Origin: Lewinellaceae bacterium
GTDB lineage: Bacteria; Bacteroidota; Bacteroidia; Chitinophagales; Saprospiraceae
Assembly (NCBI GenBank): GCA_024642625.1
Contig: JAHEAU010000003.1
Coordinates: 1-39,816, forward strand
Direction of reading: 5' to 3'
DNA length: 39,816 bases
Under the pieces are notes generated by a model, which was not told the origin of the DNA, did not search any database, and saw only the letters and a list, made by a program, of their open reading frames with translations. A program made the translations under genes and the position numbers. Numbering within the stretch: position 1 is the stretch's first letter; each line of letters opens with the position of its first letter. Positions 1-39,816 of this stretch are shown here, piece after piece.

Positions 1-556
1 TGATGATGTCGGCACGCCCCATCCGGATGTAGTCCATAGCGTTAATCATGGCGTGATTTGATGATGCGCATGCAGAAACAGTTGCATAATTGACCCCACG
101 GAAGCCATATTGTATAGAAATGTGTCCCGCTGCAATATCCGTGATCATTCTTGGAATGAGGAATGGACTAAATCGAGGCGTTCCGGATCCTTTGGAAAAT
201 GTCTCGATTTCTTGCTCCAGGGAAACCAAACCGCCAATACCGGATGCCCATATGACACCAGCCCTGTCTTTATTGATTTTTTCCAGATCCAGCCCGGAAT
301 CGCGCATAGCCTCATCCACAGCCACCATGGCATATTGACAAAACAGGTCCATGCGACGAGCTTCCTTGCGATCCATGCAAACTTCTGGATCGAAATCCTT
401 CAATTCACATGCAAAGTGGGTCTTGAACAATGATGCATCAAAATGGGTAATTGCATTCGCTCCACTTTTGCCGGCCTGTAAGCCTTCATGAAATGCAGAA
501 ACAGAATTACCAATTGGTGTGACGGCTCCGATGCCGGTAATAACCACTCTTCTCAT
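1..556 (-). CDS. fabF: 3-oxoacyl-ACP synthase II (FabF), partial
   Basis: Condensing enzyme of type II fatty acid synthesis, extending acyl-ACP with malonyl-ACP in the cytoplasm. The ORF track misses it because it runs off the window; I read it on the minus strand from the ATG at 556 (MRRVVITGIGAVTPIG, the typical FabF N-terminus). About 185 of the usual ~415 residues are visible, with no stop. The nucleophile region TVSACASSNHA is present, placing the active-site Cys near residue 163 as in other FabF proteins; the catalytic histidines lie beyond the edge. It follows acpP on the same strand, the classic acpP-fabF order, but a terminator-like hairpin separates the two. Paralogous KAS I (FabB) is possible, but the acpP neighbour favours FabF. 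Confidence 0.95.
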   Translation of the reverse strand, partial: MRRVVITGIGAVTPIGNSVSAFHEGLQAGKSGANAITHFDASLFKTHFACELKDFDPEVCMDRKEARRMDLFCQYAMVAVDEAMRDSGLDLEKINKDRAGVIWASGIGGLVSLEQEIETFSKGSGTPRFSPFLIPRMITDIAAGHISIQYGFRGVNYATVSACASSNHAMINAMDYIRMGRADII

Positions 557-570
557 ATGAGATCGCTGTT

Positions 571-619
571 TTTAAATAAAAAAAACCACAAATCAAACGT
601 AGTCCGCCGATTTGTGGTT
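571..619 (-). terminator. Terminator/attenuator between acpP and fabF
   Basis: On the minus strand the 11-bp arm AACCACAAATC (619-609) pairs perfectly with GATTTGTGGTT (594-584) around a 14-base loop. A long T-run follows (complement of the A-run 577-585). This has the form of an intrinsic terminator. It lies after the acpP stop and before the fabF start, both on the minus strand, so partial read-through could make acpP mRNA exceed fabF mRNA. Confidence 0.7.
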
Positions 620-687
620 CGGTACCGGATCGGACGTCAGGTCGCGTTCCAATACAAGGCAACTCTCATAAAGAGATGCCCAACGGT

Positions 688-927
688 TTAGGCCTCAAGA
701 TTTTTCTCGAGATAGCTTACGGCTTGTCCGACAGTTTGGATGTTTTCGGCTTCTTCATCTGGAATGGAGATGTCAAACTCCTTTTCAAACTCCATGATGA
801 GTTCTACCGTATCGAGAGAATCCGCGCCAAGGTCATTTGTGAAGCTGGCCTCAGGGGTCACTTGGGAATCATCGACACCCAGTTTCTCCACGATGATATT
901 CTTTACACGTTCAGCAACGTTAGACAT
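688..927 (-). CDS. acpP: Acyl carrier protein
   Basis: Carries growing acyl chains on a 4'-phosphopantetheine arm for fatty acid and lipid synthesis; cytoplasmic. The 79-residue, acidic, four-helix protein is the usual AcpP length. It contains the DSL attachment motif ([18 protein letters not shown]), where the Ser near residue 37 receives the cofactor. The start [18 protein letters not shown] is typical. It is the first gene of a leftward unit with fabF behind it. Overlapping plus-strand ORFs (676..945, 740..949) are antisense shadows. Confidence 0.98.
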
Positions 928-1197
928 GGTCAGTCTTTTAAGTGATTAGAAAAGTTGTGCAAAGAAACCAAAAGCACCCCGATTCCCAAAGTATTTCGAA
1001 TTATTTATTCCAATCGGGCTTTATAGCAAATGATGGTTTCAGGCGATCAGTCAACCATATCTTTCGCTGATTAGTTCTTTTTTCCAGATAAAAATTTGAA
1101 ATCTTCTGTTCTTCAACCTCGCTGAGATGGATCAGTTTCATCTTGATCACGGTTGTATCTTTGGCCGTTCATTGTCTTGCAACAACCAACCATTGAC
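928..1197. promoter_or_regulatory. Divergent intergenic region acpP / pyk
   Basis: This 270-base region is the longest gene-free stretch and must hold promoters for acpP (leftward) and pyk (rightward). It contains the inverted repeat CCCGATT (978-984) / AATCGGG (1012-1018) with a 27-base spacer on the acpP side, and a TATCTTTG box on the pyk side (listed separately). I found no perfect TAnnTTTG box for acpP; TACTTTG near 988-994 on the minus strand is one base short. Confidence 0.4.
1156..1163 (+). promoter_or_regulatory. Putative -7 box of pyk (TATCTTTG)
   Basis: Exact match to the Bacteroidota -7 consensus TAnnTTTG. Transcription would start around 1167-1170, giving a leader of about 30 bases before the ATG at 1198. 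No convincing TTTG -33 element stands at the expected 19-21 base spacing. The box overlaps the longer ORF start at 1153 in the track, which argues for the start at 1198. Confidence 0.45.
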
Positions 1198-2631
1198 ATG
1201 CAAATCGTTGATAAACAATTCACCAAGATCGTTGCCACTGTTGGACCAGCTTCGAATTCATACGACGCCCTTAAGGAGTTGGTTCAAGCGGGTGTCAATT
1301 TATTTCGATTGAACTTCTCCCATGGAACGCATGAAGATCATGATCAAGTGATTAGCCATATCCTGAAAATAAATCAGGAATGTAAAACACATGTTGGTAT
1401 TTTGGCCGACCTCCAAGGGCCCAAATTACGGGTCGGATTGATGAAAGGAGAGGGTTTGCCTATTGCTCCCGGTGATGTACTGACCTTTATTCAAGAGGAA
1501 TGTGTGGGTGACAAGAACCGGATTTATATGAGCTATGAAGGCTTTGCAAAAGATGTCATTCCTGGTGAACGAGTCCTTGTCGATGATGGTAAAATTGTTC
1601 TGGAAGTCCAGGAGACGAATGGCGTTGATCAGGTTAAACTAAAGGTCCTATTTGGGGGCACTCTGAAATCAAACAAAGGCGTCAATCTGCCTGATACTGT
1701 CGTCACACTGCCAAGCCTGACGATGAAAGACAAATCTGACCTGGAGTTTATCCTGACAAAACCAGTCAACTGGATCGCCTTGTCTTTTGTCCGATCACCT
1801 GAGGATCTAATTGACCTGAGAGAACGAATTGAAGCCCAAAATCATCCGGCAAAGATTATTGCCAAGATTGAAAAACCTGAGGCGATCAAGGAAATTGACC
1901 AGATTATCCGCCAGAGTAATGGGATCATGATTGCCAGGGGTGATCTTGCCGTTGAGGTGCCGATGGAACGATTGCCGATTATGCAGAAAGACATTATCAA
2001 TCTTTGCATTCAATGGGCCAGACCAGTTATCGTCGCCACCCAAATGATGGAAAGTATGATCACCAATCCAACTCCAACAAGGGCAGAAATCACTGATGTA
2101 GCCAATGCCGTCCTCGATGGAGCCGATGCACTCATGTTAAGCGGAGAAACAGCCGTTGGAATGCACCCGACCAAGGTGATCAATGCCATGAACGCCATTA
2201 TTACTGAAGTTGAAAAACGATACAGCATCCAGGGCAGAAGACCCTTTCCCTCACCAAAGTCTTCCACCTTTCTTTCGGATGCAGTTTGTTTTAACGCCGC
2301 CAAACTGGCAGAAGAAGTCGGGGCCAAGGCTATTGTCGGCATGACAACGTCAGGATATACCGCATTCAAAGTATCCAGCTATCGACCGGCATGCAAGATT
2401 TATATCTTTTCCGAGCAAGCCATGATGCTGGCGACCCTCAACCTTGTTTGGGGAGTCCACTGTTACTATTATGACAAGTTTACTACCACTGACGAAACCA
2501 TCAACGATTCAATGGCCATACTCAAGGAGAATGGCCGCGTGAAAGAAGGTGATGTGATTATCAATACTGCCAGTATGCCTTTGCATGCCCGTTTCACAAC
2601 AAATATGCTCAAGGTTTCCGTAGTTGAATGA
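1198..2631 (+). CDS. pyk: Pyruvate kinase
   Basis: Last step of glycolysis: phosphoenolpyruvate + ADP to pyruvate + ATP, cytoplasmic. I trimmed the track ORF to the ATG at 1198, giving 477 residues, the normal length; MQIVDKQFTKIVATVGPAS then aligns with the usual N-terminus and the extra 15 residues in the track overlap the putative promoter. Visible hallmarks are the substrate loop NFSHGTHEDH, the active-site signature IAKIEKPEAIKEID with its catalytic lysine, the metal-binding IARGDLAVEVP, and MITNPTPTRAEITDVANAVLDG. The C-terminal domain (about 350-477) is complete. It appears monocistronic, facing away from acpP. Confidence 0.96.
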   Translation: MQIVDKQFTKIVATVGPASNSYDALKELVQAGVNLFRLNFSHGTHEDHDQVISHILKINQECKTHVGILADLQGPKLRVGLMKGEGLPIAPGDVLTFIQEECVGDKNRIYMSYEGFAKDVIPGERVLVDDGKIVLEVQETNGVDQVKLKVLFGGTLKSNKGVNLPDTVVTLPSLTMKDKSDLEFILTKPVNWIALSFVRSPEDLIDLRERIEAQNHPAKIIAKIEKPEAIKEIDQIIRQSNGIMIARGDLAVEVPMERLPIMQKDIINLCIQWARPVIVATQMMESMITNPTPTRAEITDVANAVLDGADALMLSGETAVGMHPTKVINAMNAIITEVEKRYSIQGRRPFPSPKSSTFLSDAVCFNAAKLAEEVGAKAIVGMTTSGYTAFKVSSYRPACKIYIFSEQAMMLATLNLVWGVHCYYYDKFTTTDETINDSMAILKENGRVKEGDVIINTASMPLHARFTTNMLKVSVVE

Positions 2632-2639
2632 ACCAGTTT

Positions 2640-2662
2640 TACCACCTTTGGTACGAATTTTT
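2640..2662 (+). terminator. Weak terminator-like hairpin after pyk
   Basis: TACCA (2640-2644) and TGGTA (2649-2653) form a 5-bp stem with a 4-base loop, followed by CGAATTTTT. Only eight bases separate it from the pyk stop. The stem is short, so termination is uncertain. Confidence 0.3.
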
Positions 2663-2704
2663 CATCCGTGACGTTATCTTTTTCTACTCATCGGGTGTTT
2701 CTCT

Positions 2705-4420
2705 ATGTCTACACAAATGATTCATTTCCTGACTCGTATTTCACTTTTTATTACAATCCAATTCATGGTCATTGGATTATCGACTGCTCAGAATGCGCGC
2801 ATTCCAGAGAAAGAATTGGAGACTCAATCTGCATTTATTGACGCCAATCGGGAGTTGATCCTTGGGAATCTGGATAAAGCGGAAAGTCTTTATCGAGACC
2901 TTTTGCGCAAACAACCTGAAAATCACGCAGTCGGTTATGCGCTCGCTCAACTGCTCATGGCCAGGGAAGATTATGCCAGTGCCTTGACAGAAATACGAAA
3001 TGCAAAGAAAATCCAACCCACAAACATATGGTATGCGATTCTAGAAGCAGATATTTTGGAACATACCGGAAAATATACAGACGCAGCACTTGTGTACAAA
3101 AAGCTTGTTGCCACTAATCCAAAGGAATCCTATTATTATCAGCAATGGGCTTTCTATTTGGTGAAGGCGGGTGATGCCAAAAGTGCCATTCAGGTTTTTG
3201 ACTTGCACGAGAAAGAATTGGGTTTCCAGGAAGAGAATTCCCAAAAAAAATATATGCTTCTCCGAGGGATCGGAAAAATGGAGGAAGCTGCAGCTGTTCT
3301 CGAGCATGTGATGGACAACCAGCCTTGGAATCTCGGCGTGATGTACACACTGGCTGACTTTTATGAAGAGAATGGCGCGGTTAACCTGGCGAAGTCGGTT
3401 TATTCCAGGATACTTGCCAAGCATCCAGGTGAATCAGAAGCTCAGTTGGCTTTGGTTCGGCTTGAGAATTCTCAAAGCGCTTCTGGTCCATTGGCTTCGT
3501 TATCGCTCATTTTCCAGGACAAGCAGGCGAATCTGGATGATAAAATTGTTGCGATCATCCCGCATATCCAGGCGTTTGCAGACAGCCGTGACCCGGAGTT
3601 GGGAAGTGCACTTGATTCACTTGCAATCATCCTTGATCAAACGCATCCTGAGCAGGCCAAAGTAGCCAGTATCCAGGGCGATCTTGCATTTTATCGGGGC
3701 GATTATACCAAGGCTATTGCCGCATACCAACTTGCATTGGAACGTGAACGGACAATAGTTGTGATTTGGGATCAACTTTTACAAGCCACAAGTGCATCCA
3801 ACAAGTTTAGGGACCAAGTTCGGTATGCAGAACAAGCTTTGGATGTTTTCCCAAATCAGGGACGAATCCACTTTTTTCTTGCTGAAGGCTTGCTTGAGAC
3901 TGGACATACCAAAGAGGCACTTGACGAAATCAATTTAGCACGATTGATGGCCAGAAAAGATGGTTATCTGCTCTATCATCTGGCTATTCTGGAAGGCCGT
4001 TCTCATGCCAAGGCAGGACAAATGGATGCCGCTCTCCAGGCATATGACCAGGCTTTATCTTTGAATAATAACGGACCTGAAGCACTGGCATATAGAAGTC
4101 TTAGTCAATCCGATCTAAAAGCTCGCTGCATGGATGCAGAGATTGCAAATCAGGGCGCATCTCAATTGAGTATCGTGTCCGTTGCGCTGGCTTCGTGTGC
4201 CTTTCTTCAAAATGACTTTGTCCGGGCAACAAATTTATTGGAGCCGCTCATTGGTCGTTTGGCTTATCCCCACCCCGATTGGGTTGAACTTTTAGGGGAT
4301 TGCTATTCGGTTTCTGGAAAGGCAGATCTCGCCCTTTTTAATTGGAAGCGAGCCAGAGAACTCGGCTGCACATCACCTTCACTTTCTCGTAAAATTGAGA
4401 ATCATCGATATGAGGAATAA
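2705..4420 (+). CDS. Secreted tetratricopeptide-repeat protein
   Basis: The 571-residue protein has an N-terminal signal peptide (hydrophobic stretch within about residues 5-28, ending STAQNA), so it is exported to the periplasm or outer membrane. The rest is consecutive TPR helices, for example residues 47-150 (NLDKAESLYRDLLRKQPENH, then YASALTEIRNAKKIQPTN) and again from about 320 to 560. Such arrays are scaffolds for protein-protein contacts; no catalytic domain is visible. The next gene (DUF4292-type lipoprotein) starts inside its 3' end, so the two are translationally coupled, and an EnvC-like protein follows. This TPR/DUF4292/LytM trio recurs in Bacteroidota as far as I recall. The partner is not deducible. 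Start ATG 2705; 2717 (MIHFL) is also possible. Confidence 0.85.
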   Translation: MSTQMIHFLTRISLFITIQFMVIGLSTAQNARIPEKELETQSAFIDANRELILGNLDKAESLYRDLLRKQPENHAVGYALAQLLMAREDYASALTEIRNAKKIQPTNIWYAILEADILEHTGKYTDAALVYKKLVATNPKESYYYQQWAFYLVKAGDAKSAIQVFDLHEKELGFQEENSQKKYMLLRGIGKMEEAAAVLEHVMDNQPWNLGVMYTLADFYEENGAVNLAKSVYSRILAKHPGESEAQLALVRLENSQSASGPLASLSLIFQDKQANLDDKIVAIIPHIQAFADSRDPELGSALDSLAIILDQTHPEQAKVASIQGDLAFYRGDYTKAIAAYQLALERERTIVVIWDQLLQATSASNKFRDQVRYAEQALDVFPNQGRIHFFLAEGLLETGHTKEALDEINLARLMARKDGYLLYHLAILEGRSHAKAGQMDAALQAYDQALSLNNNGPEALAYRSLSQSDLKARCMDAEIANQGASQLSIVSVALASCAFLQNDFVRATNLLEPLIGRLAYPHPDWVELLGDCYSVSGKADLALFNWKRARELGCTSPSLSRKIENHRYEE

Positions 4421-5171
4421 CCTGAATCAATTCCTTTTCCTGGTTCTGCTATTGATCGGATTGATCCAGGCTTGCCATCCGAAAGCTGCACCTCTGCTTG
4501 AACGTGTCGAACGAACTGACCTTCGGTCTTATCTGAACCAGGGACCCTATGCCTGGGAGTGGTTCTCTTGCACAGGGCAGATCGATATGAAGTCGTCCAT
4601 GTTTACTGGCTCAGGTCAATACACCTTACGAATGCAAAAGGATAGTTTGCTATGGGCTGTTGTTCGATTTATGGGCATGGAAGTGGCCCGGATCCAGGCA
4701 GATCAAGACTCCATGGTTGTGTTGAATAGATTTGAGCGAAAAGTTGATGTGTATTCCTGGAAGGCAATTAGTGATAAAACGGGATATCCTGCTTCCCTTT
4801 CCACCTTACAAAGGACCGTACTCGGATGGTTGCCACTCGTAACCGAGTCCCTTCAATTGGTCAAAACGACAAATGAGGGAGTAGAGGTTATGGGTAAAGA
4901 AGGGATGATTCAATTAACAGCAATTCTTGCCGAGCCTGATTTGATTCCATCTGCATGTCTTTATCGCGATTTGACAACTGGCTTGTCTGCCGAAGGCGCT
5001 CAAATCGTAAATAATGGCCCGAACACCCTGCCGGTGCCAGGTGAACGATCTTGGGATATGCGGTCAGATGAAAAGTCCCGCTTATTTTTACGTATTCAAG
5101 TCAATGATCCTGATCTCGCCGGCCCCCTTCAATTCCCATTTGACATTCCTGAGCGGTATGCGCGTCAGTAG
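4410..5171 (+). CDS. DUF4292-type outer-membrane lipoprotein
   Basis: The 253-residue predicted lipoprotein begins MRNNLNQFLFLVLLLIGLIQAC, with the lipobox LIQAC placing the lipidated Cys at residue 22. The ATG at 4410 is preferred over the TTG at 4395 in the track because it puts the signal peptide at the N-terminus. It overlaps the TPR gene by 11 bases. The body (STMKSSMFTGSGQYTLRM-like strands, then VVRFMGMEVARIQADQDSMV) resembles DUF4292 proteins, which I take to be half-barrel lipoproteins related to LolB/LolA; this family call is from memory of the pattern. The function is unknown, with binding of a lipid-like ligand at the envelope as an inference. Confidence 0.75.
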   Translation: MRNNLNQFLFLVLLLIGLIQACHPKAAPLLERVERTDLRSYLNQGPYAWEWFSCTGQIDMKSSMFTGSGQYTLRMQKDSLLWAVVRFMGMEVARIQADQDSMVVLNRFERKVDVYSWKAISDKTGYPASLSTLQRTVLGWLPLVTESLQLVKTTNEGVEVMGKEGMIQLTAILAEPDLIPSACLYRDLTTGLSAEGAQIVNNGPNTLPVPGERSWDMRSDEKSRLFLRIQVNDPDLAGPLQFPFDIPERYARQ

Positions 5172-6405
5172 TGTTTGTCTTCTCATTTTGCTGAGTGGTG
5201 GCTTATTTGGCCAAACTAGTAAACAATTGAAGGAAAAACGGGAAGATCTGCTCAGGGAAATCCAATTGACGGGTAAAGCACTGGCCAATGTCCGAAGCCA
5301 GGAAAAACAAACACTGGATGAATTGTTGCTCCTGGAAGAACAGGTAGCTGGACGGGAGAAGGCAATTACTTTGATCGCCCTTGAGTTGAAGACTGTGGAC
5401 AACGAGCTGGTTCAACTTGATGAAGATGCCAGCCGATCAAATCAGGCAAAGAATACTGCTTTGAGGACATACAGACGATTAGCTCGGTATCGGTTGTACT
5501 ACAGGTTATCCGAGATATCCCCCATCTTGTATTTGTTGGCATCGCCCTATTGGAATGTCGCCTTCCACAGGATGTTTCTTTTCGACAGGTTGGCTTTGCG
5601 ATGCCGTGAGGCGGCGCGAACTTACCGTGATGAAGAACGTCAGGTGGTTAAAATTCGTAAAGAACAGCAATCCCATAAGGATGAATTGAATGAATTGCTT
5701 AGGCTGGAATCAAATCAAAAGAAACAGGTCCTTCTCGAAAGTCAGGAACGAAATAATTTATTGAACAAGCTTCAGAGTGATCAAAAGTCCCTTCAGGAAC
5801 AGCATGACAAGATGTTAAGTGAGCGATTGAAATTGGAGGAGGCCATTGCGGATTTGATAAGAAAGGAGATTGCTGCTGAAGAGGCTAAGGCAAGAGCGAA
5901 GGCTAGTGAAAAGAAACGAACGACATCATCACCTGCTAAATCGGCCAAAAAAGAAGCGATAGATGCTCCGGAAGCTGTCAAATTATCAGGAGATTTTACT
6001 CGACAAAAAGGGAACCTGGGTTGGCCTGTGGCTAAAGGAGCTATTGTTCGACCTTTTGGGCCACAACAACATTCGAGCCTGCCTCGTGTTCGAATTAATA
6101 ATACAGGTATTGACTTTCGAACAGTTGATGGTGCTCAAGTTATGGCAGTTTTTTCAGGCGTCATCAGTGGCATCCAGTGGGTGCCGGGGTATGCCAATAC
6201 AATGATTATTCGCCATGGCCAATATTATTCCGTGTACTCCAACATGGAAACAGTGATCGGTAAAAAGGGCGACAAAGTTGAAGCAGGTACCGTTGTGGGT
6301 TCTGCAGCACAGAACCCTATCAGTGGTACAGCTGAAATCCATTTTGAAATCTGGAAAGGAAAGAATCGTGAAAATCCTTCCCTTTGGTTACGAAAACAGA
6401 AATAG
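5158..6405 (+). CDS. EnvC-like murein hydrolase activator (degenerate LytM/M23)
   Basis: The 415-residue periplasmic protein starts at the ATG at 5158 (MRVSSVCLLILLSGGLFGQ, a signal peptide) and overlaps the lipoprotein gene by 14 bases. Residues about 20-120 and 150-270 are long charged heptad-like coils (SKQLKEKREDLLREIQLTG and similar), then an Ala/Lys-rich linker, then a LytM domain at about 300-412. The zinc ligands are largely lost: NNTGIDF has Asn where His is expected, YSNME replaces the usual YxHL, and AEIHFE keeps only one His of HxH. That pattern matches EnvC/NlpD-type proteins that activate amidases rather than cleave peptidoglycan. A role in cell separation is inferred. The coil plus degenerate LytM layout supports the call well. 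Confidence 0.88.
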   Translation: MRVSSVCLLILLSGGLFGQTSKQLKEKREDLLREIQLTGKALANVRSQEKQTLDELLLLEEQVAGREKAITLIALELKTVDNELVQLDEDASRSNQAKNTALRTYRRLARYRLYYRLSEISPILYLLASPYWNVAFHRMFLFDRLALRCREAARTYRDEERQVVKIRKEQQSHKDELNELLRLESNQKKQVLLESQERNNLLNKLQSDQKSLQEQHDKMLSERLKLEEAIADLIRKEIAAEEAKARAKASEKKRTTSSPAKSAKKEAIDAPEAVKLSGDFTRQKGNLGWPVAKGAIVRPFGPQQHSSLPRVRINNTGIDFRTVDGAQVMAVFSGVISGIQWVPGYANTMIIRHGQYYSVYSNMETVIGKKGDKVEAGTVVGSAAQNPISGTAEIHFEIWKGKNRENPSLWLRKQK

Positions 6406-6410
6406 ATCAT

Positions 6411-7628
6411 ATGATGTCAGGTACAGGATGGAATGTGGGCGCGACGACCAAGGGTCTCGCTTCTCTGGAACGGGAGAAGGCCGTCCTGGTCGGCGTGATT
6501 ACATCCATGCAATCAGAAGCTCAGGTTAATGAATATTTGGACGAATTGGAATTCCTGGCAGATACAGCTGGTGCGACAACAATGCGTCGATACACTCAAA
6601 AGCTTCCTCAGCCCGACAGCCGGACCTTCATCGGCAAAGGGAAGCTTGAAGAAATAGCTGAATATGTTGAACTTAAAGAAATCGATCTAGTCATATTCGA
6701 TGACGATCTGACTGGGAAGCAGGTCAACTTACTTGAAACGGCTCTGAAAGTAAAAATTGTTGATCGAAGCACACTAATCCTGGACATTTTTGCAAACCGG
6801 GCGCAAACCGCACAGGCTAAAACACAAGTGGAGTTGGCCCAAATGCAATACCTGTTGCCCCGACTGCGTGGACTGTGGACCCACTTGGAGAGACAACGAG
6901 GAGGTATCGGGATGCGTGGACCTGGAGAAAAGGAGATCGAGACGGATCGCCGGATCGTCAGGGATAAGATTTCTCTTCTTAAGAAGGATCTTGAAAAAAT
7001 TGAGCGGCAAAACCAGACTCAACGCAAGAATAGAGGTGCAATGGTGCGTGTTGCGCTGGTAGGGTACACCAATGTCGGCAAGTCAACGTTGATGAATCTG
7101 TTGAGTAAATCAGAGGTCTTTGCTGAGAATAAGTTGTTCGCGACATTGGATACGACCGTACGAAAGGTTGTTTGGGATGCTATGCCATTTCTCTTGTCAG
7201 ATACAGTCGGCTTTATTCGAAAATTGCCTCACCATCTGGTGGAGAGTTTCAAGTCAACCCTGGATGAGGTACGCGAGAGCGATTTGCTGATCCATGTCAT
7301 CGATATTGCTCATCCCCAATATGAAGATCAACTGAAAACCGTTACCCAAACTCTGAATGAATTGAAGGTTGGAGAAAAGGATATCTACTATGTATTCAAT
7401 AAACTGGATGCATATCGTGATACTTATTTCGATGAGCGTTTGGAGGAAGAAACTAAGGATGAAATCGAATCTGAGTTGCTCCAGTCACTAATCAGTCAGC
7501 ATGGTGATCGTATCGCATTGGTTTCAGCAACTACAGGGGAGGGAATCAATGAACTTCGCGAAAGATTGGCAAAGGAAATTAAAGAGATTTATCGTATTCG
7601 TTACCCATATCAGGTCAAGCATTGGTGA
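6411..7628 (+). CDS. hflX: Ribosome-associated GTPase HflX
   Basis: HflX GTPases bind the 50S subunit and split or rescue stalled ribosomes. The 405-residue product has the HflX N-terminal domain (TFIGKGKLEEIAEYV, then LNQ-like VNLLETALKVKIVDRSTLILDIF), a coiled linker with the glycine-rich GGIGMRGPGEKEIETDRR, and a G domain from about residue 210: G1 GYTNVGKST, G3 DTVGFIRKLPHHL, G4 NKLD, and a SATTGEG G5 element. The track start at 6384 lies inside the upstream gene; I prefer ATG 6411, five bases after that stop, with 6414 as an alternative. Co-directional with the envelope trio, possibly by read-through. Confidence 0.95.
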   Translation: MMSGTGWNVGATTKGLASLEREKAVLVGVITSMQSEAQVNEYLDELEFLADTAGATTMRRYTQKLPQPDSRTFIGKGKLEEIAEYVELKEIDLVIFDDDLTGKQVNLLETALKVKIVDRSTLILDIFANRAQTAQAKTQVELAQMQYLLPRLRGLWTHLERQRGGIGMRGPGEKEIETDRRIVRDKISLLKKDLEKIERQNQTQRKNRGAMVRVALVGYTNVGKSTLMNLLSKSEVFAENKLFATLDTTVRKVVWDAMPFLLSDTVGFIRKLPHHLVESFKSTLDEVRESDLLIHVIDIAHPQYEDQLKTVTQTLNELKVGEKDIYYVFNKLDAYRDTYFDERLEEETKDEIESELLQSLISQHGDRIALVSATTGEGINELRERLAKEIKEIYRIRYPYQVKHW

Positions 7629-7732
7629 GCCAAGATGCTTGAACTTATGATGATCCTTGGCATTGAAGGCTGATCCTCGTTTGATTGGAAGTCACCTGTC
7701 GTTCTTTGTTCGCACTTCCTTATGTTTGTTCA

Positions 7733-8827
7733 ATGGATATGCTCGAAAAATATGCCCACCTCCTTGTCCAGTATTGTTTGGAAGTAAAGGAAGGTGATCG
7801 ATTGTTGATTAGGACGACTACTGCTGCTGAACCCCTCGTCAAAGAAGTTTATCGCCATGCTACACGTGCTGGAGCAATGGTGTTTTTGGATCTGGCAATA
7901 GAAGGTCAAGGTAGAATTTTGCTTGATGAAGCACCTGAACGATTACTTGAAAAGGGAGATCCATTTTTTTTACAGGCAATGCAGGAATTTGAATGTTATC
8001 TCGCTATTCTGGCTCCATACAATCTGAAAGAAATGGCTGGAGTAGATCCACATCGTCAGGCCCAACGTGCCAAAGCAAACCGACAAGCCCAAGAGATCTA
8101 TTTTAAGCGAATAGCGGATCAGTCTTTAAGGCGCAGCCTATGCCAGTACCCAACCATCAGTCAGGCACATGAGTCGGGGATGTCTACAGAAGCCTACTCA
8201 AAGTTTGTCTACGAAGCATGTCGTTTGTATGATGCCGATCCGATTGCGTCCTGGCTGGAGGTTCGTTCGATGCAACAACGAATCGTAGATTTCTTGAATC
8301 GTTGTTCGAAGGTGCATTATCAGGGTAAGCATGTCGATTTGACATTCTCTACTGAAGGGCGAACCTGGATCAATTCAGATGGTCGAAATAATATGCCTTC
8401 CGGTGAAGTATTCACGAGCCCGGTCGAAGATTCAGTGCAAGGTCGAATCCATTTTTCATATCCGGGTCTGTATCAGGGGCATGATGTTGAAGGCGTGACA
8501 TTGTGGATCAAAGATGGATGGATTGAACGGTGGGAGGCGGTCAAAGGGAAGGCCTTCTTGGATCATATTTTTGCACAGGATGGGACACGCCGGTTTGGCG
8601 AAGCAGCCATAGGAACCAATGACCGGATCAAACAGATGTCACGGAATATACTTTTTGATGAAAAAATTGGCGGAACCGTCCACCTGGCCATAGGCCAATC
8701 CTATTTGCAATGCGGGGGCTTGAACAAGTCTGCAGTCCATTGGGATATGATCACAGATATGACTGAAGAAGGTAGAATCACAGCCGATGGCAAGCTGATT
8801 TATGAAAATGGTCACTTTTTGATCTGA
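7733..8827 (+). CDS. M29-family metallo-aminopeptidase
   Basis: Cytoplasmic dimetal aminopeptidase of the AmpS/aminopeptidase T type, removing N-terminal residues from peptides. The start is taken at 7733 (MDMLEKYAHLLVQYCLEVKEGDRLLI), giving 364 residues, near the family's usual length; the track start adds 16 residues without family character. The M29 ligand pattern is complete: Glu225 in MPSGEVFTSP, Glu290 in RRFGEAAIGTN, His317 in VHLAIGQSY, and His336 and Asp338 in VHWDMI. There is no signal peptide. A 104-base gap from hflX and a gap of about 200 bases to padR suggest its own unit. Confidence 0.93.
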   Translation: MDMLEKYAHLLVQYCLEVKEGDRLLIRTTTAAEPLVKEVYRHATRAGAMVFLDLAIEGQGRILLDEAPERLLEKGDPFFLQAMQEFECYLAILAPYNLKEMAGVDPHRQAQRAKANRQAQEIYFKRIADQSLRRSLCQYPTISQAHESGMSTEAYSKFVYEACRLYDADPIASWLEVRSMQQRIVDFLNRCSKVHYQGKHVDLTFSTEGRTWINSDGRNNMPSGEVFTSPVEDSVQGRIHFSYPGLYQGHDVEGVTLWIKDGWIERWEAVKGKAFLDHIFAQDGTRRFGEAAIGTNDRIKQMSRNILFDEKIGGTVHLAIGQSYLQCGGLNKSAVHWDMITDMTEEGRITADGKLIYENGHFLI

Positions 8828-8934
8828 AGCAGGCTTTTTCTCGACCAACAATTCAGAATTCGGTATGAATTAACGTATCAATTCGACGATTGAACGTCGC
8901 GTTATAATATAACAAAATGTGTAATGTGTTGATT

Positions 8935-8969
8935 TGTAGTGATTTGCAAATAGTGCAAAACACACTACA
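8935..8969. promoter_or_regulatory. Inverted repeat upstream of padR, possible operator
   Basis: TGTAGTG (8935-8941) and CACTACA (8963-8969) form 7-bp inverted arms around a 21-base centre that itself contains the palindrome TTTGCAAA (8943-8950). It lies about 20 bases upstream of the putative padR promoter. PadR proteins commonly repress their own operons, so autoregulation here is plausible but unproven. Confidence 0.35.
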
Positions 8970-8990
8970 GGATACAACATGGTAGTTTGT

Positions 8991-9022
8991 TTTGCATAAT
9001 ACCATTCTTTGACATAGATTTG
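8991..9022 (+). promoter_or_regulatory. padR-pspC promoter (TTTG-N20-TAGATTTG)
   Basis: TTTG at 8991-8994 and TAGATTTG at 9015-9022 match the Bacteroidota -33 and -7 elements with exactly 20 bases between them. Transcription would begin close to 9026-9029, at or next to the padR ATG at 9027. That would make the transcript leaderless or nearly so. Confidence 0.6.
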
Positions 9023-9026
9023 GCTT

Positions 9027-9368
9027 ATGAAAACAGACAACACCAAAGCCCAGATGAGAAAAGGCGTGTTGGAAATGTGTGTTCTTTCGCTGATTCGCAC
9101 AGGGGAAAAGTATCCCAGTGAATTACTAGAACAGCTGAAGACTGCAGATCTTCTCGTGGTGGAAGGAACACTCTATCCACTACTCAACCGGCTCAAGGAT
9201 GCCGGCTATCTGGAATATGAATGGAGGGAATCCAACGCCGGTCCCCCAAGAAAGTATTACAGGATCACTACTGACGGTGAAGCCATTGCGGAGTCCCTGC
9301 AGCAGGCCTGGTCCGAACTAGTTCAATCCGTTCAACTCACGCTAGAAAACCCAACAAGCAATGAATAA
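9027..9368 (+). CDS. PadR-family transcriptional regulator
   Basis: The 113-residue winged-helix DNA-binding protein starts MKTDNTKAQMRKGVLEMCVLSLI, typical of short Bacteroidota PadR regulators. The recognition-helix region VVEGTLYPLLNRLKDAGYLEYEW and the wing GPPRKYYRITTDGEAIAESL are both clear, and a C-terminal dimerisation helix follows. It overlaps the PspC gene by 8 bases, a pairing common in this phylum, so it probably controls that gene in response to envelope or drug stress. The inducer is not visible. A consensus promoter sits directly at its start codon. Confidence 0.95.
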   Translation: MKTDNTKAQMRKGVLEMCVLSLIRTGEKYPSELLEQLKTADLLVVEGTLYPLLNRLKDAGYLEYEWRESNAGPPRKYYRITTDGEAIAESLQQAWSELVQSVQLTLENPTSNE

Positions 9369-10005
9369 GGTGATTAATATCAATTTGGGTGGTCATCCCT
9401 TCACTATAGATGATGACGCCTATTTCCAACTGGATTCCTATTTGCAGGCAGTTCGAAAGTCCTTCCAACACCTGGAAGGAAAAGACGAGATACTTGCGGA
9501 TATTGAGACACGTATCGCCGAACTGTTGACCACTCAACTGGGCACGCGCCAAATTGTTTCTACACCTGATATTGGCGCCGTCGTCAAAATCATGGGCAAA
9601 CCAGAGCAGTTTGAAGACGAGAGCAGCTCTGGATCAACTTCGCAACAGCAAACAACTCAGGAAAAGGAATACACTTTCCGTCCAGGTAAAAAGCTGTTTC
9701 GGGATGAAGAAGACAAAATCGTCGGTGGAGTGTGCTCCGGATTGGCAGCGTATTTCGGTATCACAGACCCGGTTTGGGTTCGTTTGGTATTCGTCCTCAT
9801 GCTCATGGGTGGAGTTGGTGCTTTCCTCTACATCGCAATGATGGTCATTGTTCCAAAAGCAAAGACATCCGCTGATCGACTGGCAATGAAAGGAGAACCT
9901 GTAAACATTCAGTCAATTGCAGATGCTGTTGAGAAACAATTTCAGGAGATTTCTGATAAGCTATCTGAATTAGGCAACGATTTTAGCCGGAAAAAAAAGA
10001 GGTAA
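9361..10005 (+). CDS. PspC-domain membrane protein
   Basis: The 214-residue protein is encoded with padR. Residues 1-85 form a soluble region often seen before PspC in Bacteroidota (MNKVININLGGHPFTIDDDAY, ADIETRIAELL, GKPEQFE). A Ser/Gln-rich linker follows, then the PspC domain at about 108-170: KLFRDEEDKIVGGVCSGLAAYFG and a hydrophobic segment (VRLVFVLMLMGGVGAFLYIAMMVIVP) that spans the inner membrane. The tail is an amphipathic, basic helix ending RKKKR. PspC in other bacteria responds to membrane stress; here that is an inference from the domain and the PadR partner. Confidence 0.9.
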   Translation: MNKVININLGGHPFTIDDDAYFQLDSYLQAVRKSFQHLEGKDEILADIETRIAELLTTQLGTRQIVSTPDIGAVVKIMGKPEQFEDESSSGSTSQQQTTQEKEYTFRPGKKLFRDEEDKIVGGVCSGLAAYFGITDPVWVRLVFVLMLMGGVGAFLYIAMMVIVPKAKTSADRLAMKGEPVNIQSIADAVEKQFQEISDKLSELGNDFSRKKKR

Positions 10006-10025
10006 ATCATTTTGATCAACAACGG

Positions 10026-10058
10026 ACAACCCTGGCAATCCTGTATCGTCAGGGTTGT
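10026..10058 (+). terminator. Hairpin after pspC
   Basis: ACAACCCTG (10026-10034) pairs with CAGGGTTGT (10050-10058) over a 15-base loop, 20 bases after the pspC stop. Only a short T-run (TTT) follows, so it may be an inefficient terminator or an mRNA-stabilising stem. Confidence 0.5.
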
Positions 10059-10175
10059 TTGCGTGATATCTTCCTCCCTACAACACTAAGGTTGAAAATT
10101 TAGACACGTCAGGAATGCATGACACAAACAACCAAATAAGCTTTTTCCCGTACTTAGCATACTGAAATCGTTTTC

Positions 10176-10619
10176 ATGCAACTTCGTCGATATACCATTG
10201 TGCGTCTTATTTTGGAAGATGAAGGACGAATCCTTTTATTGCGTCAAACCAGCCGAAACGGTGGAAAGTATACCCTGGTTGGCGGTAAAGTACAGGTGAG
10301 GGAGACCCCTATGCAAGCATTAATTCGCGAAACCTATGAGGAATCCGGGGCCATCATTCGAGAAGAAGACCTGGAATATGTTCATTATTGTTATCAGCGA
10401 AAGTCAGACATGATCAATATGATTCTTGTCTTTCGTGCTACAAAATGGACAGGAACGATTCTGAATAGAGAAGCACATAAGTTTATGCATGTGGCTTGGT
10501 TTCCGAAGGAGGAACTTCCTGAAAAGACTACAAAAGCCACTCGCCATATATTACAGCAAGTGGCTTTTGGATCCTCGAAATACTCAGAATTCACAGCTAA
10601 ACGACTTGTCATCCTTTAG
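10176..10619 (+). CDS. Nudix hydrolase
   Basis: Hydrolyses a nucleoside diphosphate linked to another moiety, using divalent metal; cytoplasmic. The 147-residue single-domain protein has an intact Nudix box starting GGKVQVRE and ending RETYEESGA, fitting Gx5Ex7REUxEExGU apart from Thr at one hydrophobic position. All metal-binding glutamates are present. The N-terminal strand MQLRRYTIVRLILEDEGRILLLRQ is typical. Substrate cannot be told from sequence (oxidised nucleotides or sugar nucleotides are common). It stands alone, convergent with the next gene and ending just before a strong terminator. Confidence 0.92.
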   Translation: MQLRRYTIVRLILEDEGRILLLRQTSRNGGKYTLVGGKVQVRETPMQALIRETYEESGAIIREEDLEYVHYCYQRKSDMINMILVFRATKWTGTILNREAHKFMHVAWFPKEELPEKTTKATRHILQQVAFGSSKYSEFTAKRLVIL

Positions 10620-10631
10620 TTTCCAGGGCAT

Positions 10632-10667
10632 AAAAAAAGCCTCCCGATTAATCGGGAGGCTTTTTTT
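10632..10667. terminator. Bidirectional intrinsic terminator
   Basis: The perfect 22-base palindrome GCCTCCCGATTAATCGGGAGGC (10639-10660) is flanked by seven A on the left and seven T on the right. It can therefore terminate transcription from both sides, serving the Nudix gene (plus) and the cysteine-rich secreted protein gene (minus). Confidence 0.95.
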
Positions 10668-10682
10668 ATTGCTTAAAACGAA

Positions 10683-11168
10683 TTAGTCGTTTTTAACTTT
10701 CTTGGCAGTTGGTGCAATAGAGGCACTTGTACCCTTTGCAGCCTTGCCTGCGCAGCATGACTTTCCTTTTTTGGATCCTGCACAGCTTTTCTCGTCCTTA
10801 CCAGAAGTAGCAGTTGCAGATGCACCCTTAGAAGAACAGCAGCTCTTTGCTCCTTTTTCGTTCATTTCTGAAGGTGAGGCATTAACGAATTGACTTGTAG
10901 CAGCATCATAAGAAACAGCTTCGTATGAAACCTTTCCACTTTTCTGACAAACATCTTTCCGATAGTAAGAGACCTTTCCAGAGGTCTCACAAACCCGGCG
11001 CTCGATAGATTCATCCAGAGATGCAGCTTGAGCTATGGCCTCATCTGAAGCATCTGTGTTAACTGAAGTTGATGCAGCAGAGTGGCCTGTGCAGTTATGT
11101 TTGGTGGATTGTGCATGAATTGTCAATGCCGCTGGAACCAAAAGCAAAAGCAAAAGTAATTTTTTCAT
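10683..11168 (-). CDS. Small secreted Cys/Lys/Ser-rich protein, function unknown
   Basis: I do not recognise a family. Starting at ATG 11168 (MKKLLLLLLLVPAALTIHAQ, a clear signal peptide; the longer track start overlaps the promoter), the mature protein has about 140 residues of low complexity, rich in Ser, Ala, Lys and Cys. It contains a near-duplicated unit, CETSGKVSYYRKDV and CQKSGKVSYEAVSY, then paired-Cys blocks (KSCCSSKG, KSCAGSKKGKSCCAG) in a lysine-rich tail. Paired cysteines in an exported protein could bind metal or form disulfides; this is inference. A consensus promoter and a strong terminator make it a single-gene unit. It is a real gene by signal peptide and context, with no functional call. 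Confidence 0.8.
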   Translation of the reverse strand: MKKLLLLLLLVPAALTIHAQSTKHNCTGHSAASTSVNTDASDEAIAQAASLDESIERRVCETSGKVSYYRKDVCQKSGKVSYEAVSYDAATSQFVNASPSEMNEKGAKSCCSSKGASATATSGKDEKSCAGSKKGKSCCAGKAAKGTSASIAPTAKKVKND

Positions 11169-11195
11169 GTTCGAAGCTTTAATGTGAATTGAATT

Positions 11196-11226
11196 CAAAA
11201 ATAAGTTTTCTTTCATCAATGAACAA
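11196..11226 (-). promoter_or_regulatory. Promoter of the cysteine-rich secreted protein
   Basis: Read on the minus strand, TTG (11226-11224), a 20-base spacer, then TATTTTTG (11203-11196), an exact TAnnTTTG match. The predicted start near 11190 gives a leader of about 20 bases to the ATG at 11168, and rules out the track start at 11219. Confidence 0.6.
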
Positions 11227-11300
11227 GGAGAATGTCACTGTGGCCTTACCTTTAACAGACTTTTAACCGCTTGATTGTCGAGTATTGAGCTGTGTTAATG

Positions 11301-11313
11301 GTTGAATTTCAAC
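11301..11313. promoter_or_regulatory. Palindrome upstream of the inhibitor-like/M4 protease operon
   Basis: GTTGAATTTCAAC is a perfect 6-bp inverted repeat around one central base, directly followed by TACCTTTA (11314-11321), one base off the -7 consensus. A repressor site over the promoter is possible. No -33 element is obvious. Confidence 0.3.
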
Positions 11314-11372
11314 TACCTTTAGAGGGAGTTATTTCAGAAAGGGTCTCTTTTCTAACAAATCTCCGGATATCG

Positions 11373-11795
11373 ATGAAGCCGTTCCTATTCGTATTTTCAA
11401 TTTGTTGTTTACATGCCTGTCATTCGACACAATATAGTGCCGATCAATTTCCAGAAAAGCAGTTGACTTTTGGTTCTGGTGGTGGGTTCAGTGGGATTGA
11501 ATCCACATATACCTTATTGGAAAATGGCCAATTCTGGATACAAAACGGACCCGGTGCACCTGCTTCACCTTTGCCCTCAATTGCCAGGTCAAAAGCAGAA
11601 CAATTTTTTATCGCTGCCGAAGAGAAACTCTTTGGAGAAGTTGCATTGAACCCACTTGGCAATACCTATCGATTTGTTGGTTATCAAACAGGTAGTCGCC
11701 ATTCGCGGATTACATGGACGGGTGAAAGGCCAACCGTTGATCCTCGCATCGCCGCCCTTATTGATGATCTATACCAACTCATTCCCCAAAAGTAA
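11373..11795 (+). CDS. Small lipoprotein resembling emfourin, an M4 protease inhibitor
   Basis: The start at 11373 gives 140 residues: MKPFLFVFSICCLHACHSTQ, a lipoprotein signal peptide with lipobox LHAC (Cys near residue 16). The mature part opens LTFGSGGGFSGIESTYTLL, close to the SGGFAGI-type start I associate with emfourin (M4in). It continues with a helix ending in FF (SKAEQFFIAAEEKLF), the strand TYRFVGYQ, and the tail DPRIAALIDDLYQLI, in the same order as that family. Emfourin is known as a protein inhibitor encoded beside the M4 protease protealysin; here the next gene, 9 bases away, is an M4 protease. Inhibitor function is therefore a good hypothesis, made from motif order and context only. 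The alternative is an uncharacterised lipoprotein. Lipid anchoring is unusual for this family as I know it. Confidence 0.65.
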   Translation: MKPFLFVFSICCLHACHSTQYSADQFPEKQLTFGSGGGFSGIESTYTLLENGQFWIQNGPGAPASPLPSIARSKAEQFFIAAEEKLFGEVALNPLGNTYRFVGYQTGSRHSRITWTGERPTVDPRIAALIDDLYQLIPQK

Positions 11796-11804
11796 ATCCT
11801 GATT

Positions 11805-14800
11805 ATGCATAACCTGATTCGTCCTTTGGTTACACTCAGTCTTCTCTTGACTGTGTCAGTGGCATTCTCTCAAATGAAGACTGTTCTTCGTAGTGAAGCT
11901 TCGCCTATCCATGCTAATACACTTGAGCCTGTCACAAGTCCATTTCCGGCTCCTTTAGCTCCTTCAAGTGGATTGTTCGCACCACTCCCCATAATGATGG
12001 ATGGATTATCAGTGCCTTCGTCCTCAGCGATTCGCATCCAAGCCCGTGACGAAAGAGGATTGCCTGTTTGGGCTGAAGTTGCTTTGTCCAATTTGCAGAA
12101 TTTATCCCCTGAAGAGCAGGCATGGTCTGTTCTTGAAAAAATGGCTGGTTCTATGCAGATTCAGGATCCTGGATCAGAGTGGCAATTGCAACGAACTGTC
12201 TTGGATGTAACAACAACTGGATATTTGGTCTTTTATCAGTTTTATCATGATGTGCTTATTGAAGGGTCTGAGTGTCGAATACATATCCTCAATGGTAAGG
12301 CTCACCTCTTTACTGGCAGATATCAACCTACACCATCGGGGCTGATCACAAAAGCAAATATTGAAGAACCACAAGCCAAAGAAATCGCCTCTCTCGCCAT
12401 TCATGCGAGACCAATAGAATTAATTCAGAAATATTTGCCTGCTCTTGAAGATCCGCAGTTGGTCATTCTTGATCATGACCAATCAAACCACCTGGTTTGG
12501 CGATTCAGTCTGATGGCGGATGCCATGCACCGATGGACGGTTTATATAGATGCAATTCAAGGGACTGTTCTCCACAAACGTGAGGAAACATGCAGTTTAT
12601 ACCAACATCAAGAGTTACTGCCGCCAGTATTGGACGGACCTTTTACAGCAAATGCATTTGACCTTAAAGGTGTCAATCGATTGATCAACACATATCAGGT
12701 CGGCAGTACATATTACATGCTTGATGGGAGTCGCTCCATGTTCAAGATTGCTTCTTCCAAATTGCCTGATGAACCTGTTGGTGGCATTTTAACGATCGAT
12801 GCAAAAAATACTTCACCGGCACTGGGGAGCTTTAAGCCTGCGCATATTACCAGTCCAAATAATACCTGGAATCACCCTGCTGGTGTTTCTGCGCACTACA
12901 ATGCGGGTGTTGCTTTTACATATTATCAGCAAACATTTAACCGAAACTCAATCAATGGAGCAGGAGGAAGTATCCTTTCTTTTGTCAATGTAGCAGATGA
13001 TGACGGAGGTGCGATGGACAATGCCTACTGGAATGGTGCAGCGATGTTCTATGGCAATGGTGACAAAGCATTTTTTCCTCTTGCCAGGTCATTGGATGTT
13101 GCTGGTCATGAGATGACTCACGGTGTGATTCAATCTACAGCAAACCTGATGTATGAAAAGGAACCAGGTGCCCTGAATGAATCGTTCGCAGATATTTTTG
13201 CAACCATGATTGATCGGGATGATTGGCAAATTGGTGAAGAAGTTGTCAAAACCAGTACTTTCCCTTCAGGTGCTTTACGTGATTTGAAAGATCCTCATAA
13301 TGGGGGCAGTGGCCTGAGTAGTCCGGGGTGGCAACCTAAACATACAAATGAACAATACACGGGCTCACAGGACAATGGAGGCGTGCATATCAATAGCGGA
13401 ATTCCGAACCATGCCTTTTATCTCTTTGCTTCAAATGCAGGAGTGACGTTGGAACAGGCCGAGCAGGTCTTCTTTCTTGCATTAGACAAGTACTTGGTCA
13501 AATCTTCCAAGTTTCTGGACTTGAGGTATGCCGTTGTTCAATCATGCAAGGATAAATTTGGAGCGGCTACCCCGCTGGTCGCTATAGCTGAAAATGCATT
13601 TAACGCAGTAGGAATTGGTTCAGGAAATTCGGGTGAAGGTACTCCGGATGATTACCAAGACGATATTGATCCGAATCCGGGTGATGACTTCATCTTGTTT
13701 ACAGATGATGCAAAATCAAAGATTTATGTGTCCTTGCCGGATGGTTCGAATATCACCATATTGAGTCAATCGCCTCCGAAAAGTAAACCAAGTATAACAG
13801 ATAATGGTGAGTTGATCGTCTTTATTGGTCAGGATAAAAAGATGCATCTCATCGTGATCGATTGGGCCACAGGTACACCCTCGGAATCCATCATCCAGAA
13901 TCAACCTATTTGGGCAAATGCTGCTATTGCGAAGGATGGATCTCGAATTGCAGCTATCCCGGATGCAGTTTCTCCTCTGATCCAGGTATTTGATTTTGGA
14001 ATAAATGACTGGGAGGAATTTAACTTGTATAATCCGACTTTTTCAGAAGGGGTTGTCACATCTGAGGTCCAGTATGCAGATGCCATTGAGTTTGATCATT
14101 CTGGTAATTATCTTGTCTATGATGCATACAATCAGGTCACCTATGACAATGGTAGTGAATATACCTATTGGGATATCGGGTTCTTGGAGGTCTGGAATCC
14201 GCAAACCAATTTCTTTTCTGCAGGAAATGTATTCAAGCTGTTTACCAGTATTCCGGATCTGAGTGCAGTGGGAAATCCGACATTTGCCAAGAATTCAGAA
14301 TATGTTCTTGCATTTGATTACTTTGATGGACAAGCGAAATCATTTTCCATCTTGGGGGCCAACCTGGAAAGTGGGGATGTCGGGTTGATCTATGAAAATA
14401 CAGTGCTGGGCTATCCAAATTATAGTGTATTTGACGACAAATTGATTTTTGATGCGGAAGCAGGGAATTTTCTGGATCCGGTTCTGGCACGCATTGATCT
14501 CAATGCCGATAAAATCACTGGAATAGCTAGTACTGCCGTCGTGCTTGTCGATGGAGGTGCACGAGGTGCTTGGTTTGCAAATGGGGATCGACCGTTGACA
14601 GGTTTAGAGCCAAGTTCTGGTTCGCAGAATATTTCTGTGGATCCCAATCCTGGAATCCAGGGTTTCAATCTGCGTGGCGTTCCGGATCAGTCTACAGTCA
14701 GGGTTTATTCAAGCTTAGGCCTTTTAGTCAAAGAAATGACGAATTGGGTTTCGGGCACATATGTGGATATGAAAGATTTAAACCCTGGTATGTACTGGGT

Positions 14801-14855
14801 TGTAGCAACCCACAATCAGGGACAAAGTCGGGCTGCCTGGATTAAAACCAATTGA
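11805..14855 (+). CDS. Thermolysin-like (M4) metalloprotease, T9SS-secreted
   Basis: A 1016-residue secreted zinc endopeptidase. In order: signal peptide (1-22, ending AFSQ); FTP/PepSY-type propeptide (about 70-265); M4 catalytic domain (about 285-605) with HEMTH at 435-439, third ligand Glu459 in ALNESFAD, and the transition-state His528 in NGGVHINSGIPNHAF; an acidic linker (DDYQDDIDPNPGDD); a region of repeated beta-strands resembling a WD40-like/PD40 propeller (about 628-930); and a T9SS type A sorting domain (about 945-1016, SVDPNPGIQGF through GMYWVVATHNQGQSRAAWI). All catalytic residues are present. It would cross the outer membrane through the T9SS, whose PorP/PorE-like parts lie just downstream. 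It sits 9 bases behind the emfourin-like gene, apparently co-transcribed. Confidence 0.93.
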   Translation: MHNLIRPLVTLSLLLTVSVAFSQMKTVLRSEASPIHANTLEPVTSPFPAPLAPSSGLFAPLPIMMDGLSVPSSSAIRIQARDERGLPVWAEVALSNLQNLSPEEQAWSVLEKMAGSMQIQDPGSEWQLQRTVLDVTTTGYLVFYQFYHDVLIEGSECRIHILNGKAHLFTGRYQPTPSGLITKANIEEPQAKEIASLAIHARPIELIQKYLPALEDPQLVILDHDQSNHLVWRFSLMADAMHRWTVYIDAIQGTVLHKREETCSLYQHQELLPPVLDGPFTANAFDLKGVNRLINTYQVGSTYYMLDGSRSMFKIASSKLPDEPVGGILTIDAKNTSPALGSFKPAHITSPNNTWNHPAGVSAHYNAGVAFTYYQQTFNRNSINGAGGSILSFVNVADDDGGAMDNAYWNGAAMFYGNGDKAFFPLARSLDVAGHEMTHGVIQSTANLMYEKEPGALNESFADIFATMIDRDDWQIGEEVVKTSTFPSGALRDLKDPHNGGSGLSSPGWQPKHTNEQYTGSQDNGGVHINSGIPNHAFYLFASNAGVTLEQAEQVFFLALDKYLVKSSKFLDLRYAVVQSCKDKFGAATPLVAIAENAFNAVGIGSGNSGEGTPDDYQDDIDPNPGDDFILFTDDAKSKIYVSLPDGSNITILSQSPPKSKPSITDNGELIVFIGQDKKMHLIVIDWATGTPSESIIQNQPIWANAAIAKDGSRIAAIPDAVSPLIQVFDFGINDWEEFNLYNPTFSEGVVTSEVQYADAIEFDHSGNYLVYDAYNQVTYDNGSEYTYWDIGFLEVWNPQTNFFSAGNVFKLFTSIPDLSAVGNPTFAKNSEYVLAFDYFDGQAKSFSILGANLESGDVGLIYENTVLGYPNYSVFDDKLIFDAEAGNFLDPVLARIDLNADKITGIASTAVVLVDGGARGAWFANGDRPLTGLEPSSGSQNISVDPNPGIQGFNLRGVPDQSTVRVYSSLGLLVKEMTNWVSGTYVDMKDLNPGMYWVVATHNQGQSRAAWIKTN

Positions 14856-14919
14856 TGCGTTCAAATCGCTTTGATCAGATTGATGTCATTTTCTCGTTGT
14901 CAGTCATGATGCAATAGAA

Positions 14920-15915
14920 ATGACGAAAATCCTGATCATACGATTTAGTTCGATTGGCGATATCGTGTTGACAACGCCGGTCATCCGATGTGTTCATCGC
15001 CAGATGAATGCGGAGGTGCATGTCTTGACAAAACAGGCGTTTACCCCAATTCTGGCAGAGAACCCGTACGTCAATAAGGTACACAGTCTGGAGGTGAACT
15101 TGTCAGACGTGATTCAGGAATTACAACGCGAGAAGTTTGATTTGGTGATTGATTTGCACAAAAATCTTCGATCTCGTCAGGTAAGGAGGGCCTTGGATTG
15201 CCCTGGTGTTACATTTGATAAATTGAACCTTCAAAAATGGCTTCTGACCGTCTTCAAAGTCGATCGGTTGCCGCGGAAGCATTTGGTAGATCGATATTTT
15301 GAAGCGATTGCTCGGTTTGGCGTGAAGAATGATGGTGCTGGATTGGATTATTTTATTTCTACCTCCGATCAGGTTGATCCGACGCAATGGGTAAATGGTC
15401 CTTATCTGGTTTTGGTACTTGGAGCGGCACACACCACAAAGCAGATCCCAATAGGTAAGTTGATTGCCATTGTGGAAGAAAATGAGCAACCTGTTTTACT
15501 AGTGGGAGGGCCAGGGGAAAAAGCGATAGGAGACCAGGTTGTTCTCTCCGCTAAGAGCAAGAAACAAGTGTTCAACCTAGCAGGTCAACTTTCATTGGGT
15601 GGCTCCGCGGATGTAATCCGTCAAGCTGCCGCTGTGATTACCCCGGATACCGGGATGATGCATATTGCTGCCGCCTTCCACCGACCTATTGTCAGTGTAT
15701 GGGGAAACACAGTACCAGAATTTGGGATGTATCCTTATTTCCCTATTGGGAAGAGTCGGGAAAAGACAATTCAAGTTGAGGGTTTGGCGTGCCGACCATG
15801 TTCCAAAATTGGTTACGATCAATGTCCGAAAGGGCATTTTCAGTGTATGGAGCAGCAATCTGCAAAGTTGATTGTTCACGCTGTCTTGGAATTATCAGAC
15901 ATCAACAATAAATAG
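14920..15915 (+). CDS. Glycosyltransferase family 9 (heptosyltransferase-like)
   Basis: GT9 enzymes transfer heptose or related sugars from ADP-activated donors onto lipid A-core during lipopolysaccharide assembly, on the cytoplasmic face. The 331-residue protein has the N-terminal MTKILIIRFSSIGDIVLTTPVIR signature, then DLVIDLHKNLRSR. The C-terminal donor-binding region shows AAVITPDTGMMHIAAAF followed by RPIVSVWGNTVPE, where the Asp-Thr-Gly loop and downstream segment are the family hallmark. The exact sugar and acceptor cannot be assigned. It starts 64 bases after the M4 protease gene and is followed by porP. Confidence 0.92.
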   Translation: MTKILIIRFSSIGDIVLTTPVIRCVHRQMNAEVHVLTKQAFTPILAENPYVNKVHSLEVNLSDVIQELQREKFDLVIDLHKNLRSRQVRRALDCPGVTFDKLNLQKWLLTVFKVDRLPRKHLVDRYFEAIARFGVKNDGAGLDYFISTSDQVDPTQWVNGPYLVLVLGAAHTTKQIPIGKLIAIVEENEQPVLLVGGPGEKAIGDQVVLSAKSKKQVFNLAGQLSLGGSADVIRQAAAVITPDTGMMHIAAAFHRPIVSVWGNTVPEFGMYPYFPIGKSREKTIQVEGLACRPCSKIGYDQCPKGHFQCMEQQSAKLIVHAVLELSDINNK

Positions 15916-15934
15916 GTAAGCCGAGGTAAGTTGA

Positions 15935-15965
15935 TTTGTGGTTTGGTTTGAAACCGCTATATTTC
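15935..15965 (+). promoter_or_regulatory. Candidate promoter of porP (TTTG-N19-TATATTTC)
   Basis: TTTG at 15935-15938 and TATATTTC at 15958-15965 have the right 19-base spacing; the -7 box has one mismatch (C for the final G). The start would lie 15-20 bases before the ATG at 15987. Confidence 0.4.
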
Positions 15966-15986
15966 GGCATCTAATCGATCTGTCAT

Positions 15987-17003
15987 ATGTTGAAGAAATT
16001 ACTCGTGAGTGCTATACTGGGGTTGGGAGTGTGGGTATTGCCTGCCCAGGATGTCCACTTTACTCAGTTTACGATGTCTCCACTAATGTTAAACCCAGCG
16101 AATACTGGGGCTTTTTTCGGTTCTTACCGGATAGGTGGAATTTATCGTGATCAATGGGCACATTTGAGTAATTCCTTCCAGACACCGGCATTGTATGTCG
16201 ATGCTCCGGTCATCCGCGGATTTCGAAAAAATGATTGGGTTGGTGTAGGTGTCAACTATTTTCAGGATAAAGCAGGTATTGCCGGATTGCAATTCAGTGG
16301 ATTACAGATGTCAGGTGCATATCATTTGTCACTAGACAAAAAGCGCAAGAGTGTGCTGACATTTGGTTTTGGTGGTGGTAGTATGTCTCGACGAATCGAT
16401 ATTACCAGTGACAAGATCAAATTATATGATGAGTTGGAAGATGCCTCTGGAATGACCATCAGTCAGGACCGGATGAACGTACAGAAAAAGACAGACTATA
16501 TCGATCTCCATGGGGGATTGTTGTTTACTCAAAAGTTGAAAAGTGGCAAAGCATTGCATATCGGTATAGCACTCAATCACCTCAACAAGCCGGATTATAA
16601 GCTCAGCGGTGGTAATGGTAAAGCCGATAAGCTGCCAATGCGTCTTTCAGGTTCTGCAGATATGGAGTTTGCACTGAATGACAAATGGTCGTTGACGCCA
16701 GCAGTTCTAGTTCAGAATATGACCAATATTCAGGAGATACAGGCTCAGGCATTGGCAGGATATCTCTTCAATGCTGAGAAGGAGATCACTCTCTTGGGCG
16801 GTCTGGGATATCGATTGGGTGATGCTATTCCTATCATTGTTGGTGCTCAATGGAAGTCATTGCGAGTCGGTGTGAGCTGGGATTACAACACTTCCGACGT
16901 TACACCGAATGGGAATGGAGGTTTTGAGATTGCAGCCTCATATATTGGCAGGATTCTCAAGAAGCCAAGTGTTAAACGGGTGATCATTTGCCCACGTTAT
17001 TAA
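15987..17003 (+). CDS. PorP/SprF family outer-membrane protein of the T9SS
   Basis: The 338-residue beta-barrel protein has a signal peptide (MLKKLLVSAILGLGVWVLPAQ) and the family's opening motif DVHFTQFTMSPLMLNPANTG, then SYRIGGIYRDQW. The body alternates short strands and glycine-rich turns (KSVLTFGFGGGSMSRR, KALHIGIALNHLNKPDY, ITLLGGLGYRLGDAIPII), as in PorP/SprF. PorP-type proteins sit in the outer membrane and, with PorE, link T9SS components to the cell envelope; paralogues also anchor specific secreted proteins such as SprB-type adhesins. The next gene, 30 bases on, is the PorE-like partner, a usual pairing. Confidence 0.93.
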   Translation: MLKKLLVSAILGLGVWVLPAQDVHFTQFTMSPLMLNPANTGAFFGSYRIGGIYRDQWAHLSNSFQTPALYVDAPVIRGFRKNDWVGVGVNYFQDKAGIAGLQFSGLQMSGAYHLSLDKKRKSVLTFGFGGGSMSRRIDITSDKIKLYDELEDASGMTISQDRMNVQKKTDYIDLHGGLLFTQKLKSGKALHIGIALNHLNKPDYKLSGGNGKADKLPMRLSGSADMEFALNDKWSLTPAVLVQNMTNIQEIQAQALAGYLFNAEKEITLLGGLGYRLGDAIPIIVGAQWKSLRVGVSWDYNTSDVTPNGNGGFEIAASYIGRILKKPSVKRVIICPRY

Positions 17004-17033
17004 TTCATCGAATCACATTAATTCTCCCTTTAT

Positions 17034-19478
17034 ATGATCATCAGATCTATTGTGGTTGCCAGCTTGATCTTCGCATTTATCCCTAACGGATGGTGCCAGC
17101 CTGCGAATGAACCTACAGCTGAGGCCAATCTCAAGTTTGCACTTGAATTGTATGAGCAGCAGGATTACAGTAATGCACGCGAGAAACTGGAAAAAGCCTA
17201 TGAAGATTTCAAATCGAACGAGGTGGCTTGGAAATTGGCCATGTCCCATTATTACAGCAGGGATTATCGACGAGCTGAAATGGCATTCAACCGAATAAAT
17301 CGGCGTGATAAAACCGATGAATATCCAGAGTCTCAATTGTGGAAGGCCAGGATGATGAAGATGAATGGCAAATATGAAGAGGCTATTGGCGAGTTGAATG
17401 ACGTCGTAAAATCAGATGCTGATCCTTATATCAAACAAGCTGCTGCATTGGAACTTCAAGGGGCCAATTTGGCAGTATCCAGTCAGGATCAAGTTCGTAT
17501 GACGATTGATAATGCTGGTAAAGAAGTCAACTACCCTGGAAGTGAAGGCAGTGTATTCATCTCACCTTCAGGCGAAGAGATGTATTATACATCCTATATG
17601 TTGAATGAACCGCTAGTTTTGGGGAAGGATGTGGAGCCGGTTTATTGTAAGGCGATCCGATCTGCTTGGAGTGACGACAAATGGGGCGCGGGAAGTGCTA
17701 TGGATGAAAAGATCAACAGGGAAGAATTCAATGTTGGCAATATCTCTGTAAGTCCAGAGGGGAACCGGCTTTATTTTACCCGGGTCATCATGAAGGTCGA
17801 TAGCATGCAAGAGAGTCGCATCTATGTTTCCAATCGTGAAAGCAGTGGATGGGGACCGGCATATGAATTGACTGGGGTAAATGGTGATTGGATTGCCAAG
17901 CAACCATGTGTTGGTGAACTCTTTGGATCAGAAGTCTTGTATTTCGTCTCCAATAAAGAGGGTGGACATGGTGGATTTGACATCTATTATGCAAAGAAAA
18001 CAGGTGAAACCAGCTATGCTGATCCAGTTAATCTTGGTGATGTGATCAATGGTCCTGGTGATGAGATCACGCCATTTTATCGGGAAGGTCGCCTCTATTA
18101 TAGCACGACTTCCTTGCCAAGTTTTGGTGGCTTTGATATTTATTCCACTGATTGGAATGGATCCGTTTGGAGTACACCTGCCAACCTTGGAAAAGGATTC
18201 AATTCATCAGTTGATGATTTTGGTTTTTCTGTTGATGCGACAGGGTATAAAGGCGCATTATTGTCTAACCGTCCGGAAGGAAAGTCATTGGATAGTCGGA
18301 CATGCTGTGATGATATTTACACGTTTCAGATTTCTCCGATCAAACTGGATTTGCTTGCCAGTGTGAAAGACGGAAAAGTAGACGGTCTGCTGCGAGGCGT
18401 GAACGTGCAACTTATTGAGATGACCGGAGACAAAATGGGCATTACAATGAATGCAGCGACTGGGGAAAAAGGTGCTGCTGCTTTCCAATTGGGATTGGAT
18501 AAAGCCTATCGGATTATCGCGTCTGCAGATGGCTATGTTGGTGATACTTTGGATTTCAATACAGCGAGCATCAAGGAAGACATGACCTTCCAAAAGACCT
18601 TGGTTATGATGCCGATTCCTAAGGAGCCTGAATATGAGGTGTATACTACCGAAGAACCGATTCGTCTGAACAGCATCTATTATGATTATGATGATGACAA
18701 GATATTACCTGAATCGGAACCGGATCTTCAACTGTTATTAGAACTAATGGCTCAATATAGCGATATGGTCATTGAGTTGTCCTCTCATACAGATGCTCGT
18801 GGAGATGATACATACAACCAAAAGTTATCTCAGCGACGCGCCCAATCCGCAACAAACTGGCTACTTGAAAAGGGCGTTGATCCTGTTCGCATTCAACCTG
18901 TTGGATATGGTGAAACACAGATTCTGAACCAATGCACGAATGGAGTCGAATGTACAGATAATGAGCACCGGTTTAACCGACGGACTGAGTTCAAGATCAT
19001 ATCTGGACCTACTTCAATCAAAATCGAGAAAACTCGACTCAAGAGTTTACAAGATGAAGAAGTACCTGCATCCAGGCCCAATAATAACCGAAATCGCCGT
19101 CGTGGAGGAGGAGGTGACTCTGTCGCTACCCAACCTTATCCACCCCAGCCGGTCTTGATATGGGAGAAGGATGGCGTTCAATTTGGGGAGTTGAAAAAGG
19201 GCGAGCAACGTGATCAAGTATTTACGTTTACCAATACAAGTACGAAAAGTGTAACCATTGAAATCTGCACTGCATGTGATTGCATGACGCTTGATTGGAC
19301 AACACTACCTGTCAAGCCCGGACAAAAAGGAACGGTAAAGGCACATTTTGATACAAGTAAAAAAGAGGTTGGTGACATCGTAAATGATTTTATCAATGTG
19401 ATCCTGGAAGAACGTGATCCTGCGACAGGACATCCTGTTGTCTTTGAATTGCATTACCAGGCAGTGATCATCGAATAA
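17034..19478 (+). CDS. PorE-like TPR/PD40/OmpA protein with extra DUF1573 domain
   Basis: The 814-residue periplasmic protein has: signal peptide (1-21, ending GWCQ); TPR helices (about 25-150); a PD40/WD40-like propeller (about 160-430) with blades such as PSGEEMYYTSYM, PEGNRLYFTRVI and REGRLYYSTTSLPSFGGFDIY; a carboxypeptidase-regulatory-like fold (about 440-530); and an OmpA C-terminal peptidoglycan-binding domain (about 545-660, SHTDARGDDTYNQKLSQRRA). This order equals PorE, which ties the T9SS to peptidoglycan. Unusually, it continues through an Arg/Gly linker (RNRRRGGGGDS) into about 105 residues resembling DUF1573 (VQFGELKKGEQRDQVFTFTN, then CTACDC). It directly follows porP. The PorE role is inferred from architecture and neighbour; related OmpA proteins of other secretion loci look alike. 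Confidence 0.88.
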   Translation: MIIRSIVVASLIFAFIPNGWCQPANEPTAEANLKFALELYEQQDYSNAREKLEKAYEDFKSNEVAWKLAMSHYYSRDYRRAEMAFNRINRRDKTDEYPESQLWKARMMKMNGKYEEAIGELNDVVKSDADPYIKQAAALELQGANLAVSSQDQVRMTIDNAGKEVNYPGSEGSVFISPSGEEMYYTSYMLNEPLVLGKDVEPVYCKAIRSAWSDDKWGAGSAMDEKINREEFNVGNISVSPEGNRLYFTRVIMKVDSMQESRIYVSNRESSGWGPAYELTGVNGDWIAKQPCVGELFGSEVLYFVSNKEGGHGGFDIYYAKKTGETSYADPVNLGDVINGPGDEITPFYREGRLYYSTTSLPSFGGFDIYSTDWNGSVWSTPANLGKGFNSSVDDFGFSVDATGYKGALLSNRPEGKSLDSRTCCDDIYTFQISPIKLDLLASVKDGKVDGLLRGVNVQLIEMTGDKMGITMNAATGEKGAAAFQLGLDKAYRIIASADGYVGDTLDFNTASIKEDMTFQKTLVMMPIPKEPEYEVYTTEEPIRLNSIYYDYDDDKILPESEPDLQLLLELMAQYSDMVIELSSHTDARGDDTYNQKLSQRRAQSATNWLLEKGVDPVRIQPVGYGETQILNQCTNGVECTDNEHRFNRRTEFKIISGPTSIKIEKTRLKSLQDEEVPASRPNNNRNRRRGGGGDSVATQPYPPQPVLIWEKDGVQFGELKKGEQRDQVFTFTNTSTKSVTIEICTACDCMTLDWTTLPVKPGQKGTVKAHFDTSKKEVGDIVNDFINVILEERDPATGHPVVFELHYQAVIIE

Positions 19479-19501
19479 CTGTTGCCAGACCTATTGAAAA
19501 C

Positions 19502-19527
19502 GACCCGTCCTTATGGCGGGTCTTTTT
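19502..19527 (+). terminator. Intrinsic terminator after the PorE-like gene
   Basis: GACCCG (19502-19507) pairs with CGGGTC (19517-19522), extended inward by CC/GG with a bulged T, and is followed by five T. It lies 23 bases after the stop and separates the T9SS pair from pnuC. Confidence 0.8.
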
Positions 19528-19541
19528 CATAAGGGAAGACT

Positions 19542-20123
19542 ATGAGTTTACTGGAATGGGGAGCAGTCCTCTTTAATATCCTTTATGTGATCCTTGCTGC
19601 ACGCCGTCATGTGGCGTGTTGGCCTGTTGGTATGATTGGTGTTTTTCTGGCCTTCTTTGTCTATACATCAGCAAGATTGTATTCTGATGCTACGTTGCAG
19701 GTTGTTTATTTAATACTGAGTATTTATGGTTGGAGGCAATGGTCCAAGTCTGTTGATTCAGGACATATGCCGATTAAAAGAATGAGTGTCGCTTTACATG
19801 GACAAATTCTCGGAATTGGTCTATTGTGGGGACTTTCTATGGGGTGGTTTTGGTCCTTGTTCCAAGCTGCTCTTCCCTTCATTGATGGCCTGACGACCAG
19901 TTTCAGTCTACTGACTACCTGGTTGGTTGCAAGACGATATCTGGAAAATTGGTTGTATTGGATTGTGATTGATATTGTGTGCATTGGTGTCTATATCGAT
20001 CGCCAAATCGATGCTTTTGTTTATTTGTTCATCATCTATACTCTTTTGGCGATTTGGGGTTGGTGGAGATGGCGAAATGATGATGACGATGGTAGCGATC
20101 CTCAGTTAAAGGCGTCGTTTTAG
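19542..20123 (+). CDS. pnuC: Nicotinamide mononucleotide/riboside transporter PnuC
   Basis: Inner-membrane facilitator for nicotinamide riboside-type vitamin B3 precursors, feeding NAD synthesis. The 193-residue protein is the usual length and almost wholly hydrophobic, with about seven membrane segments. Family hallmarks are CWPVGMIGVFLAFFVYTSARLYSD, the YGWRQW motif, and SLLTTWLVARRYLENWLYWIVID near the substrate site. It begins 14 bases after the terminator tail. Some PnuC homologues carry thiamine or riboflavin instead, and the sequence does not settle this; no riboswitch is evident upstream. Placement before the NADH-oxidising Nqr operon may be incidental. Confidence 0.92.
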   Translation: MSLLEWGAVLFNILYVILAARRHVACWPVGMIGVFLAFFVYTSARLYSDATLQVVYLILSIYGWRQWSKSVDSGHMPIKRMSVALHGQILGIGLLWGLSMGWFWSLFQAALPFIDGLTTSFSLLTTWLVARRYLENWLYWIVIDIVCIGVYIDRQIDAFVYLFIIYTLLAIWGWWRWRNDDDDGSDPQLKASF

Positions 20124-20162
20124 CAAGGCCTATTAATTAGATTGAATCTAAATTATATAGTA

Positions 20163-20176
20163 GTGATCGAAATCAC
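20163..20176. promoter_or_regulatory. Crp/Fnr-type palindrome upstream of nqr
   Basis: GTGATCGAAATCAC reads GTGA-N6-TCAC, the core of Crp-family binding sites (TGTGA-N6-TCACA). Its centre is about 50 bases upstream of the start predicted from the TATCTTTG box. No good -33 element is present, as expected for an activator-dependent promoter. No regulator gene is in the window. Confidence 0.4.
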
Positions 20177-20208
20177 GATCATCACCGAATAAAACGTTGG
20201 ACAGCTTC

Positions 20209-20216
20209 TATCTTTG
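20209..20216 (+). promoter_or_regulatory. Putative -7 box of the nqr operon (TATCTTTG)
   Basis: Exact TAnnTTTG match, with the same core (TATCTTTGSCCG-like, followed by GCCG) as the pyk box. Transcription would start near 20220, only a few bases before the TTG start at 20225 and about 80 bases before the in-frame ATG at 20300. Confidence 0.45.
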
Positions 20217-20224
20217 CCGATGTT

Positions 20225-21877
20225 TTGAAAAAGCTTCAATTCTTGCTGGTCAAACCTCGCTCTATTTTGAAACGGTTCTACTTACTACTTGTCTTCGCCA
20301 TGGCCTCGTTGTCACTACAGGCAGCACCCATTGGTCTGATCTGGGAATTACCTTCCACACTGACTGTATTCCTGATCGCGATTGTCGTACTGGTCTTTTT
20401 CTTGCTTGTGACTGTGGGCAATAGTTTGCTGCAGGTACGGGCTAAAGAGTTGGGCGTACTTCATTTTGCCAACTATTCCATTCTTCCGAACAGGAAGGAT
20501 ATTGGCGTTAGTCAAACTGGCAGCGAGGGTGTAGTGCATATCCGAAAAGGGCATACTATCAAATTAAAAGGCGTAGCCGACCGCCACATCGAGGACGTCC
20601 ATATAAACACCGTGGCTGTTCAGCCAACGAATGTTCATGGAATTGCACCAATCCCCAAGCTGGAAGTCGCTGTTGGCGATTCTGTAAAAGCAGGCGAGCC
20701 CTTATTTCATGATAAAAACCTGGAACGTATAAAATTTGTATCGCCCGTTTCAGGTGAAGTTATTGAAGTTCGGCGCGGTGCCAAAAGAGCGATCTCTCAT
20801 GTTGTTATTCTTGCTGATAAAAAGCAGGTCCATCGAGCACTCACGCCACCCGATCTGGAGAAGGCTGACCGCGAAAAATTGGTAGACTTCTTGGCTGACA
20901 GTGGCGTATGGCCTTTGATTTATCAACGTCCATTCAATGTTTTGGCCAATTTGAATGTCATCCCTAGGGATATTTTCATTTCCACCTTTGACACAGCACC
21001 GCTCGCGCCGGATAATAATCTTATTGTTGACGGCCAGGAAACGGCTTTCCAAAAAGGACTGGATGTATTGTCCAGACTGACTTCTGGGAAGGTTCATCTT
21101 GGATTGAATGCAGGTGAGGCTGGGGCTCATGCAGCCTTTAGCGAAGCTCTCGGGGTTGAAAAACATTGGTTTACAGGCATACATCCGGCAGGTAATGTCG
21201 GGATTCAAATTCACCATACAGCTCCAATCCAACCAGGTGAAAAAGTATGGACACTGGGTGTGCAGGAAGTCATTGCGATTGGAAAGCTATTTACAGAGAA
21301 ACGATTTGATGCAAGCAGAACGATTGCGATTTGTGGAGCAGAAGTGACGCAACCGCGTTATTTACGTACAGTACTTGGAGCAAGCATTCAAGAGTTGACA
21401 AAGGACCAATTGGTTCAGGATCATGTGCGATTTGTATCCGGCGATGTGTTGAGTGGTGCAGGCAAACAAATTGACGATTTCATGAATGCCACCGACGATC
21501 AGTTGACAGTGCTTCGAGAAGGTGATGAATTGGAATTGTTTGGGTGGTTACTGCCTCTTCGAGCGCGGCCTTCTGTATCGCCAACATTCCTTTCAGCGTT
21601 GATTTCTGGAACCACATATGAAGCAGAGACAAATACGCATGGGGAAGAACGAGCCTTTGTGGTTACGGGCCTGTACGAAAAAGTCCTTCCAATGGACATG
21701 TATCCTCAGCATCTGTTGAAAGCGATCCTTGCTGGCAATTTCGAACGTATGGAAGGATTGGGAATTCATGAGGTCGTTGAAGAAGATCTCGCTTTGTGCG
21801 AATTTGTCTGCCCATCCAAAGTCCAGGTTCAGCAGATCCTCCGTCAAGGAATGGAACTGATGATCGAGCAGGAATAA
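20225..21877 (+). CDS. nqrA: Na+-translocating NADH:quinone reductase subunit A, with N-terminal membrane extension
   Basis: Subunit of the Na+-NQR complex, which oxidises NADH, reduces quinone and pumps Na+. NqrA is normally a soluble cytoplasmic protein of about 450 residues. Here homology starts near residue 103 (GVVHIRKGHTIKLKGVAD), after about 100 extra residues: a signal-like segment (FYLLLVFAMASLSLQAAP) and a membrane helix (TLTVFLIAIVVLVFFLLVTVG) ending in RAKELG. The rest is normal NqrA (HGIAPIPKLEVAVGDSVKAGEP, FTGIHPAGNVGIQIHH, LCEFVCPSKVQVQQILRQG at the end). The track start at 20225 is a TTG; the first in-frame ATG is 20300, which would still keep the membrane helix. First gene of nqrABCDEF. 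Confidence 0.92.
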   Translation: MKKLQFLLVKPRSILKRFYLLLVFAMASLSLQAAPIGLIWELPSTLTVFLIAIVVLVFFLLVTVGNSLLQVRAKELGVLHFANYSILPNRKDIGVSQTGSEGVVHIRKGHTIKLKGVADRHIEDVHINTVAVQPTNVHGIAPIPKLEVAVGDSVKAGEPLFHDKNLERIKFVSPVSGEVIEVRRGAKRAISHVVILADKKQVHRALTPPDLEKADREKLVDFLADSGVWPLIYQRPFNVLANLNVIPRDIFISTFDTAPLAPDNNLIVDGQETAFQKGLDVLSRLTSGKVHLGLNAGEAGAHAAFSEALGVEKHWFTGIHPAGNVGIQIHHTAPIQPGEKVWTLGVQEVIAIGKLFTEKRFDASRTIAICGAEVTQPRYLRTVLGASIQELTKDQLVQDHVRFVSGDVLSGAGKQIDDFMNATDDQLTVLREGDELELFGWLLPLRARPSVSPTFLSALISGTTYEAETNTHGEERAFVVTGLYEKVLPMDMYPQHLLKAILAGNFERMEGLGIHEVVEEDLALCEFVCPSKVQVQQILRQGMELMIEQE

Positions 21878-21910
21878 TCTATAAACCCCTATCCACAGCG
21901 AACTCGAGCT

Positions 21911-23164
21911 ATGAGTGCATTGAATAATTTTTTAAAGCGGGTTGAACCGGACAAGAAGAAGAGTCCTTTTCTGCATACCCTGTATGATGCTGTTTACACG
22001 CTGATCTATACCCCCGCCCACGTGACCAAAGGTGGGGTGCATATCCGGGATGGAATGGATCTGAAACGGACTATGGTTATGGTCGTTCTAGCATTACAGG
22101 CGTGTTATGTGTTTGGAACCTGGAATATAGGACAACAGCATTTTGATGCTTTAGGGATGTATCCGGGTATTCTGGACGGGTTGCATTTGAAGTTAATCCA
22201 TGGTCTGATCAAGGTCTTGCCGATTTTTATTGTTACGCATGTTGTCGGACTGGGTATAGAAATTTGGTATGCAGCTAAAAAAGGCCATGGGGTTGAAGAA
22301 GGATTTCTAGTCTCTGGGGCATTAATTCCATTGATTATGCCCCCAGATATTCCGCTGTGGATGCTGGCGATTGCTGTGGCTTTTGCTACGTGGATCGGAA
22401 AGGAAGCTTTTGGAGGAACAGGCAGAAATATTTGGAATATTGCACTCCTGGCTAGGGTCTTTGTCTTTTTTGCTTACCCGACAGAAATTTCTGGTGATCA
22501 GGTGTGGGTATCTGGTCTTGATTCCGCGTCAGTTGGGGCTGTTGTCGATTATGGCTGGTGGCATTTAACTGTGTTTAACGGGATTTTTGAATCCTTGGGA
22601 TGGGCAACTTTTGATTCTGCTGCCACCGTCGTGGATGGATTTACTGGTGCCACACCTTTGGCTTTAGCCTATCAAGGCGGTTGGGAGGCTGTCACTCATG
22701 TTTATAGTGTCGACCAGATGTGGTGGGGTGGTATTCCAGGTAGTATTGGAGAAACATCTAAGCCTTTAATCCTAATCGGTGCCGTATTCCTTATTCTGAT
22801 TGGTATCGGATCATGGCGTATTATGTTATCCATGTTCCTTGGTGCAGCGTTGATGGGTCTGGTGTTTAATGGTTGGGGTGCAACGCCGTTTATGCAAGTG
22901 CCATGGTATTACCAGTTCTATATGGGAAGTTTCTTCTTTGCAATGGCTTTCATGGCGACTGATCCGGTAACGGCGGCTGGGACAAATAGAGGGAAATGGA
23001 TTTATGGTATCATGATTGGTGCGCTCGGATTATTAATTCGGGTAACGAATCCAGCATATCCTGAAGGCTGGATGCTGGCTATATTATTTATGAACATGTT
23101 TGCACCTCTTATTGACCATTACGTGTTAGAAGCCAACATGAAAAAACGACTGAATCGTGCATAG
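21911..23164 (+). CDS. nqrB: Na+-NQR subunit B
   Basis: Large membrane subunit of Na+-NQR, holding a covalently bound FMN and riboflavin and forming part of the Na+ path. The 417-residue protein has the typical soluble start (LNNFLKRVEPDKKKSPFLHTLYDAVYTLIYTP) followed by about ten membrane helices. The FMN attachment motif is DGFTGATPLA, with the acceptor Thr at about 248. GGTGRNIWNIALLARVFVFFAYP and MATDPVTAAGTNRGKWIYG are conserved family segments. It is 33 bases behind nqrA and overlaps nqrC by 8 bases. FMN attachment needs ApbE, which is not in this window. Confidence 0.97.
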   Translation: MSALNNFLKRVEPDKKKSPFLHTLYDAVYTLIYTPAHVTKGGVHIRDGMDLKRTMVMVVLALQACYVFGTWNIGQQHFDALGMYPGILDGLHLKLIHGLIKVLPIFIVTHVVGLGIEIWYAAKKGHGVEEGFLVSGALIPLIMPPDIPLWMLAIAVAFATWIGKEAFGGTGRNIWNIALLARVFVFFAYPTEISGDQVWVSGLDSASVGAVVDYGWWHLTVFNGIFESLGWATFDSAATVVDGFTGATPLALAYQGGWEAVTHVYSVDQMWWGGIPGSIGETSKPLILIGAVFLILIGIGSWRIMLSMFLGAALMGLVFNGWGATPFMQVPWYYQFYMGSFFFAMAFMATDPVTAAGTNRGKWIYGIMIGALGLLIRVTNPAYPEGWMLAILFMNMFAPLIDHYVLEANMKKRLNRA

Positions 23165-23882
23165 TACAAGTTACATCATCCGATTCGTGCTCATCATGAC
23201 CACGCTTGCAGCGCTGGTCCTCGCCTCCTTGAATACATTCTTGGGGCCCAAGCACGCAATGAACGAAAAAATCTATAACAAACGAGCGGTTCTAGCTGCT
23301 GTGAAGGATCACCTGGATGGCACTGATCTTGCAGAGATGACTGATCAGCAGGTGGAGGATATCTTCCAGTCAAAGATCAAGCAGGAGGTACTCAATATGA
23401 CCGGCGATGTCGTCGAAGGTCAAATTGCTGAATCCATCGATCTGGCCAAAGAGAAAAAGAAACCGGAGGCAGATCGTTTGTTGCCACTGTATATATACAC
23501 AAATGAAGCAGGCGAGACATATTATATCGTCAGTATCCGGGGAAATGGGCTTTGGGACGAAATATGGGGGTCTATCGCTTTGGAAAAGGATCTGAAAACG
23601 GTTGCCGGGGCTTCATTCGATCATAAAGGTGAGACGCCAGGTCTCGGTGCCGAGATCAAGGACAACCCTGCCTTTCCTGATCAATTTCAAGGAAAAAAGA
23701 TTGTTGATGAAAGTGGTGCGTATACTTCAGTAGTCGTGAAAAAAGGCGGAGCTACAAATCCGATTTTTGAAGTTGATGCAATCTCAGGAGCAACAGTGAC
23801 AAGTAATGGTGTGACAGAAATGTTATACCGGGGAATAAAATACTATCAACCGTATTTCAGCAAGCTGGAACAAAAATCATAG
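23157..23882 (+). CDS. nqrC: Na+-NQR subunit C
   Basis: Membrane-anchored periplasmic flavoprotein of Na+-NQR that relays electrons through covalent FMN. The start is a GTG at 23157 (GTGCATAG overlaps the nqrB stop), giving 241 residues. One N-terminal helix (YIIRFVLIMTTLAALVLASL) is followed by the FMN-binding domain. The attachment motif SGATVTS is intact, with Thr near residue 213, and LGAEIKD plus the ETPGLG loop match the family. Translational coupling to nqrB is likely because of the overlap. Confidence 0.96.
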   Translation: MHSTSYIIRFVLIMTTLAALVLASLNTFLGPKHAMNEKIYNKRAVLAAVKDHLDGTDLAEMTDQQVEDIFQSKIKQEVLNMTGDVVEGQIAESIDLAKEKKKPEADRLLPLYIYTNEAGETYYIVSIRGNGLWDEIWGSIALEKDLKTVAGASFDHKGETPGLGAEIKDNPAFPDQFQGKKIVDESGAYTSVVVKKGGATNPIFEVDAISGATVTSNGVTEMLYRGIKYYQPYFSKLEQKS

Positions 23883-23888
23883 CGCGGT

Positions 23889-24611
23889 ATGGCAGAAGTG
23901 ATGCAAGATGGTCAGCCTGAAGTAAAGGTAAGGGAGCCTTGGTTCGGGAAGGAGGAGCGGAGACTCCTCACAGATCCAATTAATGACAACAATCCAATCA
24001 CAGTTCAGATCTTGGGCGTGTGCTCTGCTCTCGCTGTGACGACGCTTGTTTATCCTTCAATTATTATGGCCATTGCGGTCATGTTTGTAACAGCGTTCTC
24101 CAATTTGTTCACGTCCATGTTGCGGACGACCATCCCGAAATCAGTTCGGATGATCGTTCAATTGGTGATCATCGCCACACTTGTAACAATCGTTGAACAA
24201 TTATTGAAAGCTGTCAATTTTCCTATTTACAAACAATTGTCAGTATTCATTGGACTAATCATTACCAATTGTATTGTAATGGGACGATTGGAAGCCTATG
24301 CTATGGCTAATAAACCTTGGCGTTCATTTGTTGATGGCATTGGAAATGGCCTTGGGTATGGATTGATCCTCATTATTGTAGCAGTCTTTCGTGAGCTTTT
24401 TGGTAAGGGTAGTTTGCTGGCTGGTAGTCCTCTTGAAATGAAGATTATTGGAACTTCCGATCTGTACTGGATCAATACAAAAACAAACCCCTGGTTTGGA
24501 TGGTACATGAACAATAACATGATGGTGTTATCAGTGGCTGCCATGTTCATTCTTGGTATTTTAATCTGGGTCCAAAGAAGCCGCAACCCAAAACTCATCG
24601 ATATCTCCTGA
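23889..24611 (+). CDS. nqrD: Na+-NQR subunit D
   Basis: Inner-membrane subunit of Na+-NQR, pairing with NqrE to hold an intramembrane Fe-S centre and part of the ion path. The 240-residue protein has a soluble N-terminus ([26 protein letters not shown]) somewhat longer than in Vibrio-type NqrD, then six membrane helices. Hallmarks include [14 protein letters not shown] and [18 protein letters not shown], each with a conserved Cys expected for the Fe-S site. Six bases separate it from nqrC. Confidence 0.96.
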
Positions 24612-24636
24612 TCTCCTCTATATAATTCTGCGAATC

Positions 24637-25245
24637 ATGGAATTCATCAACGTATTTATCAAGTCGGCTTTTATTGAGAATATGGTCCTTGCTTACTTCT
24701 TGGGCATGTGTTCTTTTTTGGCCGTTTCCAAATCTGTAAAAACCGCATTTGGTCTGGGATTGGCTGTCATCTTTGTCTTGGGCATTACCATGCCGATCAA
24801 CTGGGTGATCAACAACTACCTCCTTGCAGAAACTGGGGTGTTTGGCATGGATTTGACCTTTCTTCGGTTTATTTTATTCATTGCCGTTATTGCATCAATG
24901 GTCCAATTGGTCGAAATGGTCGTTGAAAAAGTTTCCCCATCATTATATAATTCATTGGGCATCTTTCTGCCGTTGATTACCGTGAACTGTGCTATCCTAG
25001 GAGGGTCATTATTCATGGTCAGTAGAGAATACACCTTTTCCAATTCTGTGGCGTTTGGCCTTGGGGGAGGATTCGGGTGGTTTCTCGCTATTGTAGCCTT
25101 TGCTGCAATTCGGGAAAAAATGGCTTATTCCATCGTTCCACCCGCTCTACGTGGATTGGGAATGGCTTTTATTTTGACAGGTTTGATGGGTATTGCCTTT
25201 ATGAGTTTGATGGGTATCGATCCAGCCACGATGGCTGGTAAATAA
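24637..25245 (+). CDS. nqrE: Na+-NQR subunit E
   Basis: Inner-membrane partner of NqrD. The 202-residue protein is the usual size, with six membrane helices in inverted arrangement to NqrD. Family segments are [19 protein letters not shown] and [19 protein letters not shown], each with the conserved Cys attributed to the shared Fe-S centre. Position fits nqrD-E-F exactly, with gaps of 25 and 21 bases. Confidence 0.97.
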
Positions 25246-25266
25246 GAATTTTAAAAAACGCTATTC

Positions 25267-26589
25267 ATGTTCCTCTGGATAAGTTACGCGGTCATTGGTT
25301 ACGCCGTTCTGGTATTTGGAGCTGTCATTCTCGCCTTGGCGTTGATGTTAATCTATGCCCGAAAAAAATTGGTGCCTCAAGGCGATGTCAAAATCATTGT
25401 GAATGGTGATGAGGCTAATCCGCTTGTAGTACAACCGGGTTCATCGTTGCTTTCAGCTCTTTCCGAAAAGCAAATCTTTTTGCCATCTGCCTGCGGCGGT
25501 GGTGGAACTTGCGCTATGTGCGAGTGTCACGTGGATGCAGGTGGAGGCGATGTATTGCCTACCGAACTGAACCACCTTACCCGTAAAGAGGCCGCTGAAA
25601 ATATGCGACTTGCTTGCCAGGTAAAGGTTCGATCTGATATGCATATCCGTATTCCTGAAGAAATTTTTGGAATCAAGAAGTGGGAATGCACTGTTGTCTC
25701 CAACTATAATGTTGCAAGCTTTATCAAGGAATTTGTCGTCCGGTTACCGGAAGGTGAAACTCTTGACTTCCAATCCGGGGGTTATATCCAGATCGATGTG
25801 CCAACAATTACGGTCAAATTCAAGGATTTTGAAATTGCACCGCATCCAACTGATCCAGCCGGACCTGACAAATTTCGCGCAGAATGGGACAAGTTCAAGT
25901 TGTGGCCTTTGCAAATGGTCAATGATGAGGTTCAGTTCAGAGCATATTCAATGGCCAACCATCCTGCAGAAGGGAATATTGTCATGCTTAATATCAGGAT
26001 CGCTACTCCGCCGTGGGATCGCGACAAGAATACATGGAAAGCAGTCAATCCTGGTGTTTGCTCCAGTTATGTTTTTGGTTGTACGCCCGGTGATAAAGTG
26101 ACGATATCAGGCCCTTATGGCGAGTTCTTTATCAAACCGACAAAAAAGGAAATGATCTATATCGGTGGCGGTGCAGGAATGGCGCCATTACGGTCTCACT
26201 TATTTCACCTCTTCCATACCATGAAGACCAAAGACAGGAAAGTCTCATTTTGGTATGGAGGTCGTTCCAGACGTGAACTTTTCTATACGGATCAGTTTCG
26301 GAAGATTGAACAAGAGTTTGATAATTTCAGATATCATATCGCGTTGTCCGAACCATTGCCTGAGGACAATTGGGTTGTTTCAAAGGATATCGAGGATCGG
26401 AAGGGTGATGGATTTACAGGATTTATTCACCAGGTGCTTTATGATAATTATCTGCAGAATCATCCGGAACCTGAAGAAATTGAATACTATTTCTGCGGTC
26501 CCCCGATGATGAACGCGGCAGTCATCAAATTACTTGATGATCTCGGTGTTCCGGAAGACAATATTTCATTTGATGATTTTGGTGGATAA
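25267..26589 (+). CDS. nqrF: Na+-NQR subunit F (NADH dehydrogenase)
   Basis: NADH-oxidising entry subunit of Na+-NQR. The 440-residue protein has an N-terminal membrane helix (8-30), a [2Fe-2S] ferredoxin domain with Cys76, Cys82 and Cys85 ([12 protein letters not shown]) and Cys117 (LACQV), an FAD domain with RAYSMANHP, and an NADH-binding domain with [15 protein letters not shown] and [10 protein letters not shown]. The C-terminus [10 protein letters not shown] is typical. It closes the operon, 21 bases behind nqrE and just upstream of a strong terminator. All cofactor motifs are intact. Confidence 0.97.
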
Positions 26590-26610
26590 GCCAGATCGAT
26601 AAAAGGATAA

Positions 26611-26643
26611 AAGGCGCAATCGGGAGATTGCGCCTTTTTTTTT
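26611..26643 (+). terminator. Intrinsic terminator of the nqr operon
   Basis: AAGGCGCAATC (26611-26621) pairs perfectly with GATTGCGCCTT (26626-26636) over a 4-base loop, followed by a T-run to 26643. It starts 22 bases after the nqrF stop. Confidence 0.95.
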
Positions 26644-26711
26644 CGTTCAACCCCATTGAACCCTGTATTTTTACATCACGTCAACCGATCTGACGAAAAC
26701 TTCCTTATATT

Positions 26712-28853
26712 ATGGGTACTCCTAAAAGAACATTGGTCACGTCTGCATTACCTTATGCAAATGGCCCATTGCATATCGGTCATCTGGCAGGCGCGTATCT
26801 CAATGCAGACATTTATGTCCGCTGGTTGAGGGGAATTGGAGAGGAAGTACTTTTTGTATGTGGCTCCGACGAACATGGTGCTGCCATCACCGTTCGAGCA
26901 CTGAAGGAAGGTATGTCACCAAAACAGATTGTCGACAAATATCATCACCTCTTTCAATCGACATTTGCTGCCATCGGTATCTCATTTGATGTGTATGATC
27001 GGACATCGTCAGAATTACATCACCAGACTTCTCAAGACTTTTTTCGAAAACTTTATCAGGATGGTGCTTTTATCGAACGCGAATCGGAACAATACTTTGA
27101 TGAAGAGGCACAAAGCTTTTTGGCTGATCGGTATATCATGGGTACATGTCCACGATGTTCCAACCCGGATGCTTATGGAGACCAGTGCGAGCGATGTGGA
27201 TCTACTTTAAGCCCAACGGAATTGATCGAACCGCGTTCTACATTGAGTGGAAGCAAACCGGTCATGCGATCCACCCGTCACTGGTATCTGCCACTGGAAA
27301 ACCATGAGACTTGGCTTCGTGAGTGGATCACAGATGGTACAATAGATGGGGTAGTCCACCATTATCCAGCTGATTGGAAAAATCATGTCCTGGGGCAATG
27401 CAAGTCCTGGCTGGACGCTGGTCTTCAACCGCGTGCAATGACACGTGACCTGGATTGGGGCGTCGACGTACCCCAGGAAATTCCAGGTTCGGCAGGAAAA
27501 AAGCTCTATGTCTGGATGGACGCACCGATCGGGTATATTTCTGCTACTCGAAAATGGGCCAATGAACATGGAAAAGATTGGGAGTCGTGGTGGAAGAACC
27601 CCGAAACATCAATCATCCATTTCATTGGCAAAGACAATATTGTATTCCATTGTCTGATCTTTCCGGCTATTCTGAAAGCACATGGAGGATATAATCTGCC
27701 AATCAATGTACCTGCCAATCAATTTATGAATTTGGAGGGCAACAAGATTTCTACGTCGCGAAATTGGGCTGTATGGGTCGATGAATTTGTTCGTGACTTC
27801 CCGGGCATGGAGGACTCATTGAGATACAATATGATCCGAAACATGCCTGAACAACGGGATAGTGAGTTTACCTGGAAGAACTTCCAGGAGACACACAACA
27901 GTGAATTGGTGAATAACCTCGCAAATTTTGTAAACCGGGTTCTCGTTTTGACTCGCAAATATTATAATGGTGCCGTACCACCTGCAGATTTTAAGGATAC
28001 ATTTCTCGATCAGGATTCCAACCAGACTACAATTCAATCCTGGATGAATGATTTGGCAGGTCGGATTCGACAGGTTGACATATCTATTCGACAGTTTTCA
28101 TTTCGAGAAGCTATGCAACAGGTCATGGAGATTTCGTCTGTCGGAAATCAAATTCTTCAAATTAATGAACCCTGGAAGGCAATTAAGAATGATCCTGACA
28201 GTGTTCGGCCAGTTATGTTTATCAGCTTGCAAATTGTTGTTGCCATTTCGAGGTTGATTCGCCCTTTCCTGCCGTTCACTGCAGACCGATTGGATAAATT
28301 CCTCGCTCTGGATTCCGGTAAAGAACAGGATAGAATCAAGCAACTTCTGGATGCAATAGAACATAAAGGACCTCTTCTAAAATCTGGTCACCAAACCGGA
28401 GACTCAGGCCATTTGTTTGATCGGATTCCAGATGAAGTGATCGATGAGCAGATTACCCGATTGCATGGCCGAGACGCAACTTCAATCACTTCAGAATCGA
28501 CAGAGCCACCTTTTTCACCACAAAAGGAAACGATTCAATATGACCAGTTTACGGGGTTGGATATCAGGTCTGGTGTCATCGTACACGGTGAAAAAGTACC
28601 AAAGGCAGATAGGTTGTTGAAGTTGGAAGTGGATCTTGGATTTGAACGACGTACCATTGTGTCCGGTATTGCAGAACATTTTAGCCCGTCAGAGATCATT
28701 GGTCAACAAGTGGTTGTCCTGAGCAATCTTGCGCCCCGCACCTTGAAGGGAATTGAATCTCAAGGAATGATTTTAATGGCTTCATTACCTGATGGTACCC
28801 TCGAATTCATTTTACCAGGTAGTCCAATTCCTCCTGGTTGTGTAATCAGCTAG
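26712..28853 (+). CDS. metG: Methionyl-tRNA synthetase
   Basis: Charges tRNA-Met with methionine; cytoplasmic. The 713-residue enzyme has the HIGH motif (PYANGPLHIGH, residues 21-24), a four-Cys zinc knuckle near 146-165 (CPRCSNPDAYGDQCERCG), the second signature near 344 as KISTSRNWAVW (KISTS in place of KMSKS, a variant I associate with this phylum), and an anticodon-binding helical domain (about 390-560). The C-terminal tRNA-binding OB fold (about 609-713: FTGLDIRSGVIV, PKADRLLKLEVDLG) is the dimerising EMAP-type domain. Lnt starts 5 bases after its stop. Confidence 0.97.
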   Translation: MGTPKRTLVTSALPYANGPLHIGHLAGAYLNADIYVRWLRGIGEEVLFVCGSDEHGAAITVRALKEGMSPKQIVDKYHHLFQSTFAAIGISFDVYDRTSSELHHQTSQDFFRKLYQDGAFIERESEQYFDEEAQSFLADRYIMGTCPRCSNPDAYGDQCERCGSTLSPTELIEPRSTLSGSKPVMRSTRHWYLPLENHETWLREWITDGTIDGVVHHYPADWKNHVLGQCKSWLDAGLQPRAMTRDLDWGVDVPQEIPGSAGKKLYVWMDAPIGYISATRKWANEHGKDWESWWKNPETSIIHFIGKDNIVFHCLIFPAILKAHGGYNLPINVPANQFMNLEGNKISTSRNWAVWVDEFVRDFPGMEDSLRYNMIRNMPEQRDSEFTWKNFQETHNSELVNNLANFVNRVLVLTRKYYNGAVPPADFKDTFLDQDSNQTTIQSWMNDLAGRIRQVDISIRQFSFREAMQQVMEISSVGNQILQINEPWKAIKNDPDSVRPVMFISLQIVVAISRLIRPFLPFTADRLDKFLALDSGKEQDRIKQLLDAIEHKGPLLKSGHQTGDSGHLFDRIPDEVIDEQITRLHGRDATSITSESTEPPFSPQKETIQYDQFTGLDIRSGVIVHGEKVPKADRLLKLEVDLGFERRTIVSGIAEHFSPSEIIGQQVVVLSNLAPRTLKGIESQGMILMASLPDGTLEFILPGSPIPPGCVIS

Positions 28854-28858
28854 AGTAA

Positions 28859-30640
28859 ATGGATATGACCATTTCATCACAAACAATTCGGATCAGTTCA
28901 GGGATCATTGCTCTTCTCTTCGCCATATTGGCAGGATGGCAGATGTCGAATACGCTACTCTGGGGATATTGGCCCTTGCCCTTATTGCTGGGAACCTGGA
29001 TAACTATACTCGCTTTAGCTGCCCCAAAAATTTGGAAAACAGGTCAGCAGAATAAACATTTCCATTTAGCTACATTAACTGGTTTGTTGTTGTGGTTGGG
29101 ATTCCCGGATATGCCTTTTGCCCCGTTGCTTTTTGTTGCGTATGTCCCTTTGATCATCATTGAAGAAGAATTGAGCGGATTGCCTCAAGCAGGTCGAAGA
29201 CTTTCATTTTTGGCCTTCCACGCCTTTCTTTTATGGAATGTTTTGAGCACGTTTTGGGTGACGAATACGGCCTTTTTTGCCGGCATTTTCGCGAATGTGG
29301 TAAATGCTGGATTGATGGTCATTCCTATTCTTGGATATCACCTGTTGCGAAGAACCATAGGTGATCGTTTTAGATGGATGTCATTGATCGCCTTCTGGAT
29401 GATGTTTGAATGGACTCATCTTCATTGGGACTTGACGTGGCCCTTTCTCAGTCTGGGAAATGCACTGGCTGAATGGCCAGCTTGCATCCAATGGTTTTCG
29501 TATACCGGTGCCTTTGGAGGTACGTTATGGATTCTAATGGGTAACGTTCTGGCATTTTTAATCATAAGTGCTTACAATACTCACAGAGTTCTCCCCGCTC
29601 TTCGCCAATGGATACCATTTTTATCATGGTTAATTTTCCCATTGTTCATATCTCTTGTAATGTACGATCAATGGAAACCACAAGGCACTGAGATCGAAGT
29701 CGCCGTGGTGCAACCCAACTTTGAGCCCCACTATGAAAAGTTTGAGATCCCGCAAGATGTTCAATACCAACGTTACCGTTCTCTTGCCAGATCTGTATTG
29801 ACCTCGTCAACTCGATATGTTGTCTTTCCGGAAACATCCTTTGGTAATTTTGACCTGAGTCAAATAGATGGGCAACTGGTCATACGGGACTTGAAGGGAC
29901 TGTTGGATTCCTTTCCCAACTGTGCTTTGATTACAGGTCTTGATCCCTATCGTTTTTTGGCGCCGGGTGAGACGAGTCCGGCTATGCGGCCATATGTTCA
30001 ATCTGAGCGTGATACCCTATGGTGGGAAGCGTACAACCTTGCGGCTCAATTGAGCACTAATGAGGGAACACAGATTTACGTCAAGGGGAAACTTGTACCT
30101 GGTGCAGAGATTTTTCCTTTCAGGAATTGGTTGTTTTTCATGGAGCCGTTAGTCGACCAGTTAGGTGGTTCTTTGGAAGGCTTGCGTCGTTCAGAACAGC
30201 GCGACGTATTCGTTCATGACAACATGAAAGTAGGCCCGGTTATATGTTATGAGTCAGTATTTGGAGAATACTGTGGTGGCTATGTAAAACGGGGTGCCCA
30301 GGCTTTAGCCATCATTACAAATGACGGATGGTGGGATAATACACCAGGACATCGGCAGCATTTGCGTTTTGGAGCTCTTCGAGCTATTGAAACCCGAAGA
30401 GATATCATTCGCTCAGCCAATACTGGTATTTCCTGTCTCATTAATCAACGTGGAGAAATCCTTCAGGCTCAGGGATATGGCGAAACAGCAGCATTTCGAG
30501 GCACTATTCGCTTGAACGACCAAGAGACATTCTATACACGATGGGGCGACATCATAGCGAGAATTGCTTTTTTCCTGACGGTCGTTTTTATTGCGTTTGG
30601 AGGTATCACAGCGATCAAAAAACAAATTATCTCATCTTAG
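28859..30640 (+). CDS. lnt: Apolipoprotein N-acyltransferase
   Basis: Adds the third acyl chain to the N-terminal Cys of lipoproteins, completing their maturation at the inner membrane. The 593-residue protein has an N-terminal multi-helix membrane region (about 10-265) and a nitrilase-type domain in the periplasm. The catalytic triad reads Glu325 (VFPETSFG), Lys409 (YVKGKLVP) and Cys463 (VICYESVFG), with ITNDGWW downstream as in the family; a last membrane helix ends the protein. It is somewhat longer than the E. coli enzyme. It starts 5 bases after metG. Its 3' end overlaps the convergent next gene by 14 bases. Confidence 0.94.
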   Translation: MDMTISSQTIRISSGIIALLFAILAGWQMSNTLLWGYWPLPLLLGTWITILALAAPKIWKTGQQNKHFHLATLTGLLLWLGFPDMPFAPLLFVAYVPLIIIEEELSGLPQAGRRLSFLAFHAFLLWNVLSTFWVTNTAFFAGIFANVVNAGLMVIPILGYHLLRRTIGDRFRWMSLIAFWMMFEWTHLHWDLTWPFLSLGNALAEWPACIQWFSYTGAFGGTLWILMGNVLAFLIISAYNTHRVLPALRQWIPFLSWLIFPLFISLVMYDQWKPQGTEIEVAVVQPNFEPHYEKFEIPQDVQYQRYRSLARSVLTSSTRYVVFPETSFGNFDLSQIDGQLVIRDLKGLLDSFPNCALITGLDPYRFLAPGETSPAMRPYVQSERDTLWWEAYNLAAQLSTNEGTQIYVKGKLVPGAEIFPFRNWLFFMEPLVDQLGGSLEGLRRSEQRDVFVHDNMKVGPVICYESVFGEYCGGYVKRGAQALAIITNDGWWDNTPGHRQHLRFGALRAIETRRDIIRSANTGISCLINQRGEILQAQGYGETAAFRGTIRLNDQETFYTRWGDIIARIAFFLTVVFIAFGGITAIKKQIISS

Positions 30641-31229
30641 GGCGACGACGCTTGCCTCCGGCCTGAAACCCTTGCATACCCCCACGCATACCAGCTTTTG
30701 CCATCCCTCTGTTTCCCAAGGCTTTTTCGTAATCCTTGATCTGTTCCTTCATCGCAGGTTCAGTGACTTTGAATTCCTTCACTTTACGAAAATGTGCCAT
30801 AGCTCCTGTCCAATTATTTCGTGTAGCTGCAATATTGGAAAGTTGCATGTAAATCATGGCCCGTTCATTATCAGAAGGCAAACCGATTTCGTCGGCCTGT
30901 AACATCAATGGCTCAGCCAGATCATATTGTTTGCGATGCATGGCCAATGTGCCCTTGATTAAATAGAAATAAGCCCGGTTTGGCTTGTATAATAATTGAG
31001 GAAAGAAGGTCAGGGACAGTCGTTTGTCAGTGCCATCAAAGTCCATTTTTTGCATTAACTCAGCTGCAGACTGAATTGTACCTAAAAGCAGATATCCAAT
31101 GAGTAACACAAGGCCGATCAGAACAAAAAAGATCCCATACCAAATTCCCAGAGAAGCCCAAAGCGCGATACCGCCTCCCAAGAGTGCAATGATGAGTGCA
31201 AAACGTAGATATGGATTGATCGTAAACAT
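30627..31229 (-). CDS. Membrane protein with TPR-like region, unknown function
   Basis: The 200-residue protein has two adjacent N-terminal membrane helices (about 8-50: FALIIALLGGGIALWASLGIW, then FFVLIGLVLLIGYLLLG). A cytoplasmic or periplasmic helical part follows that looks like degenerate TPRs (RAYFYLIKGTLAMHRKQYDLAEPLMLQA, ERAMIYMQLSNIAATRNNWTGAMAHF). The C-terminus is low-complexity, basic and Gly/Met-rich (GMAKAGMRGGMQGFQAGGKRRRPKMR). I do not recognise a named family. It is the last gene of a leftward run, 24 bases after the methyltransferase, and its 3' end overlaps lnt by 14 bases tail to tail. Confidence 0.8.
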   Translation of the reverse strand: MFTINPYLRFALIIALLGGGIALWASLGIWYGIFFVLIGLVLLIGYLLLGTIQSAAELMQKMDFDGTDKRLSLTFFPQLLYKPNRAYFYLIKGTLAMHRKQYDLAEPLMLQADEIGLPSDNERAMIYMQLSNIAATRNNWTGAMAHFRKVKEFKVTEPAMKEQIKDYEKALGNRGMAKAGMRGGMQGFQAGGKRRRPKMR

Positions 31230-31253
31230 GATTCACTTGTTTGTTCAGTAAAT

Positions 31254-31940
31254 TTACAAGGACTTTAGGTAAGCGGCATCCTGGAAGAGAAGACGATTGC
31301 CTTCTACAGTCAGTGCAGCACTATTTGGGAAGATCGATTGAAAGATCTCTGTTGTATACCGATTTGTGATGGTCTGATCTGCCGAGCTTCTATAAAGGCG
31401 ATTCGAAATGATCAATCCTTGAGGTTCCAGCAGCATATGCAATCGTTTCAGGCATGCTTTTGTAGAAAAATAATCTGGAATGATATCGTCCTTAAAAATG
31501 TCCACCAGGATCAGATCAAATGATTCATCAGTATAGGTTTCCAGAAAAATTTCAGCATCTGCGGCTATAGTCATTAAGGGCACATCAAGATCTGTCAGTG
31601 TATATTTTTCTGCAAGATAGATAATGGCCTCATCCCATTCAACAGCGGTGTATTCTCCCTGGAAATGATGGTTTCTTTCTAAAAGCTGGATCACTGATCC
31701 TAGGCCGAGTCCAAGAACAAGAACTCGCTTTCCGGGCAATCGCGACAAATCTACACGATTGAATGCTTCAGCGAAATTTGAATAGAGATCTTCAAAGGAA
31801 TAGATGGCCTTGTCTGCAAACAATTGAATGCGACCCTGGATAAGGCTGATTGTCAATGACTCATGTAGATCGGAGGAAATGTGCTCCAATTCCAGTTCGG
31901 TCAGGTAACTCAACCAACGTTTCCATTTAGGGATATGCAT
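31254..31940 (-). CDS. Spermidine synthase-like methyltransferase-fold protein
   Basis: The 228-residue protein has a Rossmann fold of the SpeE/polyamine synthase superfamily: motif I KRVLVLGLGLGSVIQLL, the acidic motif YTAVEWDEAIIYLAEKY, AADAEIFLETY, and the catalytic-strand region FDLILVDIFKDDIIPDYF. SpeE itself uses an aspartate-rich GGGDG-type motif that is not seen here, so polyamine synthesis is not assured; a spermidine synthase-like methyltransferase is the safer call. I chose ATG 31940 (MHIPKWKRW): it shares its A with the upstream TGA (TGATG), indicating translational coupling to the GlmU-like gene. Confidence 0.82.
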   Translation of the reverse strand: MHIPKWKRWLSYLTELELEHISSDLHESLTISLIQGRIQLFADKAIYSFEDLYSNFAEAFNRVDLSRLPGKRVLVLGLGLGSVIQLLERNHHFQGEYTAVEWDEAIIYLAEKYTLTDLDVPLMTIAADAEIFLETYTDESFDLILVDIFKDDIIPDYFSTKACLKRLHMLLEPQGLIISNRLYRSSADQTITNRYTTEIFQSIFPNSAALTVEGNRLLFQDAAYLKSL

Positions 31941-33157
31941 CAGGATGGTTTGGCCGATTTTTCCCAAGTCCGGTATTCCGCTGATTCTTCGTATATGTGT
32001 CTCAGAATAATGGTTTCTTCCGGACTCATAATACGATTTCTGCGACTCTGGACAGTCGTAGCGGTTTCAATCACTTGCTCGAATTCAAATGTCTTGAAAC
32101 CTGAAGCCCCCCCCCAGGAGAAGGACGGGATGAAATTACGGGGGAAGCCTGTTCCAAAAATATTTGCGCAGACACCAACCACAGTTCCAGTATTGAACAT
32201 TGTATTTATACCGGTTTTAGTGTGGTCGCCCATGATTAATCCACAGAATTGCAGGCCTGTAGAGTCAAAACGACCTGCCCCATAATTCCACAACCGGACT
32301 TCTTTGTATGTGTTTTTCATGTTGGATACATTGGTTTGTGCGCCCAGATTACACCATTCGCCAATGATTGAGTTGCCAAGGTATCCATCATGAGATTTGT
32401 TGGAGTAACCGAGTAACACGCTTGCACTAATTTCACCGCCAACCTTGCATTGGGGACCAATCGTAGTGCCGCCATAAATCCGGGTGCCCATTTTTACGGT
32501 CGATCCTGTACAGAGTGCAAACGGACCACGGATGAGCGCTCCTTCCATAATCGTTGCACCCTTCCCGATATAGATAGGCCCATCCGTTGCATTGAGGTGA
32601 CAAGGCAAGACGATTGCTTCAGGTTCTATAAATATCTGTTCGGGACAGATAGCTATAACATGTTCCGGAATAGGTGCGGATTGACGATTTCTAGTTAGCA
32701 GTGTAAAATCTGCAGCTATCGCCTCGGCATTATGTTCAAAAAGGTGCCAGGGCTTGGTGATCATGGTGACATCTGCAGGGTCTAGCTCATAGCCTCTAAG
32801 ATCACCGATATCATCGTTGTTAAGCAGTTTGTCAAATTGGGCACGTTCCAATCGAGCAGCGATCAATTCATCATTCAGGAGCAATGCTTCTCCGGGGTCA
32901 AGTTGACGCACGAGCCTGACCAGAGTATCTGTGGGTAAAACCACACCATTGACAAGGTAATTGTCATCTGCTATGTGAATTGGATATTTATCGGTCAAAT
33001 ACTCCTGCGTCACATAAGACGCTTTTGCATCCAGATGAAGAGTCCATTTTTCACGCAAACGGAGTATGCCACAACGCAGTTCAGCGGCTGGCCGTGTATA
33101 AGTGAGTGGCAATAACTGACGCCATTCATCAGTGTCGAAGAGGATGAGGTTTCGCAT
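31940..33157 (-). CDS. GlmU-like sugar nucleotidyltransferase
   Basis: Bacteroidota-type relative of GlmU and sugar-phosphate nucleotidyltransferases. The 405-residue protein starts MRNLILFDTDEWRQLLPLTYTRPAAELRCG; the ATG at 33157 is preferred over the track start at 33190, which lies in the rpmE2 terminator. The N-terminal half is a reduced nucleotidyltransferase fold; the C-terminal half (about 190-370) is a left-handed beta-helix of hexapeptide repeats (PIYIGKGATIMEGALIRGPF, VKMGTRIYGGTTIGPQCKVGG). Substrate is unknown, with cell-wall or surface sugar activation as an inference. A run of nine G lies within the conserved FSWGGASGF codons. Coupled to the methyltransferase downstream. Confidence 0.85.
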   Translation of the reverse strand: MRNLILFDTDEWRQLLPLTYTRPAAELRCGILRLREKWTLHLDAKASYVTQEYLTDKYPIHIADDNYLVNGVVLPTDTLVRLVRQLDPGEALLLNDELIAARLERAQFDKLLNNDDIGDLRGYELDPADVTMITKPWHLFEHNAEAIAADFTLLTRNRQSAPIPEHVIAICPEQIFIEPEAIVLPCHLNATDGPIYIGKGATIMEGALIRGPFALCTGSTVKMGTRIYGGTTIGPQCKVGGEISASVLLGYSNKSHDGYLGNSIIGEWCNLGAQTNVSNMKNTYKEVRLWNYGAGRFDSTGLQFCGLIMGDHTKTGINTMFNTGTVVGVCANIFGTGFPRNFIPSFSWGGASGFKTFEFEQVIETATTVQSRRNRIMSPEETIILRHIYEESAEYRTWEKSAKPS

Positions 33158-33171
33158 GGGGCTAAAAATAA

Positions 33172-33201
33172 AAAACCCCTTTGCAGACACAAAGGGGTTT
33201 T
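33172..33201 (-). terminator. Intrinsic terminator after rpmE2
   Basis: CAAAGGGGTTTT and its complement AAAACCCCTTTG (33172-33183 and 33190-33201) form a perfect 12-bp stem with a 6-base loop. On the minus strand a T-rich tract (TTTTTTATTTTTA) follows. It separates rpmE2 from the GlmU-like gene. Confidence 0.85.
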
Positions 33202-33229
33202 GATAAAGATCTAATAATTCTTCACAAAT

Positions 33230-33490
33230 TTATTTTGCGAATTTGCTGTTCGCAAACTTCTTGTTGAACTTATCAATACGTCCAGCCGTATCTACAAACT
33301 TCATTTTTCCAGTGAAGAAAGGATGGGAGCGGTTAGAAATTTCCAGTTTAATTAGAGGATATTCCTTGCCATCTTCCCATGTTATGGTGTCTTTTGTGGC
33401 TACGCAACTGCGCGTAATAAAGGATTCATCAGCTGAAAAATCCTTGAACACAACGAGCCGGTAATTTTCCGGATGGGTATCTTTTTTCAT
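33230..33490 (-). CDS. rpmE2: 50S ribosomal protein bL31 type B
   Basis: Ribosomal protein of the large subunit. Trimmed from the track ORF to ATG 33490 ([17 protein letters not shown], the invariant bL31 start), giving 86 residues, the type B length. It has [28 protein letters not shown], the C-terminal hallmark. The four-Cys zinc site of type A is absent (a single Cys), so it is the zinc-free form. It is followed by a strong terminator and preceded by yraN on the same strand. Confidence 0.97.
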
Positions 33491-33573
33491 GATCTTTAAG
33501 ACTTGGATCTGCTTACGGTCGGCAAAGATATAAGTCTTTCGCCGAAGAACCAAGCATTCATTGGTGTCAATCA

Positions 33574-33936
33574 CTAAAAGAATGGGAAGAACGCATCACG
33601 AATATGTTCAATACTTGCTGGTTCATCCGGGAATTCAAGCACACCGATCAAATCAAACCGGAATTCACCATCCCAACCATGGCTCATCAACCATTGGGTT
33701 GCAGCTTTTACCATATGATCTTGCTTGGCCGAATTGATAAATTCGATTGGGTGACCAAATCGGCGACTGCTTCTTGTTTTTACCTCAATAAACACGATTT
33801 GCCCCTCATCTTTCGCAATAATATCGAGTTCCTGGCGTCCACTTCGCCAGTTCCGTGCCAGAATAATCCAGCCCTGCTTGATCAAATGTCGAGCAGCCAG
33901 TTCTTCACCTCGTTGTCCAATAAGCGATTTCTTCAT
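33574..33936 (-). CDS. YraN/UPF0102 family nuclease-fold protein
   Basis: The 120-residue protein starts [22 protein letters not shown] and has the UPF0102 core [29 protein letters not shown]. The Glu/Asp...ExK arrangement is that of PD-(D/E)xK endonuclease-like folds. Family proteins are widespread and small; some are proposed to act on Holliday junctions or at replication, but the function is not settled. Divergent from the PGI/PMI gene (68 bases to that start) and 83 bases upstream of rpmE2. Confidence 0.9.
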
Positions 33937-34004
33937 GCGTTCTAAGGAAGTTGGACCAAAGACTATGCGTAGTTTTGCCGATCATCGAAAATAAGCGATT
34001 TGCA

Positions 34005-34991
34005 ATGATGGATGGATTGATTGACCGATTTTCTGACCAACTCGAAGAAGCTCTGGAAATTGGCAGAAATGCCAAACTGACAACTCCTGAACGAATCGAC
34101 AAGGTTTTTGTGACTGGATTGGGAGGTTCTGGAATCGGCGGTGATTTTGTGGCTTCGTTTGTTCGAGATACATGTCCCGTCCCTTATATTGTATCAAAAA
34201 GTTATCAGATTCCGGCTTGGGTTGGTCCTCATACTTTGGCTATTGCTTCTTCATATTCAGGTAATACAGAAGAAACCCTCACTGCGCTTAGCGGTCTTTT
34301 GCTGTCCGGCGCCAAAGTCATCATTGTATCTTCTGGTGGCAAGATGATTGATATTGCTAAAGCAGAAGGACTGGACTATATCCAACTTCCAGACGATTGG
34401 CCCAGTCCAAGAGCATGTCTTGGGTACTCCCTTGTCCAACAACTCGTCATTTTGTCTCGTTTTGGATTGATCTCTAACTCACTTCTTGACGAGATCTTTC
34501 TGGCGGCTCAACTCCTTCGAAAAGAGTCATCAGATATCCGCGAACGGGCTGAGCGGATTGCAGCCTTGCTGCTTGGCAAAACTACGGTCATCTACACCAC
34601 AGATCGAAGCGAACCAATCGCACTGCGGTTCCGACAACAGCTGAACGAGAATGCAAAAGTGTTGTGCTGGCATCACGTTATTCCTGAAATGAACCACAAT
34701 GAATTGGTAGGTTGGCGTGATCGCAGGGATGATTTGGCAGTCGTCGTTTTTAGAAATCGAGATGATTTTTCCCGGAACCAAATACGTCTCGAAATCAATA
34801 AGGAAATTGTCAGTCACTATACCGGAAGCTTCATAGAGATATATGCCAAAGGGCAGAGTCTGATCGAACAGACAATGTATCATGTTCATCTTGGAGATTG
34901 GGTGTCCTGGTATCTGGCTCAATTGCGTGGAGTAGATGCTACGGAAGTGCGAATAATTGATTTTCTGAAATCCGAACTGGCGAACCGGTAA
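34005..34991 (+). CDS. Bifunctional phosphoglucose/phosphomannose isomerase
   Basis: Interconverts fructose-6-phosphate with glucose-6-phosphate or mannose-6-phosphate. Starting at ATG 34005 (MMDGLIDRFSDQLEEALEIG), the protein has 328 residues, normal for the PGI/PMI family; the track start adds 18 residues overlapping the divergent promoter region. Two SIS domains are visible: VFVTGLGGSGIGGDFVASFV with the sugar-phosphate-binding SSYSGNTEETL, and the C-terminal HHVIPEMNHNELVGW with the catalytic Glu/His. It is followed by the gap 34992-35073, which holds the near-palindrome GTTCTAAATAGAAC (34997-35010). It may act with pyk and mannose-based surface sugars. Confidence 0.92.
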   Translation: MMDGLIDRFSDQLEEALEIGRNAKLTTPERIDKVFVTGLGGSGIGGDFVASFVRDTCPVPYIVSKSYQIPAWVGPHTLAIASSYSGNTEETLTALSGLLLSGAKVIIVSSGGKMIDIAKAEGLDYIQLPDDWPSPRACLGYSLVQQLVILSRFGLISNSLLDEIFLAAQLLRKESSDIRERAERIAALLLGKTTVIYTTDRSEPIALRFRQQLNENAKVLCWHHVIPEMNHNELVGWRDRRDDLAVVVFRNRDDFSRNQIRLEINKEIVSHYTGSFIEIYAKGQSLIEQTMYHVHLGDWVSWYLAQLRGVDATEVRIIDFLKSELANR

Positions 34992-35073
34992 TTTCTGTTC
35001 TAAATAGAACCTTCTTTGCACTTCCGGCGTTAGTCTCATCGTAACAGCCTCATCTTCATCTATTATTTGTCCT

Positions 35074-36108
35074 ATGATTCTCTTGATTCAACGTGCCTTG
35101 TTTGCCTTTCTTTTGTTCGGTATGTTCTCCTATTCACTTCATGCGCAGCAGGTAGAAGAAAAGCAGATGTCGCTTGTTGTCAAAAAGACGGCGACGTGGT
35201 GCCCGAATTGTGGATCATGGGGATGGCAGTGGTTCAAGGAGTTGATCGGTGATACTGAAAATGATGCATTTGCAATTGCACTACACAGTACGAATAGCCA
35301 ACTTAAGCCGCCCATGGATCTTGATGGCAGCATTTTAGCCCAGTTCACAGGCAATGGAGGATTTCCTACTTTTTTTGTCAACGGGGCATCTTATTCGACG
35401 TATGACGGGTTGATCAATGCAGTAGAATTAGCTGCGAGCCAGGATCCGATTGCAGGTCTTGGCATGCAAACAGGATATGACAATGGAGAAATTGCATGCC
35501 ATGGGAAGGTTGATTTCTTTCAGCCGTTCAATGGTGAGGTATATGTTGGATATTATATCATTGAAGACAGTCTTGTTTTTGATCAATCAGCTCAGGGGCC
35601 GAATGCAATTCACCGGTTTGTCCTTCGCGATGCTATGGAGTCCAAACCATTTGGAAATGGAATGGACGTGGATGTTCAAGTGGGCGAATCCGTTTATTTC
35701 TCAAGCGTCCAAACCTATCCATCAAATGCTCTGGATCGATTATCTATATTGGGTGTAATCTGGACCTATGCAAATGGGAAATACACCCATTTGAATAGTT
35801 GGATGGAACCGGTGGCGGAAGGACCAATATCCGGTCTCGATCAAAACAGTTTCTTTTCTGAGACCAAAGTGTTTCCTAATCCTGTTGCAACCGGGCAAAA
35901 GGTCATTCTGGACTTACCAGATGGAATCAAGGGCATAGTAAACGTACAAGTGATTCAAAGTGATGGTCGTATCGTTAAGTCCTTTGTCATTCATGAAGGC
36001 TTGAATCAAGACATTCTGTTACCGTCGTCATTGGTGCCTGGTTCCTATTTTATTCGCATTGAACAGGGCCCCAATTCAGCAACATTACCGCTCACAATAA
36101 ACAAATAG
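35074..36108 (+). CDS. Omp28/thioredoxin-like protein, T9SS-secreted
   Basis: The 344-residue exported protein has a signal peptide (ALFAFLLFGMFSYSLHAQ), then a thioredoxin-like fold with TATWCPNCGSWGW (CxxC at about residues 44-47), GGFPTFFVNG holding the cis-Pro region, and a beta-rich middle portion typical of Omp28-related proteins. The last ~75 residues are a T9SS type A sorting domain (KVFPNPVATGQKVILDLP, VPGSYFIRIEQG). It would be delivered to the cell surface or medium by the T9SS. Redox activity is plausible from CxxC but unproven. It stands 82 bases after the isomerase and ends 31 bases from convergent psd. Confidence 0.88.
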   Translation: MILLIQRALFAFLLFGMFSYSLHAQQVEEKQMSLVVKKTATWCPNCGSWGWQWFKELIGDTENDAFAIALHSTNSQLKPPMDLDGSILAQFTGNGGFPTFFVNGASYSTYDGLINAVELAASQDPIAGLGMQTGYDNGEIACHGKVDFFQPFNGEVYVGYYIIEDSLVFDQSAQGPNAIHRFVLRDAMESKPFGNGMDVDVQVGESVYFSSVQTYPSNALDRLSILGVIWTYANGKYTHLNSWMEPVAEGPISGLDQNSFFSETKVFPNPVATGQKVILDLPDGIKGIVNVQVIQSDGRIVKSFVIHEGLNQDILLPSSLVPGSYFIRIEQGPNSATLPLTINK

Positions 36109-36139
36109 ATCGGTTAAAACAAGAGGATATAGATAGCGA

Positions 36140-36808
36140 TTAGATTGCCCCTTTTGGATCTGCAAAACGAGCGATCACAGTTTCATTACCCACTACAACA
36201 TCATTTAAGCCGATAGCTATCTCAGCATCCTTGGGTAAAAAGAGATCTACTCTGGATCCAAATTTGATGAAACCAAGCTCTTCACCCTGGACAGCAAGGT
36301 CGCCTGTTTCTGCATAACAGATGATCCGACGGGCGACGTAACCAGCGATCTGGCGGACCAACACTGAGCCCCATGAATTCTCGAGGACGACTGTGGTGCG
36401 TTCATTTGCCAAACTAGATTTGGGATCCCACGCCAGCAGGAATTTTCCAGGATGATATTTGGAATAGACGATTTTACCGCCAGTTGGATACCGGTTTACA
36501 TGAACGTTAAGTGGGGACATGAAAATGCTAACTTGAATTCGTTGCTCCTTTAACGCTTCACTTTCATACGTTTCTTCGATAACCAATACTTTACCATCCG
36601 CCGGGGCGTAGAGTGTTTGATCATCCCTTTTCAGAATCGGACGCTCGGGGTGCCGAAAGAAATTCAGCATAAATACATACAAACCGATACAAATAACCAG
36701 CGCTGGTAGCGTCAGCAAGGGTAACCCATTCTGAATAGCAGCAAGTACGAGTAAGATAATGACTGCAGTGAAAATGAGAGGCCGGTGTCCTTCCTTGTGA
36801 TAGCGCAT
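36140..36808 (-). CDS. psd: Phosphatidylserine decarboxylase proenzyme
   Basis: Makes phosphatidylethanolamine from phosphatidylserine at the inner membrane. The 222-residue protein is the short, Psd-A type: two N-terminal membrane helices (about 10-50), the APADGKVLVIEE motif, FMSPLNVHVNRYPTGG with the catalytic His region, and the self-cleavage site FIKFGSRVDLFLP, where cutting before Ser185 creates the pyruvoyl group. It lies 45 bases after cdsA on the same strand. The step between them, PssA, is not seen here. Confidence 0.95.
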   Translation of the reverse strand: MRYHKEGHRPLIFTAVIILLVLAAIQNGLPLLTLPALVICIGLYVFMLNFFRHPERPILKRDDQTLYAPADGKVLVIEETYESEALKEQRIQVSIFMSPLNVHVNRYPTGGKIVYSKYHPGKFLLAWDPKSSLANERTTVVLENSWGSVLVRQIAGYVARRIICYAETGDLAVQGEELGFIKFGSRVDLFLPKDAEIAIGLNDVVVGNETVIARFADPKGAI

Positions 36809-36853
36809 AATGGATATTGTGAGTCAAAATTAAGGTTTGGACAATAATTGGTT

Positions 36854-37705
36854 CTATCGCAATGCAATCCAATAGAGAGCTACGGGGGGTAATGCAAAAA
36901 GAAATGCATCAAATCGATCCAGAATTCCACCATGTCCGGGCAAAAGATGCCCAGAATCCTTGACTTCAAACTCCCGTTTCAGCATGGATTCAACAAGGTC
37001 ACCCAATGGGCCCCAAATGGAAACGAGAATGGCTATGATCAGCCCATCTCTGACTGTCCATGTATCAAGCATATAGGCTATTAACCGACCGGTTAATAAC
37101 GTAACCAGCATACCGCCAACCCACCCCTCCCAGGTTTTCTTGGGGGAAATTTGCGGCAAGAGCAAACGTTTGCCCCATCGCATTCCACTGAGATAAGCTC
37201 CACTGTCATTTGACCAGACCAGAAAAAGTATTGCCAACACCTGATGGTATGAATAAGAACCATTAACAATTGTGATCATTGGTAAGCAACCAAAGGGGAG
37301 AGCGATGTAGATCAGGCCAGTTAGTCCAAGTGCAGCTTGTGAGAATCGTTCGGATCGACGAACAAAGAGCTCAGGGATAAAAAACCAAGCTAGTAAGGCT
37401 GTCATATAAAGAAGCAGGAACAGTGCGAGTTGCTTGCCGGGCATGGTTACACCATGTGCGAGGTATACCGCAGTGACGTATGGAATCATCCCCCAAACAA
37501 TGCCGGAGTACTTCCTCCAAAGATCCTTCCAGATATCCTTTGGTGCAACAAGTGTGTAATATTCTCGAAGGCAAACCAAAAGAATGACCCCAAATAAAAG
37601 TATAAACGGCCACTTTCCTGATAGCGTCCCAATGAGGATCACAAGAACAAACAGAACACTGGTAATGACACGTTGACGCAAGACAGAAGAATTTGAATCG
37701 CTCAA
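36854..37705 (-). CDS. cdsA: Phosphatidate cytidylyltransferase (CDP-diglyceride synthase)
   Basis: Forms CDP-diacylglycerol from phosphatidate and CTP, the precursor of all phospholipids; integral inner-membrane enzyme. It has about eight membrane helices and the CdsA hallmarks SNDSGAYLSGMRWGKR, SPKKTWEGWVGG and the C-terminal signature GDLVESMLKREFEVKDSGHLLPGHGG. The start is uncertain: the track start (37771) is a TTG overlapping pdxJ. No in-frame ATG precedes the first helix; the TTG at 37705 gives MSDSNSSVLRQRVITSVLF and 283 residues, the usual length. It is divergent from pdxJ (65 bases between the starts chosen) and followed by psd. Confidence 0.9.
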   Translation of the reverse strand: MSDSNSSVLRQRVITSVLFVLVILIGTLSGKWPFILLFGVILLVCLREYYTLVAPKDIWKDLWRKYSGIVWGMIPYVTAVYLAHGVTMPGKQLALFLLLYMTALLAWFFIPELFVRRSERFSQAALGLTGLIYIALPFGCLPMITIVNGSYSYHQVLAILFLVWSNDSGAYLSGMRWGKRLLLPQISPKKTWEGWVGGMLVTLLTGRLIAYMLDTWTVRDGLIIAILVSIWGPLGDLVESMLKREFEVKDSGHLLPGHGGILDRFDAFLFALPPVALYWIALR

Positions 37706-37770
37706 AACTACGCAAATCAATTCAGCAGTCCTTTGCCAATAAGCACATAAGCACCACCTATATTTGCCCA

Positions 37771-38505
37771 ATGAAAAAAGAGACCATGTCGACCAGGTTA
37801 AGCGTCAATTTAAACAAAGTGGCATTGATCAGGAATGCTCGGGGAGGGAATTTGCCTGATCTGGTGAAGGTCGCTATCGATTGTGAAGCATTTGGTGCTG
37901 AAGGGATCACAGTTCACCCTCGGCCGGATGAGCGACATATCCGGTTTGCCGATTTGCCAGTGTTATTGGCCGTTGTGAAAACAGAGTTTAATATAGAAGG
38001 TAATCCAACGCGCCATTTTCTTAATGAAGTGACAAAGCATCCCCCTCATCAATGTACTCTTGTGCCGGATATGCCTTCAGCTTTGACTTCAGATGGTGGC
38101 TGGGACACACAGACTCACCGAGGATTACTGACTGATGTAACGGCAGAACTAAAAGAAAAAGGGATTCGTGTTTCTTTGTTTATCGATCCAGATCCGGTAC
38201 AGGTTGAAGGCGCGTTACAGGTGGGCGCAGATCGGGTAGAATTGTATACGGGTAACTATGCGCACAGATATGTATCAAACCCGACCGAAGCCATTAGAGA
38301 TCATGTGGCATGTGCCTTGGAAGCAAACAGATTAGGCATCGGTTTGAATGCTGGACATGACTTGAATCTGGAAAATTTACTGTTCTACAGGCGTTCACTG
38401 ACCAATCTGGCTGAAGTATCTATTGGTCATGCTCTGGTCTGTGATGCACTCTATTTTGGTCTGGCCAACACAATCAGAATGTACAAACGCTTATTGCTTG
38501 ATTGA
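37771..38505 (+). CDS. pdxJ: Pyridoxine 5'-phosphate synthase
   Basis: Last step of de novo vitamin B6 synthesis, condensing 1-deoxyxylulose-5-phosphate with 3-amino-2-oxopropyl phosphate; cytoplasmic TIM barrel. The chosen ATG at 37771 gives 244 residues; ATG 37786 (MSTRLSVNLNKVALIRNARGG) is an equally good start. Hallmarks are VNLNKVALIRNARGGN, the catalytic Glu region AFGAEGITVHPRPDERHI, RVELYTGNYAH, LGIGLNAGHDLNLENL and VSIGHALVCDAL. The 5' end of the track ORF (from 37693) overlaps cdsA and is not needed. Confidence 0.96.
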   Translation: MKKETMSTRLSVNLNKVALIRNARGGNLPDLVKVAIDCEAFGAEGITVHPRPDERHIRFADLPVLLAVVKTEFNIEGNPTRHFLNEVTKHPPHQCTLVPDMPSALTSDGGWDTQTHRGLLTDVTAELKEKGIRVSLFIDPDPVQVEGALQVGADRVELYTGNYAHRYVSNPTEAIRDHVACALEANRLGIGLNAGHDLNLENLLFYRRSLTNLAEVSIGHALVCDALYFGLANTIRMYKRLLLD

Positions 38506-38524
38506 TGTTCTGACGACCAAGTCA

Positions 38525-38971
38525 TTAGGAAGAATAGTTGATTGTTATGGTATAGCTCTTCTTTTTTGGCAGCGTTTTGGGGGTATTGGTCTTGGTCGGA
38601 GTCGTATAGGTGTAAGTCAATGCTGGAGCAACTTGTTGAGACTTGATGGGTGGTAGTCTGAAATGGATCTGGATTTTTTTATGGAACAGGACCTTGACAC
38701 CCCGAGTGAGTTCAAGGTTGAAACGCAACAGGTTGACAAGTCGGATTGCCTCCTCAGTGCAACCGCCGCCTACACCTTTTATTACATGAACATCGGTTAC
38801 TTTGCCTTTATGGTTTATCCCGTAACGAAGATGCACTGTGCCTTCGATTTTTTGTGTTAGTGCTTCCTCAGGGTAGGACAAATGCTTGCTGATGAAGGCC
38901 CGAAGTGCTTTTACTCCTCCAGGATATTCAGGCTTTTTAAGAATGGAAGAGCCTTTGACTTCTTTTTTCAT
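38525..38971 (-). CDS. TonB C-terminal-domain protein without membrane anchor
   Basis: The 148-residue protein carries a TonB-like C-terminal domain at about 15-105: KPEYPGGVKALRAFISKHLSYPEEALT, then GTVHLRYGINHKGKVTDVHVIKGVGGGCTEEAIRLV. In Bacteroidota this domain usually ends an inner-membrane TonB or follows a signal peptide. Here there is neither: it starts MKKEVKGSSILKK and ends in a Thr/Pro/Lys-rich tail (TKTNTPKTLPKKKSYT). It may act in the cytoplasm or be an anchorless remnant. The ATG at 38971 is 59 bases from rpsU and divergent from it; no upstream extension in frame looks secretory. Domain call secure, role unknown. Confidence 0.82.
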   Translation of the reverse strand: MKKEVKGSSILKKPEYPGGVKALRAFISKHLSYPEEALTQKIEGTVHLRYGINHKGKVTDVHVIKGVGGGCTEEAIRLVNLLRFNLELTRGVKVLFHKKIQIHFRLPPIKSQQVAPALTYTYTTPTKTNTPKTLPKKKSYTITINYSS

Positions 38972-39030
38972 GGTGTTTGAAGATCTGGGGAAAGGAATTA
39001 TTTTTACGACTGAAAATATCGGTTCTACCT

Positions 39031-39216
39031 ATGTTGATCATCGAAGTTAACGATACGGAGTCGATCGACCGCGTATTGAAGAATTATAAACGGAAATTGG
39101 ATCGTGCGGGTATTGTCAAAGAACTGCGTGAACGTAAGCATTACACCAAGCCATCCGTTAAGAAACGGATAAACTATCTGAAGGCTGAATATCGCCAGCG
39201 GACGTTCGGGGTCTGA
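39031..39216 (+). CDS. rpsU: 30S ribosomal protein bS21
   Basis: Small-subunit ribosomal protein near the anti-Shine-Dalgarno region. Trimmed to ATG 39031, giving 61 residues: MLIIEVNDTESIDRVLKNYKRKLDRAGIVKELRERKHYTKPSVKKR, the standard short, basic bS21. The track's 18-residue N-terminal extension from 38977 is not family-like. The next gene on the same strand is a XerC/D-type recombinase, an order common in this phylum. Confidence 0.96.
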   Translation: MLIIEVNDTESIDRVLKNYKRKLDRAGIVKELRERKHYTKPSVKKRINYLKAEYRQRTFGV

Positions 39217-39278
39217 TCACTTTCCTCTTTCTTGCAATTCCCTTATCTTGGCCGGTATACTATTGGATAACGGAGCCG

Positions 39279-39816
39279 ATGATGGAATTGACGAGTTTCA
39301 GAGCTTTTCTGGAACTGGAGAAGCGCCGGTCAGCGCATACAGTAATCGCATACTGTCAAGATATTGAGCAGTGTTTTCACTATTTTGAACAACAGTATTC
39401 AATTGTTGAACCTGCAGATGTAACAGCTGTCATGGTTCGCTCTTGGGCTGTTTCAATGATGGAAAAAGGATTGGCAAGTACGTCTATCCGACGCAAGGTT
39501 TCTTCCCTTAAAACGTTTTATAAATATCTGCAGCGCCGAAGGGGATTGGCCCAGAACCCGGTTACATCTGTTATACTTCCACGCACAGGAAAGCGAATGC
39601 CAACGTTTATTCCAGTTCGATCAATGGATCAATTTTTTGACCATCTACCTAGCGACAATTCCTTTTTATCAGTCCGAGATCGATTGATAATGAACATGTT
39701 GTACGAAACAGGAATGCGCCGATCGGAGCTGTTGAGTGTAAGCCTGGAAAAGATTGACCTTGTTCGGAAGCAAATTCAAATCGTAGGCAAAAGAAATAAG
39801 GAGCGTATTATACCTA
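39279..39816 (+). CDS. Tyrosine recombinase (XerC/XerD type), partial
   Basis: Site-specific recombinase cut by the window end, so absent from the track. I read it from ATG 39279 (39282 also possible): MMELTSFRAFLELEKRRSAHTVIAYCQDIEQ, an N-terminal SAM-like core-binding domain, then STSIRRKVSSLKTFYKYLQRR, NPVTSVILPRTGKRMPTFI and the catalytic domain with the first Arg in LYETGMRRSELL and the Lys region VGKRNKERIIP. The HxxR and Tyr motifs lie outside. XerC/XerD resolve chromosome dimers at dif; position behind rpsU supports a housekeeping rather than mobile-element enzyme. About 179 residues are visible. Confidence 0.9.
   Translation, partial: MMELTSFRAFLELEKRRSAHTVIAYCQDIEQCFHYFEQQYSIVEPADVTAVMVRSWAVSMMEKGLASTSIRRKVSSLKTFYKYLQRRRGLAQNPVTSVILPRTGKRMPTFIPVRSMDQFFDHLPSDNSFLSVRDRLIMNMLYETGMRRSELLSVSLEKIDLVRKQIQIVGKRNKERIIP

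What the first reader, a model, noticed from the sequence alone, without database searches (positions are those of the whole stretch)
11373..14855. Lipoprotein resembling the M4 inhibitor emfourin paired with a T9SS-exported M4 protease
Seen: a 140-residue lipoprotein (lipobox LHAC) opens its mature part with FGSGGGFSGIES and keeps the order of helix, YRF strand and C-terminal LIDDLYQLI that I associate with emfourin. Nine bases later an intact thermolysin-like protease (HEMTH, Glu459, His528) with a T9SS sorting domain begins. Known: emfourin is a proteinaceous inhibitor encoded next to the M4 protease protealysin. Inference: because T9SS cargo pauses in the periplasm before export, a membrane-anchored inhibitor there could protect the cell, making a self-protection module tied to the T9SS. 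I know of no description of such a pairing with a lipidated inhibitor.
Basis: partly seen in the sequence, partly recalled or inferred. Interest (0 to 1): 0.7.

Follow-up and report, generated by a model that had tools for sequence, protein, structure and literature searches.

The report
Lipoprotein guarding a T9SS M4 protease
A small membrane-anchored protein is encoded directly in front of a secreted thermolysin-type protease in many Bacteroidota genomes and resembles the known protease inhibitor emfourin, so it probably keeps the enzyme harmless until it has left the cell.

Summary
The pairing is real and conserved, not a one-off. The window lipoprotein has no Pfam or NCBIfam match, but it founds a coherent family with near-invariant G-x-GGF-[TSA]-G, NG, (P)GN and W. 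The family occurs in 115 of 399 genomes of the order and 34 of 396 of the phylum. Of 137 distinct members found by sequence alone, 98 have an M4 protease gene immediately downstream on the same strand. From the protease side, 34 of 49 evaluable genes of this M4 subfamily have the lipoprotein in front. In 25 of 26 linked proteases scanned a T9SS type A sorting domain is present; catalytic residues are invariant. Profile comparison with emfourin gives a full-length collinear score that 0 of 150 column shuffles reach, with the same order of strands and helices. Direct membership is not shown: the window protein has no PF20242 match, and the Asp invariant in emfourins is not conserved here. The lipoprotein lacks a surface-export signal, which points to the periplasm. 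Inhibition was not tested. The claim that such lipidated pairings are undescribed is wrong in kind: potempins of Tannerella forsythia are lipoprotein inhibitors encoded before T9SS proteases. Verdict: new variant of a known kind.

The parts
11373..11795 (+). Lipoprotein, 140 aa, putative M4-protease inhibitor
   Evidence: ORF; family alignment with 126 relatives; AF2 model pLDDT 85.7
11373..11420 (+). Lipoprotein signal peptide MKPFLFVFSICCLHA and acceptor Cys16; residues after the Cys are HSTQY, no acidic surface-export motif
   Evidence: sequence; family statistics of positions +2 to +6; definition of the export signal PMC5080379
11478..11495 (+). GGGFSG loop (residues 36-41) between strands 1 and 2, candidate active-site-inserting loop; matches GGF-x-G of emfourin
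   Evidence: conservation G37/G38 99%, G41 96%, F39 85%; emfourin alignment
11649..11666 (+). NPLGNT loop (residues 93-98) before strand 3; Asn97 conserved in 97%; aligns close to the emfourin loop that carries its invariant Asp
11796..11804 (+). 9-base gap between the two genes
   Evidence: gap distribution in relatives, often a 4-base overlap
11805..14855 (+). M4 (thermolysin-family) metalloprotease precursor, 1016 aa, T9SS cargo
12177..12320 (+). FTP propeptide motif (residues 125-172), weak in this member
   Evidence: Pfam PF07504 E 0.03, below cut-off
12663..13616 (+). Thermolysin catalytic domain (residues 287-604) with HEMTH, Glu459, His528
   Evidence: PF01447, PF02868; invariant residues in 26 proteases
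14643..14846 (+). T9SS type A C-terminal sorting domain (residues 947-1014)
   Evidence: TIGR04183 26.1 bits against cut-off 23; in 25 of 26 linked proteases

Best explanation
The lipoprotein is a dedicated inhibitor (self-protection factor) of the downstream M4 protease. It is translated first from a two-gene operon, exported by Sec, lipidated at Cys16 and kept facing the periplasm. There it caps the zinc cleft of the protease with its GGGF-x-G and PGN loops until the protease leaves through the T9SS, away from its anchored partner. Shown here: gene order and conservation, lipobox, T9SS domain, fold prediction, profile similarity to emfourin, absence of a surface-export signal. Inferred: inhibition, the loops as the binding site, release on secretion.
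For: Family found by sequence alone: 98 of 137 distinct members have M4 directly downstream; 34 of 49 evaluable M4 loci have the lipoprotein upstream. Linkage holds in several classes of the phylum, with the order reversed once. Many pairs overlap by 4 bases. 25 of 26 linked proteases carry T9SS type A domains and intact catalytic residues. Emfourin comparison: hhalign 21-22 against a shuffle maximum of 8-10.5, 0 of 150, for three alignment methods; an earlier 6-sequence set gave 26.0 against a maximum of 10.3; same element order in AF2 models. Where M4 is missing, members sit beside other zinc peptidases, M49 (three confirmed by Pfam, two more by similar sequence start) and M43 (two). Acidic export signal absent: 2 of 125 have two or more acidic residues at +2 to +6. 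Precedents: emfourin inhibits protealysin (PMC9505478); potempins (PMC7296668).
Against: No direct PF20242 match for the window protein. With the redundant emfourin set A7 aligned by default the score fell to 14.0, and at least one of 100 shuffles exceeded it (maximum 15.9). The Asp invariant in emfourins is not conserved. About 28% of members have no adjacent M4, and 15 of 49 proteases have no such lipoprotein. No solved emfourin structure was found for comparison. No inhibition data; complex geometry could not be checked.
Confidence: 0.64

Rival explanations
1. The lipoprotein is a secretion or maturation partner (chaperone, anchor or activator) of the M4 protease rather than an inhibitor: it holds the precursor at the outer membrane and hands it to the T9SS.
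For: Tight linkage to T9SS-dependent M4, lipoprotein gene first, often with overlapping genes. Linkage alone fits a chaperone equally well.
Against: GGF-x-G and profile resemblance to a known M4 inhibitor; members beside M49 enzymes that themselves look like lipoproteins and are not obviously T9SS cargo.
Confidence: 0.18
2. Surface or released immunity factor: the lipoprotein is an inhibitor, but it protects the cell surface against the already secreted protease of itself or of kin, as proposed for emfourin as an immunity protein.
For: Members persist without an adjacent M4, as immunity genes may; some members have an ordinary rather than a lipoprotein signal (L089, L090, L013); potempin precedent (PMC7296668).
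Against: The acidic export signal known from other Bacteroidota is missing in nearly all members; the signal is unverified in this order.
Confidence: 0.12
3. The emfourin resemblance is convergent. The protein belongs to a wider lipoprotein superfamily (with DUF6438) of other function that happens to be fixed beside the protease.
For: DUF6438 profile similarity is as strong as that of emfourin (27.4 against a shuffle maximum of 9.2; 6 of 127 members match PF20033, best E 0.0011). Emfourin against DUF6438 directly is not significant.
Against: Linkage to M4 on both sides of the comparison and the shared GGF-x-G loop would have to be coincidence; a common fold for all three is equally possible.
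Confidence: 0.15

Closest known systems
Emfourin (M4in, PF20242) with protealysin-like M4 proteases
   Same: Small protein encoded beside an M4 protease; GGF-x-G loop after strand 1; order strand-strand-helix-strand-strand-helix; significant profile similarity against shuffles. Cytosolic pairs are present in other Bacteroidota (L031, L041-L044, L194-L205).
   Different: Emfourin has no signal peptide and follows the protease gene; the lipoprotein precedes it, carries an extra two short strands before the first helix, and lacks the Asp invariant in emfourins. No direct PF20242 match for the window protein.
Potempins of Tannerella forsythia with KLIKK proteases
   Same: Small lipoproteins encoded directly upstream of T9SS proteases and reported to inhibit the co-expressed protease (PMC7296668; PMC4404884).
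   Different: The lipoprotein genes before the six KLIKK proteases share no significant sequence similarity with each other (PMC4404884), whereas this is one sequence family tied mainly to one M4 subfamily across a phylum. Direct sequence comparison with potempins was not made.
DUF6438 (PF20033)
   Same: Profile similarity over the full length (124 columns, score 27.4 against a shuffle maximum of 9.2); several are lipoprotein-like; found in the same genomes.
   Different: CFGTCP motif instead of GGGFTG; no known function; no protease linkage tested.
Mago nashi (exon junction complex core)
   Same: All nine best Foldseek matches of the lipoprotein model are Mago nashi (E 6.2e-5 to 1.2e-3, TM 0.55-0.61 by query length).
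   Different: No sequence similarity by hhalign (score 1.5); eukaryotic RNA-processing protein. Resemblance of fold only.

Membership tests
Emfourin (PF20242) | Match to the curated profile | tested here: not met
   Window protein: no match at E<=1; G000: no match at E<=1; 1 of 127 relatives at E 0.01
Emfourin (PF20242) | Profile-profile similarity over the whole domain | tested here: met
   hhalign score 21-22, 0 of 150 column shuffles reach it; weaker with the redundant set A7
Emfourin (PF20242) | GGF-x-G loop after strand 1 | tested here: met
   G37/G38 99%, F39 85%, G41 96% of 127; invariant GGF-x-G in A7
Emfourin (PF20242) | Conserved Asp of the second loop, recalled from the literature as a zinc ligand | tested here: not met
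   D48 invariant in A7; the corresponding loop here is (P)GN, Asn97 97%
Emfourin (PF20242) | Gene adjacent to an M4 protease gene | tested here: met
   98 of 137; 34 of 49 from the protease side
Emfourin (PF20242) | Inhibits the cognate M4 protease | not testable with these tools
   needs purified proteins
Potempin-like lipoprotein inhibitor of T9SS proteases | Lipoprotein signal | tested here: met
   LHAC, Cys16; Cys at least 90% conserved in A1
Potempin-like lipoprotein inhibitor of T9SS proteases | Gene directly upstream of a T9SS-exported protease | tested here: met
Potempin-like lipoprotein inhibitor of T9SS proteases | Homology to a known potempin | not tested
   No potempin sequence was compared directly; no potempin appears among PDB hits by sequence or in the 50 best fold matches
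M4 protease | HExxH, Glu and catalytic His | tested here: met
   H435 E436 H439 E459 H528 invariant

The most novel reading that the evidence does not exclude
A widespread superfamily of envelope lipoproteins with a Mago-nashi-like fold, including this family and DUF6438 and with emfourin as a reduced cytosolic branch, serves Bacteroidota as modular inhibitors of several zinc peptidase families (M4 mainly, also M49 and M43), so that cargo waiting in the periplasm stays inactive.
Probability: 0.2. Interest if true: 0.78.

Novelty: new variant of a known kind. Interest (0 to 1): 0.58.

Why it matters
How Bacteroidota avoid digestion by their own T9SS proteases while these wait in the periplasm has little general explanation; potempins are known from T. 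forsythia. A single, easily recognised, phylum-wide lipoprotein family beside M4 proteases makes the question directly testable in named cultured strains such as Lewinella cohaerens DSM 23179, Maribacter halichondriae Hal144 and Spirosoma species. It also gives unannotated proteins a concrete function to test, and links emfourin, DUF6438 and a eukaryotic-like fold.

Tried and rejected
Single-protein scan of genome contigs and viral contigs: nothing. Pattern search from alignments A3 and A4: too divergent. Emfourins from plasmids: one Mesorhizobium hit. PDB by sequence for emfourin or the lipoprotein: nothing. A single-chain read-through model of protease plus inhibitor (L193) was planned and dropped: inhibitor rows misaligned unless very few proteases were used, and the model tool returns no coordinates. 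Membership in Mago nashi by sequence: rejected. Chance adjacency: rejected against the M4 density. Viral structure library: no match at E<=0.001.

Full report
Observation. The lipoprotein (11373-11795) and the M4 protease (11805-14855) are as described. The protease has the M4 catalytic and helical domains and a T9SS type A sorting domain above the curated cut-off. One correction: the GGGFSG motif lies at residues 36-41, after a linker of about 16 residues, not at the very start of the mature part. The start at 11373 rather than the upstream GTG is supported by the alignment of the lipobox Cys across relatives and by the same-genus relative.

A real family. The window protein matches nothing in Pfam or NCBIfam (one chance-level Pfam hit at E 0.21), but the genome search finds relatives in 35 of 150 genomes of the order. 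With a profile it finds them in 115 of 399 genomes of the order and 34 of 396 of the phylum, including other classes. Conserved features are G-x-GGF-[TSA]-G, NG, (P)GN and a Trp: G37 and G38 99%, G52 99%, N97 97%, W115 98% of 127 sequences.

Linkage. Members were collected by sequence alone. Of 137 distinct ones, 98 have an M4 gene directly downstream on the same strand, typically within about 60 nt and often with a 4-base overlap; one has it upstream. L160 also has M4 downstream but fell just outside the cut-off because its ORF was extended upstream. From the protease side, 55 loci of this M4 subfamily with organism names were fetched; six lie at contig edges, 34 of the other 49 have the lipoprotein upstream and 15 do not. 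The fetched relatives are mostly Saprospiraceae, with Maribacter, Spirosoma, Rudanella, a Melioribacteraceae MAG and others. In a sample of 26 linked proteases the catalytic residues are invariant and 25 carry TIGR04183.

Exceptions are informative. Where M4 is absent, the lipoprotein is followed by an M49 dipeptidyl-peptidase III gene in L119, L138 and L155 (Pfam), and by a protein with the same characteristic start in L115 and L157 (not scanned). In L170 and L190 an M43 pappalysin-type gene lies upstream. In L175, L182 and L184 the glycosyltransferase neighbour of the window is kept while the protease is missing. Elsewhere no peptidase is adjacent, for instance next to what looks like elongation factor P (L097, L100, L109, L113, named from sequence only) and in the GSQGG subgroup (L021, L025, L026).

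Relation to emfourin. True emfourins occur in other Bacteroidota directly after cytosolic M4 proteases. Compared with the 127-member lipoprotein alignment, a dereplicated set of ten emfourins scores 21.4-22.0 by hhalign, collinear over the full domain; none of 150 column shuffles reaches it (maximum 8.3-10.5) for three alignment methods. Windows of the protease reach 8.1 and unrelated neighbour families 2.9; a set of DUF6438 proteins among the neighbours reached 17.7. With a redundant emfourin set and default alignment the score was only 14.0 and at least one of 100 shuffles exceeded it, so the result depends on the alignment. One of 127 members matches PF20242 at E 0.01. The AF2 models have the same element order: lipoprotein E14-22, E29-34, (E39-43, E50-52), H57-71, E83-91, E94-100, H109-119 (pLDDT 85.7); emfourin E2-9, E16-21, H26-37, E50-57, E62-68, H74-87 (pLDDT 77). 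The loop after strand 1 (GGF-x-G) is shared. The Asp invariant in emfourins (D48 in A7), which I recall from the emfourin structure paper as the zinc ligand (not held here), is replaced by a (P)GN loop. So it resembles emfourin and may share ancestry, but strict membership is not shown.

Other relatives. DUF6438 is as similar as emfourin (27.4 against a shuffle maximum of 9.2; six members match it weakly). Foldseek against the PDB gives Mago nashi for the nine best matches (E 6.2e-5 to 1.2e-3), with no sequence similarity; I treat this as fold resemblance only. The emfourin model has no confident match.

Localisation. 111 of 125 members have a basic residue among positions +2 to +6, and only two have two or more acidic ones. 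The known surface-export signal of Capnocytophaga, Bacteroides and Flavobacterium is acidic (PMC5080379). A periplasm-facing lipoprotein is therefore likely, though the signal is unverified in this order. Some members (L089, L090, L013) appear to have an ordinary signal peptide instead.

Mechanism. Most likely an inhibitor that keeps T9SS-bound M4 protease inactive in the periplasm. Shown: gene order, conservation, T9SS domain, predicted fold, profile similarity. Inferred: co-transcription, inhibition, loop insertion, release on secretion. The idea has precedents: emfourin inhibits protealysin, and deletion of emfourin alone has phenotypes in Serratia (PMC9505478); potempins are lipoproteins encoded before T9SS KLIKK proteases and reported to inhibit them (PMC7296668, PMC4404884).

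Noticed in passing
L119:2930-4999, L138:2907-4994, L155:3003-5078 (also L115, L157 by sequence start): Members without M4 are followed by an M49 dipeptidyl-peptidase III that looks like a lipoprotein, suggesting the lipoprotein family pairs with more than one zinc peptidase family.
   Followed up: partly
L170:4689-5903 (-), L190:5463-6692 (-): M43 pappalysin-type peptidase upstream of the lipoprotein; in L190 a DUF6438-like gene lies between them.
   Followed up: partly
window 11418-11792 (model mbd1a038ec026): Predicted fold matches Mago nashi of the eukaryotic exon junction complex best in the PDB, without sequence similarity.
   Followed up: partly
window 14920-19478: Glycosyltransferase 9, PorP/SprF and an OmpA-domain protein follow the protease; in L175, L182 and L184 the lipoprotein and a glycosyltransferase-like gene are kept but the protease is missing.
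   Followed up: partly
L193:4165-7023 (-): The only reversed order seen: M4 protease first, then two stop codons and the lipoprotein in the same frame.
   Followed up: partly
G319: L043/L194 and L087/L189: One genome holds both a cytosolic emfourin-protealysin pair and a member of the lipoprotein family, the latter near beta-propeller proteins and without M4.
   Followed up: partly
window 10683-11219 (-); L030:913-1371 (-): A cysteine-rich secreted protein recurs as divergent neighbour upstream of the pair; similar proteins appear in many of the fetched loci.
   Followed up: no
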